From Candidatus Peregrinibacteria bacterium (GTDB taxonomy: Bacteria; Patescibacteriota; Gracilibacteria; UBA1369; LOWO2-01-FULL-3): DNA of 56,630 nt. The stretch is from the NCBI GenBank assembly GCA_030688025.1, contig JAUYJL010000024.1, forward strand, positions 1 through 56,630, in the 5' to 3' direction. The first letter of the stretch is position 1; every line of letters starts with the position of its first letter. A model generated the notes under the pieces. That model did not search any database, was not told the DNA's origin, and worked only from the letters and a program-made list of their open reading frames with translations. Made by a program: the position numbers and the translations under genes. Positions 1 through 56,630 of this stretch are shown here, one piece after another.

Positions 1-209
1 AGATATTTCTCAAGTCTAAATCTTTTTAAAACCACCCCTTTTGAAAGTCCGCCGAATTTTCCGGCATATTCTATGATCGTTGACGCATATTTTAGATAAA
101 TTTTTCGGTCATAGATTTCAGGCAAAAGTGCCAAAAGTTCGTTTGTAAGTTTCCTGCGATTTGCTCCAAGTTTCAAAAATTCTTGATGTAATTCTTTTTC
201 AGTTTTCAT
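1..209 (-). CDS. Partial HNH-endonuclease family protein (N-terminal 69 residues, continues off the left edge)
   Basis: An open frame starts with ATG at 209 and reads to the window edge with no stop. It encodes about 69 residues. The segment around LLPEIYDRKIY lines up with LLPEVFKRKLY in the complete protein encoded at 22521-23555, and the match continues through an alpha-helical stretch (GGLSKGVVLKRFRLEKY against AGMSEEQVRLTINLEKR). The two are therefore paralogues. The full-length copy ends in a zinc-type HNH nuclease domain; whether this copy keeps that domain cannot be seen. The start is supported by a promoter at 282-310 and by the matching N-terminus of the paralogue. Function beyond a probable DNA-binding/nuclease role is unknown. 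Confidence 0.7.
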   Translation of the reverse strand, partial: MKTEKELHQEFLKLGANRRKLTNELLALLPEIYDRKIYLKYASTIIEYAGKFGGLSKGVVLKRFRLEKY

Positions 210-236
210 GGTTTTGAGGGTTAAAAAATGTGGAGG

Positions 237-264
237 AAAAAGTGATCCTCGAGGATGACTTTTT
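237..264 (-). promoter_or_regulatory. 28-bp near-perfect palindrome in the 5' leader of the HNH gene
   Basis: AAAAAGT, one mismatched base, then ATCCTC is followed immediately by its mirror, GAGGAT, one mismatched base, ACTTTTT. This gives 13 of 14 pairs. It lies between the predicted -10 (282-287) and the ATG (209). In RNA it would form a hairpin with a TCGA loop followed by a U run, which resembles an attenuator; in DNA it could be a dimer operator. Which role applies cannot be decided from one copy. Confidence 0.5.
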
Positions 265-281
265 TGGTAAATTCCACGAAA

Positions 282-310
282 ATAATATTCCTTATTTTTG
301 GCTTGCGCAA
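282..310 (-). promoter_or_regulatory. Promoter for the partial HNH gene
   Basis: On the minus strand, TTGCGC (305-310) is followed by a 17-bp spacer and TATTAT (282-287). Transcription would begin near 275 and run toward the ATG at 209. The -35 side lies inside the sequence shared with the region upstream of the second HNH gene. Confidence 0.45.
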
Positions 311-544
311 GGGCGGAATGGCTATTTCAACATATTGCTTTCCTGAACAGATTCAGCGACGATATATGGCAAGGGAAATAGCAAAAATTCAGAAATAAAA
401 AACACCTCCGCCAAGAAAAAATCAAAAAAAGATTTCTGCAGTCAAAAAGTTTTCAATCAGCATTCTAAGTAAAAATATTCAAAGATTTTAATTTTTAAAA
501 AATCGTCAAGTCGAAGTTTTTGAAACCGCCGCGTTGCGAATCCA

Positions 545-594
545 CGATCCACAATTTCGCAAAATGACAATTTTACCGATCCACAATTTCGCAA
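545..594. repeat. 18-bp direct repeat, two copies
   Basis: CGATCCACAATTTCGCAA occurs at 545-562 and again at 577-594, spaced 32 bp start to start. Both copies are exact. No gene overlaps them and no function is suggested. Confidence 0.7.
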
Positions 595-683
595 TCTCTC
601 AAAATTACAAAGCTCACAAAATCCCCAAATCCCCATCACCGCAAAATCACCTCCCGCCAACAAAAACATATCACAAAAAACCC

Positions 684-782
684 ATCCCCGAGGATGACTT
701 TAGGAAAATCCACAAACTTTGAATCCCTGAATCATGAACTTATAAATGCTTGAACAAAAAAACCATCCCCGAGGACAACTTA
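684..782 (+). repeat. Two degenerate copies of the 237-264 hairpin motif
   Basis: CATCCCCGAGGATGACTT (near 683-700) and CATCCCCGAGGACAACTT (near 764-781) resemble the right half of the palindrome at 237-264 and each keeps a short hairpin around CCGA. The first copy also shares the following AAAATCCAC-like tail with the sequence after 264. This makes three related hairpins within 550 bp. Confidence 0.5.
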
Positions 783-865
783 AAAAACCCGATCTACAGT
801 CCGCGAACCATGAATCCACATACCACAAATTCTAACGAAATAAAATCGACACAAAGAAACACCCG

Positions 866-961
866 CGAGCAGCAACCAGCCCAAGTTTTTGGTCGATCAC
901 GCATCGACCAAAATTTGCCAATTCGTACACGTTAAAATTGGCAAATACTTAAGCCTATTGC
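866..961. repeat. Structured intergenic element R1, copy A
   Basis: Two adjacent hairpins are visible: TTTTGGTCGAT/ATCGACCAAAA (887-897 and 903-913, loop CACGC) and ATTTGCCAATT/AATTGGCAAAT (913-923 and 936-946, loop containing CGTACACGTTA). A weaker outer pairing joins GCAA (872-875) to TTGC (958-961). The element lies just downstream of the M16 gene. A second copy at 4622-4720 keeps the loops and both helices while the helix sequences change, which is covariation and argues for a conserved structure. Confidence 0.7.
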
Positions 962-1006
962 GAAGAAAAATCGCTTTCCCTCCGATTCACACATTCAATT
1001 CATTTC

Positions 1007-2272
1007 TTAAAGTCCCCCCATCAATTTCTCAAATCTCGTCTTGTCGTCATACGGCCCAATCGCAGCAATTTTCATACGATCACTTTTAAACAAATCGCGA
1101 GCCACCATCATCACATCATCAACTGTCACCGCATCGACCATTTTTGCAATTTCCTCAGGCGATTTCGCCGCTCCATGCAAAAGCTCATATTTCGCAAGTA
1201 GATGCCCAAATTCCTCGCTGTCCTCAATGCCCAAAACCATTTTCCCTTTCACGTAAGCCTTGGCTTTCGCAAGTTCAGTTTCAGGCACTCCCTCGTCACG
1301 CAATTTTCTATATTCCTCAATAATTCCTTTCACCGCATCATCAATTCTCGTCAAATCCACACCCGCATTCGTCACAATCGCCCCACCATCCATATAATCA
1401 TCGGTCGAGGTATGAATATAGTAAGCCAATCCTTTCGCCTCACGCACTCCCAAAAACATTCTACTACTCATATTCCCACCCAAAATCACAGACAAAACTT
1501 TCAGCGCGAAGTGATCTTTGTGAGTCTCCGCATATCCCGAAAATCCCACGGCCACATGCGCCTGTTCAGTCTTTTTCTCCCTCAAAGAAACCCTCTCTCC
1601 TTCGATAGCCTGAATCGGCAAAAACTCAAACGCCTTTTTCGCATTTTCCAAAACAAAATATTTTTTAACCATTTCAAGAATTTTTTCTTCATCAATATTT
1701 CCTACAACCGCAATCACCGTATTTTCAGGCGTATAAAGTTGTTTTTTATAATCCACAAAATCTTTGGTCATCACTTTTCCAATCACTTCCTTAGTCCCGA
1801 TTTGATCCCACCCAAGCGGTTGATCGCCAAAAACAAGTCTCTCAAAATCCCACCCGATTTGATACATCGGCGTATCTTGATACATATTATATTCCTCCAA
1901 AATCACCCCGCGTTCCTTATCGATTTCCTCTTGTCTAAAAGTCGCATGGATCATCATGTCAGACAAAACATCACACGCGATTTCCGTATTTTCCGTAGCA
2001 ACTTTCACATAATATCCCGCATATTCTTTGCCGGTAAAAGCATTAAACTCTCCACCCACAGAATCAATCGCCTCTGAAACTTGCTTCGTATCCGTATATT
2101 TTTTCGCACCCTTGAAAAACATATGCTCAAGAAAATGCGAAAGCCCGCGTTGCTCTATTTTTTCGTAACGACTTCCCGCCCCGACAAGCACAAGCACAGT
2201 CGCAGACGCAGTCCCCAAAAGCTTATTTGTAATGATTCTAAGACCATTGTCTAACACAGTTTTTTTGTACAT
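1007..2272 (-). CDS. M16-family zinc metallopeptidase (insulinase/pitrilysin type)
   Basis: This 421-residue protein has the inverted zinc motif HFLEH at residues 46-50 and the distal ligand E127, exactly 76 residues after H50, in GVILEEYN. The length matches a single-chain bacterial M16B processing peptidase with two homologous halves. The second half (about 220-421) is present and contains the family's substrate-binding region. There is no signal peptide, so it is probably cytoplasmic or works on peptides at the inner face of the membrane. M16 enzymes degrade or process peptides; the substrate here is unknown. The gene is divergent from the FtsI-like gene, 76 bp apart. Confidence 0.9.
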   Translation of the reverse strand: MYKKTVLDNGLRIITNKLLGTASATVLVLVGAGSRYEKIEQRGLSHFLEHMFFKGAKKYTDTKQVSEAIDSVGGEFNAFTGKEYAGYYVKVATENTEIACDVLSDMMIHATFRQEEIDKERGVILEEYNMYQDTPMYQIGWDFERLVFGDQPLGWDQIGTKEVIGKVMTKDFVDYKKQLYTPENTVIAVVGNIDEEKILEMVKKYFVLENAKKAFEFLPIQAIEGERVSLREKKTEQAHVAVGFSGYAETHKDHFALKVLSVILGGNMSSRMFLGVREAKGLAYYIHTSTDDYMDGGAIVTNAGVDLTRIDDAVKGIIEEYRKLRDEGVPETELAKAKAYVKGKMVLGIEDSEEFGHLLAKYELLHGAAKSPEEIAKMVDAVTVDDVMMVARDLFKSDRMKIAAIGPYDDKTRFEKLMGGL

Positions 2273-2311
2273 CTTTATAATTAATTAATGATGAAAATAT
2301 TAAAATTGCTA

Positions 2312-2320
2312 TGCTATAAT
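2312..2320 (+). promoter_or_regulatory. Extended -10 promoter for the FtsI-like gene
   Basis: TGCTATAAT (TG-N-TATAAT, 2312-2320) is an extended -10 box 28 bp before the ATG at 2349. The -35 region is poor (TGAAAA at the right spacing), as is common for extended -10 promoters. Confidence 0.5.
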
Positions 2321-2348
2321 ACCTGCACGAAAATAAAAAAAACAGCAA

Positions 2349-4613
2349 ATGTACCAAAAACCGTCAAAGCGCAACCCAATCAACAAAATTACAATTTTCA
2401 TAATTTTCAGCAGCGTAACCATGACAATTTTGGTCTTAAGATTATTCCAACTTCAAATTTTTGATCATGAATTTTATCAAAATCTCGCGACACAAGAACA
2501 GTCCGGATCCCTCGATCTTCCTGCACAACGCGGAGAAATTCTAATAAAAGACAAAAGCTCAAAAGAAGAATTTGCACTCGCAACAAACACAACCTTAAAT
2601 CTGATTTTTGCCGACCCTACTCTAATAAAAGACCCTCAATACATCACGGAAAAACTCATTCCTCTTTTATATAAAGTCGAAGATGAACGAGCAACAGACA
2701 ACGAACGAATCGAAAAATTATCAAGAAAACTTCCGGCAAACACAACGGAAGAAGAAAAAGAAAAACTCCTAAAACCGCTTACAGATGAGGAACTTTCAAA
2801 ACAATACAAAGACGCTTTCCTGACAAAAATCTCGGAAAAAAGAAGATCCCAAATTCTCCTCGGTGAAGATTTTGAACAAGAAAATCTCGACAAACTCCTC
2901 GCAATTGGCGCATCAGGAATAGAAATAAAAGACAAAAGTGTTTACGCCTACCCTCCTCAAATCGGAAATCCGGAAGCCGTCGCCACACAAATTGCACAAT
3001 ATGTTGAAATCCCGGCCAAACGCCTTGCAAAACTTCTCAAAGGTGAAAATCGCTACGTAATCCTAAAAAGAAGACTTTCTCCAGACATTTCCGACACAAT
3101 CAAAAAAATGTTCAAAGAAGATAAAGACAAACTACTGTCTGGACTTGGAATGCAGGAAGAATCATTTAGATATTATCCGGAAGGCAACCTCGCCGCGAGT
3201 TTGCTCGGATATGTAAATTACGAAAACCAAGGAGAATACGGAATAGAAAGCACTTTCGACACAGAATTAAGTGGAGTCGCAGGAAAATTCAATTCAAAAA
3301 AAGATTCAATGGGCAGACAAATTACAGTTGGAGACAGCGTCCTTCAGCCCGCAATAGACGGAGACACAATATTGCTAACAATCGACAGATCCATTCAATC
3401 AAAAACCGAAAGACTGCTTGAAGAAGGCGTAAAAGAGTACGACGCAGAAAGTGCACAAGCCATCGTCATGGATCCAAAAACAGGAAAAATCATGGCAATG
3501 GCAACCTACCCAACATTCGACCCAAACAATTACGGACAAGTTTTCAAGAGAAAGGAAATACAGTTCACCGCGCAAGACATGCAAAATTTAACTCCCACCA
3601 AAACCGCAGGAATCTACTATTACTACACAAAAAAAACCGAATTGGACAGATACGTAGTGTTTGAAGAAAAAGACCCCGAAGGCAATGTACATTATTACAA
3701 ATATGAAAATTTAATCGGCCCCGAAGTCTATCACAACAAAATCGTTTCTTGGCCATACGAACCCGGATCCTCATTCAAGCCAATAGTCATGTCCATGGCC
3801 CTCGACGACGGCGATGTCACCCCAAACACAACATTCAACGACATAGGTCCGATAAAAGTTGATTACAACAAATACACAGGCGAATACGATTTCGAAATTA
3901 AAAATTCAACAGGATATTACGGACTAGTAAACATGAGTGTCGTTCTCGAAAAATCCTTAAATACAGGAATGACATTTGTTTCAAAAAAAATCGGTCCGGC
4001 ACTTTTCTACAACTATCTCAAAAAGTTCGGTTTTCTTGATAGAACAGACATAGAAATGGACTCCGAAGCAGTCGGAAAAATAGAATATTTCGAAGGATGG
4101 ACGGAATCCGAACTTGCCACTCATGCATTCGGCCAAGGACTCACCGTCACAATGATACAAATGGCTCAAGCATACTGCGCCCTCGCAAACGGAGGAACAG
4201 TAATGAAACCATATTTAGTCGAAGAAATCCGCCATCCAGACGGAACCAAAACAACATTTGAACCGCAAGAAATCACAAAAGTAATTTCAGAAGATACATC
4301 TTCAAAAATAATAACAATGCTGGTAAATTCCACAGAACGCGGATTCGCGACAAAAGGACAAGTCCCAAACCATTTCGTTTCAGGAAAAACAGGAACATCG
4401 CAGACATACAAAGGCGGCCGCGCACTTTTCGGAAAAGGAACAACCATCGGAACTTTCGCAGGATTTGGTCCAATAGAAGACCCTAAATTCGTCATCATCG
4501 TAAAATACGATTACGCAAAACAAAGCGAATGGGGATCCGACACCGCCGGTCCAACCTTCTCAAAACTCGCAGAATTCATCTTCGATTATTTAAATATTCC
4601 ACCAGATAAGTAA
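2349..4613 (+). CDS. ftsI: Class B penicillin-binding protein, FtsI/SpoVD-like transpeptidase
   Basis: A 754-residue DD-transpeptidase that cross-links peptidoglycan at the outer face of the membrane. One membrane anchor lies at about residues 12-33. The dimerisation domain follows, with the FtsI-type signature FYQNLATQEQ...RGEIL; PBP2/MrdA proteins usually have N rather than Q there. The transpeptidase motifs are all present: S474-S-F-K477, S536-L-N538 and K680-T-G682. The protein is longer than typical FtsI (about 600) because of a Glu/Lys-rich insert at about 100-190 in the dimerisation part and an insert before SxxK. There is no PASTA domain. It stands alone rather than in a dcw cluster. 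Assignment to FtsI rather than MrdA is an inference from the N-terminal signature. Confidence 0.85.
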   Translation: MYQKPSKRNPINKITIFIIFSSVTMTILVLRLFQLQIFDHEFYQNLATQEQSGSLDLPAQRGEILIKDKSSKEEFALATNTTLNLIFADPTLIKDPQYITEKLIPLLYKVEDERATDNERIEKLSRKLPANTTEEEKEKLLKPLTDEELSKQYKDAFLTKISEKRRSQILLGEDFEQENLDKLLAIGASGIEIKDKSVYAYPPQIGNPEAVATQIAQYVEIPAKRLAKLLKGENRYVILKRRLSPDISDTIKKMFKEDKDKLLSGLGMQEESFRYYPEGNLAASLLGYVNYENQGEYGIESTFDTELSGVAGKFNSKKDSMGRQITVGDSVLQPAIDGDTILLTIDRSIQSKTERLLEEGVKEYDAESAQAIVMDPKTGKIMAMATYPTFDPNNYGQVFKRKEIQFTAQDMQNLTPTKTAGIYYYYTKKTELDRYVVFEEKDPEGNVHYYKYENLIGPEVYHNKIVSWPYEPGSSFKPIVMSMALDDGDVTPNTTFNDIGPIKVDYNKYTGEYDFEIKNSTGYYGLVNMSVVLEKSLNTGMTFVSKKIGPALFYNYLKKFGFLDRTDIEMDSEAVGKIEYFEGWTESELATHAFGQGLTVTMIQMAQAYCALANGGTVMKPYLVEEIRHPDGTKTTFEPQEITKVISEDTSSKIITMLVNSTERGFATKGQVPNHFVSGKTGTSQTYKGGRALFGKGTTIGTFAGFGPIEDPKFVIIVKYDYAKQSEWGSDTAGPTFSKLAEFIFDYLNIPPDK

Positions 4614-4621
4614 ACGCTTTG

Positions 4622-4720
4622 GAGAGCAACAATTGTTGTGGTTTTTTGGCGATCATGTATCGACAAAAATCTGCCGGTTCGTACATGCTAGAACCGGCAA
4701 ACTCCACAACCTGTTGCTCA
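4622..4720. repeat. Structured intergenic element R1, copy B
   Basis: The element sits between the convergent ends of the PBP gene and the beta-propeller gene. The outer stem pairs GAGCAAC (4624-4630) with GTTGCTC (4713-4719) and GTTGTGG (4635-4641) with CCACAAC (4704-4710), 14 perfect pairs around a small internal loop. Inside are hairpin 1 (CGAT 4650-4653 with ATCG 4659-4662, extended by T/A pairs) and hairpin 2 (TGCCGGTTC 4672-4680 with GAACCGGCA 4691-4699, loop GTACATGCTA). The whole folds as a three-way junction. Compared with copy A (866-961), GCCAATT/AATTGGC becomes GCCGGTTC/GAACCGGC, so both strands changed together. Confidence 0.75.
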
Positions 4721-4738
4721 TAAACAAATTTTCCCCGG

Positions 4739-7393
4739 CTACTCAGCCAAAGTCACCTGATTAACTTCGCTCAAGTCACTCATTTTATTTGCCTGCACAA
4801 CTTCCGGTGAAATCGTATAATAATAATCTCCGATATACATCGCTCTATCGATATCCTTCTCTCCACACCAATAACTTCCACCAACCATCATGTCCTCCGC
4901 TCCGATCCAATCATATCTACACATAAACGTTCCATTGGTATATTCCGCATCAGTATAATGAGAAATTCTTCCCTGAAGAGAAATACCATCTAAGCTGATA
5001 TTATAGACATAAACTCCTTGATAAGTTTCATTTCCATAAGTGCCAGCATCAGTATTCGGATCATTTTTCATACTATCGGGAATTTCATAAAGACTCACAG
5101 GGAAAGCCAAAATTCCCTTCGCCTTATCAAACAAAAGCGCTTTATGATCATAAAGCAAAGGACTTGAAGTTCCACGATCTCCGATAGTTATCTTAAACAT
5201 TTCAGTAGGATGTTCTGTGTCTGAAACATCAAACATCGCGACTTTCATTCCTTGATACCATGCAAAATTATCACCCATCCATCCCATTCCGCCTTCCGCG
5301 TCTACAGCCTCTTTTCCAAATCCAATGATATGAGTTTCATCATAAGGATGCAAATAATCACTATATCCGGGAATCTTCAATTTTCCAAGAACTTTAGGAC
5401 TCTTTGGATCATCCAAACCGATCACAAAAAGTGGATCGGTATTTTTGAAAGTAACCATGTAAAGTCTGTTTCCAACAAACCTCGTAGAATAGATTCTTTC
5501 GCCCTTTGCAAGCCCCGTAAGCGCTCCGACAGTATTCATATCTCCATCCAAAACATAAACATTATTTTGAGACTTATTATTCTCACTCTCTGTATCTCCT
5601 TTTGTCGTAGCAATCCTGAAATAGTCACCACTTTCATCCATTGAAAATTGATTCAAAATCGTTCCGGGAACCGTTCCGGATCCCTGATATTTCACAAGAG
5701 ACCCGCTAAGTGAAAATTTATAAAGATATGTTTCTTCATCACTCACGCTATCCAACCACCAGCCATAATTACTATATCTTGGCTCAGCCAAATAAAGATT
5801 ATCCGTCGACGCATAAATATTACTGCTTGAACCCATAATCACCTGTTTTGAAACGCTCTTTGTCGCATCATCTACAGGAATTCCGGCAACAATCGCATAG
5901 TTCATACTCGTATGTCCCGGAACATAATAAACATCACTACATCCGGTTACAGGACTGATTTTCCCATCTTTTGAATCCGCGTAATACGGCACAACTCCTT
6001 CATTTTTCGCATTTTCAGCATATCCCCATGGCAAATAATACATATACTGATTTGCGACAAGATAAACATTATTTCCGATTTTTCTTGAAGAATTATAATT
6101 CCCCTCAAAAGAAAGTTCACGAATTTGTTTCACTTTTGTTTTGTCAGTGATGTCAAATACATAAACTTTCGTCAAACTTCCTGAAAGAGTAATCGTGTCA
6201 GAAATAAACGTACCTCCACTTTTTCCCTCAAGGAAGACATTTCCATTATAAGAAGTTCCCACAACAACAAGTCTATCATCATCAACATACATCTCTGAAG
6301 GATAAAAATTCTGATCCGCAACCGTCACTTTTGTAAGTTCTTTCATTGAATTTGGCGGATAAGCATCCACAATTCTCACCGTGTTTCCTTTCAAGGTATA
6401 AACATATTGCCCATCATTTTTCACAATATCAGCTTCATCAACGCCAGAAACTTGAACGTTCGTTTCAGAATGTTCGACTCCTTTTGCCGCACCCATTTCC
6501 GCACCACCACCGGGCGCCGCAGAATCAGAAACAGCCTCTCCGGCCATTGGAGCCGCCTCTTTAGCCATGCTATCCATATAAAGAACATCCGGACTTAAAT
6601 TATAACTGCTATCCTCCATGTATTTCCTCATTTCAGAACAAGACTCGAATTTTTGAAGACCGGCCGTAGATTCTGAAACAAGATTTCCGCTGGCAAGAGA
6701 GTCATAAGAATTTGAAACCTTATACGTCACATCATCTGAAGTTCTCCAAATAATTTCCGCCATATCACCTCTCGTCAATTTATCATCAAAAGCAGTCACC
6801 GTTGAAGGAATAGCCTCTTTTGAAGAAAGCGCATCAACATACCCCTCATACCAGTTTGCGCTTGTCCCTGCAGAAATATCAAGTCCAAGAACATTTGAAA
6901 TAATCTTGCTCGCTTCCGCAAAATTTATTGTATCCGCAGGCCTAAAAGTCCCATCTTTATACCCATTCACCCAACCACTTGTCGTCGCAGAACAAATATA
7001 AGGCGCGAACCACTCATCTTTTACATCGCTATAACAATTTGATCCTTCCCATGCCGTCGTATCGCTATCTTTTTTAGTGGAAACAGGCGCTCCACCACCG
7101 GAACTCTGCTCTTTATCCAAAACTTTATCCTTCGCCTCCATCACAATTTTCAAAAATTCAGCCCTGTTTATATCTTTATTCACACCAAAACTCCCGTCGC
7201 TATACCCTTTCACAACTCCCTCGTTCGCCAAGAAATAAACAGCTTTATAACTCATTTCATCCTCCCTCATGTCAGAAAAACCGTATCCATAAGCCGAAGA
7301 AACACCAGTACTATAAAAAGAAAAAAGAGAAATCAAGGTCGCAAAAACAAGAAACTTTGCAACAGACTTACTCCAAAAAATTTTAATATCCAT
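4739..7393 (-). CDS. Secreted SLH-domain protein with C-terminal beta-propeller (PF09826-type)
   Basis: This 884-residue surface protein has an N-terminal signal/membrane segment (about 10-34). Three S-layer homology repeats follow at about 40-220, with the recognisable cores GVVKGYSDGSFG, GWVNGYKDGTFRP and a third, more degenerate repeat. SLH repeats bind secondary cell-wall polymers and hold proteins on the surface. After a Gly/Ala/Ser-rich linker, SETNVQVSGVDEADIVKNDG (about 310) starts a large beta-propeller domain of the family annotated as secreted C-terminal beta-propeller proteins distantly related to WD40. It continues to the C-terminus. The function of that domain is not known; adhesion or polymer binding is plausible. 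The gene converges on the PBP gene with element R1 copy B between them. Confidence 0.85.
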   Translation of the reverse strand: MDIKIFWSKSVAKFLVFATLISLFSFYSTGVSSAYGYGFSDMREDEMSYKAVYFLANEGVVKGYSDGSFGVNKDINRAEFLKIVMEAKDKVLDKEQSSGGGAPVSTKKDSDTTAWEGSNCYSDVKDEWFAPYICSATTSGWVNGYKDGTFRPADTINFAEASKIISNVLGLDISAGTSANWYEGYVDALSSKEAIPSTVTAFDDKLTRGDMAEIIWRTSDDVTYKVSNSYDSLASGNLVSESTAGLQKFESCSEMRKYMEDSSYNLSPDVLYMDSMAKEAAPMAGEAVSDSAAPGGGAEMGAAKGVEHSETNVQVSGVDEADIVKNDGQYVYTLKGNTVRIVDAYPPNSMKELTKVTVADQNFYPSEMYVDDDRLVVVGTSYNGNVFLEGKSGGTFISDTITLSGSLTKVYVFDITDKTKVKQIRELSFEGNYNSSRKIGNNVYLVANQYMYYLPWGYAENAKNEGVVPYYADSKDGKISPVTGCSDVYYVPGHTSMNYAIVAGIPVDDATKSVSKQVIMGSSSNIYASTDNLYLAEPRYSNYGWWLDSVSDEETYLYKFSLSGSLVKYQGSGTVPGTILNQFSMDESGDYFRIATTKGDTESENNKSQNNVYVLDGDMNTVGALTGLAKGERIYSTRFVGNRLYMVTFKNTDPLFVIGLDDPKSPKVLGKLKIPGYSDYLHPYDETHIIGFGKEAVDAEGGMGWMGDNFAWYQGMKVAMFDVSDTEHPTEMFKITIGDRGTSSPLLYDHKALLFDKAKGILAFPVSLYEIPDSMKNDPNTDAGTYGNETYQGVYVYNISLDGISLQGRISHYTDAEYTNGTFMCRYDWIGAEDMMVGGSYWCGEKDIDRAMYIGDYYYTISPEVVQANKMSDLSEVNQVTLAE

Positions 7394-7457
7394 AAGAAAG
7401 ATTTGTTAAAAATAATCAGTTAATGTCCGACAAAATCGTCACACATACCTAAAACGA

Positions 7458-7486
7458 ATCATACCAAACTTAGTTACTATTCTCAA
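7458..7486 (-). promoter_or_regulatory. Promoter for the SLH/beta-propeller gene
   Basis: On the minus strand, TTGAGA (7481-7486), a 17-bp spacer and TATGAT (7458-7463). The transcript would have a leader of about 55 nt before the ATG at 7393. Confidence 0.5.
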
Positions 7487-7570
7487 AAAGAAATAATTTA
7501 AAAAAACATTAACTTTTTTAACAAAAATTTAATGTCGGCCTGCTAGAGTCAATTTAGCAACAAAATGCAT

Positions 7571-7599
7571 TTGTTAAAAGTTATAACTTTTGTTATAAT
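7571..7599 (+). promoter_or_regulatory. Promoter with operator palindrome for the toxin-antitoxin pair
   Basis: TTGTTA (7571-7576) and TATAAT (7594-7599) are separated by exactly 17 bp. A 16-bp perfect palindrome, AAAAGTTATAACTTTT (7576-7591), fills the spacer. Further TATAAT boxes follow at 7600-7605 and 7612-7617. A palindrome between -35 and -10 is the expected site for autorepression by a Phd-type antitoxin. The promoter also rules out the upstream ATG at 7565 as the start of the first gene. Confidence 0.65.
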
Positions 7600-7627
7600 T
7601 ATAATACAAACTATAATACGAACAATC

Positions 7628-7876
7628 ATGACAAAAACAATTGCAAAAAAAGATCTATATAGAAATCTAAAAACAGTCAGTGACGACGTGATGAAGTACG
7701 GAATCGTATATACAGTATTCCAAAACAGCAAACCTGCATTCTGCATCACTCCATTGGAAATGGCACATACAGAAAAAAAATACGAGAAAGAAGATATTAA
7801 AAATTTTACATTCAACAGTAGCAACAAAAAAGAAAAAAATCTCGCCACAACTTATAAAAAACATTTATACAAATAA
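7628..7876 (+). CDS. Phd/YefM-type antitoxin
   Basis: An 82-residue protein starting at the ATG at 7628. Its N-terminal part, TIAKKDLYRNLKTVSDDV...YTVFQNSKPAFCITPLE, follows the Phd/YefM pattern: a short strand, a helix containing a conserved RxNL-like segment, then a strand pair ending in a PLE motif. That half binds DNA as a dimer and represses the operon. The Lys/Asn-rich tail (about 50-82) would neutralise the toxin. A longer frame from 7565 would add a hydrophobic N-terminus, but that stretch is the promoter. It is followed 2 bp later by the PIN gene, the standard antitoxin-first order. Confidence 0.7.
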   Translation: MTKTIAKKDLYRNLKTVSDDVMKYGIVYTVFQNSKPAFCITPLEMAHTEKKYEKEDIKNFTFNSSNKKEKNLATTYKKHLYK

Positions 7877-7878
7877 GC

Positions 7879-8256
7879 ATGAAAATACTGGACAGTTCGG
7901 TCATCATCTCAATTTTCAGACAACAAGAAAAAAATCACAAAAAAGCCCTGCAAATTTTCATATCCAATGAAAAATTTCTAATTCCGGAATGCGTAATCGC
8001 CGAAGTTTTAACAGTTTTAAAAATGAGAGAAGGCCTAAAAACCGCAAACAAATGCTATGATTTCATATCAAACACAAAAGATGTTGAAATAACACCAATC
8101 GAAAATATTATTTTCAATAAAGCCTTAGCATATTTTTCGCAAAACAAAAATAACCTATCCTTCGTCGACACAATCCTTCTCGTTTTAAGCAAAGAAAATC
8201 AAATGGAACTTATCAGTTTCGACAAAGATTTACAAAAAGCTGTAAAAAAGCATTAA
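7879..8256 (+). CDS. PIN-domain ribonuclease toxin, VapC-like
   Basis: A 125-residue protein of normal VapC length. The acidic active-site residues of the PIN fold are recognisable: D5 in MKILDSSVII, a Glu in VIAEVL (about 43), the Asp of FVDTILL and the Asp of ISFDKDL near the C-terminus. PIN toxins cut RNA, often tRNA or rRNA, when released from their antitoxin. The 2-bp gap to the antitoxin gene implies translational coupling. Pairing of a PIN toxin with a Phd-type antitoxin is common. The substrate is unknown. Confidence 0.8.
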   Translation: MKILDSSVIISIFRQQEKNHKKALQIFISNEKFLIPECVIAEVLTVLKMREGLKTANKCYDFISNTKDVEITPIENIIFNKALAYFSQNKNNLSFVDTILLVLSKENQMELISFDKDLQKAVKKH

Positions 8257-8285
8257 TACACGATCCATATCGCACATCTTCCCTG

Positions 8286-8314
8286 TTGACAAATCCAATT
8301 CTACGGCCTAGAAT
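8286..8314 (+). promoter_or_regulatory. Promoter of the SUF operon
   Basis: TTGACA (8286-8291), 17-bp spacer, TAGAAT (8309-8314): a near-consensus housekeeping promoter. Transcription should start near 8321, giving a leader of only about 23 nt before the ATG of the Rrf2 gene. Confidence 0.75.
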
Positions 8315-8329
8315 CTGAACCACTTAATG

Positions 8330-8346
8330 CATACTAAATAGGTATG
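8330..8346 (+). promoter_or_regulatory. Candidate Rrf2 operator overlapping the start codon
   Basis: CATAC (8330-8334) and GTATG (8342-8346) form a perfect inverted repeat with a 7-bp centre (TAAATAG). The right arm contains the ATG of the Rrf2 gene itself. Its place just after the promoter, in front of an Rrf2-SUF operon, fits autorepression like that of IscR/SufR proteins. Confidence 0.5.
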
Positions 8347-8793
8347 AATAAAACACGCGGAGCGTTACATCTTACGCAACAAGTTGATTACGGAATTCTT
8401 ATTCTCGCAACGATTGCAAACACGGAAAAAGACCGTTCAGATGCGAAAAAAGAACCAATCAGCACCTCCATAAAACAAATCGCAGAAGAAAATAATTTGT
8501 CATTTTTATTCCTACAAAAAATTGCACAGAAACTTCTGAAAGCAAAACTATTAAAATCTGAACGAGGCAAATTCGGAGGATACAAACTCACAAAAAAGCC
8601 TGAAAAAATCACATTAAAAGAAATTATCGAAGGACTCGAAGGCAAAATATCGGTAGTCCCATGCCTAAGAGCGGACACGACGACATGTTGCAAAAAGAAC
8701 AAAAAATGCGCGATAAAAAATCAACTAAGCATTCTAAATAAAGAAATGGAGGATTTCTTTTTATCAAAAACTTTAGCTACATTTACGAAATAA
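8344..8793 (+). CDS. Rrf2-family iron-sulfur cluster-sensing repressor (IscR/SufR type)
   Basis: A 149-residue winged-helix regulator. The N-terminal half carries the Rrf2 pattern (DYGILILATIA, then SIKQIAEENNLSFLFLQKIAQ as recognition helix, then RGKFGGYKL as wing). Cysteines C107, C115, C116 and C122 lie where IscR-type proteins hold a [2Fe-2S] cluster. There is an insertion of about ten residues between helix 1 and the HTH. It is the first gene of the SUF operon and probably represses it when clusters are plentiful. The operator candidate at 8330-8346 covers its own start codon. Only 3 bp separate it from sufC. Confidence 0.85.
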   Translation: MNKTRGALHLTQQVDYGILILATIANTEKDRSDAKKEPISTSIKQIAEENNLSFLFLQKIAQKLLKAKLLKSERGKFGGYKLTKKPEKITLKEIIEGLEGKISVVPCLRADTTTCCKKNKKCAIKNQLSILNKEMEDFFLSKTLATFTK

Positions 8794-8796
8794 ATC

Positions 8797-9579
8797 ATGG
8801 CAACAAAATCATCAAAAAGCTCACTTATCATAAAAAATCTTCATGTCGAGACTGAAGATAAAACGAACAGACAGTCAAAAAAAGAAATCCTAAAAGGTCT
8901 AGATCTAGAGATCAAAGAAGGTGAAATTCACGCAATAATGGGACCAAATGGATCCGGCAAAAGCACACTCCTAAATGCATTGATGGGACATCCAAATTAC
9001 CAAATTTCAGGAGGAACAATTCAATTAAAAACTGGTGATAAAACAAAAAAACTGAACGATTTAAAAGCAGATGAAAGGTCAAATCTTGGCCTATTCATGG
9101 CGTTTCAACATCCTATCGAAGTTCCAGGACTTTCTTTCTTGCACATGCTTCGAACTATAAAAAATCTGAAAGGCACAGAAAAACAATCACTTGAAGAACT
9201 TCTTGAAGAATTAAAGATAGAATTAAAAAAATTGAAAATCGACGAAAAAGCTTTGGAAAGAGGAATAAACGAAGGATTTTCCGGAGGAGAAAAAAAGAAA
9301 CTGGAAATTTTTCAAATGAAAGTCCTAAAACCAAACTTTATTTTACTTGATGAAATAGATTCCGGACTAGACATAGACGCACTAAAAATCGTCGCAGAAA
9401 ACATCAAAGAATTTTTTAAAAAATATTCTCCGGCAATAATAATTGTCACACATTACGCAAGAATCCTAAAGTTCATTGAACCGCATAAGGTACACATTTT
9501 ATCTGACGGCAAAATAATAAAATCAGGAGGAAAATCACTCGCACATATCACAGAAAAACATGGCTACGAAAAAAATTGA
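8797..9579 (+). CDS. sufC: SufC, ATPase subunit of the SufBCD iron-sulfur assembly complex
   Basis: A 260-residue ABC-type ATPase. Visible motifs are the Walker A GPNGSGKST (49-57), the signature SGGE (162-165) and the Walker B FILLDEID with D185-E186. SufC drives conformational change of the SufB-SufD scaffold in the cytosol. It is not a transporter, and no membrane gene accompanies it. The 3' end overlaps the sufB start by 20 bp, so the two are translationally coupled and probably made in fixed ratio. Confidence 0.93.
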   Translation: MATKSSKSSLIIKNLHVETEDKTNRQSKKEILKGLDLEIKEGEIHAIMGPNGSGKSTLLNALMGHPNYQISGGTIQLKTGDKTKKLNDLKADERSNLGLFMAFQHPIEVPGLSFLHMLRTIKNLKGTEKQSLEELLEELKIELKKLKIDEKALERGINEGFSGGEKKKLEIFQMKVLKPNFILLDEIDSGLDIDALKIVAENIKEFFKKYSPAIIIVTHYARILKFIEPHKVHILSDGKIIKSGGKSLAHITEKHGYEKN

Positions 9580-10951
9580 TACTCTTTTCACAAACTACAA
9601 ATACGGATTTCACACTGACACAAAAAGCACACTCGTAATTCCGAAAGGATTAAGCGAAAAAATTGTCAGACAAATTTCCGCAATAAAAGAAGAACCAAAA
9701 TGGATGACCGATTATCGCGTAAAAGCTTACAAAGAATTCGTAAAAAAACCGCTACCCGATTTTGGGCCAAGCTTAGGGGGAATCAACTTCGACGACATTC
9801 ATTATTACATCCGACCTCAAGATAAAACACAAAATAAATGGGAAGACGTTCCTGCCGAAATCAAAGAAACTTTTGACAGATTAGGAATTCCGGAACACGA
9901 AAAAAGGTCCCTTGCAGGCTCAGGCGCACAGTTTGAATCCGAAATGATTTATCATTCAATCAAAGAATCTTTGAGCAAAAAAGGTGTAATTTTTGATTCA
10001 ATAGACCAAGGTTTAAAAAAATATCCGGAACTTTTCAAAGCATATTTTGGAACAATTGTTCCGTACAACGACAACAAGTTTTCCGCATTAAATTCAGCAG
10101 TTTGGTCAGGAGGATCTTTTATTTATATCCCAAAAAACACTTACGTCGAACTTCCACTTCAAGCATACTTTCGCATCAACACAGAAAGCATGGGGCAATT
10201 CGAAAGAACGCTAATCATCGCAGACGAAGGCAGTTTTTTGCACTACATCGAAGGTTGCACGGCACCGGTTTATTCAAAAGATTCACTTCACTCCGCAGTT
10301 GTTGAAATCATCGTAAAAAAGAACGCACACGTTCAATACACAACCGTCCAAAACTGGTCAACAAATGTCTATAACCTCGTCACAAAGCGCGCATATGCCT
10401 ACGAAAACGCAGAAATGATTTGGCTTGATTGCAATGTCGGATCAAAAGTAACAATGAAATATCCATCAATATATTTAATCGGCGATAATTCAAAAGGAGA
10501 AATAAAATCACTCGCAATGGCCAAAGATAATCAATGCCAAGACACAGGTGGAAAAATAATTCACACGGGAAAAAACACGACATCAAAAATCATCGCAAAA
10601 TCAATCAGCAAAGACCACGGAAACGCTTCGTATAGAGGTTTACTCAAGGCCACAAAGTCAGCAAGAAATTCATTTAATTACTCAAAATGTGATGCACTTA
10701 TTTTAAGTCCGGAAGCTCGTTCAGATACAATCCCAAAAATAAGTATCGACGACCCAACTGCATCAATTGCACACGAAGCATCAATTTTCAAAATCGACGA
10801 CTCACAATTATTTTATTTAATGTCGCGTGGATTACCGCAAGATACAGCCGTTTCCGAAATCGTAAACGGATTCGCAAATCCAATCGTCAGTGAACTTCCA
10901 ATGGAATATGCAGTTGAATTAAAACGATTACTTGAAATCGAAACGGAATAA
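9560..10951 (+). CDS. sufB: SufB, scaffold subunit of the SUF complex
   Basis: A 463-residue protein of usual SufB length. It forms the beta-helix scaffold on which clusters are built from SufS-derived sulfur. The C-terminal core is clear: C377 in SKCDALILSPEARSDTIPK matches the essential cysteine of SufB, and H405-E406 in IAHEASIFK matches the conserved His-Glu pair. The end (YLMSRGLPQDTAVSEIVNGF) is the standard SufB/SufD tail. The start overlaps sufC in another frame. Gene order C-B-D-S-U is the Gram-positive type. Confidence 0.95.
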   Translation: MATKKIDTLFTNYKYGFHTDTKSTLVIPKGLSEKIVRQISAIKEEPKWMTDYRVKAYKEFVKKPLPDFGPSLGGINFDDIHYYIRPQDKTQNKWEDVPAEIKETFDRLGIPEHEKRSLAGSGAQFESEMIYHSIKESLSKKGVIFDSIDQGLKKYPELFKAYFGTIVPYNDNKFSALNSAVWSGGSFIYIPKNTYVELPLQAYFRINTESMGQFERTLIIADEGSFLHYIEGCTAPVYSKDSLHSAVVEIIVKKNAHVQYTTVQNWSTNVYNLVTKRAYAYENAEMIWLDCNVGSKVTMKYPSIYLIGDNSKGEIKSLAMAKDNQCQDTGGKIIHTGKNTTSKIIAKSISKDHGNASYRGLLKATKSARNSFNYSKCDALILSPEARSDTIPKISIDDPTASIAHEASIFKIDDSQLFYLMSRGLPQDTAVSEIVNGFANPIVSELPMEYAVELKRLLEIETE

Positions 10952-10953
10952 AT

Positions 10954-11502
10954 ATGACAAAAAAATTCTCACTTATCATCACTCCCGAAGAAGCAAAAAA
11001 ACTCTTTTTGAAAAAATCAGAGCCAATTACAATAAACCTCGATAAACCTGACGCTCTAGCCGAAATTCTCGTCATGATAAAAGGAGAAAAAGACGAACAA
11101 TATGATTTCGCAATAACAGTAATTCACAACGCACCACATACAAAAAGTAGAATTTATGTAAGAAGTACAATGGAAGGTTCCTCTTCAGTAAATTTCGCAG
11201 GAACCGCAAGAATAAACGAAAATGCAGATTTTTCAGACACAGATTTATCGCACCACACTTTATTACTTTCAGAAAATTCTAAAACAAATACGCTTCCAGC
11301 AATGGAAATAGTTTCAAACACAGCAAAAGGAAATCACGCCGCAACAATCGGACGCATAAACGAAGAAATCCTCTTCTACATCGAGTCCCGAGGCATCGAC
11401 GAACTACAAGCAAAAAAATTAATTGCAGAAAATTTCCTAAAAGCGGATATTTCTAAATTAGAGACTCTGTCCCAAACAGAAATTCAAAAATTAATGTCTT
11501 AG
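10954..11502 (+). CDS. sufD: SufD-like protein, strongly shortened
   Basis: Only 182 residues, against about 400 or more for ordinary SufD. What remains is the end of the beta-helix and the C-terminal helical domain: NHAATIGRINEEILFYIESR and the following helix match the SufD C-terminus. H128 corresponds to the SufD histidine thought to face the SufB cysteine at the assembly site. The N-terminal helical domain and most of the beta-helix are absent. There is no frameshift: the frame is closed by sufB 2 bp upstream and the reading frame is clean. It probably still pairs with SufB and binds SufC through its tail. The alternative, a diverged SufD-like accessory protein, cannot be excluded. Confidence 0.8.
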   Translation: MTKKFSLIITPEEAKKLFLKKSEPITINLDKPDALAEILVMIKGEKDEQYDFAITVIHNAPHTKSRIYVRSTMEGSSSVNFAGTARINENADFSDTDLSHHTLLLSENSKTNTLPAMEIVSNTAKGNHAATIGRINEEILFYIESRGIDELQAKKLIAENFLKADISKLETLSQTEIQKLMS

Positions 11503-11503
11503 C

Positions 11504-12736
11504 ATGCCAAAACTCGACCCGAAAAAAATCAAAAAACTCTTCCCAATTTTCTCTAAAAAAGAAAATAAAAATTTGGTTTACCTAGATAATGCCTCAACGA
11601 CACAACGGCCAAAAGTAGTTATAGATGCGATAAAAGACTTCTACGAAACGTACAATGCAAACATTCACAGAGGAATTTACGACCTATCTGAAAAAGCTAC
11701 AAAAATGTATGAAAACACAAGAAAACACACAGCAAAATTCATAAACGCAAAATCATCCGAAGAAATAATTTTCACAAAAAACACAACAGAATCGATAAAT
11801 CTTTTGGCATACACTCTCAGCGAAAAAATACTAAAAAAAGGCGACAAGATCATCGTAACTTCGCTTGAGCATCACGCAAATTTCGTGCCATGGCAAACAA
11901 TGGCGAGCAAAAAAGGATTCACACTTTTAGTCGTTCCAGTCACCGATGACTACACTCTCGACATGAAAGAATTTGAAAAATTAATAAAAGAACCAAACGT
12001 AAAATTAGTTTGTATTTCTGCTATGTCAAACGTCACAGGAACGATTCCAGACCTTAAAAAAATCATCAAACGTGCACATGAAGTTGGCGCACTCGTAATG
12101 GTCGACGGAGCGCAGTCCATAGCCCACGAACACACTGACGTACAAAGAATGAACCCGGATTTTTTCGTATTTTCAAGTCACAAAATGTTCGGTCCATTTG
12201 GAGTCGGAGTACTTTACGGAAAAAAAGAATTACTCGACGCGTTGCCACCATTTTTATACGGCGGTGACATGATCAAATCAGTTAAAGAAACATGTACACT
12301 TTTCAGCGACACTCCATGGAAATTCGAAGCAGGCACACCAAGCGTCGCAGACGTTGTAGCGTTCGACAAAGCAATGACCTTCATCGAAAAACTCGGAATA
12401 GAAAGCATCAAAAAATACGAAATGTCCCTCGCGAAAAAAGCAGTAGAAATGCTAAAAAAACACAAACAAGTAAAAATAATTAAACCAAAAAATCTGAAAG
12501 AATCCGGCCCGGTAATTTCATTTGTAATTGAAGAAATTCATCCACATGACATCGCCGAAGTTTTCAGCAAAGAAGGAGTTGCCATACGCGCCGGACATCA
12601 TTGCAATCAGCCATTAATGTCACGTCTCGGAATTCCGGCAACAGCCAGAATCAGCTTCTCTATTTACAACACGGAAGACGACATCAAACGCACCGACATC
12701 GCCCTAAAAAAACTTTTCAAAATTTTCCAAAAATAA
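11504..12736 (+). CDS. sufS: SufS cysteine desulfurase
   Basis: A 410-residue group II PLP enzyme. It removes sulfur from L-cysteine as a protein-bound persulfide for cluster assembly. The PLP lysine is K227 in SSHKMFGP. The persulfide cysteine is C367 in AGHHCNQPL, on the short loop typical of SufS rather than IscS. The N-terminal YLDNASTTQRP motif is the family start. It begins 1 bp after the sufD stop. The neighbouring sufU is its expected sulfur acceptor. Confidence 0.95.
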   Translation: MPKLDPKKIKKLFPIFSKKENKNLVYLDNASTTQRPKVVIDAIKDFYETYNANIHRGIYDLSEKATKMYENTRKHTAKFINAKSSEEIIFTKNTTESINLLAYTLSEKILKKGDKIIVTSLEHHANFVPWQTMASKKGFTLLVVPVTDDYTLDMKEFEKLIKEPNVKLVCISAMSNVTGTIPDLKKIIKRAHEVGALVMVDGAQSIAHEHTDVQRMNPDFFVFSSHKMFGPFGVGVLYGKKELLDALPPFLYGGDMIKSVKETCTLFSDTPWKFEAGTPSVADVVAFDKAMTFIEKLGIESIKKYEMSLAKKAVEMLKKHKQVKIIKPKNLKESGPVISFVIEEIHPHDIAEVFSKEGVAIRAGHHCNQPLMSRLGIPATARISFSIYNTEDDIKRTDIALKKLFKIFQK

Positions 12737-12763
12737 ACCACACGCAAAACATCATAAAACAAC

Positions 12764-13126
12764 ATGTCAGACATTTATTCAGAAATCATCCTAGATCACT
12801 ACAAGCACCCTCACAACCGCGGACACATTAAACATGACACACACAAAGCCGAAGAAGATAATCCTCTCTGTGGCGACAATATAAAGATCTACATCAAAGT
12901 GTCAGACAAAAAAATAATCGAAGATATTTCCTTCGAAGGCGAAGGCTGTGCAATAAGCCAAGCGTCGGCATCAATGCTAACAGAATTTCTCAAAGGAAAA
13001 CCGGTAGCACAAGCAAAAAAAATCACACCTGAACAAATCTACAATTTACTCAAAATCGAAATCTCTCCTGCACGTTCAAAATGCGCATTACTTGCGCTAA
13101 AAACAATCAAAGCCGCACTATCCTAA
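12764..13126 (+). CDS. sufU: SufU zinc-dependent sulfurtransferase/scaffold
   Basis: A 120-residue IscU-fold protein, slightly shorter than typical SufU (about 145). The three cysteines and one aspartate that bind zinc are present: C36 and D38 in NPLCGD, C62 in GEGCAIS and C107 in RSKCALL. In SufS-SufU systems, SufU accepts persulfide from SufS and hands it to SufB. The family insertion that separates SufU from IscU (before the third cysteine) appears shortened. It is the last gene of the operon, ending 9 bp from a convergent gene, with no obvious terminator between them. Confidence 0.9.
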   Translation: MSDIYSEIILDHYKHPHNRGHIKHDTHKAEEDNPLCGDNIKIYIKVSDKKIIEDISFEGEGCAISQASASMLTEFLKGKPVAQAKKITPEQIYNLLKIEISPARSKCALLALKTIKAALS

Positions 13127-13135
13127 AGCAAAGAA

Positions 13136-14134
13136 CTAATTCAAAAACGATTTAATCTCCACGACATCCTCTTCACTAAGATCACGTAATCCAGGATGCA
13201 TCAAAACCTTCATATATCCACTAACAACTTCAGCCATCTCCGACATAAGATCTCTTGCCTCTCTCTGATAATCATCAAACTCAATTTCAACCTCAGTAAT
13301 AGCGCCAGCCTCAACAATCACACCCAATTTAAACAAAATTCTTTCCAATTTGTCATAAACAGCATACATAAGCTGAATCTGAACCATAAAATCTCTATAA
13401 TTTTCCACCCAATAATCTTTAATTTCAGGACTTCGTCCATTTTTTTGTTTACTCAAAATTTTATCAACACTCTTCCTAACCTCAACCATTTGAGCAAAAA
13501 TCGCCTCACTCCTGCATGAAAGAAAACATTGTAATGCTTGCTCAAGTTTAGGCAAAAATTTGTCACGCATAAACTCAAATCCTTTCGAAAGAACCTTAAC
13601 CCCCTTATGATCAACCACGTCATCCCCTTTCAAAACAAGCAATTCCAACTGCTTTAACAAACGAGGATATGTCCCCGCAATAATATCCACTCCGGGCATA
13701 AATTTGCGCACATAAGATCCAAATTTTTGCTCAAAAAGCAAATCATCACTACGATTTAAAATTTTACCTGACGGAACAAGCTCTCCATCGCATCTATATG
13801 TTCCATTCAACAATGCAGTTTTCTTATCTCTCAAAAATCCAACAATCATTTGCCACTCTTTAGTCGCAAAATCAATCGCAAAAAAATCCTCAATCTCCGG
13901 AAACAAATCAACCTCCTGAGCCCTCAATACAGACAAGCAATACGCAATCTTGTCTTTGCTCTCAAAAAAATCCCCATCAATTAATTCCACAAGATCTTTC
14001 ATGCTCGTATAAACAGCCTTATCGCTATCGAATCTTTCCATCAACGACATATTCTTCCCAATTTGCCCATCATTAAACCCTGCAGAAAAAACATTTTCAG
14101 AAAAACAAGGCGTATTTTCAGTATCTCTAAGCAT
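13136..14134 (-). CDS. Uncharacterised helical protein
   Basis: A 332-residue protein with no recognised motif. It has no signal peptide or membrane segment and is predicted mostly alpha-helical, with a strongly charged C-terminal third. Its codon use resembles the neighbours. It follows the cohesin gene by 36 bp on the same strand, so it may be the last gene of the surface locus, but nothing in the sequence links it functionally. It could be a cytoplasmic regulator of that locus; this is a guess. Confidence 0.6.
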   Translation of the reverse strand: MLRDTENTPCFSENVFSAGFNDGQIGKNMSLMERFDSDKAVYTSMKDLVELIDGDFFESKDKIAYCLSVLRAQEVDLFPEIEDFFAIDFATKEWQMIVGFLRDKKTALLNGTYRCDGELVPSGKILNRSDDLLFEQKFGSYVRKFMPGVDIIAGTYPRLLKQLELLVLKGDDVVDHKGVKVLSKGFEFMRDKFLPKLEQALQCFLSCRSEAIFAQMVEVRKSVDKILSKQKNGRSPEIKDYWVENYRDFMVQIQLMYAVYDKLERILFKLGVIVEAGAITEVEIEFDDYQREARDLMSEMAEVVSGYMKVLMHPGLRDLSEEDVVEIKSFLN

Positions 14135-14170
14135 AAATCTTAAAAAATAAGTAAGACAGAATTCTACTAC

Positions 14171-15085
14171 TTATTTCTTTTTAGTCAAAGCGAAAACCAC
14201 GACACCCCCTCCCAAAACAATCGCAATCCAAAATGAAAAATAATTATACCAAGGCAAAACGCCCAAAGGAGAAAAAGTTTCCACCTGAGCATTCCCATTT
14301 TCATCAACAGCCTTCACGTAAACATAACCGGAAAGATTCTGATCCTCAAGAACATATGGACTTTCAGCTCTAACCCAACCATCCTCAGCATACCCCTTCG
14401 ATCTACTTTCATAAACTTCATAATGATCCACTCCATCCCCATTATCCTTAGCATCAAAAGCCAAAAACCACTTGCCCTCAAAAATACTCTCATCACTCGA
14501 AAGCAAAACAACAAACTTATCAGGAGGCAAAACATCCATGGAATTTGGCATCTTTTTGGGAAGAACAGCCTCCTTGGAATCACCCACATCCAAAACATTC
14601 ACATACAAAGCAGAAGAAGAAAACTTCGTTTTTTTCGCATTCGCATCATTTAAATACACTTCTCCCTTCGAAATTTTTATATATCCGGATCCTTTTTTCT
14701 TCGCCGAAAAAACAACTGAAAACATCTTTCCCGGCTTATATCCACTGTAATAAGGACTCAAAATTCCTTTATACCCATTTGGAATAATATAAGAAAATTT
14801 AACAGCCGCACTTGAAACAGCAGGTTTCTCGATCCATTTCCCGACAATAGAATTTCCATCATTTATTTTTACAACAGAAAACAAATCGGAAGAAAAATCC
14901 AAAGTCCCCTCCATCGCATTAATATTTTCTCCTTGTGCATCAACTTTAAAATCAACCTGAAACTGATCTCCTATCGTAAATTCTTTTTTCGCCGCAGTAA
15001 TTTGGACATTAACAGCAAAAACAGTAGATGAAAATAATGCAAAAACAACCACAACCCCACAAATTTTAAACACATTTTTTATCAT
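14171..15085 (-). CDS. Membrane-anchored cohesin-domain protein
   Basis: A 304-residue protein: signal peptide (about 1-24), cohesin-type beta-sandwich (about 25-170), an Ig/Fn3-like segment (about 190-265) and a C-terminal membrane helix (about 277-300) ending in KKK. The cohesin pattern is recognisable from the N-terminal strand VQITAAKKEFTIGDQFQVD, then INAMEGTLDFSSDLF, the Gly-rich FSVVFSAKKKGSG and the ISKGEVYLND strand. Cohesins bind dockerins with high affinity, classically in cellulosomes. The gene starts 13 bp after a dockerin gene, so the two proteins are likely partners: the dockerin protein would be held at the cell surface by this anchor. Binding itself is inferred. Confidence 0.75.
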   Translation of the reverse strand: MIKNVFKICGVVVVFALFSSTVFAVNVQITAAKKEFTIGDQFQVDFKVDAQGENINAMEGTLDFSSDLFSVVKINDGNSIVGKWIEKPAVSSAAVKFSYIIPNGYKGILSPYYSGYKPGKMFSVVFSAKKKGSGYIKISKGEVYLNDANAKKTKFSSSALYVNVLDVGDSKEAVLPKKMPNSMDVLPPDKFVVLLSSDESIFEGKWFLAFDAKDNGDGVDHYEVYESRSKGYAEDGWVRAESPYVLEDQNLSGYVYVKAVDENGNAQVETFSPLGVLPWYNYFSFWIAIVLGGGVVVFALTKKK

Positions 15086-15098
15086 AAAAATATTTTTA

Positions 15099-16004
15099 TC
15101 ATCTACTCCAATAAAAAGCCATTATACTAAAATCAGCCAAATCCACTTGCCCATCATCGTTAAAATCAAACCTCTTCTTTGCCTCTTTATTAAGCGGTTT
15201 TTTATACCATCTCAATTCCACAAAAAAATCCAAAATATTCACCTTACAATCCCTATTTAAATCACTCTTAATCGAACATCTAGGCCTAGACGCAAACAAA
15301 GAAGTTCTTCCCATTATCTGAAAATCCATAGAACTTCCAAACGATGAAAAAACACCTCCATATAAAGTCCTCGCAGTGACCAAATAAGCCCCATAATTAA
15401 AAACATTGGCGATTGGAGCATATTCAAAATATCCATTTCTATCCGACTTAACCTCTTTAGAAAAACTTTTCAAACTTCCATCGGTAGAATTCACAACCAC
15501 ATAAACAGATGAATTTGGCATAGAATAGCCACTAAATTTGATTTCATCTTTTATGCCATATTCCGCCTTATCAACAGAAATAGTAGGCGGAACAAAAACA
15601 TTCGAAACATTTGTAATTGCAGAAGAAGGCACGTCTACAAAAAAAGAAACACTCTGCGAATAATTTCCATTCAAATCCTGCGCATAAATAGAAAAATCAT
15701 GAACACCAGCCGTAATCCCATAAACCTCATAAGAAAACAACCCATCTACTCCAGCGCTAAGACTCGCCACATTCTGAGAATCGCTTTCTATGTAAACTTT
15801 TGCCGCCGGATACGCATATCCAGAAAAACTCACATAACTAACAACAGGAACGGGGACAGGCGCACCACCGCCACCACTAGAATAAGAATGTCCTTCAACA
15901 GTAGCAGTAACGCTTATCCCAACACTTTCCTCCGCAAAAACACTTGTAGACGAAAAAAACAAAAAAGAAAAAACGGCAAAACAAATTTTCATTTTTTTTA
16001 TCAT
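15099..16004 (-). CDS. Secreted dockerin-domain protein with Ig-like modules
   Basis: A 301-residue secreted protein: signal peptide (about 1-24), a Gly/Pro linker, two beta-sandwich modules (about 52-125 and 135-235) and a C-terminal type I dockerin (about 243-301). Both calcium-binding loops of the dockerin are visible, DLNRDCKVNILDF and DFNDDGQVDLADF, each with the D-x-N-x-D pattern. It carries no catalytic domain. Its ATG overlaps the stop of the upstream DUF916-like gene by 4 bp (ATGA), so the two are translationally coupled. The next gene encodes a cohesin. Confidence 0.8.
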   Translation of the reverse strand: MIKKMKICFAVFSFLFFSSTSVFAEESVGISVTATVEGHSYSSGGGGAPVPVPVVSYVSFSGYAYPAAKVYIESDSQNVASLSAGVDGLFSYEVYGITAGVHDFSIYAQDLNGNYSQSVSFFVDVPSSAITNVSNVFVPPTISVDKAEYGIKDEIKFSGYSMPNSSVYVVVNSTDGSLKSFSKEVKSDRNGYFEYAPIANVFNYGAYLVTARTLYGGVFSSFGSSMDFQIMGRTSLFASRPRCSIKSDLNRDCKVNILDFFVELRWYKKPLNKEAKKRFDFNDDGQVDLADFSIMAFYWSR

Positions 16005-17017
16005 TTTCTCCTTCGGCTAGCCAATGCATTGTTAATAACCCATTTATTGTATTTTCTTATTCCGAATCTCAAAACAAAGAAAACAACAAGAATAATCAGG
16101 GCCATCACAATCATAAGTTGCCACGGCAATACAAAAAATATAAAACTATCTCCGGCAATTTTCGCATCACTTCCATACGTCAAACCAAGTTTTGCCGTAT
16201 ACATTCCCATCGCAAAATGATTCCACTGATAACTCACTGTATCAAAAAATCCTTTTTTCCCACCCAAATTTTCATCTTTTAAAACAACATCTTCTTTCAA
16301 ATCATCCTTATCTATTCCATCCCAAGTCGTAACAAATCTTCTCGTACTATTTGGCAAAACATTTCCATTAGTTTTATTTGCATCAAATTCATCGGCAGTC
16401 AGCCAAAACGTATTTTTTATTTTCACAGTTCCTGTAGGTTTCAGCCTGTCTCCTCCACCATTTTGGAAACGATAATAAAAATCTATTGGCAAAGACGTGA
16501 AAAATCTTTGATTCTCTTTCGCAGAAAATTCAAGCAAACTTCCCCCCTCTTTCACATCACCGGAAACAGTCAACAAAATCAAAATTCCGGTCTTCGCTCC
16601 AATAGAAACAGAAGTCTCTCCACTTGCCGCAGGAGGATTTGTTCCCCAAAAAACAGCAGCATAATGCCCTCCGGCATCTGCATCTTTAGGAATTGTAATA
16701 GTAAAAGGGATTTTTTGATACTCACCGGCTTTCAAAGTAACACTATCTTGAGCCTTCATCCACACTGCCAAATCATAATCACCGGCAACAAAATTCGGAG
16801 TACCATCTTCCCCCGAAGCCTCAAAATTTTCATAAGAAGGATACAAAGTAATAGGATTTTTCTGCTCATTCAAAAGCTCAAAGTCCCCGCTCACAACTTG
16901 CCCGGGATCACCTTTCAGCTCAATCTTTGTAGGAGAAACCGTAAGCGCAAACGCACTAGAAGATACGGTTAAAACAGCCAACAAAACTCCCAATCCTGAC
17001 AACAAAATCTTTTTCAT
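16001..17017 (-). CDS. Membrane-anchored DUF916-like surface protein
   Basis: A 338-residue protein with a signal peptide (about 1-24), two beta-sandwich domains (about 25-140 and 150-265) and a C-terminal membrane helix (about 295-318) followed by a basic tail. The first domain, with VSPTKIELKGDPGQ and ITIPKDADAGGHYAAVFWGT, resembles the DUF916/WxL-interacting family of Firmicutes, whose members are anchored in the membrane and hold WxL-domain proteins. Three upstream genes encode large secreted proteins, which fits that kind of arrangement. The DUF916 assignment is by pattern only. It overlaps the dockerin gene by 4 bp. Confidence 0.55.
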   Translation of the reverse strand: MKKILLSGLGVLLAVLTVSSSAFALTVSPTKIELKGDPGQVVSGDFELLNEQKNPITLYPSYENFEASGEDGTPNFVAGDYDLAVWMKAQDSVTLKAGEYQKIPFTITIPKDADAGGHYAAVFWGTNPPAASGETSVSIGAKTGILILLTVSGDVKEGGSLLEFSAKENQRFFTSLPIDFYYRFQNGGGDRLKPTGTVKIKNTFWLTADEFDANKTNGNVLPNSTRRFVTTWDGIDKDDLKEDVVLKDENLGGKKGFFDTVSYQWNHFAMGMYTAKLGLTYGSDAKIAGDSFIFFVLPWQLMIVMALIILVVFFVLRFGIRKYNKWVINNALASRRRK

Positions 17018-17039
17018 GGCCGTAAGATAGCAAAGTTAA

Positions 17040-18173
17040 TTAAAAAGTTCCAGTGGCAACATACGTAAGAGTAGCGGAATAACTTCCGGATTCTGTTGAT
17101 GAAGCTATATTGGCAAGATATGAAGCGGTATAAGTTGTGGTAGTATCACACGTTACTGAACAAGTAGCCACCTCATTTGCTAACGATGATGTACCCCCAT
17201 AATAAAACGTAGCACCATCATAATCGCCATCAACAACCCCACTTCCGCCAGCTGCAACAATATTTACTCCAAATTGCTCACTTCCGACACTCGAAGCCAG
17301 CCCCCCAGTAGTAGTAATAGCAGTAATACTCGGATCTATACCGCCAATTTCCAATGTATCGCCACTAACAGTTATAGAATAAGTGCCTGTTGACTCAGCT
17401 TCCAGCGTATGTGCTGAAGTAGAATCATACGAACCTAATGCGTCGGCAGTAGCATATTTTGCAGAAAGATAACTCAATGTTCCAAAACCAATAGCGGTAT
17501 CATTAATTGTAAATGTCAAAGTATCGGCAGCATCAACAGTAGCCGTAACATCAACACTACTATCAGTAATCGTCGTAATAACGGCAGAACCAACATCACC
17601 ATTTGTTCCGGCAATATCTATAGTATAAGAACCTGCCGTAGGATTAACTATTTGAGTATCTCCTCCGGAAGCATTAGTTCCTATTTCCATAACAATATAT
17701 GAACTTGCATCAATAGTTTCGGTACCAGCAGTCAGAGTCAATGTCATCGTAGAAACAGCAACACCCCAAGTCGTACCGGTAGCAGTCGCCCCAAGAGTAA
17801 GCTCCGTTCCAGCCTCCTGAAAACAAGTCAGAAAACTTGTAGTATTATGACAAACATCTACATCTCCAAAATCAATACCATTAAGACCACTCGCAAAACC
17901 TGTAGGAAAAGTAACAGTCAAAGTTTCTCCGATCGCAATACCGCCACCGGTAGCAGAAAGTAGTAATTTAATAGTATGATTAGACACAGCCTCAGCTGTG
18001 ACATCACTCATGGAATCAGCCGCACTTACCAAAGCATCTGCATACGCCACCTCCATCTTGGGAAAAACAAAGAAAGAAACAAGTGTCACCACGGAAATTA
18101 TAGAAAAAACTTTATAAAAACCTAAAACTTTCATAGGAATATGGGGTAAAACGCCAAGAAATAATTTGCCCAA
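17040..18173 (-). CDS. Secreted beta-rich protein sharing its C-terminal domain with the 963-aa adhesin
   Basis: A 377-residue protein with a signal peptide (about 22-45), an N-terminal beta domain (about 50-205) and a C-terminal domain (about 210-377). The C-terminal domain is shared with the product of 18259-21150: LSYLSAKYATADALGSYDST against LSYLAAKYATGDALGSYDST, and both end in TYVATGTF. It has two Cys pairs, one in the C-terminal domain (CSVTC). The pattern of a short Ser/Thr/Gly-rich beta domain ending in a SGSYSATLTY-like strand recalls, but is not identical to, WxL domains. It may be the attachment module recognised by the downstream DUF916-like protein; that is inference. It has its own promoter at 18179-18207. 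Confidence 0.65.
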   Translation of the reverse strand: MGKLFLGVLPHIPMKVLGFYKVFSIISVVTLVSFFVFPKMEVAYADALVSAADSMSDVTAEAVSNHTIKLLLSATGGGIAIGETLTVTFPTGFASGLNGIDFGDVDVCHNTTSFLTCFQEAGTELTLGATATGTTWGVAVSTMTLTLTAGTETIDASSYIVMEIGTNASGGDTQIVNPTAGSYTIDIAGTNGDVGSAVITTITDSSVDVTATVDAADTLTFTINDTAIGFGTLSYLSAKYATADALGSYDSTSAHTLEAESTGTYSITVSGDTLEIGGIDPSITAITTTGGLASSVGSEQFGVNIVAAGGSGVVDGDYDGATFYYGGTSSLANEVATCSVTCDTTTTYTASYLANIASSTESGSYSATLTYVATGTF

Positions 18174-18178
18174 TCAAC

Positions 18179-18207
18179 AATATATAGCTACCCAAAATTT
18201 TATTCAA
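18179..18207 (-). promoter_or_regulatory. Promoter for the 377-aa protein gene
   Basis: On the minus strand, TTGAAT (18202-18207), 17-bp spacer and TATATT (18179-18184), immediately downstream of a terminator. The ATG at 18173 lies only a few bases after the -10, so the message would be nearly leaderless. Confidence 0.4.
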
Positions 18208-18213
18208 CCACTA

Positions 18214-18245
18214 TAAAAAAATTCGACTACACAAAACTCGAATTT
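18214..18245 (-). terminator. Intrinsic terminator after the 963-aa adhesin gene
   Basis: On the minus strand, AAATTCGA (18238-18245) pairs with TCGAATTT (about 18220-18227) around an 11-nt loop and is followed by a run of T. It lies 14 bp after the adhesin stop codon. Confidence 0.7.
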
Positions 18246-18258
18246 GATTTGCTATTCG

Positions 18259-21150
18259 TTAAAAAGTCCCTGTCGCGACATAAGTAAACGCCGAAGAATA
18301 ACTCCCCGACTCCGTAGAAGATGAAATATTCGCAAGGTAATAAACCGAAAACACGCTACTCGTCCCGCACGAAGACGAACAACTCCCTACCTCAGAAGGC
18401 ATCGAGGAAGTCCCCGCATAATAAAACTGATTCGCCGTTCCATAATCCGACACAACAGTCCCTCCTCCTCCAGCCGCAGACAAATATAATCCAAACTGCT
18501 CTGTCCCCGGATTTGAAGCCGCACTAGCACCAGTAATCGCAGTAATCGTATCCCCTCCAGAAGTCAAAGTCGCCCCCTGCACCGTCACGCTATATGTACC
18601 TGTAGACGCCACTGTTAAGGTATGTGCGGAAGTAGAATCATACGAACCTAATGCATCTCCCGTCGCATATTTTGCCGCAAGATAACTCAGCTCTCCCAAC
18701 CCAACCTCAATATCCGAAATACTAAAAGTAAGACTATCCGAAGAATATGCATCGAATTCAGGATAAGAATCATAAGAAGAAAAAATCGTACCATCGGATT
18801 CAACAGCCCTTATGCAATAAGTATCACCGTCTATTAATGAATAATCGTAAAGCGCGAAATCCCATTCTCCATCCTCCCCCACACCGATACCCGCAACTGA
18901 ATTTGTAAAATTATTAGACTCTTCGTAAGTTTGCGTCTGTACAGTATCGGTACTGTGAGTCGGATCATTCCCATTCAAAGTCAAAGAATCTCCATCCACC
19001 GGAGTTGCATTATCTTTATAAGCAAGATCCGTTCCTCCCGTAATATCCGTCCACGAAGAAGGCGTCCCTCCACTCGGAGAACTACATGTCCCGGAGCCCT
19101 TCCCCACATACTGCAATTTGCCGGTAAATTCACTCCCGGAAATATCACTACCACCAACATGAACAAGCATTCTCAGCCTAAAGGCCTCCCCTTGAGAAGC
19201 AAGAGAAAAAGACGTATCCTGCGCGGCTAACGCAGAAAAAACACTCGCAGTGTCCGCATTCTCAAAAAATCTATAAGCAGACTGCGTATAGGTTGGTAAC
19301 ATATAAAACGAAACAGCATATTCGTCAGAAACAACCGCTTGATTATATCCTCGCTGAAGTCCATCCGAACCATCGGAATTTTCTATTCCAATCGTAGCAA
19401 TAATTCCATAATCATAACCGGCTCCTCCAAAAGTAGAATCTTGATACTGCAAAATAATCGAATCATCACTTTCAGACAAAATAACCTGAAAAGTTCCCCC
19501 ATTTGGACTATTCAAAGTTTTTACATCAAGATACGAAACCGTCAACGTCCGATTCGGCACAGTACCCTGAGAAAGGTACCTGATTTCTCCCTGCGTATAA
19601 TAAAAATCATCCCACATCACCGCAATAAAATTATCAGGATCACTGGCAGTCGGAATCGTAGTATTTGAATAATCACAAGTTGCATTCGTAAAAGTCACAT
19701 ATCCATTATTACAAATATAAAATTGAGAATACGTATTCCCGTAAAAATCAAAATCAAATCCGACGCTAAAAGCTCCATACAAAGTATCATCTCCCAAAGT
19801 CCCAACGGAAGTTCCGGGAGTACCTGAACCGGAAGAAATATCATTCCAGCCATAAGTTGTGTTCCTATAAACATATCCATACGTATCCGGCCCTCCATAA
19901 ATAGTGATTTCCGGATAAACAGAATATGTATCAAGATCAGAACCAAAAGATTTAACAATTTTTACGCAATAAGTCGCTCCGGGAATAGCTTGATAATCAA
20001 AAAGAGAAAAGTCCCATTTCCCATCTTGCCCAAGCAAAACAGCCCCTTCTGAATTTGAAAAATTATTTTCTTCTTCATAAGTTTGATTAACAATCGTATC
20101 CGTACTATGAGTCGGATCATTCACATTTGAAGTAAGCACAGACGCATCAGTCGGGGTCGCATTATCGTTATAAGCAATCGCCGTCGAAGTCGTAACGTCC
20201 GTCCACGTCGCAGGCGTCCCTCCGCTCGGCGACGAACAAGAACCGGTTCCTCGCCCTATAAATTGTAGCTTAAAACTTCCATCATCTAACACAAGATTAT
20301 TTACAGAAACATGTAAAAGCATCCTCAGTCGAAACTCCTGTCCTGCGGAAGTGAGGCTATATGCAGTATCCTGAGCCGCCAAGGCCGAACCAACATCGGT
20401 ACTATCAGCATTGACAAACAATCCATAAGCCGACTGGTCGTATTCAGGATCAAGGGTGATTTGTATCGCATAACTGGCGGAAAGCGAAGAAGTGTTATAA
20501 GAAAATTTAAGTCCATCAGTCCCATCTGAATTCTCAATTCCAACTGTGGCAGAAGCACCACCATCATAAGACGCATTTTCAAAAGCAACATCGTTATACT
20601 GAAATTTTATCCCATTTGAAGTTTCATACAAAATCACCTGAAACTTAATATATCCACCCTGAGCATTCCAATGATTAACATCAAGCCAAGAAACCGTAAG
20701 CGTTTTAGCTGGAGATGATCCCTCAGAAAGATAAACAATATCCGTCGATAAATACAAATCATCCCAAAACGGAGCAATGTAATTATTAGGCGTAGCAGCA
20801 GTTATTATGTCAGCATTGCTATACGCACAAGTATTATTGAAAGCTATATACCCATTATTACAAATATAAAATTCATTATAAGTATTTCCATAAAAAACAA
20901 AATCAAAACCAACAGAAAAGGATCCATAAACACTCTCATCACCACGTGTACCAACAGACGTACCGGTTGCAGAAATATCATTCCAACTATAAGAAACTCC
21001 AAATTCAGAAGTATCCCTATATTCATATCCATACGTATCCGGCCCTCCACTCAAAGCGTCCACATTATTTTGAAAAATAATTTCTCCGGCAAAAGAAAAA
21101 CACAAAACCAAAATCACAAACACCGAAACATTTTTAAAAAAACTTTTCAT
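18259..21150 (-). CDS. Large secreted adhesin-like protein with internal duplication
   Basis: A 963-residue protein with a signal peptide (about 1-32). Residues 35-420 and 425-790 are two copies of the same block. Each block begins with GGPDTYGY and has a NIDO-like beta domain with FYICNNGY and a FWDDLY/MWDDFY motif. A second module follows with FRLRMLxHV, CSSPSGGTP and DPTHSTDT, and each block ends near a Y-C segment. Residues 795-963 form the C-terminal domain shared with the neighbouring 377-residue protein. There is no catalytic motif. Proteins with this NIDO-like fold are often extracellular binding proteins. The start lies 1 bp after the stop of the upstream gene, so they are co-transcribed. 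Confidence 0.75.
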   Translation of the reverse strand: MKSFFKNVSVFVILVLCFSFAGEIIFQNNVDALSGGPDTYGYEYRDTSEFGVSYSWNDISATGTSVGTRGDESVYGSFSVGFDFVFYGNTYNEFYICNNGYIAFNNTCAYSNADIITAATPNNYIAPFWDDLYLSTDIVYLSEGSSPAKTLTVSWLDVNHWNAQGGYIKFQVILYETSNGIKFQYNDVAFENASYDGGASATVGIENSDGTDGLKFSYNTSSLSASYAIQITLDPEYDQSAYGLFVNADSTDVGSALAAQDTAYSLTSAGQEFRLRMLLHVSVNNLVLDDGSFKLQFIGRGTGSCSSPSGGTPATWTDVTTSTAIAYNDNATPTDASVLTSNVNDPTHSTDTIVNQTYEEENNFSNSEGAVLLGQDGKWDFSLFDYQAIPGATYCVKIVKSFGSDLDTYSVYPEITIYGGPDTYGYVYRNTTYGWNDISSGSGTPGTSVGTLGDDTLYGAFSVGFDFDFYGNTYSQFYICNNGYVTFTNATCDYSNTTIPTASDPDNFIAVMWDDFYYTQGEIRYLSQGTVPNRTLTVSYLDVKTLNSPNGGTFQVILSESDDSIILQYQDSTFGGAGYDYGIIATIGIENSDGSDGLQRGYNQAVVSDEYAVSFYMLPTYTQSAYRFFENADTASVFSALAAQDTSFSLASQGEAFRLRMLVHVGGSDISGSEFTGKLQYVGKGSGTCSSPSGGTPSSWTDITGGTDLAYKDNATPVDGDSLTLNGNDPTHSTDTVQTQTYEESNNFTNSVAGIGVGEDGEWDFALYDYSLIDGDTYCIRAVESDGTIFSSYDSYPEFDAYSSDSLTFSISDIEVGLGELSYLAAKYATGDALGSYDSTSAHTLTVASTGTYSVTVQGATLTSGGDTITAITGASAASNPGTEQFGLYLSAAGGGGTVVSDYGTANQFYYAGTSSMPSEVGSCSSSCGTSSVFSVYYLANISSSTESGSYSSAFTYVATGTF

Positions 21151-21151
21151 G

Positions 21152-22123
21152 TCACTGCACTATTAAATTAAGCTGACAAATATTTATAGAAGACCCTCCT
21201 CCATCGTCAACTTGTGTATAGACAACAGGAAAATTAAAAGACCCTTTTTGCGCTCCCATGTCAGCATTAAACCTTATCAAAATCTCTGAATCCGACAAAA
21301 CTCCGGAAAATATTGAATCATCATTTGAAGAAAATTTTGCAGTAACCCCAAGAGGAAGTTCTCCTATTTTCAAAACAGAAGTTTTTGCAGAATCAGTTCC
21401 GGACAAGTACATCGAAACATCAAAAGCCTGCCCCTCCAAAATCGCGACCTCGAAAACACCAAACTCGCAAGAATGTGAAGCATTTTTATCAATTTCAATC
21501 ACTTCGTGAAAATCATTTTGAGGCGCAATGCTAACTGGGAAAATCTCTTCAAACGGAATTTTCTTTGCCATCTCATCAACAATTTTTTCTTGGAGAAATT
21601 CCATCGGAAAGTCATTTACAGACGCAGGATTAACTTCAGGCGTCGCAACATCCCCTCCAACCGGCGCAACTTCTTCCACAGGCTCTACCACTTCCGGCAT
21701 CGGCCCGATAATTTCTGGAACCACTTCAGACGTCACTGCCTCGCCACCTTCAACAGGAACAACTTCTTCTTCCACAGGCTCTACCACTTCCGGCATCACT
21801 TCCTCGCCACCTTCAACAGGAACAGCTTCTCCTTCCACCGGCGCAGAATCCACGACTTCATCTTCAGCAGGAGCAACTTCTTCCGTAGGTACTACACCTT
21901 CCTGCGTCACTTCCGGAATAACCGCCGGCACTTCTCCTTCCACCAGAACAGGATCCACACCTTCCACTCCAACAGGAGCAACTTCTTCCACAGGTACTAC
22001 CACTTCCGGCACAACCTCCTCGGCCAAAGCTCTAAAAGAAAAGCTCAGAAAAAGGCTTAGAATAGCCACATAAACAAACGGTTTCAAAAACTTATTGGCA
22101 CCCCAATACCCGAAAATTTTCAT
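21152..22123 (-). CDS. Secreted Pro/Val/Glu-rich surface protein
   Basis: A 323-residue protein. After a signal/membrane segment (about 12-34), residues 36-165 are a low-complexity stalk built from variations of PEVVEPVEEVAPVE, which is acidic and extended. A compact beta domain follows (about 215-323) with two or more Cys residues, ending QLNLIVQ. The stalk DNA is itself imperfectly repetitive. Such stalks commonly span cell walls. It is the first gene of the surface locus, and 1 bp separates it from the adhesin gene, so co-translation is likely. Confidence 0.65.
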   Translation of the reverse strand: MKIFGYWGANKFLKPFVYVAILSLFLSFSFRALAEEVVPEVVVPVEEVAPVGVEGVDPVLVEGEVPAVIPEVTQEGVVPTEEVAPAEDEVVDSAPVEGEAVPVEGGEEVMPEVVEPVEEEVVPVEGGEAVTSEVVPEIIGPMPEVVEPVEEVAPVGGDVATPEVNPASVNDFPMEFLQEKIVDEMAKKIPFEEIFPVSIAPQNDFHEVIEIDKNASHSCEFGVFEVAILEGQAFDVSMYLSGTDSAKTSVLKIGELPLGVTAKFSSNDDSIFSGVLSDSEILIRFNADMGAQKGSFNFPVVYTQVDDGGGSSINICQLNLIVQ

Positions 22124-22201
22124 AGCTCAAGAGTATCACCAACAAAAAATTTTAACAATTATTTTTGAATTTTCCGCAAATTTATCATCAACATATCAAT
22201 C

Positions 22202-22436
22202 AATATTTTCCCTCTGACACAACGTCGTTTTACCGCTCCCCTAAGCCGAAAATACGCGCAACGACCCACGCCTGTTTTGCAATATTTTTTCTCCGACACG
22301 ATATCATTTTGCCGCTACTGCAAGCCAAAAACTTGTCCATCGCAACAACATGCTTCACAACATTTTTCCATCAACGCAATGCTATTCCGTGGCTTCCTCA
22401 AGCCAAAAACACGAGTTTTACTATACGTCACATTTT
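22202..22436 (-). repeat. Three degenerate 78/79-bp tandem repeats upstream of the HNH gene
   Basis: Units start at 22202, 22281 and 22359. Each opens with AAYATTTTT and carries a central AAGCCRAAAA segment, with many substitutions between units. The rest of the interval 22124-22520 holds only a promoter. The unit length is not a multiple of three throughout, so an open frame across it is not coding. A single related segment lies upstream of the first HNH gene (about 291-345), in the same orientation relative to the gene. Confidence 0.6.
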
Positions 22437-22458
22437 AAGAATTCGCTACTCGGAAAAA

Positions 22459-22487
22459 TTGAAATTTTGGCTTGTGTCTGCTAGTAT
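22459..22487 (+). promoter_or_regulatory. Promoter for the HNH gene
   Basis: TTGAAA (22459-22464), 17-bp spacer and TAGTAT (22482-22487), 33 bp before the ATG at 22521. Confidence 0.55.
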
Positions 22488-22520
22488 TCGGGCACAAATA
22501 TCTTCTAAAAAATCAATCCT

Positions 22521-23555
22521 ATGAATAATAAAATCACAACAATGCCAGACGAAAATTTATACAATCTCTGCAAAACCTACGGCGAACGCACGCGAATCTG
22601 GAGACAAAGATTTGCGGGACTTTTACCGGAAGTTTTCAAACGAAAATTATATCAGAAGAAAGGCTTTTATTCGATTTTCGAATTTGCAAAAAAGTTGGCG
22701 GGAATGAGCGAAGAACAAGTCAGACTCACAATAAATCTTGAAAAAAGATTTGAGCGAACACCAGCCTTGAAATCACTTTTGACGACAGGAAAAGTCAGTA
22801 TAAACAAACTTTCCAAAATCGTCTCAATCGCAAAACCTGAAAACGAAATATTTTTGGCAACCCAAGTGCAAATATTATCAAAAAGTGCTGTCGAAACTTT
22901 GGTGAGAGATGAGAAATTTGCAGACATAAATTTTAGTGATTTTTCAGGCCAAAATGGCTTATTTGAAGCAAAAATCGACCCAAAAGTCGTGCCCGGGCAG
23001 ATGCATTTTGACATAAAAAATACAAAAAGCAACCAATCGAAAATAGTAGAAAAACCGCTGGCAAATTTCACATCAAAAACCCTAAATCTTTCCGAAGAAG
23101 TGACGCAAAAACTCCTCGCACTTCAACAAAAAGGCCTCGACATAAACGCAATAATCCTCGAATCCTTGCAAAACCGCGAAGAAGAAATCGCGCAGAAGAA
23201 AGAAGAAATAAGCCAAGAGCTCGTACGAAGAGAACAAGAAAAACAAATTAAAAATCTTGCAAAAAATACATTCGTAAACTCCTCAGGAAAAATCACGACA
23301 TCTCCGAAAACCCCTCAAACAAGCCCTTCTCGCCACATTCCCATCTCCATAAAACGCATCATCTACGCCGAACACGGCACAAAATGTTCCGCGCCAAATT
23401 GTCAAAAATCGTCCGAACAAATTCATCACGTCCACAGATTTTCCGCAGTACGAAGCCACGACCCACTCTACCTCGCTCCGTTATGTAAAGCGCATCACGA
23501 ACTTATGCATTGCAAAGATCTTGACTACGTGGAGATTCGAAAAAAAGCATGCTGA
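22521..23555 (+). CDS. HNH-endonuclease domain protein
   Basis: A 344-residue protein. The N-terminal 100 residues are helical and related to the partial protein at 1-209. A Lys/Glu-rich coiled-coil segment occupies about 215-250. The C-terminal 75 residues are a zinc-type HNH (McrA-like) domain: CSAPNC provides the first metal pair, then QIHHVHRF and LCKAHHELMH supply the HH/H catalytic core and the other Cys. The architecture of helical N-terminal region plus C-terminal HNH resembles DUF222-HNH proteins, which are abundant in some genomes as dispersed families. Role unknown; mobile or self-protective nuclease activity is possible. It is flanked upstream by tandem repeats and downstream by an 8-bp microsatellite. 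Confidence 0.75.
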   Translation: MNNKITTMPDENLYNLCKTYGERTRIWRQRFAGLLPEVFKRKLYQKKGFYSIFEFAKKLAGMSEEQVRLTINLEKRFERTPALKSLLTTGKVSINKLSKIVSIAKPENEIFLATQVQILSKSAVETLVRDEKFADINFSDFSGQNGLFEAKIDPKVVPGQMHFDIKNTKSNQSKIVEKPLANFTSKTLNLSEEVTQKLLALQQKGLDINAIILESLQNREEEIAQKKEEISQELVRREQEKQIKNLAKNTFVNSSGKITTSPKTPQTSPSRHIPISIKRIIYAEHGTKCSAPNCQKSSEQIHHVHRFSAVRSHDPLYLAPLCKAHHELMHCKDLDYVEIRKKAC

Positions 23556-23597
23556 AAAGAACAACACAAATAACACTTTTAGCGCAGACACCTATCG

Positions 23598-23725
23598 CTG
23601 GATCGCTGGATCACTGGATCGCTGGATCACTGGATCGCTGGATCACTGGATCACTGGATCGCTGGATCACTGGATCACTGGATCGCTGGATCGCTGGATC
23701 ACTGGATCACTGGATCGCTGGATCA
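23598..23725. repeat. Sixteen perfect 8-bp tandem repeats, unit CTGGATCR
   Basis: The unit CTGGATC followed by G or A is repeated 16 times without any other change. The order of the variable base is G A G A G A A G A A G G A A G A. Every unit contains a GATC. The array lies 42 bp after the HNH stop codon. Frames through it give an 8-residue periodic peptide only because 8 and 3 have a 24-bp common period; no real gene is indicated. Confidence 0.95.
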
Positions 23726-23762
23726 AAGAAAGAAAGTAAAAAACTCCTTTCCCATTATAAAT

Positions 23763-25484
23763 CTATTTCCCCTCCTTCACTTTCTCCATCGCCTCATTAC
23801 CCTTTCTCTCCTGAAATTTCAAAAACGCATTAAACAAAATCTTGTCATTTTCAGGCATAGAATAAGACGACACAAAATACTTCAAAATCTGCATTGTGTC
23901 CTTCACAAGTCCATAATATTTATCATAATCACCACTAAGAACTCCATAATCTTTCGCTGTTTTATAATAATTTGTCTCCACGAAATTTATCAATTTTTCA
24001 GGACTAAAGAAAATTGCATAGAAAGGATCTTTTCCAATTTTCTCAAGCACTTCAGCCACATCTTTATCTTTCCCAACAATATTCTCCCCATAAACTTTAT
24101 TAAATTCAGGATAAAGAGAAACAACAAAAACATTGTCGCCGGTCAGCCCATAATAAATTTCAATTTTCATCTTTTTCACATCAAATCCGGGGATCAAATT
24201 GAATCCAGCAAACATTTCTTCAGGTATCGCATTGAAATCGACATAAAGCTTGTTTAATCCACCGCCTTTCACGACATTTACATCTTTCTTAAGAGCACCT
24301 TCCGCTCCAATCATTCCTTCAAATTCACCGATAATTGCATCTACATATAAATCAAAAGAAGCTGTAATTTTTTTCGCCGCCCCGGTATATTTTTCATCTA
24401 CATCAAAATAGAAAGAAATTGTAGGATATTTTTCTCCACTATCTCCAACAGCTAAAGCAAACGGAGATCCCAAAATTCCGATCACCTCGTCTTTCGAGAC
24501 CCCTGCAAATTCGCTCACAAAAGCCAAGAAGTCATCATAACCTTTTTGAACATCCAAAGGTTCATCGCTAGTACCCCCCTGAAGTCCCATTTTAAATCCA
24601 GCCAAAAAATTTCCAATATATTGTCCAATCTCAGGCATTTCCCAATAAAAAATTGGACTCTCTAACGGAACTTTATTAAAAAGCGAAAGTTTCTTTCCGG
24701 AATAAGGCAAATTTTTCGTCACAATATCTTTATCCTCAACCAAATTTCCAAAACCTTCAAATCCAAAACCATCTTCTTTTGCAACAATTTCAGCATACAT
24801 ATTTTTAATAACTTTCATTCTTTCTTCCGCATCTGCGATCGCCTTTTCGTCAGCCCCAAGACTACCAAGAAACTTCTTCAAACCCTCTCCGGTTTCCAAA
24901 TAAATATATCCAAGATTTCCTTTCGAATTTTTTGAAGCATTTTTAAAATTTTCATTTGAATCAAATCCGGTTCCATCTTTCAACCGACCAAGAGCTCCAT
25001 CGACTTCAGCCTGCGTATTCCCAAAAACAAAAAGACCACCATCATTGCCATACAAAAATGTTTTTGATTTCGATTTATCAAGAAAATTCTTCATTTTAGA
25101 TTTCTCATCGGTATAAAAAGCAACCGAAATTCCGCCACCCCCAAGCCCTCCATCAATTTTTGACAAATCAATCGCCACAGACGCCTTCCAATCTCCCTCT
25201 AAAATAGGCAAAAGATCTTCCTTATAATCAAGTCCGTCTTTTTTCAAATCTTCCTCGTTAAACAAATCATTTTCAAATTGTTCACCAAGCCCATAATCCG
25301 GAAGCATTCCAATAAGTTTTTTCATATTTCCGACCTGCTCTCCGTCAGAATGATCAACAGCCATCACGAACTGACTATCCTTTAGCAAAGCCGCCTCTGG
25401 CAAAACATTCCCCCCAAACGGCCAAAATTTACATCCAGAAAAAACCGCAATAGACAAAGCAGCTAAAATAAAAATTTTCTTCAT
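23763..25484 (-). CDS. Lipoprotein, DUF3352-like
   Basis: A 573-residue protein with a lipoprotein signal: IAVFSGC places the lipidated cysteine at C18. The mature part is a long mixed alpha/beta protein beginning LPEAALLKDSQFVMAVDHSD. Proteins of the DUF3352 type have this start and similar length, but the assignment is by general resemblance. No catalytic motif is visible. The charge is acidic overall. It lies upstream of nothing in particular: the next gene on this strand toward its 5' side is rpmG, 13 bp away, so the two may share a transcript started at the rpmG promoter. Confidence 0.6.
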   Translation of the reverse strand: MKKIFILAALSIAVFSGCKFWPFGGNVLPEAALLKDSQFVMAVDHSDGEQVGNMKKLIGMLPDYGLGEQFENDLFNEEDLKKDGLDYKEDLLPILEGDWKASVAIDLSKIDGGLGGGGISVAFYTDEKSKMKNFLDKSKSKTFLYGNDGGLFVFGNTQAEVDGALGRLKDGTGFDSNENFKNASKNSKGNLGYIYLETGEGLKKFLGSLGADEKAIADAEERMKVIKNMYAEIVAKEDGFGFEGFGNLVEDKDIVTKNLPYSGKKLSLFNKVPLESPIFYWEMPEIGQYIGNFLAGFKMGLQGGTSDEPLDVQKGYDDFLAFVSEFAGVSKDEVIGILGSPFALAVGDSGEKYPTISFYFDVDEKYTGAAKKITASFDLYVDAIIGEFEGMIGAEGALKKDVNVVKGGGLNKLYVDFNAIPEEMFAGFNLIPGFDVKKMKIEIYYGLTGDNVFVVSLYPEFNKVYGENIVGKDKDVAEVLEKIGKDPFYAIFFSPEKLINFVETNYYKTAKDYGVLSGDYDKYYGLVKDTMQILKYFVSSYSMPENDKILFNAFLKFQERKGNEAMEKVKEGK

Positions 25485-25497
25485 AGGACAAATACTA

Positions 25498-25680
25498 TTA
25501 GTTTTTACCCTTCTTAGTATCTTTTCTTTTGTGATCTGTATGTTTTCTGCACTTTGGACAAAATTTGCTGATTTCTTTTACGATCTCATCATTTCTTCTT
25601 TTGTCATACGCTGAGATATCATTTCCTTTCTTACATTCCGGGCAGAACCAAGTGCAATATTGACTTTTTCCCTTTGCCAT
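25498..25680 (-). CDS. rpmG: Ribosomal protein bL33
   Basis: A 60-residue zinc-ribbon protein with C13-x2-C16 and C41-x2-C44. The end, KFCPKCRKHTDHKRK, is the bL33 signature. It sits on the large ribosomal subunit near the E site. The promoter at 25720-25748 precedes it. bL33 is one of the ribosomal proteins variably present in reduced genomes, so its retention is mildly informative. Confidence 0.85.
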   Translation of the reverse strand: MAKGKSQYCTWFCPECKKGNDISAYDKRRNDEIVKEISKFCPKCRKHTDHKRKDTKKGKN

Positions 25681-25719
25681 AATAGTTAATGTTACGTTAA
25701 ATGCGACTAAATGCGTAGG

Positions 25720-25748
25720 AATACTATATCAATTTCGCTTATTGTCAA
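25720..25748 (-). promoter_or_regulatory. Promoter for rpmG
   Basis: On the minus strand, TTGACA (25743-25748), 17-bp spacer and TAGTAT (25720-25725). The leader is about 35 nt. Confidence 0.6.
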
Positions 25749-25777
25749 TAAAATATCGACATAAATAGACAAAAATC

Positions 25778-25806
25778 TTGCATACCATTTTTTTTTCATT
25801 TAAAAT
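25778..25806 (+). promoter_or_regulatory. Promoter upstream of tRNA-Thr
   Basis: TTGCAT (25778-25783), 17-bp spacer and TAAAAT (25801-25806). The transcript would carry a leader of about 125 nt before the tRNA. That leader contains a 10-bp hairpin at 25833-25866 (GGAGA/TCTCC plus CCTCT/AGAGG). Confidence 0.55.
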
Positions 25807-25938
25807 ACTCGGCGAGAAACGGATAAAAGATTGGAGACCCTCTTTAAAAACCTAGAGGTCATCTCCATCTTGCCCAAATAAAGTTGGCGCAAGCACAAAA
25901 AATCCGCTAAACTCACTTTCGCAAACAAAAAAATCTTT

Positions 25939-26013
25939 GCCGTCGTAGCTCAGTGATAGAGCACCCCCTTGGTAAGGGGGAGGTCAGGAGTTTAATTCTC
26001 CCCGACGGCTCCA
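25939..26013 (+). tRNA. tRNA-Thr (GGT)
   Basis: The acceptor stem GCCGTCG (25939-25945) pairs with CGACGGC (26003-26009). The anticodon stem CCCCC/GGGGG encloses the loop TTGGTAA, anticodon GGT. The D arm (AGCTCAGT...AGAGC) is normal, and the T arm is GTCAGGAGTTTAATTCTCC-like, with TTTAATT as the loop. The CCA end is encoded (26011-26013). Confidence 0.95.
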
Positions 26014-26025
26014 CTTTAAAGAAAA

Positions 26026-26241
26026 TCACATAGAATCCAGCCACAGTTTTTCAACTTTTTCTCTAGCCCAAGGCGTTTGTCTTAGAAATTTGAGACTTGA
26101 AATCATTGTTGGGTAAAACATAAAACACCTTATTTGAATTTTTTCTGCCAAATATTTCCACCCATGTTTTTCAACCAAATCTTCAAGTATTTTTTTTAAT
26201 GTTACGCCGTGAAGTGGGTCTTTTTGTGGTTGTATCTCCAT
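26026..26241 (-). CDS. VF530-family (DUF2132) small DNA-binding-like protein
   Basis: A 71-residue protein. DPLHGVTLKKILEDLVEKHG, then IRCF, then SSLKFLRQTPWAREKVE match the VF530/DUF2132 family, whose structure is a small helical SANT/double-wing-like fold suggested to bind DNA. The family is widespread in bacteria with no established function. Its 3' end is 12 bp from the tRNA-Thr CCA on the opposite strand. Confidence 0.85.
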   Translation of the reverse strand: MEIQPQKDPLHGVTLKKILEDLVEKHGWKYLAEKIQIRCFMFYPTMISSLKFLRQTPWAREKVEKLWLDSM

Positions 26242-26291
26242 TTTTATTGAGTTATAGCCTCAAATATACCATACACTTCATTCAATAACCA

Positions 26292-26336
26292 TAAAAAAAG
26301 AACCACCCAAAATATAATTTATAGATAGTTCTTTTT
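26292..26336 (-). terminator. Intrinsic terminator of the candidate ncRNA
   Basis: On the minus strand, AAAAAGAAC-T-ATC pairs with GGT-G-GTTCTTTTT around an AT-rich loop, followed by T. It is the only strong terminator on this strand between the promoter at 26966-26994 and the VF530 gene. Confidence 0.65.
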
Positions 26337-26960
26337 CCGTACCTCGCTTGCAACCTTTCTCTGCCACATGAGATATTTTAAGATAGTCCACATAGATCAA
26401 AGTTCACTATTACGTAAACCTCAAAATATATAAATGAATTTCTACTTTCAGCGACCATAACTTGCGTTACAGCGGAAGAAAGAAAAATCGATTGCACTCC
26501 CATACAAGCCGTTAGAAGACTTACTTCTATTGTACCTATATAGCATGATCTTTTCTTGAACGATGTTGCCATGATTCTTGATCAATCACAGAATGTTTTC
26601 CCCCATAAATCTTGCGATAAATGGATCGTAGACATCCCTATGCAAACCAACCTGATCAAACTCAAATCTTTTTTCTTAATCCTTCGAGACTACCCGGAGA
26701 ATAAAAGAAAAAAGGAAATACCTCTTATGAACGTCCATTGCTCAACCTTCTTAAAGAAGGGAACAAAAGCGAGAGAAAGAAAACTTTCTCTTTAACATAA
26801 GATATTCTCATATGCCCTACCCGTGTTAGCGGGGAGGAAAGTTACAAGAAGGATAGAACGCTTTAGAAGAAGCCTTTCGACAAGTTGTAAAGACGCTCTA
26901 ACCTTCCTGCAACAAATATGAATTGCGATTATTTTTATTTTTGTTTTTTTCAAGGAACTA
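26292..26960 (-). ncRNA. Candidate large structured noncoding RNA, about 665 nt
   Basis: A near-consensus minus-strand promoter (26966-26994) and an intrinsic terminator (26292-26336) bracket 665 nt with no convincing gene. Frames of 61-79 residues exist but lack recognisable start contexts and motifs. The interval contains several clean hairpins. One is a long imperfect stem near 26850-26905 (AAGG-TAGA-CG-CTTTA with its complement). Another is AGAGAAAG/CTTTCTCT at about 26771-26791. A third is CCTTCTT/AAGAAGG at about 26746-26760. A fourth is ATTCT/AGAAT near 26573-26594. Size and layout are in the range of the large ornate bacterial RNAs (OLE, GOLLD, ROOL), but I do not recognise a member of any family. 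Confidence 0.5.
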
Positions 26961-26965
26961 TGCAC

Positions 26966-26994
26966 ATAATACATCATTTTCCGAAGAATGTCAA
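26966..26994 (-). promoter_or_regulatory. Strong promoter of the candidate ncRNA
   Basis: On the minus strand, TTGACA (26989-26994), 17-bp spacer and TATTAT (26966-26971). It is back to back with the plus-strand promoter at 27003-27031; the two -35 boxes are only 8 bp apart. Confidence 0.7.
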
Positions 26995-27002
26995 CACCTT
27001 AA

Positions 27003-27031
27003 TTGACAAATAATTAAAATCCTGCTATTCT
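27003..27031 (+). promoter_or_regulatory. Promoter of the methyltransferase gene
   Basis: TTGACA (27003-27008), 17-bp spacer and TATTCT (27026-27031), 33 bp before the ATG at 27065. Confidence 0.65.
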
Positions 27032-27064
27032 CGCCAACCTTTCCTCTAATTTCACTTAAATAAA

Positions 27065-27766
27065 ATGCACGAAACACTATTAGATATACATCAAAACTCA
27101 GACATTGCACACTTAACGCAAGAAGTCGCGCAACGCTACAAAGTGCCACCGGAAGAAACATTAACAATTAACAGAATTATTTCGTCAATAAAATCTTTCG
27201 CAAGACTGGAAGGAATTTCGGGGGAAAATGATTCACTGGACACAATAACTTTAAAAAGACTCAAATGTCTCGATTTGGCTTGCGGCAATGGGAACATTAA
27301 CGGACTCCTACCCGAGCTCGTCACAATGATGGGGCCACTCAAGCGCAGAATGGAACCATGGTTATGCAGAAGCCTACATCAAGCTGGAGTAGACATCACA
27401 GGCGTCGATTTATATTATCCACAATACGAAGGCCAAACCGGAAAGCCGGAAGAATGGAAATTCGTACAAATGGATTTAATGCGCCCAGAAGGATTACAAA
27501 GACATTTAAAAGACAGGACTTTCGATGTCGTTGTGTCGACAAATTTTGTATTAAATGAACACATTAATCCGGTTGCACATGATCCAGTCCTAAACGCTCC
27601 AGAAATCTCAATGTTAATGCAGCAAAATCCTCAAAGATACTATAGGGCATTAAGAGATTTACTTTCCGAAATGCGACGCGTATTAAAATCAGACGGACAT
27701 GCGTTGATAAATTACACAAAAGTACAAAGGCCGAAGTTAAAAACCCTCGAAAAAGCCTTGAGATAA
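27065..27766 (+). CDS. Class I SAM-dependent methyltransferase-like protein
   Basis: A 233-residue protein. CLDLACGNGNINGLLPE is the SAM-binding glycine-rich motif I, about residues 77-90. VDITGVDLYYP provides the acidic residue of motif II and FDVVVSTNFVLNE is motif IV. RRVLKSDGHALINY is the usual post-motif strand. An N-terminal helical segment precedes the core. The substrate is not apparent. It is transcribed from its own promoter, divergently from the candidate ncRNA. Confidence 0.75.
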   Translation: MHETLLDIHQNSDIAHLTQEVAQRYKVPPEETLTINRIISSIKSFARLEGISGENDSLDTITLKRLKCLDLACGNGNINGLLPELVTMMGPLKRRMEPWLCRSLHQAGVDITGVDLYYPQYEGQTGKPEEWKFVQMDLMRPEGLQRHLKDRTFDVVVSTNFVLNEHINPVAHDPVLNAPEISMLMQQNPQRYYRALRDLLSEMRRVLKSDGHALINYTKVQRPKLKTLEKALR

Positions 27767-27780
27767 ACCTCCATCATAGA

Positions 27781-28482
27781 TTACGCTTCTGACTGCTCTT
27801 CCTCTACATCAAGACCGGTAATTTTACCCTTCCCCAAAAACTCTCTCGCACCATTTCTCTTTACATCAAGCCTCTTATTTCTACCCTCAAACACTTTAAT
27901 AATTTCACCACGCGCCATTCCACGAATTTTCATTTCCTTTTCACCAAGCCTAAATTCATCCAAATGACCTTCAATCAATTTCGCCAATTCTACCACCCCA
28001 ATATCAAGTTTCATTTTCCCAATCAACGCATTTCCCAAAGAAGTAATCGTTACAAACTTACCATTGTCATCCGCTTTATAATGAACTCCTTCTTTCATCA
28101 CCATTTTAAGACCATTCAAAACTTCCGCAGAAATTTCTCCAAGTTTTGGAACCTCTTTTCTTGAAACAGCTTTTGGATTTGCACGTCTCAATACACGACT
28201 TGCCGCTTCACGAACAACAGCCCTCAATTGAGGCTCGCTCAAAGAGTTAATTGTTGCAACATCCCCAATCTCAGCCAAAACATTATCCACAACAGGGCGT
28301 GAAAAATCAGAAGCTCTCGATTCTCCATGAAATTTCACGGGTCCTCTACTAACTCCATCACTATTTCTACCTTTCGAGACTTTAGATTCGGCCACAGCAA
28401 CTTGCCCGCCAAAATCACCACCCTCAGAAATTCCTGAAACTCGATCAGAAACAATTCCTCTTTCAGGTCCACCTTTACCCAT
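27781..28482 (-). CDS. Uncharacterised protein
   Basis: A 233-residue protein of no recognised family. Residues 1-60 are Gly/Ser/Arg-rich and probably disordered. Residues 65-110 form a helical segment (EPQLRAVVREAASRVLRR). The remainder is a basic alpha/beta region (GKFVTITSLGNALIGKMK) ending in an acidic tail. It has no signal peptide. It converges on the methyltransferase gene with a 14-bp gap. Confidence 0.55.
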   Translation of the reverse strand: MGKGGPERGIVSDRVSGISEGGDFGGQVAVAESKVSKGRNSDGVSRGPVKFHGESRASDFSRPVVDNVLAEIGDVATINSLSEPQLRAVVREAASRVLRRANPKAVSRKEVPKLGEISAEVLNGLKMVMKEGVHYKADDNGKFVTITSLGNALIGKMKLDIGVVELAKLIEGHLDEFRLGEKEMKIRGMARGEIIKVFEGRNKRLDVKRNGAREFLGKGKITGLDVEEEQSEA

Positions 28483-28570
28483 GTTTTTTATAATTAATAT
28501 CTAAATACAGGAGAAAATATATACATTAGCAAAACACCAAAGTCAAACCTAGATGAGAAATTTTTACACA

Positions 28571-28606
28571 TAAGAAAAGCCCTTCAGTTTCCCAAGGGGC
28601 TTCTCT
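28571..28606 (-). terminator. Terminator of the DUF5679 gene
   Basis: On the minus strand, GAGAAGCCCCTT pairs with AAGGGCTTTTC around a short loop and ends in TTTTCTT. It lies 17 bp after the stop at 28623. Confidence 0.7.
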
Positions 28607-28622
28607 TGTTTCCGTGAACGTC

Positions 28623-28769
28623 TTAAGCTTTTCCAAGAATTTTGTACATTCCTGTTGCGCAAGTAGGGCATTTGCCCTTCAACGCTTTTCGCTTATTTTT
28701 CATCGTTACTTCTTGTGCATCAGCCATTTCTCTTTTGGCCTTACACTTAACGCAATATCCTTCTGCCAT
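28623..28769 (-). CDS. DUF5679-family mini zinc-ribbon protein
   Basis: A 48-residue protein missed by length cut-offs. MAEGYCVKCKAKREM at the N-terminus and GKCPTCATGMYKI at the C-terminus supply four cysteines (C6, C9, C34, C37) for one zinc, with the central QEVTMKNKRKAL strand. This is the DUF5679 pattern, common in CPR and other bacteria. Function unknown. It has its own terminator just downstream. Confidence 0.85.
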   Translation of the reverse strand: MAEGYCVKCKAKREMADAQEVTMKNKRKALKGKCPTCATGMYKILGKA

Positions 28770-28907
28770 AATTTTTAGAGTTAAAAATTAATATTTCAAC
28801 AGAAAGACTACTATAAATACCTTCAGCTTCCAACAAATTCAATTTGCCTTAACCTCAAATCTATGTCCTGCCTTGCATCACGAATCAAGCACAAATTTTT
28901 CGAAGTA

Positions 28908-28935
28908 TTGATTTTTTTATTTAATATTGTAAAAT
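28908..28935 (+). promoter_or_regulatory. Promoter for the 222-aa protein
   Basis: TTGATT (28908-28913), 16-bp spacer and TAAAAT (28930-28935), 28 bp before the ATG. Confidence 0.5.
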
Positions 28936-28963
28936 AAAAACTTCAAATTATATCATAAAAAAC

Positions 28964-29632
28964 ATGGAAAATTTACACCAAAATGAATCGTTAAGCGCAG
29001 AAGCTAGAGCAAAAACACCAACAGCCCCAACACGAGGAATGAATCTTAAAACAAGATTAGCCGCACTTACCGCACTTGCAGGAATTTCTACATTTGCTCC
29101 AGAACCAGCACAAGCCTCAGAAGGAAAAACAACCATTGGACAAATAGGATTTAAAGCCGATCAACTTCATTTATCAGATACAACCTCACAAACTGGAGGA
29201 TATTTTTTAAGAGCAACAACTTCAGCACAAGCAACACATTTAGATCCATATACGACACAAGGAATTGCAGTCCATGGAGAACATTTTAGCGCAGGCCTAG
29301 GGGCAAAAATTCCATTAACAACAGAAGGCTTTACCAAAAGACTTGGAGGCAATTTAACGCTCGGATACCATGGCAAAAAAATAGGAGTCCACAGCGATTC
29401 AATTGTTGACGGAGAACAATGGAGAAGCGAAACTTCAGCACAATATCAATTCCCTCATCACATAGGCGTAGGCCCTGTAGCTCTAGCAGAAGGCCACTTT
29501 GGACACGAACCAAAAGTATTTAGCGGAATTTGCGCATCAGCAAAAATAAGCGAGCACATCTCAACTGAAATTTGCGCAGCAGCAACAAGAGCTTTAGACA
29601 GCCATGCTTCCATAAATTTAACGTATAGATAG
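28964..29632 (+). CDS. Uncharacterised exported beta-rich protein
   Basis: A 222-residue protein with a long, polar N-terminal extension (1-28), a hydrophobic segment (about 29-50) ending APEPAQASEG that looks like a signal peptide with an Ala-x-Ala cleavage site, then a beta-rich mature part. The mature region alternates polar and non-polar residues with frequent Gly, as in beta-barrel or autotransporter-like proteins (HIGVGPVALAEGHFG). No family is recognised. Element R2 copy 1 begins 6 bp after its stop. Confidence 0.6.
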   Translation: MENLHQNESLSAEARAKTPTAPTRGMNLKTRLAALTALAGISTFAPEPAQASEGKTTIGQIGFKADQLHLSDTTSQTGGYFLRATTSAQATHLDPYTTQGIAVHGEHFSAGLGAKIPLTTEGFTKRLGGNLTLGYHGKKIGVHSDSIVDGEQWRSETSAQYQFPHHIGVGPVALAEGHFGHEPKVFSGICASAKISEHISTEICAAATRALDSHASINLTYR

Positions 29633-29637
29633 TATTG

Positions 29638-29720
29638 ATTTTGCACAGGAAAGCTTCTGCAGAAACATTCCACAGCCTTTTTAGGCGAGGACGTTTCAAG
29701 GAAGTTTTCCTGTGCAAAAT
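29638..29720 (+). repeat. Structured intergenic element R2, copy 1
   Basis: A perfect 15-bp outer stem, ATTTTGCACAGGAAA (29638-29652) with TTTCCTGTGCAAAAT (29706-29720), continues through CTTC/GAAG. It encloses a core that is nearly identical to the second copy at 46152-46245: CTGCAGAAACA, then TCC, then CAG, a small hairpin, then GCGAGGACGTTTCAA. In the core, GAAAC (29662-29666) pairs with GTTTC (29693-29697) and TCC with GGA. The outer stems of the two copies have unrelated sequences, yet both are fully paired. Confidence 0.8.
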
Positions 29721-29734
29721 TTAAACTATTCCAT

Positions 29735-29978
29735 ACAAGAAACCCACACTTTTTAGAGAGTGAGTTCTGAAATCCCTTGTAAAAATTTGATGACTTGTCC
29801 GCAAACGGACCTATCTCAGACTTTTTGCTCCACCGTGCCGTTGTGGTCTTGGGCGCTGTTGCCCCCCTTAAACCAAGTGGGTGTCCTCGTCACCTCGCCG
29901 CAGCAAGGAAGAGATACCGGACTCCCGTAAACTATATGATAGAGAGAGTACATAAGACTCTGACGTACACTATCGAGC
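29735..29978 (-). ncRNA. Candidate structured noncoding RNA, about 245 nt, GC-rich
   Basis: A minus-strand promoter (29985-30013) leads into a locally GC-rich tract in an AT-rich genome, with no credible gene on either strand. Helices visible in the minus-strand RNA include CCUUGC/GCGAGG with a 4-nt loop, GGUG/CACC, GGGC/GCCC, CCAC/GUGG and a perfect GUCCG-UUUG-CGGAC hairpin. A long-range UAUCUC/GAGAUA helix closes part of this. A final hairpin near 29735-29781 (UACAAG/CUUGUA flanking a second stem) may mark the 3' end. It does not match tmRNA, RNase P RNA, SRP RNA or 6S RNA as I know them. Some resemblance to an RNase P segment (GGCACGGU...GGAGCA) is noted but the required CR-I and CR-V are missing. 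Confidence 0.5.
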
Positions 29979-29984
29979 AACTTC

Positions 29985-30013
29985 ATTGTATATAATGATC
30001 AAAACCTTGTAAA
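29985..30013 (-). promoter_or_regulatory. Promoter of the 29735-29978 candidate RNA
   Basis: On the minus strand, TTTACA (30008-30013), 17-bp spacer and TACAAT (29985-29990). The predicted start is near 29978. Confidence 0.6.
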
Positions 30014-30088
30014 GGGCTAGCACAAGCCATTTGCCAAAACCGGCCGCCCCTAAATAATGCGCCTTATCACCTATTCAACACACTATAT

Positions 30089-30724
30089 CTAGGTGCCCAA
30101 AAGTAAAATAGTGCTTACCCAATCATGCATAAAGCCCATAAAGTAGTGCAAAAACGAGAATTTGAAGATAGAGTCTATAATAAAAACATCAATCAAGATT
30201 ATGGCAACAAAATATTTAACTCCATTGTGCAAAAAATTCTGATATTGAGGATAAAAACGCTTCGGCACAAAAAGCCCCAAAATGCCTGAACCATCAAGAG
30301 GAGGGAACGGAAGAAGATTAAAAATTCCAAGATAAATGCTTACGTGAAAAGTCGTCCAAAGAAGCAAATTTACAAAATCCGGCAAATATACTCCAAGATA
30401 TTTCATCGGAATCGCAAGAACAAAAGCCAAAATAAAATTTGAAACAGGCCCCGCCAAAGAAGTAAGCGCACTTCCTTTCACAGGATTTTTAAAATTCATT
30501 GGATTCACAGGAACTGGCTTTCCCCAGCCAACTCTTTGCGTAATTAAAAAAAGTAAACTTCCAACAGGATCAAGATGCGCGATAGGATTTAAAGTAAGTC
30601 TTCCTCGAATTTTCGCAGTGGGATCGCCAAGATAATACGCAACCAAAGCATGCGAAGCTTCATGCACCGTCATCGCAATAAGAAGCGCAATAATAAAAAC
30701 CAAAAACTGGAATACGTAGTCCAT
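30089..30724 (-). CDS. Site-2-protease-like membrane metallopeptidase (M50 family)
   Basis: A 211-residue polytopic membrane protein. The zinc motif HEASH lies at residues 21-25 in the first membrane helix. The second motif NLLPFPPLDG has its metal-binding D144. There are five or so hydrophobic helices. It lacks the PDZ domain of RseP-type enzymes, so it belongs with the short YwhC/FtsH-independent M50 group. Such enzymes cut transmembrane substrates within the membrane. The region 30014-30088 downstream contains the promoter of a candidate RNA on the same strand. Confidence 0.88.
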   Translation of the reverse strand: MDYVFQFLVFIIALLIAMTVHEASHALVAYYLGDPTAKIRGRLTLNPIAHLDPVGSLLFLITQRVGWGKPVPVNPMNFKNPVKGSALTSLAGPVSNFILAFVLAIPMKYLGVYLPDFVNLLLWTTFHVSIYLGIFNLLPFPPLDGSGILGLFVPKRFYPQYQNFLHNGVKYFVAIILIDVFIIDSIFKFSFLHYFMGFMHDWVSTILLLGT

Positions 30725-30795
30725 AAGTCAAAAATAATTACCTAAAAACATTAACACATAAATTCCTGCGCCTCCAATTGTTTTTCGTCGTCATG

Positions 30796-30824
30796 TTCAC
30801 AAAAAAAACAGAGGATGCTATAAT
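30796..30824 (+). promoter_or_regulatory. Promoter for the 91-aa membrane protein
   Basis: TTCACA (30796-30801), 17-bp spacer and TATAAT (30819-30824); the ATG is at 30854. Confidence 0.7.
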
Positions 30825-30853
30825 ACACTAAACATTTTTTAACCCTCAAAGAT

Positions 30854-31129
30854 ATGTTAAATAAACTCAGAACAGGACTCGCCCTCGGCGGATTCGTAGC
30901 TTTCTGCCATGCCATTTGGGCAATCATGGTTGCCGCAAATTATGCAAAACCTATGATGGATTTCATATTCAAACTTCACATGGTCCCAAACCCACACGTA
31001 GTTGGTCAATTTGATTTATTGACAGCGCTAAGCCTCGTTGGCCTCACCGCAGTAGTAGGTTTCGTAGCCGGATTCGTCTTCGCATTCTTCTACAACTGGG
31101 CACACATGAGCCCTAAGAAAAGAAAATAA
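30854..31129 (+). CDS. Small membrane protein with two transmembrane helices
   Basis: A 91-residue protein. Hydrophobic segments at about 7-28 and 56-80 are joined by a loop containing PNPHVVGQFDLL. The tail PKKRK is basic, so both ends are probably cytoplasmic. No family is recognised. It has a strong promoter and stands alone before the tRNA-Ser gene. Confidence 0.7.
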   Translation: MLNKLRTGLALGGFVAFCHAIWAIMVAANYAKPMMDFIFKLHMVPNPHVVGQFDLLTALSLVGLTAVVGFVAGFVFAFFYNWAHMSPKKRK

Positions 31130-31174
31130 TTGTATTTTTAGAAACAAAATATGATATATTGCGCCCCCAAGTAA

Positions 31175-31345
31175 AAGCGAGCGCACGGCGCGAGCGCGTA
31201 GCTAGCGAAGAATGTGGCTCTGCCACTTCTGAGCGAAGCGAAGCCTACAAAGCGAGCTTAAAAACAAGCGAGCGCACGGCGCGAGCGCGCAACAAGGCAA
31301 GCGTGTGGCTCCGCCACCGCGTAGCCGAAGTGAGCTTAAAAACAA
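31175..31345. repeat. Two GC-rich tandem repeats abutting tRNA-Ser
   Basis: Unit 1 (31175-31265, 91 bp) and unit 2 (31266-31345, 80 bp) share AAGCGAGCGCACGGCGCGAG, a hairpin GTGGCTC(Y)GCCAC and the tail GTGAGCTTAAAAACAA-like. The second unit ends exactly at the first base of the tRNA. Composition is far more GC-rich than the surroundings. A plus-strand open frame across it reads into the tRNA and is not a gene. Confidence 0.85.
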
Positions 31346-31436
31346 GGAGGGGTCGCATAGTGGTCGAGTGCACCGTCTTGGAAAGGCGGCATCCGTCAAA
31401 AGCGGATCGGGGGTTCGAATCCCCCTCCCTCCGCCA
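31346..31436 (+). tRNA. tRNA-Ser (GGA)
   Basis: The acceptor GGAGGGG (31346-31352) pairs with TCCCTCC (31426-31432), followed by G and an encoded CCA (31434-31436). The anticodon stem CCGTC/GGCGG holds the loop TTGGAAA, anticodon GGA. The long variable arm (ATCCGTCAAAAGCGGAT) is typical of serine tRNA, and the T arm is GGGGGTTCGAATCCCCC. Confidence 0.95.
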
Positions 31437-31451
31437 TATAACACAACAACC

Positions 31452-31673
31452 ATGCAACAACCATCAAACCCACAAGAAAACACAGAAGCAATAACAGCAG
31501 CAAGTGAAAGAATCATGCAAATTCGCCAAGACGTCTACATGATGGGCGGCAACGACGCTAAAATTCCACAAATTGATTTCATCCTACGAAAATTACAGGC
31601 AGGAGAAATAACTCCAGAAGATGCAAGACTTCAAGCAGGAAAAATCCAAGATTCAAAAATGGATTATCATTGA
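31452..31673 (+). CDS. Small acidic-helical protein of unknown function
   Basis: A 73-residue protein. The start is taken at the ATG at 31452, 15 bp after the tRNA CCA; a longer frame upstream would run through the tRNA. The sequence is Gln/Asn-rich at the N-terminus, then largely helical, with ILRKLQAGEITPEDARLQAGK resembling a short helical hairpin. It has no cysteine, signal peptide or membrane segment. It is probably co-transcribed with tRNA-Ser. Confidence 0.6.
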   Translation: MQQPSNPQENTEAITAASERIMQIRQDVYMMGGNDAKIPQIDFILRKLQAGEITPEDARLQAGKIQDSKMDYH

Positions 31674-31679
31674 AAACTT

Positions 31680-32420
31680 CTAGTCTTCATCCATTTGATT
31701 CACATCAACTTCAGACGTCCGCACAGGCGCTTTCGCTTTCCTAAATCTCCTGTCGGAAAAATCCTCCAAATGAGTATTCCCTACGAAAAGCGCACATTGT
31801 TCCTGCTTTCCAGTTTCAGCAAGCCTTTCGCCAGAAATTCTTTGCACCTCAGCTTCCATATATCGACTACGATCTCTCGTCTCATTACTAAAAGATTCAA
31901 CAAACCCTTTATCCTTAAATGAACTCATAATTCTCTGCCTCGTGTGAGAAATTAACCTATCAACAAAATAACAAGGCTTCCCGTATTTTGCACAAAGCTC
32001 CTGAATATACAAAAATTCATTGCCTTCCGCCGTTTTAAAAGACCCAGACCCTCCATTCTTTCTAGCTTCTTCATTTTGTCTATCTCCCAAAGCACTCTTC
32101 ACCCTATCGTAAAGAAACATGTCCCCCAAATTGGCATACAAATGATCTCCTTCAACCCTCGTCTTCCCGAAATACGCCGTATGAAAATGATCCCTATACC
32201 CTCCATTTCGCCCTTTCGCCTCATTGTCACGAATCTGATCCCATTCAATACACACAAAATCCGCATCACGCACATGTACCTCAATCCTCTGCCTTTCTTG
32301 CTCATTTAAATAATGCAAAGTCCCAACCACCAAAACATTTTTTGCAAAATCAACGCCCTCTCCCGCATTTTCCACACCTGATTTTCTGGCATCCAAAGCC
32401 ATCGACATAAAATTAAACAA
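31680..32420 (-). CDS. TraB/PrgY-like protein (tentative)
   Basis: A 246-residue protein. Two segments recall the TraB/TIKI-like fold: VLVVGTLHYLNEQE near residue 30, with the acidic partner CIEWD near 57, and ALFVGNTHLEDF near 212. In that fold these supply metal-binding His and Glu residues. The middle is charged and helical. There is no signal peptide or membrane helix. The annotation rests on these short matches, so treat it as a lead. It converges on the 73-residue gene with 6 bp between stops. Confidence 0.4.
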   Translation of the reverse strand: MFNFMSMALDARKSGVENAGEGVDFAKNVLVVGTLHYLNEQERQRIEVHVRDADFVCIEWDQIRDNEAKGRNGGYRDHFHTAYFGKTRVEGDHLYANLGDMFLYDRVKSALGDRQNEEARKNGGSGSFKTAEGNEFLYIQELCAKYGKPCYFVDRLISHTRQRIMSSFKDKGFVESFSNETRDRSRYMEAEVQRISGERLAETGKQEQCALFVGNTHLEDFSDRRFRKAKAPVRTSEVDVNQMDED

Positions 32421-32502
32421 GAATACATTATATCACATAATTCTTCGTTTGCGAAATACCACTCCACACTATAAAATAAGAATTGACCTCTAACCCATTC
32501 TT

Positions 32503-35388
32503 ATGAAAAATTTCAAAAAATTTCTCAACATTTTTTTGTTGACCGTTTTAGTATGCACATCTTTAGGCTCCGTACAGGCAAAAACCACGTCTGACACAAT
32601 CACCACCAACAACGCCTTTAACAACCTCATGTTTAGCGACGTATACGAAACAAACGAAAACTTCGACGCAATATATTTCCTCTACAACACAAACGTAATC
32701 AACGGATACGAAGACAAAGAAACGAAAATCAAAGAATACAAACCGGAAAAAGAAATCAATCGCGCAGAATTTTTGAAATTGATAATGGAAGGCGCAGGAA
32801 AAGCAACCCACAAAAATTATGAATCATGTTTCCCCGACATAATTTCCGATGAATGGTACGAAACATATGTTTGCCAAGCCAAAAAAGAAGGTTTCATAAA
32901 CGGCTATCCGGACGGAACATTCAAACCGGAAGAAACAATAAATGAAGCCGAGGCATTAAAAATGATTGGAGAAGTTATGGACTGGCCAATACAAAAAACC
33001 ACAACCGAAGACTGGTACAAGCCATATCTAAATTTTGCAGAAGATAAAAAAATCATAACAGATGATGAAATCTCACAGCTAATGAATCGCGGAGAAATTG
33101 CAGAAATGATATTCAGAAATAAAACAATCGAAGCCCTAAACCTAAGCGCTTACGACAACAAAAAAATAAGCAAATTATTCGACAAATACAATATTCCTTT
33201 CGACGGTCCACTCGGACCAGACGGAATTTTCGGCCATGGAGGCCCATTTGGAAACGAAGGCGCATTCTCCAACAACAAAGCCTTCAAAAAAAACGGAGTC
33301 TTCGAATATCGAACAGACACCTATTTTGACAATCACTACTGCTATTATTCCGACTCCGGCGAATTTCAAGATGATGTCGAAGAAATCCTCAAAGATTACA
33401 CAGACAAAACCCTTTCCGAAACTTTCATAAAAAACGCAGACTTAAACGGATTCGGCAAAGTCCTTTGCTACAGCGAACAAATCGAAACAGACCTCGAAGA
33501 ACTCACGACCGAACTACGCAAAGAATTTGAAGTGACATGTTGGAATAATCCAGCAAAAAAAACATCAAAAGATTTTGATTCATTGCTTTGCTACGTAGAA
33601 CCTCCAAAACAAACACAATCGACAGAAGGAGACGACAGCTCAGACGATGACTCAGACAACGACACCACCATTTCAAATTTCGCAGACATAAATATCTCCC
33701 TAAACAAAACTTCAATCCTCGCAAACGGCTCATCAACACTGGAAATCACAGCAAAAGTTTTTGACGAAAAAGGAAAGGCCCTAAGCGATAGAATCTTTTC
33801 AGCAAACATTGGCGGAGGAATTGATTATCACGAAGAATTGGAAATGATGGAAACATCAACTGGCGTATACACCGCCACATTCAACACAAAACTCGCTCAA
33901 GACTACACGGTTCACGTTGAAGACGACAAAGGAAATTCATCATACACAGAATATTTCACCGCAACTCCGGGCTCACTCGATCACGTGGAAATATTAGAGA
34001 TTTTACAGCCATACCAAAACCAAAACCACAACAAAGCATTTATAAAAGTCGCATCAAAAGACAAATACGAAAACACACTTCCATATTCATCAGTAAATAA
34101 TGTCCTCGACGCAATCACGACATTCGGAACTCTGTCAGTAACGCATGACGATAAAGGAATCTTCACAGTCGAATTAACCGCATCAGACTGGGGAATTGCA
34201 GAAGTTTCCATCAAAGACAAAAAATCCGCGGCAATTCTTAAAACAGTTCCAACGGGAATATATTTCCTACCACTCGAAATAAACATGCAAAAAGGGATAA
34301 ACAAAATCAAAGAAGACGTTGTGGAAGCCCCAATGTACATGTACTTCCCAAGCAAATACGGAAGCCTCGGCTCATACAATTTCACCGTATATTACGATGC
34401 AACAAAATTAAGTCTTTCAAAAGTGGAAGACATCGACACAGCAGACGGATTCGCGCCACCAATATACGAAGTCGATCGAGTAAACGGAATCATTTATTTC
34501 AGCCAAACAAACGCAGATACAAACAAAGACATTGCACAAGACATAGGAATCGGGAAAATATTTTTTGACGTAATTGGCACAGGTGAAGGCACAATCAGAG
34601 TAGACGACATCGTATTAAAAAACACAGAAGGAGAAGAACAAAGTTATTATGCAAAATTCGCAGGACTAATCGGTCAATCCGTAGAGACCGCTGAATCCGC
34701 AATTAACGCCGCAAAAGACCTCGCGGTAGAAACAGGCACCGCCATCATAGACACAACGACAAGCACCATTGATTCAGCATTAGATGGTATTGCAAAATGG
34801 TGGTACAATATCAAAAGCACAAAAGAAATTTGCGTAGACGTATTCACTTTCCCAAATAGCAACACCACGGCACAACAAATAAATCAGGACATTAGTTGGA
34901 CAAATCTAATTTTTAGCAAAATTGCCGCCAGCTGTAATTGCAGTTTTTACATAAACGTAACTTTAAATTCTACGACAAACTTAACCGCCGCAAATTGGAA
35001 CACAATAGACACAAACCATGACAATAATTTAGATGAAGGCGAACTCCCAGCTATCTCAAATAATCATCCTGCAACAGGACAAACAGCATCAGGCAACAAA
35101 TGCGCCGCACTGTACTACGTTCCTGCGATAGATGGCGGGGACTATGGATGGTCATGGAAAGGAGGAGTAAACGGAACAGCCGTAGACCAAAGCAGTGATC
35201 CGGACAACAGAACCGTCGCTCACGAACTCGCACATCAATTCAGCAAAAATGAAATAAAAGATCCAAATCATCCACCGGCATCAGCCACACAAGGCGCAGA
35301 CACAGCCGGGAACCTCATGAACTACAACAACACCGGAGACACACTCACAAAAGAACAATGCAGTTTGTTGGAAAAGTACATTAAATAA
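32503..35388 (+). CDS. SLH-anchored surface zinc metallopeptidase with invasin-like and cohesin-like domains
   Basis: A 961-residue secreted protein. In order: signal peptide (about 1-27); S-layer homology repeats (about 45-215; core GFINGYPDGTFKPEE); an acidic linker with two or three Cys residues (about 280-385); an Ig/invasin (Big_1)-like domain (about 395-500); a second Ig-like domain (about 500-590); a cohesin-like beta-sandwich (about 595-730; NFTVYYDATKLSLSKV and GKIFFDVIGTGEGTI); and a C-terminal peptidase domain (about 775-961). The peptidase has the zinc motif HELAH (907-911) and a Met-turn-like NLMNY (M939). An EF-hand-like loop DTNHDNNLDEGEL (836-848) suggests calcium binding. SLH at one end and peptidase at the other imply a surface protease. 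Confidence 0.8.
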   Translation: MKNFKKFLNIFLLTVLVCTSLGSVQAKTTSDTITTNNAFNNLMFSDVYETNENFDAIYFLYNTNVINGYEDKETKIKEYKPEKEINRAEFLKLIMEGAGKATHKNYESCFPDIISDEWYETYVCQAKKEGFINGYPDGTFKPEETINEAEALKMIGEVMDWPIQKTTTEDWYKPYLNFAEDKKIITDDEISQLMNRGEIAEMIFRNKTIEALNLSAYDNKKISKLFDKYNIPFDGPLGPDGIFGHGGPFGNEGAFSNNKAFKKNGVFEYRTDTYFDNHYCYYSDSGEFQDDVEEILKDYTDKTLSETFIKNADLNGFGKVLCYSEQIETDLEELTTELRKEFEVTCWNNPAKKTSKDFDSLLCYVEPPKQTQSTEGDDSSDDDSDNDTTISNFADINISLNKTSILANGSSTLEITAKVFDEKGKALSDRIFSANIGGGIDYHEELEMMETSTGVYTATFNTKLAQDYTVHVEDDKGNSSYTEYFTATPGSLDHVEILEILQPYQNQNHNKAFIKVASKDKYENTLPYSSVNNVLDAITTFGTLSVTHDDKGIFTVELTASDWGIAEVSIKDKKSAAILKTVPTGIYFLPLEINMQKGINKIKEDVVEAPMYMYFPSKYGSLGSYNFTVYYDATKLSLSKVEDIDTADGFAPPIYEVDRVNGIIYFSQTNADTNKDIAQDIGIGKIFFDVIGTGEGTIRVDDIVLKNTEGEEQSYYAKFAGLIGQSVETAESAINAAKDLAVETGTAIIDTTTSTIDSALDGIAKWWYNIKSTKEICVDVFTFPNSNTTAQQINQDISWTNLIFSKIAASCNCSFYINVTLNSTTNLTAANWNTIDTNHDNNLDEGELPAISNNHPATGQTASGNKCAALYYVPAIDGGDYGWSWKGGVNGTAVDQSSDPDNRTVAHELAHQFSKNEIKDPNHPPASATQGADTAGNLMNYNNTGDTLTKEQCSLLEKYIK

Positions 35389-35389
35389 A

Positions 35390-37057
35390 TCAGTACAAAT
35401 CCTTCAAATAACATTCCTCACAATAAACAATTTCTTTGCACTCAGGAGAATAGATTGCTTGAATATCTTTTTCGCACTTTGCACATTTCCTCTGCCACAA
35501 GCGATAAACATCATGCAATTTTAAACGATCATAGTGCCTAACGTCAGGATGTTTTCGCGGAATCGCGATTTTCATTCTTTTATAAAAATCAAATTCTGCA
35601 GGAGTGATTTTGTATTCACGTCCGGAAATTTCGCATTTCAAAACTTTTTTCAAAATACTTTCATCAACTTCATTAATATCATCTGGAACATCAAAATATT
35701 CTCCATCAAGTTTTTTCTCATCAACTTCATCGCGCCACCTCGCCCCAATTTTCAAAGCTTCATTTTTTTTCAAAGGAAAATACTCCGGAGCAATCGTTTC
35801 ATTATAGTCGCAAGGCGACAGCGCATAAGGGAAAAACTCTCCCCACTCTCCAGATTTTTCCATTTGAGAAATTATTTTCGCAACCAATTTTCCATAATCT
35901 TCTTTTGAATATTGCTTATTAAAAACACAATATCTTTTATTTCGAAGCCCAACACATCCAAAAAGATCACGAGAATTTTGGCAATCCATCGAATATCGAA
36001 CATTATCCGAATACCAAACAAAAAACGTAACCATCAAATTCGTTCCAAGTGTAGAACAAACATTATAACAAAACTGCACGCCCTCAGGCGCAGTATAAAC
36101 CGCATCCATCGTCCCAACACTTCTCGGAGAGTTATACAAAAATTTACAATCTTCACTATCCTTTACATCATAAGAAAATTTACAATTTTTAGAATTAAAA
36201 ATCGCATCTCCGCTACAATTTTCACTCGCATAAATATGCGACGCAGTATGTGGCAATTTTAATTTCACTTCTTCAAGACGATCTCTCAAAAATTTTATTT
36301 TAGAATGCGTAAGATTTTCATATTCTTTAAAAATTTCTTGATATTTTTCTTTTCCAACAAATTCATTGAACACGCAATATTCCTTACTCCTAAGCCCAAA
36401 ACACCCTATGCAATTTTTACATCCACTACATTCTTCAATCATCGTTGAATCGCTGCAATTTCTCGAATTTGTAAAAAATCTGCAACCATAACAACCATCA
36501 CTCGCAACCCCTTGATAACAAAATTCACAAGAATATAAACACAAACTATCCAAACAATTTTTCGAATAAGAAATATATTTTCCAAACATACAGTCCTCAT
36601 CATTTCCCGCGCCAAAAATCAAATAACAATTTTTCATATTCAGCGTATAGCAGGTGTAGTAGCTGTTTTCGACGTTTATCGTATGCAAAGAAATCCGCGG
36701 AACAACTTCATAAAGTTCCTTAAATTGTTCAAAAAAATTCTTACTAAAATCATAATCTCGCCCATAATCCATGCCGTCCCATTTATCTCCCCACCACTCA
36801 TCTTGATCATAAACTTTATAAGGTTTATCCGGAGAGTAAATCGAAAGAATTTGTTTTCCAGAAAGATCGCATTTTCGAGTATAAAGTGTTCTTTCATTTC
36901 GAAACGCCAACCTGTTTTGCTGTCGACAAGAAGGACATTTTTTAGGACTTGGAATAGAAAATTTCCTCCCATCAAAAACAGGAGAAAGCTGAGAGAGATG
37001 CGCCAAATCCTCACTCGTAATTTCGAATTTTTCACCACATTGTTTACAACTTTCCAT
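35390..37057 (-). CDS. Cysteine-rich zinc-ribbon and repeat protein
   Basis: A 555-residue cytoplasmic protein with dozens of Cys residues. The N-terminus has a zinc ribbon (CKQCG ... CPSC) and the C-terminus another (CAKCEKDI ... YCEEC). Between them about 300 residues are built from short Cys-containing repeats of the type NCY.IFG and NSRNC, suggesting a right-handed beta-helix. A distinctive segment occurs twice: GCFGLRSKEYCVFNE and GCVGLRNKRYCVFNK, each followed by a K-E-x-Y helix. The N-terminal ribbon ends ILSIYSPDKPYKVYD and the C-terminal one AIYSPECKEIVYCE, so the two ends are related. I do not know a function. It converges on the metallopeptidase gene, 1 bp between stops. Confidence 0.65.
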   Translation of the reverse strand: MESCKQCGEKFEITSEDLAHLSQLSPVFDGRKFSIPSPKKCPSCRQQNRLAFRNERTLYTRKCDLSGKQILSIYSPDKPYKVYDQDEWWGDKWDGMDYGRDYDFSKNFFEQFKELYEVVPRISLHTINVENSYYTCYTLNMKNCYLIFGAGNDEDCMFGKYISYSKNCLDSLCLYSCEFCYQGVASDGCYGCRFFTNSRNCSDSTMIEECSGCKNCIGCFGLRSKEYCVFNEFVGKEKYQEIFKEYENLTHSKIKFLRDRLEEVKLKLPHTASHIYASENCSGDAIFNSKNCKFSYDVKDSEDCKFLYNSPRSVGTMDAVYTAPEGVQFCYNVCSTLGTNLMVTFFVWYSDNVRYSMDCQNSRDLFGCVGLRNKRYCVFNKQYSKEDYGKLVAKIISQMEKSGEWGEFFPYALSPCDYNETIAPEYFPLKKNEALKIGARWRDEVDEKKLDGEYFDVPDDINEVDESILKKVLKCEISGREYKITPAEFDFYKRMKIAIPRKHPDVRHYDRLKLHDVYRLWQRKCAKCEKDIQAIYSPECKEIVYCEECYLKDLY

Positions 37058-37066
37058 AATACAAAA

Positions 37067-37501
37067 TTAATTTTTCTTTTTCGCCGCAGAAATAATTTTA
37101 TTTGCGACAAAAACTCCAATTACAAAAAACAATGCATGTCCCAACCACCATGTTCCACTAAAAAGAACCAAGTTATCACGCGCAATTCCATATATCTCAG
37201 GAGCACGTGAACCAAATGGAACCTGCGCTTCCCCAAGCTCCCAAGCCCTATAATACACACTCATAAGTGTACTGAAAATAAGCGCAAACACAAAACCGAT
37301 TCCAAAATTTTTCCATCCTTTTGATTTAACATAAGAAACAAAACCAAAAAGAAAAGAGGCAATAAAGAACGCCAACAAAAACTTTACAACAAAATACGTC
37401 AAAGATTCCATAGGATGCGTCAAAAAATAATGAAAAGTAAAATCAACCGCATCTGTAACAACCGCAACAACTAAAGCTTTTTTTGTTTCTGCTGAAAACA
37501 T
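37067..37501 (-). CDS. Membrane protein with about four transmembrane helices
   Basis: A 144-residue protein with hydrophobic segments at about 8-25, 35-55, 67-86 and 112-135. Conserved-looking polar residues include the HYFLTHP loop. Family not recognised. It follows the cupredoxin gene by 18 bp and precedes the Cys-rich gene by 9 bp, so the three probably form one operon. Confidence 0.65.
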   Translation of the reverse strand: MFSAETKKALVVAVVTDAVDFTFHYFLTHPMESLTYFVVKFLLAFFIASFLFGFVSYVKSKGWKNFGIGFVFALIFSTLMSVYYRAWELGEAQVPFGSRAPEIYGIARDNLVLFSGTWWLGHALFFVIGVFVANKIISAAKKKN

Positions 37502-37519
37502 AAAAATAAAAGTTAAAAA

Positions 37520-37888
37520 TTATTCAACAACAACAGTTCCCTTCATCGCAGGATGAATTGAACAATAATATTCATACGTTCCGGCATTTTCAAATTTGAA
37601 AGAAAAACTCCCACCTTTTTCAAAAAATGGACTTTTAAAAAGACCGGTAGAAACAACATCATGCGCCGCAACATCATCATGTTTCCAAGTCACAGTATCT
37701 CCGACAACAACATTGATTACCGCAGGAACAAAAGCAAAATCACTAATAGTAACCACATTCCCTCCAGCAATTGTGTCAGAAACAGCAGGCTGTTTTTCAA
37801 TCGAAGTGGTCGAAACTGTCGATGTTTTTTGCGCACATCCAACAAAAACAAACATCGAAACAAAAAATATAGATAGAAGTTTTTTCAT
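37520..37888 (-). CDS. Cupredoxin (plastocyanin-like) lipoprotein
   Basis: A 122-residue lipoprotein: VFVGC places the lipidated cysteine at C18. The mature part is a cupredoxin domain (about 42-122) with type 1 copper ligands H76, C109, H112 and M115 in AAHDVV and YYCSIHPAM. It could shuttle electrons at the outer membrane face or bind copper. A redox partner is not encoded in the window. Confidence 0.88.
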   Translation of the reverse strand: MKKLLSIFFVSMFVFVGCAQKTSTVSTTSIEKQPAVSDTIAGGNVVTISDFAFVPAVINVVVGDTVTWKHDDVAAHDVVSTGLFKSPFFEKGGSFSFKFENAGTYEYYCSIHPAMKGTVVVE

Positions 37889-37946
37889 AGAAAGAAAAAT
37901 TTAAAAAATATTTGCCAACAAAAACATCTTAGCTCAAAAACCACAC

Positions 37947-37980
37947 AAAAAAAAGACCCTCCGATAAACGAAGAGCCTTT
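37947..37980 (-). terminator. Intrinsic terminator of the Lys-rich mini-protein gene
   Basis: On the minus strand, AAAGGCTCTTCG pairs (with G-U pairs) to CGGAGGGTCTTT around a 5-nt loop and is followed by a T run. Confidence 0.7.
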
Positions 37981-37999
37981 CAAAATCGCTAAGCAAAGA

Positions 38000-38110
38000 T
38001 TACTTTCGTTTCTTTGCAACTTTCTTTTTAGCAACTTTCTTTACCACTTTCTTTGCTGCTTTCTTTACTACTTTCTTAGCAACTTTCTTTTTTGCTTTTT
38101 TAACTGGCAT
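38000..38110 (-). CDS. 36-residue lysine-rich histone-H1-like protein
   Basis: The frame ATG (38110) to TAA (38000) encodes 36 residues, nearly all Lys, Val and Ala in KKVAKK/KKVVKKAAKK-like repeats. It resembles the Lys/Ala tails of AlgP or Hc1-type nucleoid proteins. It is too short for standard cut-offs, but it has a clear terminator and its reading frame is clean. It may bind nucleic acid; alternatively it is a ribosomal-type basic peptide. Confidence 0.65.
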   Translation of the reverse strand: MPVKKAKKKVAKKVVKKAAKKVVKKVAKKKVAKKRK

Positions 38111-38240
38111 TTTGGATGAGGTTTAAGAAATAAAATGCAATGAAAATATCCCTCATAATAGCCAAAAAGTCAACTTACAGACGTACTTTTCTCAACGCTT
38201 TTAGTAGATAGATTTTTAACCTGTTTTATAAGTCAATAAT

Positions 38241-39365
38241 TTATGCTTGAACAACAACAGGCTTTTTTGCCTTCATCTTGAGCACAACGACGAATGCAAT
38301 AATTCCAAGAACTGCAACAACGACCATCGCAACAAGACTGTGCAATAACATTGAAACAACAATTGCTAGAATGCTCAAAACTAAAGAAACGATAAATGTT
38401 AAAAGTCCAATTGCTCCACGACTGATAGATCCAAGGATAGGAAGAACATCAAGAACAACGCTGATAGGCCCAAATAAAGAGCTCAAGCCAATCCACATCA
38501 TCAAGAATCCGATTGCTCTAAAAATCCATAACCACATTGTAAATTCAGAATGCATTGTTTGAATTGCTTCGTCAAATGTTCCATCGAAAAGTCTATATAA
38601 AGATTCTGTAGTTTTCTGATCTATGTAAGTTACAAGTTTTCCACCATCAAGTTTTCCAAAAACAGTCCCATCCAAATTATTATCCACAACGCTATAAGAA
38701 ATTCTCAAATCTCCAACTTGTGGCGCAGCAAGTGTTCCCTTTCCAACAAGAACATATCCATTTTCAAAAACACCTTGAGTCAATTCCAACTCTTCTTTTG
38801 TAAGATTCAAATCTGAATAAGCAGGTAAATCAAGTTTCGCCATATCAACTTCGTACGCACCGACTTTTGCAGATTTCACATGAAATGTATCGGCTTTTAT
38901 AGACATTTCAGGATTTGCATGACCCGCAGCGTCTTTAAATGAAGAACTTGATCCTGGAGCAGAAGTCCAATTTGTAGAATAACTATATGTTGTAGTTGTT
39001 GTCTCAGAACCTCCAGTATTTGTATCTGATTTTGATTCTGATTTTTCAACCCAAGCGTACATTTCAACATTTCGTGAAACGGCAAGATAATCAGCAGGTT
39101 TCAAAAACATTCCGTCACCAAGTTTTTCTGTAGACACAGTCTTTCCCGTAACAGCAATCAATTTTCCTTCAGCAATAGTATCAACACTTTCAGCAGTAAC
39201 TTTCGTAGCAGTATTCGCAATTTCAGAAATATCAACACTTCCCTCGTTCCAATAAATCACTCCGAACGCTCCAAGAAAAAGAATAAGACCAAAAACAACG
39301 CCTTTAACAGCATCGCCGATCCTTGAAAAGTATCCTTTCGTAGTCACTTCTGTAATATTTGCCAT
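38241..39365 (-). CDS. TMEM43-family membrane protein
   Basis: A 374-residue protein with one N-terminal membrane helix (about 22-40), a large extracytoplasmic region (about 45-265) and three C-terminal helices (about 275-370). The pattern VIYWNEG after helix 1, a beta-rich middle domain and the closing hydrophobic cluster are those of the TMEM43 (DUF1625) family. Bacterial members have no established function; the human homologue is at the inner nuclear membrane. It is divergent from smpB. Confidence 0.8.
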   Translation of the reverse strand: MANITEVTTKGYFSRIGDAVKGVVFGLILFLGAFGVIYWNEGSVDISEIANTATKVTAESVDTIAEGKLIAVTGKTVSTEKLGDGMFLKPADYLAVSRNVEMYAWVEKSESKSDTNTGGSETTTTTYSYSTNWTSAPGSSSSFKDAAGHANPEMSIKADTFHVKSAKVGAYEVDMAKLDLPAYSDLNLTKEELELTQGVFENGYVLVGKGTLAAPQVGDLRISYSVVDNNLDGTVFGKLDGGKLVTYIDQKTTESLYRLFDGTFDEAIQTMHSEFTMWLWIFRAIGFLMMWIGLSSLFGPISVVLDVLPILGSISRGAIGLLTFIVSLVLSILAIVVSMLLHSLVAMVVVAVLGIIAFVVVLKMKAKKPVVVQA

Positions 39366-39427
39366 ATGTATGGATTAAAATTTAAAACCACGGTAGATTA
39401 TATCACGAGAAGAGAACTAAAACGCAA

Positions 39428-39904
39428 ATGAAAAAAATTACAAATAAAACCAAGGGCGAAAATTATTACGCAAAAAATAAAAAAGCCTTCCACGACTATG
39501 TTATTTTGGAAAATTTCGAGGCGGGAGTCGTATTAAATGGACCTGAAGTAAAAGCCATAAAAAAGTCACAAGTAAATTTAAAAGGCTCATTTGTCTCAAT
39601 AGAAGGAGGCGAAGCATTTTTGAAACAAGCACACGTTTCAAATTATAAATTCGCAGATATAAAAACATTAGATCCGGTCAGGCCAAGAAAATTACTTTTG
39701 AGTAAAAAAGAAATCGCAACCCTCGCCCAAAATCTCGACCAAAAAGGAGTCACAATAATTCCACTCGAACTCTATCCAAAAGTCGGCCTAATAAAACTTC
39801 GAATCGGAATCTGCAAAGGCAAAAAGCTCTACGACAAGCGCGAAACCCTCCGCAAACGCACCCAAGATTTAGAAGTAAATCAAGCGATCAAGAGGTACAA
39901 ATAA
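39428..39904 (+). CDS. smpB: SmpB, tmRNA-binding protein of trans-translation
   Basis: A 158-residue OB-fold protein. Family positions are intact: YVILENFEAGVVLNGPEVKAI, then the KGSFV..EGGEAFL strand, and the basic tail KLYDKRETLRKR. SmpB binds the tRNA-like end of tmRNA and brings it to stalled ribosomes. No tmRNA was found in this window. Confidence 0.95.
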   Translation: MKKITNKTKGENYYAKNKKAFHDYVILENFEAGVVLNGPEVKAIKKSQVNLKGSFVSIEGGEAFLKQAHVSNYKFADIKTLDPVRPRKLLLSKKEIATLAQNLDQKGVTIIPLELYPKVGLIKLRIGICKGKKLYDKRETLRKRTQDLEVNQAIKRYK

Positions 39905-39910
39905 TTTTCA

Positions 39911-39939
39911 TTTCCATTTTTCCACCAGTGAGGTATATT
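39911..39939 (+). promoter_or_regulatory. Possible promoter for nadE
   Basis: TTTCCA (39911-39916), 17-bp spacer and TATATT (39934-39939), 28 bp before the ATG at 39967. The -35 is weak. Confidence 0.4.
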
Positions 39940-39966
39940 GACCTCCTTTCTTAACATTTCAAAAAC

Positions 39967-40719
39967 ATGCACAACATTTACACAAAAATTCTCGCGGAAA
40001 TCCACAAGTATTTCAAAACACACGGATTTGAGAAAGCTGTCATCGGCGTTAGCGGTGGAATCGATTCAGCAGTTGCACTAAAACTCACTGTCGACGCACT
40101 CGGCCCTGAAAACGTCACAGCGCTTTTGATGCCGGAAAAAGGCGTTTCCTTAGAGGAAAATTTTATGCACGCAAAAGCACTTTGCCAATTTTTAAAAGTG
40201 GAAATGTTCACAATCCCGATAAACAAATTCCTGACAGATTTTCTCGCACTTCCTTGGCAACCAAGCGACCTCGCGCAAATCAACGTAAAAGCACGCGTAA
40301 GAATGTCTATTATGTATAATTTCGCAAACACAAAAAACGCATTGGTCATTGGAACTTCAAATAAAACCGAACTTTTCTTAGGCTACGGAACAAAATATGG
40401 AGACCTTGCCGCAGACATCGAAGTCATCGGAGACCTACTAAAAACAGACGTTTACAAATTGGCAGAACACTTGGGACTTCCTGACGAATTCCTTACAAAA
40501 GTACCATCCGCAGAGCTTTATCCGGGACAAACAGACGAAGAAGAACTCGGAATGACATACAAAGATATGGATATGATTTTGGCTCAAGTTGAAAGAGGCC
40601 TCACAAAAGATAATCTCATCGACAAAGGCATAAATCCAAATCTAGTCCACAAAATATTCAGATTAATAGACATAAATCAGCACAAATTACACCCACCTCA
40701 TCTTATAGTCTTGAATTAA
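39967..40719 (+). CDS. nadE: NAD+ synthetase, ammonia-dependent
   Basis: A 250-residue protein. SGGIDS (29-34) is the ATP-pyrophosphatase P-loop; GTSNKTELFLGYGTKYGD is the second family signature. It converts deamido-NAD+ to NAD+ using ammonia. It has no glutaminase domain, so free ammonia is the donor. nadM starts 26 bp downstream, so the two salvage steps are co-transcribed. Confidence 0.95.
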   Translation: MHNIYTKILAEIHKYFKTHGFEKAVIGVSGGIDSAVALKLTVDALGPENVTALLMPEKGVSLEENFMHAKALCQFLKVEMFTIPINKFLTDFLALPWQPSDLAQINVKARVRMSIMYNFANTKNALVIGTSNKTELFLGYGTKYGDLAADIEVIGDLLKTDVYKLAEHLGLPDEFLTKVPSAELYPGQTDEEELGMTYKDMDMILAQVERGLTKDNLIDKGINPNLVHKIFRLIDINQHKLHPPHLIVLN

Positions 40720-40745
40720 AAAAGGTTTTTCAATATTATTTAATC

Positions 40746-41285
40746 ATGAAATCCGCTTTATTTATCGGACGATTCCAACCTTTCCACAAAGGTCATCTTG
40801 AAGTTATCAAAGAAATTCTGAAAGAAAACGACCGCGTGATTATCGGAATTGGAAGCGCAGAAAACAGCTTCCTTCCGGAAAATCCGATGACGGCGAGCGA
40901 AAGATTTCAACTTATCGATGAATCATTAAAAGAAGCAAAAATCTCTGCTGAAAAATATAGAATCATTCCAATCAGAAACATAAACAATTACTATCTTTGG
41001 TTCGAACACGTAAACACTTATGTTCCGCCATACGATACCGTTTACACGGGTTCTGAAATCGTAAAAGCGTGTTACATAGGCAAAAAAATAAAGATTAAAA
41101 ACCTAAAAAGAAAATTCGAAGTCAGCGCAACAAAAATCCGAAAAGCAATTTTGGAAAACGATAAATGGGAACAGTACGTTCCAAAAGCTTGCGCAGATTT
41201 GATTAAAAAAATGAAAATTCCTTCAAGAATAAAAATCATTCAACACACAATGGATCAAACAAAATACAACAATTCTTCATTCTGA
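40746..41285 (+). CDS. nadM: Nicotinamide-nucleotide adenylyltransferase, NadM type
   Basis: A 179-residue nucleotidyltransferase. GRFQPFHKGH (8-17) carries the HxGH motif; SATKIRKAI near 130 is the second (SxTxxR) motif. The length and the internal IIGIGSAENSF are those of the archaeal-type NadM rather than NadD. It joins ATP to NMN or NaMN. No gene for making the pyridine mononucleotide is present in the window. It is directly upstream of the phosphohexomutase gene, 3 bp apart. Confidence 0.92.
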   Translation: MKSALFIGRFQPFHKGHLEVIKEILKENDRVIIGIGSAENSFLPENPMTASERFQLIDESLKEAKISAEKYRIIPIRNINNYYLWFEHVNTYVPPYDTVYTGSEIVKACYIGKKIKIKNLKRKFEVSATKIRKAILENDKWEQYVPKACADLIKKMKIPSRIKIIQHTMDQTKYNNSSF

Positions 41286-41288
41286 ATC

Positions 41289-42713
41289 ATGACAAATTTA
41301 AATCCGCATATTTTTAGAGCATACGACATTCGTGGCATAGCCGCGCCAAAAGACACGACTCAACAAGCCGACCTAACAACCGAAACCGCATATTTGATAG
41401 GCCTTGGAACAGCGACATATTTAAAAGAAAAATACCAAACAAAAAACATGGCCGTCGGTTGCGACATAAGACTCACCAGTGAAGATTTAAAAGCCGCATT
41501 CATCAAAGGCGTTCTAGAGTGTGGATTAGACGTCACGGACATCGGCGCGTCTATTTCCCCGATGATCTACTGGGCATCATGCGCAATGCCCTTCGACAGC
41601 GCAACAAATATCACCGCAAGCCACAACCCAAAAGAATATAACGGAATAAAAACAGTCGCAAAAAATGCACATTCGATTTGCGGAGAAGATTTACAAGAAA
41701 TTTTAAAAATCATTCAATCCGAAAAATTTTCAAAATCAGAAAAACAAGGAACACTAGACAAAAAAGACATATGGCCACTTTACATGAAAGACCTTCTGTC
41801 AAAAGCAAAACCAAAAGCAATAAGTCATTTGAATAAAAAAACACGAGTCGTAATCGACGCGGGAAATGGCGTCGCCGGAAAATTCGCACCGGAACTTTTA
41901 AGAAATTTTGATTGCGAAGTGATCGAACTTTACTGCGAACCTGACGGAAATTTCCCAAACCACGAAGCCAATCCTGAAGAAGAAGCAAACATGAAAGACC
42001 TTATGAAAGCCGTATTAGGGCACCACGCAGACATCGGGATTGCATTTGACGGAGACGGCGACAGGGTCGGGATCGTAAACGAACAAGGAAAAATGTATTG
42101 CGCAGATTTTGTCTTACTTATGCTAGTTCGCGACCTCACGGAACGAGTAAAAAATCCAAAAGTTGTTTTCGATACAAAATTTTCTCAAGCGATTATAAAT
42201 AAATTAAAAGATTTCGGCGCAGAAACAATAATGTCAAAAACAGGCCACAGTTTTATCGAAGAAAAAATAAAACAGGAACATGCCGACATCGGAGGAGAAA
42301 CTTCCGGCCATTTATTTTTCGCAGAGAATTATTATGGCTTCGACGACGCATTCTTAGCGGCATTGAAAATTCTAGAAATTGTCGGCAAACACACCCATCC
42401 GGTTTCCCAAATGTTCAACGACGTCCCACACGTAGTCTCAACACCTGAAATAAAAGTACCATGCCCGGACGACAAAAAATTCGCAATAGTCGAAGAATTG
42501 GTCGCCTACTTCACAAAAAGCTACAACTGCATAACAATCGACGGAGTCCGCGTACACTTTGACGAAAATTCATGGGCCGCCGTCCGCGCCTCAAACACAA
42601 GCCCAAATTTGACTCTCCGATTCGAAGCCAAAACCCTCGAGAAAGTTCAAGAAATGAAAAAAATAATGGCCTCCGCCCTAAAAAACCATCCGGAAATCTC
42701 TACAAATTGGTAA
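41289..42713 (+). CDS. Phosphomannomutase/phosphoglucomutase
   Basis: A 474-residue alpha-D-phosphohexomutase. The four domain signatures are present: TASHNPKEYNG with phosphoserine S111; the metal loop DGDGD (254-258); the sugar loop GETSGH near residue 337; and the phosphate loop RASNTSPNLTLR near the C-terminus. It interconverts sugar 1- and 6-phosphates for envelope polysaccharide precursors. The sequence alone does not decide between glucose and mannose. It is the last gene of the nadE-nadM run. Confidence 0.93.
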   Translation: MTNLNPHIFRAYDIRGIAAPKDTTQQADLTTETAYLIGLGTATYLKEKYQTKNMAVGCDIRLTSEDLKAAFIKGVLECGLDVTDIGASISPMIYWASCAMPFDSATNITASHNPKEYNGIKTVAKNAHSICGEDLQEILKIIQSEKFSKSEKQGTLDKKDIWPLYMKDLLSKAKPKAISHLNKKTRVVIDAGNGVAGKFAPELLRNFDCEVIELYCEPDGNFPNHEANPEEEANMKDLMKAVLGHHADIGIAFDGDGDRVGIVNEQGKMYCADFVLLMLVRDLTERVKNPKVVFDTKFSQAIINKLKDFGAETIMSKTGHSFIEEKIKQEHADIGGETSGHLFFAENYYGFDDAFLAALKILEIVGKHTHPVSQMFNDVPHVVSTPEIKVPCPDDKKFAIVEELVAYFTKSYNCITIDGVRVHFDENSWAAVRASNTSPNLTLRFEAKTLEKVQEMKKIMASALKNHPEISTNW

Positions 42714-42727
42714 CTCCACGCTTCCCA

Positions 42728-45703
42728 CTAATTCTGAAATATCGGTGAACTCGACGCAGAAAAAATAACATAGACTGGCTCAAAATCCGTAGCCCCAAGC
42801 CCTTTCGCCAAAGTAGAATAATTAATTGGTGCAATCAAATCTCCCTCACCGCTCTCCGAATCGTAAGGCGACAAAGCATCTATTCCATTACATTCCACTC
42901 CGCCCACTCCGTAAACCGTGTCCTCCACCAACAGGGCCTTATACTGTTTTATCTGCAACATCTCCTCCAATGTAAGCGCTTTTTTACAACTCTGATCCAC
43001 AGGCATTCCCAGCTCATTTGTCTGAATAGACAATTTGAAAAGTCTTAAATAATTCAAATCATAAGCCTGAATAGCAAGCTTCTGCGCGCTCGTAAGCCCA
43101 ACCGTAGGCCACGCCTTAAATCCATCCAAAAGATATTCCTTAGGATTTTTTGGATCTTTATCCAAATCCGAACCTCCCACGGTATTATGAGAAGCAATAC
43201 TTCCCAACCACCTCAACTGCTTATTCAAAGAATCAACCATCTCGGAAAAACTACTCCACTTTGGAATACCCGTGACAGAATCAAACGCCATTCCTGTTTT
43301 GTAAGAAAAAATCGAGCAATCCGTAAACACATTCGCATTTATATTCTTCACTTCACTATTTATATAAATATTTCCTTTATTACATCCATCTGAATACGAC
43401 CTCAACGCTATAATCTGCATTTTATCCGTACTTGGAGCATTTTTATAAATATCGGAATCTATAAAAATATTTCCATTCATCACGACCACAGTCTGATTAT
43501 TTTTATACGCAGAGGAGCTTGAAAGATTTATATGAACATCTGTATTTTCATAAACAGTCACAGCGCTTCCATCAAGCTTAACATCGCTAACAGCCTTACC
43601 GGTACTACACGCACTTGTTCCTCCATTATCACCTATCGTACACGTTTTCGTATTATCTACATTCGAAGACGTATCCCTTTTCAAAGTCACTCCGGGAATT
43701 TTACTACTGATATTTTCATAAAGACCATTGCGAACAGTATTCACGATTTTATTTCCGGTTTCCTGCGTTTCGACAGAAGCGCTCGGACTAAACGATTTCG
43801 CCGCATAAAGATTCCCCTGAACAACCGCAACAGGATTCGCGATAGCACTCACAATCCTTGGCAATTTATTTGAATAATAACTAACCGCTTTCCCATCAAT
43901 AATATATTTCACTACACTATAAAGAGATGGCCCAACCGCCTGAGAACAAGGCTTAACCGCCGCCTTTTCCTCCTCACTCTCAATCGCATCATACTCCGGC
44001 AATGTCGCCGCCGCTTGAAGCTCAAAACTATAAGGCTCTGTTTGAACATTTCCCCATGTATATGCGTTACTTGCTCCTTGAACAAACTTAATATCAAACC
44101 CACCACCGACAACCTCTTGCCCATTTGCAACACAATTCTCAGCCGTCGCAGTTTGATCATAATCCATTTTAAACTCAACATTCGCAACCACATCCTTCAA
44201 TACAGGATCCTTAACTCCCCCGACTTTGAAAGAAAAAGGAATAGATCTAAATCCCGTTATTGAATCCTGATTATTGTCAGCATAAAGCGTACTCACCTCG
44301 ACCGCAGGCCTAAAGTGAAAAGAAAGTCCATCCTTCCCATTTGGAAATACAGTCGGAGTGTATCCGACAGGCAAAGAACCCGTACCATTATCTTTAAGAG
44401 GAACATCTATCTTTAAAAGTTTCAATCTGTTTGGCTCAACAGTAGGAATCTTGTCCTCAAAACCATGCATACTATTAAAGAACACTTCATTTTTAAATAC
44501 AACATTCGGCTTCATGCTCGTAGTATACGAAATATTCATATCCGTCGTCGGAGCATAAGATTTTATAGTTTTATCCAAAACATAATACCCGCTTTCGGGA
44601 GGAGTCTCGGTAAAATCACTCAAACTCACCGTAATAGGTTTATAAATAATTCCACCTTTCCCCTTATTCCATGGATCTGAAATATTATTAAGGCTCGCAC
44701 CAACATTTTGAGTACTGTCTGCCTCCTGATTTATTTTCACAGTATCACTCCATGAAAAAGTAAAAGTATCAACAGTATAAGACTGCATCGGCGTAACTCC
44801 GTCTGCCTCCTTCAAATACAAGCCAATCTCATATTCATCCACTCCGTTCGCCACTTTTATATCAGAATCCTTCCCAAACCCGACTCCGATTCCACCGACC
44901 CCATTACTTCCATCACCTCCACCTCCACCTCCACCTCCACCTCCACCTCCACCTCCACCTCCGGCCGCAGGACAGGAAACTTTATCAAGCGCCTTCTCCG
45001 GATCCAAAACCTCAATACAAACATATGGCTTTTTATCACACGGCCCGACAACATCTTTTACAATTTCTTTCCCCGGAATTTGTATAGTAACCCCGGTCAT
45101 ATCAACCCAAACTTTGGCTTCAGTCCATGCATATCCGGAAAGTTTTCCATTTGTGTCTGCAACAACCTGATAAGGAATAGCTCCACCTCCAGCAAATTGC
45201 ATATACCCAAAAGACGGATTCCACGCATTTCCGGAAAGAAGTCTTATCCCTCCATTCATCGCCCCAACCTTCACTCCATAAGTATAATCTCCACAATCTA
45301 TTCCTTGATTTTTTTTCGTTCCATCACAGAAAAAAGAGTAAAATCCAAGATTTGTATTCCACGCAAACCCTTTCACGGCATATTCATCAATAACAAGTGG
45401 ACTTGAAGTGTCAAGACACGCCGCAAGATTTCTATCCGCAGGAGCAAGCCCCGGCGCAAGTCCGACAATTGAAAGATTCGTCACTTGATTCGCATCAGAA
45501 TAAGGACTTGGATGAGAATCAAAATCAATCTGTCCAAAATTTGGATTTGAAGCTTTAGTTTTTCCAATAATTTTTCCACTACAATTCACTTCGCCTTCCG
45601 CAAAAACCGTATTTTCGGAATTCAATCCGTAAAGAAAAGGACTGGCCACAAAAACAGCTGAGATAAAAGCCAAAAACACAAAACGAGGAAATTTGAAGTT
45701 CAT
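42728..45703 (-). CDS. Large secreted surface protein with poly-glycine linker
   Basis: A 991-residue protein with a signal peptide (about 8-35). The N-terminal region (about 36-225) contains repeated motifs GFAWNTNLGFYSF, GNAWNPSFGYMQF and GYAWTEAKVW: short beta modules with a conserved Trp, seen in many CPR surface proteins. A run of about 17 Gly (about 248-264) separates them from a second beta-rich region (about 270-640). The C-terminal part (about 660-991) includes a parallel-beta-like segment, VVVMNGNIFIDSDIY and GNIYINSEVKNINAN. At least ten Cys residues are scattered through it. No catalytic motif. It is probably an adhesin or appendage subunit. It converges on the phosphohexomutase gene, 14 bp between stops. 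Confidence 0.75.
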   Translation of the reverse strand: MNFKFPRFVFLAFISAVFVASPFLYGLNSENTVFAEGEVNCSGKIIGKTKASNPNFGQIDFDSHPSPYSDANQVTNLSIVGLAPGLAPADRNLAACLDTSSPLVIDEYAVKGFAWNTNLGFYSFFCDGTKKNQGIDCGDYTYGVKVGAMNGGIRLLSGNAWNPSFGYMQFAGGGAIPYQVVADTNGKLSGYAWTEAKVWVDMTGVTIQIPGKEIVKDVVGPCDKKPYVCIEVLDPEKALDKVSCPAAGGGGGGGGGGGGGGGGDGSNGVGGIGVGFGKDSDIKVANGVDEYEIGLYLKEADGVTPMQSYTVDTFTFSWSDTVKINQEADSTQNVGASLNNISDPWNKGKGGIIYKPITVSLSDFTETPPESGYYVLDKTIKSYAPTTDMNISYTTSMKPNVVFKNEVFFNSMHGFEDKIPTVEPNRLKLLKIDVPLKDNGTGSLPVGYTPTVFPNGKDGLSFHFRPAVEVSTLYADNNQDSITGFRSIPFSFKVGGVKDPVLKDVVANVEFKMDYDQTATAENCVANGQEVVGGGFDIKFVQGASNAYTWGNVQTEPYSFELQAAATLPEYDAIESEEEKAAVKPCSQAVGPSLYSVVKYIIDGKAVSYYSNKLPRIVSAIANPVAVVQGNLYAAKSFSPSASVETQETGNKIVNTVRNGLYENISSKIPGVTLKRDTSSNVDNTKTCTIGDNGGTSACSTGKAVSDVKLDGSAVTVYENTDVHINLSSSSAYKNNQTVVVMNGNIFIDSDIYKNAPSTDKMQIIALRSYSDGCNKGNIYINSEVKNINANVFTDCSIFSYKTGMAFDSVTGIPKWSSFSEMVDSLNKQLRWLGSIASHNTVGGSDLDKDPKNPKEYLLDGFKAWPTVGLTSAQKLAIQAYDLNYLRLFKLSIQTNELGMPVDQSCKKALTLEEMLQIKQYKALLVEDTVYGVGGVECNGIDALSPYDSESGEGDLIAPINYSTLAKGLGATDFEPVYVIFSASSSPIFQN
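44914..44962. repeat. In-frame 6-bp microsatellite (CACCTC)n encoding poly-Gly
   Basis: About eight copies of CACCTC run without interruption. On the minus strand they code for the poly-glycine stretch of the 991-residue protein. Loss or gain of units would lengthen the linker by two residues without a frameshift. Confidence 0.9.
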
Positions 45704-45788
45704 ATTAAAATTCGTTATTTTTCTTAAGAAAAAGGTCTTACAAAATTATACAATTATTAGTCGGAAAGTAAAGAATTTAGATTTTCTC

Positions 45789-45816
45789 TTTACCTTTGGC
45801 TGAAGAGTGCTAAAAT
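45789..45816 (+). promoter_or_regulatory. Promoter for the small lipoprotein
   Basis: TTTACC (45789-45794), 16-bp spacer and TAAAAT (45811-45816). This excludes the upstream ATG at 45807, which lies inside the promoter, and supports the start at 45855. Confidence 0.6.
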
Positions 45817-45854
45817 ATCACCGAAATCCCTCATTATTTTCTAAACAAACAAGT

Positions 45855-46091
45855 ATGCAAAAAACATACAAAATTGTCATCGCTTCAATCATTGGAGCAT
45901 CTCTTCTCTTCACAGGTTGTTCTTGGGTAAAAGACAAACTGCAAGGCGCTGTTGACGAAGTAAACAAAGGAGTTACTGACACAGCAAAAGATATCGGAAG
46001 CCAACTTGGAGGAAAGACAGAAGAAACTCCTGCGGTAGAAGCAGTTGAAACACCTGCAGCAGAAGCTCCGGCAGAAGACACAGCAAAATAA
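45855..46091 (+). CDS. Small acidic lipoprotein
   Basis: A 78-residue protein with a lipoprotein signal, LLFTGC, lipidated at C22. The mature part is short: an amphipathic helical stretch (WVKDKLQGAVDEVNKG) and an Ala/Glu/Pro-rich tail (about 53-78). Such proteins can be envelope spacers, like small murein-type lipoproteins, but no family is recognised. Transcription ends at a strong terminator 10 bp after the stop. Confidence 0.75.
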   Translation: MQKTYKIVIASIIGASLLFTGCSWVKDKLQGAVDEVNKGVTDTAKDIGSQLGGKTEETPAVEAVETPAAEAPAEDTAK

Positions 46092-46100
46092 TCAAAACAA

Positions 46101-46136
46101 AAAAAAGACCTTTCTAAAAATGAGAGGTCTTTTTTA
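46101..46136 (+). terminator. Intrinsic terminator of the small lipoprotein gene
   Basis: AAAAAAGACCTTTC (46101-46114) pairs with GAGAGGTCTTTTTT around a short loop, followed by T. It is A/T-symmetric and may also serve topA on the other strand. Confidence 0.8.
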
Positions 46137-46151
46137 TTAGAACATGGTAAG

Positions 46152-46245
46152 GAAAGAATGAGTGGAAAGGTTTCTGCAGAAACAATCCGCAGTCCCGCTA
46201 AGGCGGGCGAGGACGTTTCAAAGGAATCTTTCCACTCATTCTTTC
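46152..46245 (+). repeat. Structured intergenic element R2, copy 2
   Basis: The outer stem is 18 perfect pairs, GAAAGAATGAGTGGAAAG (46152-46169) with its complement at 46228-46245, followed by a G-U pair and TTTC/GGAA. The core matches copy 1 (29638-29720): CTGCAGAAACAATCCGCAG, an internal hairpin (CCCGC-TAAG-GCGGG-like), then GCGAGGACGTTTCAA. Pairings GAAAC/GTTTC and TCC/GGA are kept. The right arm of the outer stem overlaps the stop codon and last codons of topA (46236-46245). Confidence 0.8.
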
Positions 46246-48605
46246 TCTTCACCTTTTGTATCCACATAAGGAACATGATTTCCCTCCTTATCTTCGACGA
46301 TCAAAACCCCGCTTTTATCGATTTCTATAGGTTTGCTCCAAGTCGCAAATTTACATTTTGGATATTTATTGCATCCCCAAAAAACACGCCCACCTTTTTT
46401 CGTATGTCTTTCGATAAGTTGTCCACTCTTACAAGTAGGACATTTAACTCCTGAAGAAATCACAATCGAAACGATATTTTTACATTTTGGATAACCACTA
46501 CATCCCAAGAACGCCCCAAACCTTCCAGTCTTAACCGCCATTTGTTCCCCACATTTTTCACACTTTTTATCTTTAAATTTTTTCTCATAATCCGCCATTT
46601 GTTCATTTTTTTCTTCAATTTTTTTGGCTTGTTCGGAAGTCAATGTTCCATCCTCAACAAGTTCATCAAGTTTTTCTTCACTCACATTTACACTTCCATT
46701 CATCGCCGCCTCTCCCAAATTTTTATCGAGAGGTCGCGCATTTTTACATTTCGGATAACCACTACAAGACAAAAATTTTCCAAATCTCCCAAGCTTCACA
46801 ATCATCTTTTCTCCACACTTTTCACAAACCTCATCACTCTCTTCATTCACCAAATCATCTTTTTTTAAAGTCTTATCTTTTTCTACAATTGCTTTGTGAA
46901 ATGGTCCATAAAATTCACGAATAACGGGAACCCATTCACGTTTATCCTCCTCGATTTTATCCAATTTTTCTTCAAGTTCCGCAGTAAATTTATAATCCAC
47001 AATTTCCCGAAAATTTTCCACCAACATATCCGTCACAACCATCGCAACGTCAGTTGGCAAAAGAGCTTTCGCCTCCTTCTTAATATACCCACGCGCAACA
47101 ATCGTAGAAATTGTCGGAGCATAAGTACTCGGTCGTCCGATCCCTTCGCTCTCAAGTTTTTTGACCAAAGACGCTTCAGTATATCTAGCCGGTGGTTTTG
47201 TAAAATGCTGAGAATGATCCAATTTTTCAAGATCAACTTTCTCGCCCTCATCCAGTTTTGGCAAAATACTGTCGCCAACCGCCTCAGCCTCCTCTTCCAA
47301 ATCATTACCTTCCATGTAAACCCCCATAAATCCGGGGAATTTTATAACCTGACCATTCGCCCTAAACACATAATTTGTCTCAGTTGAGCCTTTTTCCGCT
47401 TCTATATCAACAGTTGTTCTACTCAAAACTGCTTCCTGCATTTGGCAAGCCATCGCGCGTTTCCAAATCAATTCATAAAGTCTCGCCTGATCTTTAGTCA
47501 ATTTTGTCTCAACATCTTTAGGATGGATTGTGATATCTACAGGACGAATCGCTTCATGCGCCTCTTGCGCACTTTTTCTTCCTTTAAATTTACGCGGCTC
47601 TTTAAGTGCATATTTTTCACCATACTCTTTCACAATTTGTTTTCGAATTCCGTCGAGCGCAAATTCAGACAAATTCACACTATCAGTTCTCATATAAGTA
47701 ATAAGACCTTGTTGCCCGTTTCCGACGTCCACACCTTCATAAAGTCCTTGCGCAACCATCATCGTTTTCTTCACAGGAAAATTAAGTTTTCTGCTCGCCT
47801 CCTGTTGCAAAGTAGAAGTAATAAATGGCGCAGCCGGAGATCTCGAAACATCTTTTTCCTCAACACTTTTCACTTTATATGTCGCACCTTTAATAGCCTC
47901 CAAAATATCAGTAGTTTGCTTCTCATTTTTCATTTCAACCTTCTCATCTCCTCTTTTAATAAGTTCCGCAGAAAAAGTTTGTGCATCTTTTTTGCCGGAA
48001 TTTTTTTCAAATTCACCAATTATTTTCCAATATTCATCAGGGTTAAACGCCTGAATTTCACGTTCTCTTTCCACAACAAGTCGAACCGCAACACTCTGAA
48101 CACGCCCTGCAGAAAGCCCATATCTAATTTTTTTCCAAAGAAGCGGAGAAAGTTCATAACCAACAAGTCTATCCAAAACTCTTCTCGCTTGTTGCGCATC
48201 CACAATATTTTGATCCATGTCGCGAGGATTCTCTATAGCCTTTTTTATCGCACTCTCAGTAATTTCATGAAAAACAATTCTCGACTTTTTAAATTTCGTT
48301 TTCGCACCTTTCAAACATTGCAATAAATGCCATCCAATAGCTTCCCCTTCGCGGTCCTCATCAGTTGCGATCCAAAGTTTATCAGCCTTTGCCAATTCTT
48401 TATTCAACTCCGTCACAACTTTCTTTTTATCCAAAGAAACTGCGTACGTCGGCTCAAAATCATGCTCTGTATCTATTCCAGTTCTTGATTTTGGCAAATC
48501 ACGAACATGGCCCATAGAAGCCAATACTTTATAATCCTTTCCTAGAAATCTTGATATGGTTTTTGCCTTTGCCGGGGACTCAACTATTACTAAATTTTTT
48601 GACAT
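46236..48605 (-). CDS. topA: DNA topoisomerase I
   Basis: A 789-residue type IA topoisomerase that relaxes negative supercoils. The TOPRIM domain starts at once (MSKNLVIVESPAKAKTIS). The active-site tyrosine is Y304 in GLITYMRTDS. The C-terminal third carries three Cys4 zinc ribbons: CEKCG...CSGYPKC, CEKCG...CSGYPKC and CPTCK...CNKYPKC. A start at 48641 would add 12 residues, but that ATG falls in the -10 region of the promoter at 48641-48669. The ATG at 48605 puts the first residue right at the conserved N-terminus. The last codons overlap element R2 copy 2. Confidence 0.93.
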   Translation of the reverse strand: MSKNLVIVESPAKAKTISRFLGKDYKVLASMGHVRDLPKSRTGIDTEHDFEPTYAVSLDKKKVVTELNKELAKADKLWIATDEDREGEAIGWHLLQCLKGAKTKFKKSRIVFHEITESAIKKAIENPRDMDQNIVDAQQARRVLDRLVGYELSPLLWKKIRYGLSAGRVQSVAVRLVVEREREIQAFNPDEYWKIIGEFEKNSGKKDAQTFSAELIKRGDEKVEMKNEKQTTDILEAIKGATYKVKSVEEKDVSRSPAAPFITSTLQQEASRKLNFPVKKTMMVAQGLYEGVDVGNGQQGLITYMRTDSVNLSEFALDGIRKQIVKEYGEKYALKEPRKFKGRKSAQEAHEAIRPVDITIHPKDVETKLTKDQARLYELIWKRAMACQMQEAVLSRTTVDIEAEKGSTETNYVFRANGQVIKFPGFMGVYMEGNDLEEEAEAVGDSILPKLDEGEKVDLEKLDHSQHFTKPPARYTEASLVKKLESEGIGRPSTYAPTISTIVARGYIKKEAKALLPTDVAMVVTDMLVENFREIVDYKFTAELEEKLDKIEEDKREWVPVIREFYGPFHKAIVEKDKTLKKDDLVNEESDEVCEKCGEKMIVKLGRFGKFLSCSGYPKCKNARPLDKNLGEAAMNGSVNVSEEKLDELVEDGTLTSEQAKKIEEKNEQMADYEKKFKDKKCEKCGEQMAVKTGRFGAFLGCSGYPKCKNIVSIVISSGVKCPTCKSGQLIERHTKKGGRVFWGCNKYPKCKFATWSKPIEIDKSGVLIVEDKEGNHVPYVDTKGEEKE

Positions 48606-48640
48606 ATAATCTGTTAAATTTTTCGAAAGTTTACCAATCA

Positions 48641-48669
48641 TTGTTATATCAGCACCATTTTTAAGTCAA
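48641..48669 (-). promoter_or_regulatory. Promoter for topA
   Basis: On the minus strand, TTGACT (48664-48669), 17-bp spacer and TAACAA (48641-48646), or TATAAC (48643-48648) with a 15-bp spacer. The expected start of transcription, about 48635, supports the topA start at 48605. Confidence 0.5.
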
Positions 48670-48788
48670 GTTTTTGGCCTAATATTTTTGGAGATTGATA
48701 ACAAAAATAAAAACAAATATAAAAAAGCTTAAGCTCCGAGAAGCATTTTCTTACATTCTTGCAATTATTTATCAACTCCATAACATCT

Positions 48789-48931
48789 TTGACAAACTCG
48801 CAAGTAATTTTAAGAATGGCCAACACAAGCCAAGAATGGCCTCTTTCCGAACACAAACATGCCCTTTTTCCCTGTCAAAAGCCATTCCCCCGAAACAAAT
48901 CTCTTGATTTGGCTCAACACCCGCATATAAT
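48789..48931 (+). promoter_or_regulatory. Two promoters and a direct repeat upstream of the HU gene
   Basis: The distal promoter is TTGACA (48789-48794), 17-bp spacer and AAGAAT (48812-48817). The proximal one is TTGATT (48904-48909), 16-bp spacer and TATAAT (48926-48931). A 10-bp direct repeat AAGAATGGCC occurs at 48812-48821 and 48832-48841, two helical turns apart, and could bind a regulator. Apart from these and the topA promoter the interval 48606-48982 holds nothing recognisable. Confidence 0.5.
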
Positions 48932-48982
48932 GCACACGGGCTTAATAAGCACTTCCAATATTTATCTTTAACCAATCCTACT

Positions 48983-49258
48983 ATGACTAAACAGGATTTA
49001 GTAGCTGGCGCAGCTGAATCAGCTGGTGTCACAAAAAAGGCAGCGGGAGCAGTTCTAGACGCAGTTCTAGGAATGATCACAAAAAGCCTTAAGAAAGGGG
49101 AAAACGTAACAGTAACTGGATTTGGAACATTCCGTGTTTCAAAGAGAGCTGCTCGCACAGGTGTTAACCCAAGAAACCCAAGGGAGAAAATCAAAATCCC
49201 TGCAATGAAACTTCCTGCTTTCAAAGCTGGAAAATCTCTTAAAGATGCTGTTAGATAA
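48983..49258 (+). CDS. HU-family nucleoid DNA-binding protein
   Basis: A 91-residue HU/IHF protein. MTKQDLVAGAAESAGVTKKA is the dimerisation helix region; VTVTGFGTFRVSKRAAR leads to the beta-arm with RNPRE, whose Pro intercalates in bent DNA; KLPAFKAGKSLKDAV is the C-terminal signature. A lone gene with its own promoter and terminator. The HU/IHF subclass cannot be fixed from one sequence. Confidence 0.93.
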   Translation: MTKQDLVAGAAESAGVTKKAAGAVLDAVLGMITKSLKKGENVTVTGFGTFRVSKRAARTGVNPRNPREKIKIPAMKLPAFKAGKSLKDAVR

Positions 49259-49290
49259 TCATCTTTAGATAAAGTTTTCAAAAACTTTAG

Positions 49291-49321
49291 AAAAAGCCTC
49301 AGGTCACCCTGGGGCTTTTTT
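49291..49321 (+). terminator. Intrinsic terminator of the HU gene
   Basis: AAAAAGCCTCAGG pairs with CCTGGGGCTTTTT around a TCAC loop, followed by T. Confidence 0.85.
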
Positions 49322-49322
49322 G

Positions 49323-49351
49323 TTGCCAAATCCATACAAAACGACTAAATT
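49323..49351 (+). promoter_or_regulatory. Promoter for pheST
   Basis: TTGCCA (49323-49328), 17-bp spacer and TAAATT (49346-49351), 26 bp before the pheS ATG. No leader peptide or T-box is present. Confidence 0.5.
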
Positions 49352-49376
49352 ACCTTCGTAAATTTGAAAAACATTC

Positions 49377-50417
49377 ATGCAAGAAACGCTAAAAAGATTA
49401 GAACAAGACGCAATGTCCGCACTTGAAAAAGCGGATTCTTTAGAAAGAACCCGAGAAATCGAAGGCGAATATTTGGGCAGAAATGGACACATAACAATGA
49501 TACTTCGAGGAATGAAAGATCTTTCCGACGAAGAAAAAAGAGTAGTCGGACCACTTTGTAGTGCAACAAGAACCACGCTTGAAGAACATTTCGCAAAAAA
49601 AATAAAAATATTCGAAGATAAAGCACTTGCAAAAGAACTTTCAAAAGAATTTTTCGACACAACGATTCCGTCGTCAACAAGACCACTCGGACATATTCAC
49701 CCACTTTCTCAATTACAAGAAGAGGTCGAAAGAATTTTTTCACAAATGGGATTTACAGTTACAGATGGACCAGAAATAGAATCCGAGCATTACAATTTTG
49801 AAAGTTTAAATATTCCAAAAGATCATCCTGCCAGAGACATGCAGGACACATTTTTCATTCAAGAAAAAGATGATGCAGATCACGGAAGAATGGTTTTGCG
49901 CACACAAACATCACCTGTCCAAATTCGTGCAATGGAAAAATACGGAGCACCATTAAGACTCATCGTTCCGGGAAGAGTTTTCCGTTTCGAAGCGACTGAC
50001 GCAAGCCACGACTCAATGTTTTACCAAGTCGAAGGATTACTAATAGATAAAGATATTTCACTCGCGCATTTAAAAGGAGTTTTAGCGGAATTTCTCACAA
50101 GACTTTTTGGAAAACCCGTAAAAGTGAGATTCAGACCTGGATATTTTCCATTCGTAGAGCCGGGACTCGAAGTCGATTTTTCGTGTCTATTATGCGAAGG
50201 AAAAGGGTGCCGAGTTTGTAAACATTCAGGATGGATGGAATTTATGGGCGCAGGAATGGTTCACGAAAATGTCCTAAAAGCCGGAGGAATAGATTCAAAA
50301 GAATACCAAGGTTGGGCATTCGGTTTTGGGCTTACACGCCTCGTAATGATGCGTTATGGCATCGACGACATTCGTCTTCTCACAAACGGCGATTTAAGAT
50401 TTAATAAACAATTTTAA
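49377..50417 (+). CDS. pheS: Phenylalanyl-tRNA synthetase alpha subunit
   Basis: A 346-residue class II catalytic subunit. The N-terminal coiled coil (1-85) binds tRNA. Motif 1 (HPLSQLQEEVERIF), motif 2 (FRFEATDASHDSMFYQVEG) and motif 3 (GFGLTRLVMMRYGIDD) are all present. It charges tRNA-Phe as a (alpha-beta)2 heterotetramer. pheT starts 2 bp after the stop. Confidence 0.97.
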   Translation: MQETLKRLEQDAMSALEKADSLERTREIEGEYLGRNGHITMILRGMKDLSDEEKRVVGPLCSATRTTLEEHFAKKIKIFEDKALAKELSKEFFDTTIPSSTRPLGHIHPLSQLQEEVERIFSQMGFTVTDGPEIESEHYNFESLNIPKDHPARDMQDTFFIQEKDDADHGRMVLRTQTSPVQIRAMEKYGAPLRLIVPGRVFRFEATDASHDSMFYQVEGLLIDKDISLAHLKGVLAEFLTRLFGKPVKVRFRPGYFPFVEPGLEVDFSCLLCEGKGCRVCKHSGWMEFMGAGMVHENVLKAGGIDSKEYQGWAFGFGLTRLVMMRYGIDDIRLLTNGDLRFNKQF

Positions 50418-50419
50418 AT

Positions 50420-52849
50420 ATGTTAGTATCCCTAAATTGGCTTAAGGACTTCGTAGAACTACCCAAAGACACTGACGGAAAAACTCTTGGAGATTTACTA
50501 ACCCTGAAAACAGCCGAAGTAGATCACGTTATTGACGAATCAGCAGACTACGAAAATATCGTCGTAGGACAAATCGTAGAAATCACCGCACATCCAAACG
50601 CAGACAAATTAAAAGTCACAAAAACCTCTATCGGAAAAGAAACTTTGCAAATTGTTTGCGGTGGCGAAAACATAAAAGAAGGAATGTATGTAGCCGTCGC
50701 TTGCCTTGGCGCAAAAGTAAAATGGCACGGAGAAAGTGAACCGGTTGTAATGGAAAAAGCAGTAATTCGCGGAGTCGAAAGTTACGGAATGATTTGCGCA
50801 AGTATCGAAATCGGACTAAACAATCCAGATGAAGGCGCACACGATATTCTTGATCTGTCAGCGCTAAAACCAGAAACCGGAACTCCAATAAAAGACATTT
50901 TACACAAAGACGACATCATCCTGCAGTTCGACAACAAATCACTTACGCACAGACCGGATCTTTGGGGACACATGGGAATTGCACGCGAAGTTGCGGCAAT
51001 AACAAACAGCAAGTTCAAGCCAATAAAAGTCTCTGTAAAAATTCCGGAAACGGGAGAAAGTGTCGACGTAAAAGTTAAAGACTTTCGTCTTTGCCCAAGA
51101 TATTGCGGACTTATTATCAATAATATAAAAATCGGCAAATCTCCAGATTGGCTTGTATCAAGACTAAAAGCCACGGGCCACGGAATCCACAACAACATTG
51201 TTGATATCACAAATTATGTAATGATGGAGTTGGGACAACCAATGCATGCCTTCGACAAGGCATTAATCGAGAATGGAATCGTCGTAAGAACAGCCAAGAA
51301 AAATGAAAAAATAAAAACACTCGACGGTAAAGAATACAACCTCGACGAAACAATGCTAGTTATCGCAGACAGCAAAAAACCGGTTGCAGTAGCCGGAATC
51401 ATCGGAGGAGAACACAGTGGAATAAACGAAAATACAACTTCTATAATTTTAGAATCAGCAAATTTCAATCATTCGTCTGTACGCAGAACTTCAACAAAAC
51501 TCGGCATTCGCACAGACTCAGTCCAAAGATTTGAAAAAGGTTTGGATCCATTGCTTGCAGAAACTGCAATCAAACGCGCCGCAGAGTTAATATTACAAAT
51601 TTGTCCGGAAGCGAAAGTCGCAGGACCAATAACAGACGTACAAAAATTCAACAAAAAACCATTAAAAATTTCATTAGACGTTGAAAAAGCAAAATCCAAA
51701 ATCGGCGCAGACCTCAGCGCAGAAGAAATGAAAAAAACACTAGAAAGTCTTGAATTCAAAGTCACAGTAAAAGGCAGAAAAAACAAAACCTTTATAGTAG
51801 AAGTTCCGACTTTCCGTGCAACAAAAGATGTCCTCTCAGAAGACGATTTGATTGAAGAAATAGCGAGGATATATGGATACGACTCTATCGCGCACACACT
51901 TCCAAGCCTACCGACAAAACTTCCACTCGAAAACACAGAACGCACAAAAAAACATCGCACACGTGAACTTTTTTCTTACGGACTTGGTTTCGACGAAGTG
52001 TATAACTATTCGTTTTACGGGCTTACAGACGTAAAAAAATCACTTCTCGTAGAAGCGCAACATTTGAAACTTCAAAATTATTTATCAGAAGAACAAACAC
52101 ACATGGTGACTTCTCTCGCACCAAATATTTTGAAAAACTTACAAGAAAATGTAAAAAACTTTAGCGAAATAAAAATCTATGAAATTGGCCACACATACCT
52201 AGAAATCGGCGAATATTTCCCACTCGAAGAAAAGAAAATTTGCGGAGCAATTTTAATAAAAGGAAAATCTGACAAAATATTTTACGAAGCAAAAGGATGC
52301 GTAGAAGCATTCATTCAAAAATTTAATTTATCACACGTCACGCAGGGAAAAGGCGCAAAAAACACACCATACGCACATCCGACAAAATCACTAACATTCA
52401 TTGACCATAGCGGAAAATCACTCGCGACTTGCTTCATGCTTCACCCAACAGTTCAAAAAAATTACGATCTCGATAAATACTCTATCGCGCTTTTCGAAAT
52501 AAATTTCACAGAAGCTTTAAAACTCGCGGAAATAAAAAATTCATACGAACGTATTCCAAAATTTCCAAACATTTCATTCGATGTTTCAGTCAGCGTAGAC
52601 AAAAACATAGAAATCGGAACACTCCAATCAACAATCAAAAACACAGAAAAAGATTTAATAAGTGACATAAAACTTTTCGACATTTACGAAGGAGACAAAA
52701 TCGAATCAGACAAAAAAGCCGTAGCCTTCAGCGTCACAATTCAATCTGAAGACAGAACTCTAACAGACGCAGAAATGGCAGAGACTCAATCAAAAATTTT
52801 CACAGCATTAGAAAACCTTGGCGGAAAAATCAGAGGAAAAACATATTAA
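50420..52849 (+). CDS. pheT: Phenylalanyl-tRNA synthetase beta subunit
   Basis: An 809-residue subunit of standard length and domain order: OB-fold tRNA-binding domain (about 40-150; VGQIVEITAHPNADKLKV), B3/B4 editing domain (about 200-385), B5 (about 405-485), a catalytic-like core and a C-terminal ferredoxin-fold anticodon-binding domain (about 715-809). Its TAA stop overlaps the TAA of the convergent gene within TTAA (52846-52849). Confidence 0.97.
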   Translation: MLVSLNWLKDFVELPKDTDGKTLGDLLTLKTAEVDHVIDESADYENIVVGQIVEITAHPNADKLKVTKTSIGKETLQIVCGGENIKEGMYVAVACLGAKVKWHGESEPVVMEKAVIRGVESYGMICASIEIGLNNPDEGAHDILDLSALKPETGTPIKDILHKDDIILQFDNKSLTHRPDLWGHMGIAREVAAITNSKFKPIKVSVKIPETGESVDVKVKDFRLCPRYCGLIINNIKIGKSPDWLVSRLKATGHGIHNNIVDITNYVMMELGQPMHAFDKALIENGIVVRTAKKNEKIKTLDGKEYNLDETMLVIADSKKPVAVAGIIGGEHSGINENTTSIILESANFNHSSVRRTSTKLGIRTDSVQRFEKGLDPLLAETAIKRAAELILQICPEAKVAGPITDVQKFNKKPLKISLDVEKAKSKIGADLSAEEMKKTLESLEFKVTVKGRKNKTFIVEVPTFRATKDVLSEDDLIEEIARIYGYDSIAHTLPSLPTKLPLENTERTKKHRTRELFSYGLGFDEVYNYSFYGLTDVKKSLLVEAQHLKLQNYLSEEQTHMVTSLAPNILKNLQENVKNFSEIKIYEIGHTYLEIGEYFPLEEKKICGAILIKGKSDKIFYEAKGCVEAFIQKFNLSHVTQGKGAKNTPYAHPTKSLTFIDHSGKSLATCFMLHPTVQKNYDLDKYSIALFEINFTEALKLAEIKNSYERIPKFPNISFDVSVSVDKNIEIGTLQSTIKNTEKDLISDIKLFDIYEGDKIESDKKAVAFSVTIQSEDRTLTDAEMAETQSKIFTALENLGGKIRGKTY

Positions 52850-55125
52850 GATTCAACGTCTTCCCAGCCGGGAACTTCGCAAATTTTTTCAGAAATATCA
52901 ATTCCGCATTCCGTTTTAAGCAAAGAAATAATTGCAAAAACTTCTCCAGCAAAATAATTAAAATTCTCCAACGCTCTATCTATGAATTTATCATTCTCAT
53001 CGCCTCCTCTTAAATGCGCAAAAAGTTTCTCCAATACGGAACCATACGGAGATTTCTTATGCACAAGCGCATTTGCACGCCCCTCATCTCCTCCGGCAAG
53101 TAACCTAATAGCCTCAAACTTCGCTTTCCCAAAAGTAATTTTCTTTTTATTACCACCTTCTCCGGTTTTATCCGCGCCAAAATTCCCGCCAATCTTACTC
53201 AAAACTTTTTCCCTATCCTCCTCTCTCACACAGCTAAATGGCCAAATCTTAAAAATATCCTCATTAGAGTCAACATCCCCATTCCAGTCAATATTTTCTA
53301 TAGGCAATCTATATGGAGCACTGTCTCTTTTAACAAGATCCGTAGCCTCCAAATCCGGCTTCCTTATAGAAAGAGTTACGCGCCAAAAAGTGTCATTATA
53401 TCCGGCATATGTTCCAGGCGTAATCGAAATATCATAAATTTTAGCTCCCTTCATGGTAAGATATCCTATAATTTCAAAATATTGTTCGAGAGAAAGCATA
53501 GAACTCGGATGCCTAGTGTTATCAAATGTGTTCAAATCCACCCGAGTCATCTTATCCGTAGCCTCACAATGAATAGGGTCAGTGACATAAAGAAAACCTC
53601 CCGGTTTAATTTTGTCATACATCTTCATTATATAAGCAAAAGGATTTTCAGTCTCATGAAGACTGTCTGCGGCAACACCAATGTCCGCCTGCCCCTCAAG
53701 CTGATCAAACACCCTTTGTATTCTGTCTTTATCCTTATTTTCCCCTCTCGCAACTTTTACAAGCTTACTATTACCACCAATATTATCAGTCTCCACTGCA
53801 TCCAAGTCTCCGGAATGCAGATCAACTCCGGTAACCTCGGAAACTAAAGCCTCACCGTCCTCACCCTCCTCTCTGAGCTTCAAAAGTTCCTTCTCCAAAA
53901 ACCCATCTCCATGCCCCAAAGAAAAAACCTTCACAGGTTTTCTTGAATATTCTTTTTTTATATTTATAAGGTCAAGCAAAGACATCCTTCTTCTACCCTT
54001 CTCTGTGCCAAAAGATGAGCTCAAGTGAAACCTATTCGTAAAACTTCGATGCCTCAATTTAAATATCGCCGCAAAAACTTTCTCAAATTCATCATAAATT
54101 TCCATTTTTTCCGCAAGACCCATGAGGTCAATCAACACAAATTCTTCCTGTACAACGTCCTGCGGGTCTCCTTTCTCATCAAAAAGCTCTACTCCTTTTT
54201 TGGCCTTATCCGGAAGAAGAAACGACAACATGACTTTTATAAAAACTCGCGCGTCCTCTTTATCTCCATCTCTACTCTTGCTAAACAGCTTTCCCGAAGG
54301 CGTATAAAAAGTTCTTTTTTCTTCAGAAACAGGAACTAAAAACCTATATCCAACCTTCGTGCCAATCCTAACAGACAAACATCCCGCCATATATGCAGTT
54401 CTATGCCCATCATCATTTCTAAAAGCCTCATGTGACGCCAACGCAAAAAGAATCCTATACCTCAAAGCCTGCAGAGGATCTTTTTGTTCTTTTTCCGAAA
54501 CATTAAGCTCCATCAGATTCTCAGTCTCCCCCAAAGATCTGGCACATTTCAATGCCGTCTTCAGGCGAAACCCCTTTTCCCCCCTACGAAACGCCTTAGT
54601 TTTTAAAAAGGCATAACCTTTCTGTTTCCAAGTTTTAAGAACCTCATCCGCAATCTCCCTCATCATTTCCTCTTTTTGTATAACCCCTTCTCCCTTGACA
54701 ATAGATGTAGAAAAAAGGGCTTCCATAGGAATCCCCTCTATAAATTTTCGAACATTAAAATCTTCATCCGAAAGTTCCCTACTCGAAAGCCCTCTACGCG
54801 CAATTTCTTCCTTTGAAAACATACGCTTAATCTCGGCTAATCCCTCTTCAAAAGAAAAAGATTCCACCTCAAGAAATCCTCTCAAGCAATCTTCAGCCTT
54901 CTTCCATTCATCAAGGTAAAAAGGCCTGGAATTTTTTTGAGGATCAAGCGCATTTTTGGCTCTCTCACCAACCTCCACAACCCCAGCGCGAACAATGGTC
55001 TCATCAGTCACAACTTCCCCACAATCACTCCCGGGATCAACAACATCAGGACTATCGCCCGTTTCCACTCCGGCAATTCCTGTTTTATCCTCTTCCCCCT
55101 GCGGTTTCTTGTCGTTTCCTGCCAT
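52846..55125 (-). CDS. Large uncharacterised protein with a methyltransferase-like core
   Basis: A 759-residue protein. Residues 1-65 are Gly/Asp/Glu-rich and probably disordered. A long helical, charged region follows (about 70-400). At about 415-580 there is a class I SAM-binding fold: VFSLGHGDGFLEKELL (motif I), VTGVDLHSGDLDAVE (motif II), IGVAADSLHE and KPGGFLYVTDP (post-motif strand). The C-terminal 180 residues are helical, with Lys/Gly segments. No signal or membrane segment. The methyltransferase call is clear in outline, but substrate and the role of the long N-terminal region are unknown. It shares its stop codon bases with pheT. Confidence 0.65.
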   Translation of the reverse strand: MAGNDKKPQGEEDKTGIAGVETGDSPDVVDPGSDCGEVVTDETIVRAGVVEVGERAKNALDPQKNSRPFYLDEWKKAEDCLRGFLEVESFSFEEGLAEIKRMFSKEEIARRGLSSRELSDEDFNVRKFIEGIPMEALFSTSIVKGEGVIQKEEMMREIADEVLKTWKQKGYAFLKTKAFRRGEKGFRLKTALKCARSLGETENLMELNVSEKEQKDPLQALRYRILFALASHEAFRNDDGHRTAYMAGCLSVRIGTKVGYRFLVPVSEEKRTFYTPSGKLFSKSRDGDKEDARVFIKVMLSFLLPDKAKKGVELFDEKGDPQDVVQEEFVLIDLMGLAEKMEIYDEFEKVFAAIFKLRHRSFTNRFHLSSSFGTEKGRRRMSLLDLINIKKEYSRKPVKVFSLGHGDGFLEKELLKLREEGEDGEALVSEVTGVDLHSGDLDAVETDNIGGNSKLVKVARGENKDKDRIQRVFDQLEGQADIGVAADSLHETENPFAYIMKMYDKIKPGGFLYVTDPIHCEATDKMTRVDLNTFDNTRHPSSMLSLEQYFEIIGYLTMKGAKIYDISITPGTYAGYNDTFWRVTLSIRKPDLEATDLVKRDSAPYRLPIENIDWNGDVDSNEDIFKIWPFSCVREEDREKVLSKIGGNFGADKTGEGGNKKKITFGKAKFEAIRLLAGGDEGRANALVHKKSPYGSVLEKLFAHLRGGDENDKFIDRALENFNYFAGEVFAIISLLKTECGIDISEKICEVPGWEDVES

Positions 55126-55131
55126 ATTTTC

Positions 55132-55179
55132 TTGACATAGTTGGATTTTAGGGGAGAATGATAGTGAAGATAGCCCCTA
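55132..55179 (+). promoter_or_regulatory. Promoter and inverted repeat upstream of the PAS-GAF gene
   Basis: TTGACA (55132-55137) is a consensus -35; the best -10 at 16-bp spacing is GAGAAT (55154-55159). A perfect TAGGGG (55149-55154)/CCCCTA (55174-55179) inverted repeat with a 19-bp gap overlaps the -10 and the leader and may be an operator. Confidence 0.45.
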
Positions 55180-55191
55180 TTGTCAATCAAA

Positions 55192-56514
55192 ATGACCCTG
55201 AACAAAGCCCTTAGCGACAGAAAATTGCTCAACGACGCAGTCCAGTCCGAGAACATAGCCGAAGCTATGAACGAATGTCTTTGGGTTGGAGACAAAAAAC
55301 ATTACACGATATACGTAAATCCAACATTCGAAAAAACCTCAGAATATACGCTGGAAGAAGCCATTGGCATGTATTGCACGGATTTTTTTGACGATGAAGG
55401 GAAAAAAATAATAGAAGATCATCATAAGCTGCGAACCCACGGAATGTCCTCCCAATATGAAGCTACGATGTTGTCTAAAAGCGGAAAGAAAATTCCGCTT
55501 TTAATAAGTGGGGCCCCAACAAAAAGCGGCGGAACCATAGGAATTTTCACAAATCTCACCAGATTAAAGAAATTAGCAGAAAAAGAAAGACTCTCGACCC
55601 AAATAATCAAAAACTCAATAGAAGCCATCGTCGTCTTGGATAAAAACAGAAAAATCCAACTTTGGAATACCAGCGCACAAAAAATATTCGGACACAAAGA
55701 ACAAGAAATATTGAACAAAAGCATCGACATCATAATTCCACAGGAAGAAGAAGACACAAACAAAAAACTCATAGAAGAAGTGGAAAAAAATAAAATCATA
55801 AGGAACTACGAAACCACCAGGCAAACAAAAGATGGAGAAAAAATTTCAGTATCCGTTTCCGTAGCAAAAGTACTGAATGAAAAAGAAAAATTCATCGGAT
55901 ACCTCATAACATATCGTGATATCTCAAGCCAAAAACGCACCTCCAACGAACTTCAAAAAAGATTCGAAACAATCCAAGACGCATACAAAGAATTAGGATT
56001 TCAAAGAAGACAAATGGATTATCTCGCGGAAATCACGGAATCCGCAATTTCAGACTCATCACTCGATTCTCTTCTAAACCTCATCGTCTCCGCAATAGTC
56101 CTCCTTTCAAAAGCAGACGCCGCAGTCCTAAGACTATACAACAAAAAAAACAAATTCCTCGAAATGGTCTCACACATAGGCATAGACAAAAAATGGCAAA
56201 GTAAAAACAGAATAGAATTTGATAACAGCATTGCACAGGACTCATTCGAAATAAAAAGACCGCTTCTAATAGACAATGTTGAGTCTTCCGAAATACACAA
56301 AAGCAGAAATTTAGTCAAAAGCCACAAATTCAAAACCCTAATATCAATTCCACTTTTTTTGTCAAAAGAATATCTTGGATCCTTAAACATATATTCAAAA
56401 GATCCGGGAAAATTCAGACTGATAGAAACAGATTTTCTCCAAAAATTCGGACAACAATGCTCTCTCGCAATCTCCACAAAACTCCACAAACTTGTAGTAG
56501 TTTCAAACATTTAG
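55192..56514 (+). CDS. PAS-PAS-GAF sensory protein, probably truncated
   Basis: A 440-residue cytoplasmic sensor. PAS domain 1 covers about 25-125 (YVNPTFEKTSEYTLEEAIG), PAS domain 2 about 140-250 (IEAIVVLDKNRKIQLWNTSA; YLITYRDISSQKR), a coiled coil about 250-285 and a GAF domain about 290-430 (LISIPLFLSKEYLGSLNIYS). Nothing follows the GAF: no histidine kinase, GGDEF or other output domain. The last residues, after SLAISTKLHK, read LVVVSNI and may come from inserted DNA, since a transposase-like frame begins on the opposite strand at 56503. The ATG at 55192 was preferred over a TTG at 55180. Confidence 0.75.
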   Translation: MTLNKALSDRKLLNDAVQSENIAEAMNECLWVGDKKHYTIYVNPTFEKTSEYTLEEAIGMYCTDFFDDEGKKIIEDHHKLRTHGMSSQYEATMLSKSGKKIPLLISGAPTKSGGTIGIFTNLTRLKKLAEKERLSTQIIKNSIEAIVVLDKNRKIQLWNTSAQKIFGHKEQEILNKSIDIIIPQEEEDTNKKLIEEVEKNKIIRNYETTRQTKDGEKISVSVSVAKVLNEKEKFIGYLITYRDISSQKRTSNELQKRFETIQDAYKELGFQRRQMDYLAEITESAISDSSLDSLLNLIVSAIVLLSKADAAVLRLYNKKNKFLEMVSHIGIDKKWQSKNRIEFDNSIAQDSFEIKRPLLIDNVESSEIHKSRNLVKSHKFKTLISIPLFLSKEYLGSLNIYSKDPGKFRLIETDFLQKFGQQCSLAISTKLHKLVVVSNI

Positions 56515-56630
56515 GACAGTGTAGTTGAGTTTTTGTTTATGCAACTGGTATTTCAGGATTCCAAATTTCAATGGTGACATAAAATGTTTGGTTTTTTGTG
56601 GACGGTTTTCGTTGAAATATTTAAGTGTCT
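56503..56630 (-). CDS. Partial transposase/integrase C-terminus (edge of an insertion sequence)
   Basis: On the minus strand an open frame enters from the right edge and stops with TGA at 56503-56505. It reads LKYFNENRPQKTKHFMSPL, then about 20 basic residues. The YFNENRP...SPL pattern is that of the end of the rve integrase domain in IS3/IS481-type transposases (YN..RPH..L....P..). Only about 41 residues are visible. It overlaps the end of the PAS-GAF gene by 12 bp. Confidence 0.5.
   Translation of the reverse strand, partial: TLKYFNENRPQKTKHFMSPLKFGILKYQLHKQKLNYTVLNV

Follow-up and report, generated by a model that had tools for sequence, protein, structure and literature searches.

A large structured RNA of a probable new class in Candidatus Peregrinibacteria and Candidatus Peribacteria

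The window (the whole stretch of 56,630 nt analysed here) corresponds to contig C32 in the 1.18-Mb genome of a Candidatus Peregrinibacteria bacterium. A preliminary description had placed a gene-free interval between two small genes and bounded it by a TTGACA-17-TATTAT promoter and a U-tailed terminator, with a second promoter diverging from it. All of these elements were recovered. The promoter reads on the minus strand from 26994 to 26966 and matches the consensus at 11 of 12 positions, and a U-tailed hairpin lies on the same strand at about 26337..26293. On one side of the interval, just downstream and on the same strand as the RNA, is a VF530-family gene (71 aa), and on the other a methyltransferase-like gene (233 aa). 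The features that delimit the locus are as follows.

26966..26994, minus strand: sigma-70-type promoter, TTGACA-17-TATTAT; homologues are promoter-like at the matching position
26293..26337, minus strand: intrinsic-terminator-like hairpin with U tract; equivalents occur at the 3' ends of homologues
27003..27031, plus strand: divergent promoter, TTGACA-17-TATTCT, facing the methyltransferase-like gene (context, outside the RNA)

Elsewhere in the window, a tRNA-Thr gene (GGT) is located at 25939-26013, about 280 bp past the RNA's terminator, and a tRNA is also found near the RNA in the congener G001 (L004 1410-1481). A small zinc-ribbon ORF at 25498-25680, conserved in G001, shows a weak match to ribosomal protein L33 under the Pfam cut-off. 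ORFs of 573, 233 and 222 aa (23766-25484, 27784-28482 and 28964-29629) have relatives in congeners and no Pfam match. Directly after an uncharacterised 344-aa ORF, an array of about 16.5 copies of the 8-bp unit ATCACTGG (23594-23725) reads open in frame as SLDHWITGSLDRW repeats. A perfect hexamer array of CACCTC (8.2 copies) occupies 44914-44962.

The interval had been described as full of hairpins and devoid of a credible reading frame, and both statements hold. On the minus strand the roughly 665 nt fold at -211.4 kcal/mol (z -11.4), and the opposite strand of the same interval reaches a z of only -1.9 against shuffles. Three congeners have full-length homologues at 82-94% identity, and G054 has a divergent one; searching with the G054 copy yielded further divergent homologues. 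Since the structure is preserved by compensatory changes both in the full-length homologues of the genus and in the divergent ones elsewhere in the order, the interval is more than a chance assembly of hairpins. A protein-coding or decayed gene could be read into the ORFs of 45-64 aa in the window copy. These ORFs run into stops and frameshifts in the congeners at 82-94% identity, which excludes protein coding; each homologue carries different ORFs, none is conserved, and covariation is found throughout. A coding origin can thus practically be dismissed. The comparison with relatives, proposed as a check in the preliminary description, accordingly came out in favor of its candidate large noncoding RNA, which is supported by covarying stems, the lack of a conserved frame and the lack of an Rfam match; transcription is unverified.

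Of 89 genomes of this order, 11 contain homologues according to a covariance model of the core (R1); these amount to 12 copies in 6 of 67 genera and three families. Members score 116-185 bits, with the window copy at 166.6 bits. Weak R1 matches in 38 other genomes of the order were obtained with laxer filters and are regarded as noise (best 17.3 bits, versus 116-185 for members). Wider samples, with 380 genomes from the phylum and 288 from the class, yielded no further members; only 7-9 candidates were scored per genome, and very distant ones may have escaped detection. Phage records yielded no copy, nor did viral contigs (searched with three patterns), and no real copy was found among plasmids. 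A match on a Pediococcus plasmid was rejected, as it falls in an AT-rich promoter region preceding a parA-type gene. Short blastn matches (L006, L007, L009) proved to be AT-rich starts of protein genes, neither RNA copies nor rRNA leaders, and four of ten pattern matches in genome contigs (L036, L038, L040, L043) were attributed to chance as they lack a covariance-model match. The organisms carrying homologues belong, where named, to Candidatus Peregrinibacteria or Candidatus Peribacteria, and the class is found so far only in this one order. One genome, G087, has two RNA copies on different contigs (L065 8400-9100 and L066 3590-4290), about 65% identical to each other; the assembly has an estimated contamination of 5%. 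In neither G087 copy does the sense strand fold better than the antisense strand, which equals or surpasses it.

All evidence on structure comes from the 12 sequences of these 11 genomes only. The predicted domains of the window copy are listed from the 5' to the 3' end of the RNA.

26841..26913, minus strand: P1, the first hairpin, which is long and whose basal 3' strand also serves the closing helix PX
26813..26838, minus strand: P2 hairpin, bounds approximate, from the minimum-energy fold and the alignment
26723..26802, minus strand: P3, a closing helix enclosing two hairpins; TCTTATG/CATAAGA in the window copy, CCTGATA/TATCAGG elsewhere
26545..26715, minus strand: conserved core, supported by covariation and the match to R1
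26714-26668, minus strand: core helix P4
about 26667-26650, minus strand: core helix P5
26638-26590, minus strand: core helix P6
26589-26545, minus strand: core helix P7
26360..26544, minus strand: 3' domain, a variable multi-hairpin region supported by covariation

The core has a constant length of 180-183 nt in all 12 copies and contains a conserved internal loop, CAAG/CAAG. Both-sided changes occur in 24 of its 57 pairs (83 cells), a value reached by none of 500 shuffles, and its pairing of 90% falls to 40-50% when partners are slid. Compensatory changes also support P1 (12 of 21 pairs; 0 of 1000 shuffles reach that) and the 3' domain (28 of 46 pairs; 0 of 1000), and the 5' domain shows the same pattern of covariation (0 of 1000). 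GNRA- or UUCG-type tetraloops number 46 across the set versus 0-3 in shuffled sets; one of the two hairpins inside P3 carries GCAA or UUCG as its loop in most copies. All 12 copies have a GNRA loop on P7 while other loops alternate between GCAA and UUCG, which makes P7 the best candidate for a tertiary contact. Judged from the alignment, covarying secondary structure is present in every domain and spans most of the length of the RNA.

The preliminary description contained neither the recurrence of the RNA at unrelated loci, nor a boxA-like leader, nor a 3' strand that rivals the first hairpin. The last of these forms one side of a putative closing helix, PX.

26836..26848, minus strand: PX 5' strand, CTTGTAACTTTCC, which shares positions with the 3' strand of P1
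26347..26359, minus strand: PX 3' strand, GAAAGGTTGCAAG, just before the terminator and resembling the P1 5' strand

The 5' strand of PX consists of the P1 3' strand and the following TTTCC. Across the 12 copies PX is 90% paired with 15 double-change cells, which none of 2000 shuffles reached (by column or by whole strand), and pairing drops to 29-63% when the helix is slid by 1-3 nt. Because P1 covaries too, P1 and PX compete for one strand and are mutually exclusive. Single-sequence energies favor P1 over the full PX in most copies, PX being dominant in G069 and a mixture being predicted for copy G087a. Much of the variation in PX and P1 reflects one deep split between the window's genus and the rest, and consequently few independent events. 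We consider it probable that PX forms. We infer from this competition that the RNA alternates between two states, open when P1 is full and closed when PX is full, or that molecules exchange strands with one another.

The 5' leader holds a further element shared with most homologues.

26948..26958, minus strand: boxA-like element, GTTCCTTGAAA, resembling the rRNA leader of the same genome

Soon past the -10 box, a boxA-like element (GTTCCTTGAAA, GATCTTTGAAA or similar) is found in 11 of 12 leaders, G069 being without it; in shuffled leaders the pattern appears at 0.5-1.9% per leader. The rRNA leaders of the same genomes have AGTTCTTTAACA or AGATCTTTGAAA, the window's own genome AGTTCTTTAACA. 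The arrangement is like that of rRNA operon leaders (boxA, NusB/S10 antitermination), where an untranslated RNA likewise has a boxA-like element a short way past its promoter. It differs in that rRNA is absent downstream and that the GTAATAGAGAA element of the rRNA leaders is missing from the RNA leader. As the boxA pattern was picked after the leaders had been viewed, the evidence is suggestive and no proof, and we only lean towards the element being functional.

The preliminary description had noted a size like that of OLE, GOLLD or ROOL RNAs, none of which it could recognise. The size resemblance holds, and the search it recommended, run with full Rfam 15 (including OLE, GOLLD, ROOL, raiA and HEARO), produced nothing at gathering score for the RNA, and at a permissive E-value only low-scoring hits to unrelated families. 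A scan of the whole window with Rfam 15 returned tRNAs only. Weak matches to GHRLOS, MESTIT1_3, rli117 and other families were far under the gathering scores and, except for GHRLOS, unshared between homologues. A divergent RNase P RNA is ruled out: RF00010 is unmatched here and the genome has its own at C9:4645-5039 (153.9 bits). The same applies to tmRNA, with RF00023 unmatched here and a full-length tmRNA elsewhere in 11 of 11 genomes. No description was found in the open-access literature on noncoding RNAs of Peregrinibacteria or Patescibacteria (subscription papers and bioRxiv preprints were excluded).

With OLE the window RNA shares a length of about 600 nt, an elaborate covarying structure and an unresolved function. 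OLE is reported mainly from extremophiles and anaerobes of the Bacillota and forms a membrane-associated RNP (PMC12054373, PMC10898510), whereas the window RNA is unmatched in Rfam, occurs in a CPR-type host and has no gene that recurs next to it. The lack of a recurring gene applies to the neighbourhoods of the copies only and does not extend genome-wide to the OLE-associated proteins OapA, OapB and OapC. ROOL, of which a 659-nt representative was solved as a nanocage, sits in phages or prophages near tRNA islands (PMC12286853). It is similar in size, and single tRNA genes lie near the copies in the window's genus. GOLLD is likewise a large ornate RNA of unknown function; it is linked to phages, and many of its members are longer than 800 nt (PMC12286853). 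A phage or prophage location as in ROOL and GOLLD was not found here in phage records or, by pattern, in viral contigs, the neighbours of the window RNA looking chromosomal, and GOLLD, too, differs in that the window RNA has no match to it in Rfam. OLE, ROOL and GOLLD all form RNA-only homo-oligomers (PMC12286853). The lack of a covariance-model match and of a phage link, together with the different hosts, means that the window RNA resembles OLE, ROOL and GOLLD in size and complexity and is a member of none. A precedent for its patchiness is a 520-nt lncRNA of L. salivarius, present only in some strains of this one species and borne on a megaplasmid (PMC5643018). In contrast to that megaplasmid-borne, species-specific RNA, no sequence similar to the window RNA was found among plasmids. 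We are highly confident that the window RNA represents a new class of large structured RNA, absent from Rfam.

Neighbour genes are common to copies only within one genus and completely different between lineages. Unrelated neighbourhoods together with an own promoter and terminator identify the RNA as free-standing, and neighbours shared only within a genus indicate that it is not cis-regulatory. The VF530 gene just downstream and on the same strand in the window might have suggested a cis-acting leader, a 3' region or an antisense regulator of an adjacent gene. With a terminator-like hairpin between the RNA and this gene, and with neighbours that differ completely across lineages, such a role is very improbable.

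The 16S data make genus g13 the sister of the window's genus, at about 88%, and leave G054 and G077 outside this pair at about 77%. In the RNA tree g13 groups with G054 and G077, and the AU test rejects a tree in which the two sister genera are united (p 0.005). This conflict and the patchy presence suggest horizontal transfer, or old duplicates with differential loss. An empty-site comparison was sought in G029, in which no clear orthologue of the flanking helicase was found. An RNA element that is mobile or selfish, for instance one derived from an intron, and that spreads with little host function would also account for the patchy occurrence (11 of 89 genomes), the unrelated contexts, the conflict with the 16S tree and the two divergent copies in G087. 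Yet no neighbour of the copies could be recognised as a transposase, reverse transcriptase or homing endonuclease (neighbour sequences were read, most without a family search), Rfam gave no match to group I or II introns at the locus, and the RNA has its own promoter and terminator. Its location is moreover largely kept inside each genus and its structure is under strong purifying selection. An element of this kind is thus improbable.

In the scenario that we prefer, the interval is a gene standing on its own, whose product is a large structured RNA of about 600-670 nt that acts in trans. Antitermination of the rRNA type via boxA would probably aid transcription, allowing the long untranslated RNA to be finished and to fold with Nus factors. 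Once the 3' end has been made, the 3' strand could displace the base of P1 and close the molecule via PX. A compact tertiary fold is suggested by the tetraloop hairpins, among them P7 with its invariant GNRA loop. The most likely action would be that of a scaffold, either as an RNA-protein particle or as an RNA-only homo-oligomer, with the P1/PX exchange as a conformational or intermolecular switch. In the absence of data on a partner protein or an oligomer, scaffolding or oligomerisation is inferred and remains tentative, somewhat short of probable. The statement as a whole, from RNA class through antitermination and PX closure to scaffold, is one that we favor with reservation, its function being inferred and its expression untested.

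A trans-acting ribozyme or enzymatic RNP, with the P1/PX exchange as part of a catalytic or maturation cycle, would fit the core of constant length (180-183 nt), the conserved CAAG/CAAG loop, the invariant GNRA loop and the long-range closing helix PX. It would nevertheless be unlike any ribozyme in Rfam, and the patchy presence speaks against an essential housekeeping enzyme; we regard catalysis as unlikely, without discarding it. To return to the scaffold, its boldest form, a horizontally spread giant RNA of ultra-reduced CPR bacteria with antitermination of the rRNA type that becomes an RNA-only homo-oligomer or an RNP via the P1/PX exchange, is equally doubtful. In this homo-oligomer or RNP form P1 would pair within one molecule and PX within or between molecules, which is not excluded. 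Such an exchange of strands would permit a symmetric RNA-only assembly, which has not been shown.

To our knowledge, only a handful of bacterial RNA classes of such size and complexity exist, and we know of no settled function even for the best-studied large RNAs (OLE, ROOL, GOLLD). The 12 aligned members, the covariance model and the prediction of a two-state helix allow structure and assembly to be tested in vitro without culture of the host. The RNA also raises the question whether boxA antitermination of the rRNA type operates in other large noncoding RNAs. The host genomes measure about 1.1 Mb and have a pared-down gene content, and yet selection retains in them an untranslated structure of about 600 nt.

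Follow-up and report, generated by a model that had tools for sequence, protein, structure and literature searches.

The locus and its neighbourhood

The window, that is, the whole stretch of 56,630 nucleotides analysed here, belongs to the genome of an uncultured bacterium of the Peribacteria (CPR). On its minus strand, a gene for an M50 peptidase is followed by a palindrome, a pair of promoter-like hexamers, a 159-nt core that matches 6S RNA and a terminator-like hairpin. The coordinates of these features, and of the helices predicted within the core, are collected in Table 1.

Table 1. Features of the predicted 6S RNA gene and its upstream neighbour (positions in the window; models R1 and R2 are described in the text)
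Feature	Position	Strand	Evidence or remark
M50 peptidase gene (PF02163), directly upstream of 6S	30089..30724	-	Pfam
Palindrome GGCTTGTGCTAGCC, just upstream of the -35 box	30015..30028	-	conserved in the family
-35 box TTTACA	30008..30013	-	TTTAC retained in most family relatives
-10 box TACAAT	29985..29990	-	predicted start ~29979
Predicted 6S RNA core (159 nt)	29823..29981	-	RF00013 42.9 bits; model R1 140 bits; model R2 124 bits
Closing stem, 5′ strand	29963..29978	-	helix 1, covarying
Helix P2, 5′ strand GUCUU; expected downstream part of the pRNA template	29954..29958	-	helix 2
Central bubble, 5′ side, with family-conserved ACUCUCUCUAUCA	29927..29953	-	19-sequence alignment
Apical arm, GGGA at its start, ACACCC at its end	29879..29926	-	helices 3-5
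Central bubble, 3′ side	29851..29878	-	alignment of relatives
Helix P2, 3′ strand AAGAC	29846..29850	-	helix 2
Closing stem, 3′ strand, includes ACGGCAC	29827..29841	-	helix 1, covarying
Terminator-like hairpin with flanking A and U runs, includes GUCCG/CGGAC	29781..29825	-	-15 kcal/mol, z -3.6

The core stands out by its composition, since its G+C content is 53% against 39% for the window, a value that only 1.4% of 159-nt windows reach; the G+C-rich patch described in the first-pass annotation is thus confirmed. Both hairpins reported there (CCUUGC/GCGAGG and GUCCG/CGGAC) are present on the minus strand, which is the only one to fold better than shuffled sequences (z -2.8). The plus strand folds at chance level (z -0.1), and a plus-strand RNA was rejected on these grounds. 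A long-range UAUCUC/GAGAUA helix, also proposed, found no support because its UAUCUC strand belongs to the apical stem, which covaries among relatives.

The promoter that had been claimed is there, its TTTACA and TACAAT boxes being separated by a spacer of 17 bases (30013-29985), though by itself it lies near chance level, with 2 promoter-like sites found against 1.3 expected in shuffles. Its predicted start coincides with the beginning of the 6S match. Furthermore, -10-like hexamers in 72 homologues peak at two distances from model position 1, 10 bases upstream (21 sequences) and 9 bases upstream (30 sequences), compared with 0 to 8 sequences at offsets farther upstream. The models contain no upstream DNA, so this peak is information from outside the model. 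At the other end, the core match and the terminator-like hairpin share three bases, the last of the former and the first of the latter, and a copy of the hairpin in the same genus also folds better than shuffles (z -3.2) and differs in a pair at the tip; a simple terminator scan did not include the hairpin among the sites it reported. The single RNA of 245 nt initially drawn here did not hold as one unit and resolves into the 159-nt core (29981-29823) and, after it, the terminator-like hairpin that carries GUCCG/CGGAC. Given a start at about 29979 and a hairpin end near 29781, the primary transcript would probably be about 200 nt long. As far as sequence evidence goes, the locus is an independent RNA gene with its own promoter at the 5′ end.

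Of 30 loci tested, 25 have an M50 homologue next to them, for the most part directly upstream of 6S, and the distance from its stop codon to the 6S start is near-constant in most loci, at about 108 nt. At L009 and L013 the homologue is found on the other side of 6S. Between both genes, a palindrome of the form GGCTT-N4/5-AAGCC abuts the -35 box in most family members. It is possibly an operator, or the terminator of the M50 gene. A genome-wide regulon defined by this palindrome was rejected, as the genome holds one perfect copy of the palindrome with TTTAC, at the 6S locus.

Several repeats were observed in the same window. A long inverted repeat (29629-29729; 29-nt arms, 86% complementary) is probably what had been labelled element R2 (not to be confused with model R2 below). 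A partial second copy, with 76% identity, lies at 46164-46233, and similar pieces occur in three other genomes (G001, G003 and G013). Weak Rfam matches to miRNA families fell mostly on the long inverted repeat and were discarded as hairpin artefacts. A tandem array at 23594-23730 consists of about 16 copies of the 8-base unit ATCRCTGG, and two G+C-rich direct repeats of 77 bases (31175-31342), 74% alike, lie directly upstream of tRNA-Ser.

Match to the 6S RNA family

At Rfam's own thresholds, the only matches in the window are two tRNAs. When the threshold was relaxed (571 bases scanned, E up to 10), RF00013, the Rfam 6S RNA model, was by far the top match, aligning to 29981-29823 on the minus strand over model positions 1-187, that is, over its full length, with 42.9 bits and an E value of 2.3e-7. 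The cut-off of this model (its gathering threshold) is 46.4 bits, 3.5 bits above the score of the locus, and routine annotation therefore overlooks it. The Rfam scan recommended in the first-pass annotation hence led to a known family, with a score below the cut-off. Moreover, two segments that align to the 6S consensus are retained, ACACCCAC where the apical arm ends and ACAACGGCAC within the closing stem; for this reason, together with the full-length match, the earlier claim that the locus lacks what is diagnostic of 6S RNA was mistaken. No second 6S locus was found in the source genome. We interpret 29981-29823 on the minus strand as a single-copy 6S RNA gene, with a probability of about 0.96: judged by its sequence, the locus is a real RNA gene and a member of a family that is already known.

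Other classes of universal RNA were rejected for this locus. Neither the tmRNA model (RF00023) nor the RNase P RNA model (RF00010) matches it, and the genome encodes both RNAs elsewhere, with a full-length tmRNA match on contig C19 and RNase P RNA on contig C9, so that the initial view that the RNA was neither of these was right. SRP RNA was also rejected, as neither RF00169 nor RF01854 matches at the locus. Both of these models remained without a match anywhere in the genome (98% complete) at E values up to 1, which may reflect a divergent SRP RNA or an assembly gap.

Similarity to a proven 6S RNA was also assessed in the reciprocal direction. Model R2 was built from CPR sequences only, in part from RF00013 hits, and hence is not independent of RF00013 as far as its training sequences are concerned. 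It was run on positions 3055500-3056800 of E. coli K-12 and on 28 other sources, including the window. Across these 29 sources it matched two places, the locus in the window and E. coli ssrS, and the ssrS match (484-667 within the E. coli stretch) nearly coincides with the annotated gene (484-666). With filters off, ssrS scored 26.9 bits with R2 and the next best place 6.5 bits. The similarity between the CPR family and E. coli 6S RNA is thus reciprocal.

The locus shares with 6S RNA (RF00013; E. coli ssrS) the closing stem, P2, the central bubble and the apical arm, and with ssrS in particular the conserved ACCCACCU-like and ACGGCA segments and a promoter of its own of the sigma-70 type. On the other hand, its core is 159 nt long against 183 nt annotated for ssrS, its neighbour is an M50 peptidase gene where E. 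coli has fau, and it departs from the RF00013 norm in scoring below the Rfam cut-off.

Conserved fold and alternative readings

Strong support for the fold comes from compensatory changes, analysed over 36 base pairs in three sets of sequences. In an alignment of 19 sequences built without structure, 91.5% of cells pair and 21 of the 36 pairs show changes on both sides, a result that none of 500 shuffles reached, while slid controls paired at 43-50%. When 60 relatives were fitted to model R1, which derives from 19 family sequences, 91% of cells paired (43-48% in slid controls) and 32 of the 36 pairs had two-sided changes, amounting to 466 such cells. A phylum-wide set of 21 sequences, which partly overlaps with the 60 relatives, gave similar covariation. 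Alignments fitted to a model lean toward its structure, and the 19-sequence alignment is therefore the cleanest of the three tests. Each of the three sets backs helix P2, the 19 sequences least strongly, and in the 60-relative alignment all six pairs of this helix change on both sides. The closing stem, the central bubble and the apical stem of 6S RNA are hence all recovered. The comparative folding that had been proposed at the outset shows the 6S fold to be conserved with heavy covariation, and strongly backs the original claim of a structured, promoter-driven RNA gene. At one locus (L017), the strand antisense to the 6S gene also gave a weak R1 score (387-545, plus strand; 14.4 bits), as expected for a rod-like RNA.

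The minimum-energy fold of the single sequence lacks P2 and favours a 5′ hairpin, AGAGU/ACUCU, together with a longer 3′ hairpin; despite this, covariation favours P2. The 5′ hairpin lies in the bubble and excludes P2. Its pairing is conserved at 95% with zero two-sided changes, and for this reason it is unproven; any role for it would be a guess. In the 3′ bubble, a short CCU/AGG hairpin can form in most relatives, without covariation, and hairpins there average 5.4 pairs, only slightly longer than the 4.1 pairs of shuffled sequence. An extended release hairpin as in E. coli, running from the 3′ bubble to the 3′ strand of P2, was clear in 2 of 19 family members and at or near chance in most; it was rejected as a conserved element, and in this the CPR family differs from E. 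coli. With a possible short hairpin in the 3′ bubble and no conserved long release hairpin, it resembles 6S-1 RNA of B. subtilis as described in the literature (PMC8876501).

Among the alternatives, the one that fares best, and which we nevertheless hold to be very improbable, is an RNA related to 6S that, like Ms1 of Actinobacteria, would bind core polymerase in the absence of sigma. Ms1, which binds RNA polymerase, has a structure related to that of 6S RNA (PMC9130861), and the binding partner of the RNA studied here is only predicted. Against this stand the full-length match to the 6S model, the 6S segments ACCCAC and ACGGCA, which are retained, and the Rfam scan of the locus, which up to an E value of 10 returned neither Ms1 nor another bacterial RNA that binds RNA polymerase. 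Less probable still is that the resemblance to 6S RNA is fortuitous and the locus encodes a new, unrelated structured RNA of Peribacteria, a reading to which the score under the RF00013 cut-off lends itself. Against it, 12 relatives from the same aligned family exceed that cut-off, and the full-length RF00013 match, the covariation that confirms the 6S architecture and the recovery of ssrS by a model made of CPR sequences refute the novel, non-6S RNA envisaged in the first-pass annotation. Equally implausible is either a cis-acting UTR, belonging to M50 or to the convergent gene, or a short protein-coding gene: the constant position beside M50 and a TTG-started ORF of 66 amino acids on the plus strand (29795-29995) would fit it, but the locus comes after M50 and has a promoter and a terminator-like hairpin to itself, the plus strand folds at chance level and the compensatory changes track RNA pairing.

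6S RNA in the CPR and its proposed function

The preferred reading, a 6S RNA gene, extends well beyond this genome. RF00013 matched 32 of the 60 relatives, whereas R1 matched 50 of them, at one locus each save for a marginal second match in one genome (G052). Within the order, R2 matched 63 of 79 genomes (E 0.001). Across the phylum it matched 121 of the 286 genomes sampled (about 42%), once in each, a count that is approximate in both directions, since matches with E above about 1e-5 call for caution, given a short calibration made without a shuffled-genome control, and strict filters also drop true matches. RF00013 found 25 of these 286 genomes at E 0.01 and passed its own cut-off in four (about 1%). 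As the Rfam cut-off leaves them out, nearly all of the CPR genes would have escaped annotation, and the difference between about 1% and about 42% of sampled genomes suggests that the Rfam model needs CPR sequences in its seed. No report of 6S RNA in CPR bacteria was found in the literature searched, which covers subscription journals incompletely, so that an earlier mention is possible.

We consider it likely, with less assurance than for the locus itself, that 6S RNA is present in much of the CPR and near-universal in the family of the window, mostly unannotated, and that these minimal, probably host-dependent cells, which have few sigma factors, restrain their polymerase by means of an RNA, in one family under a conserved palindromic operator. 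Once recognised, the locus alone is ordinary biology; what matters more is a presence throughout the phylum that the standard model has missed.

Studies in E. coli and B. subtilis describe 6S RNA as a mimic of an open promoter that binds the holoenzyme with the primary sigma factor until pRNA synthesis unwinds P2 and frees the polymerase (PMC8876501, PMC11077062). The predicted structural parts that this mechanism needs are present at the locus. By analogy with these studied homologues, from which we infer both expression and polymerase binding, the RNA would accumulate as growth slows and, because its central bubble resembles an open promoter, would bind RNA polymerase in complex with the primary sigma factor and block transcription at promoters. 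When nucleotides return, polymerase would copy a short pRNA from the 5′ side of the bubble; this would open helix P2, whereupon the 6S RNA would refold and release the enzyme. A 6S RNA in the CPR offers a testable handle on how transcription is shut down and restarted in reduced, probably host-dependent bacteria. A search of the genome for sigma-70-family proteins with a detectable region 2 yielded no more than two, of which one is encoded by a long open frame and the other by a short one, and for this reason the RNA is more likely to act as a global polymerase brake than as a switch among many sigma factors.
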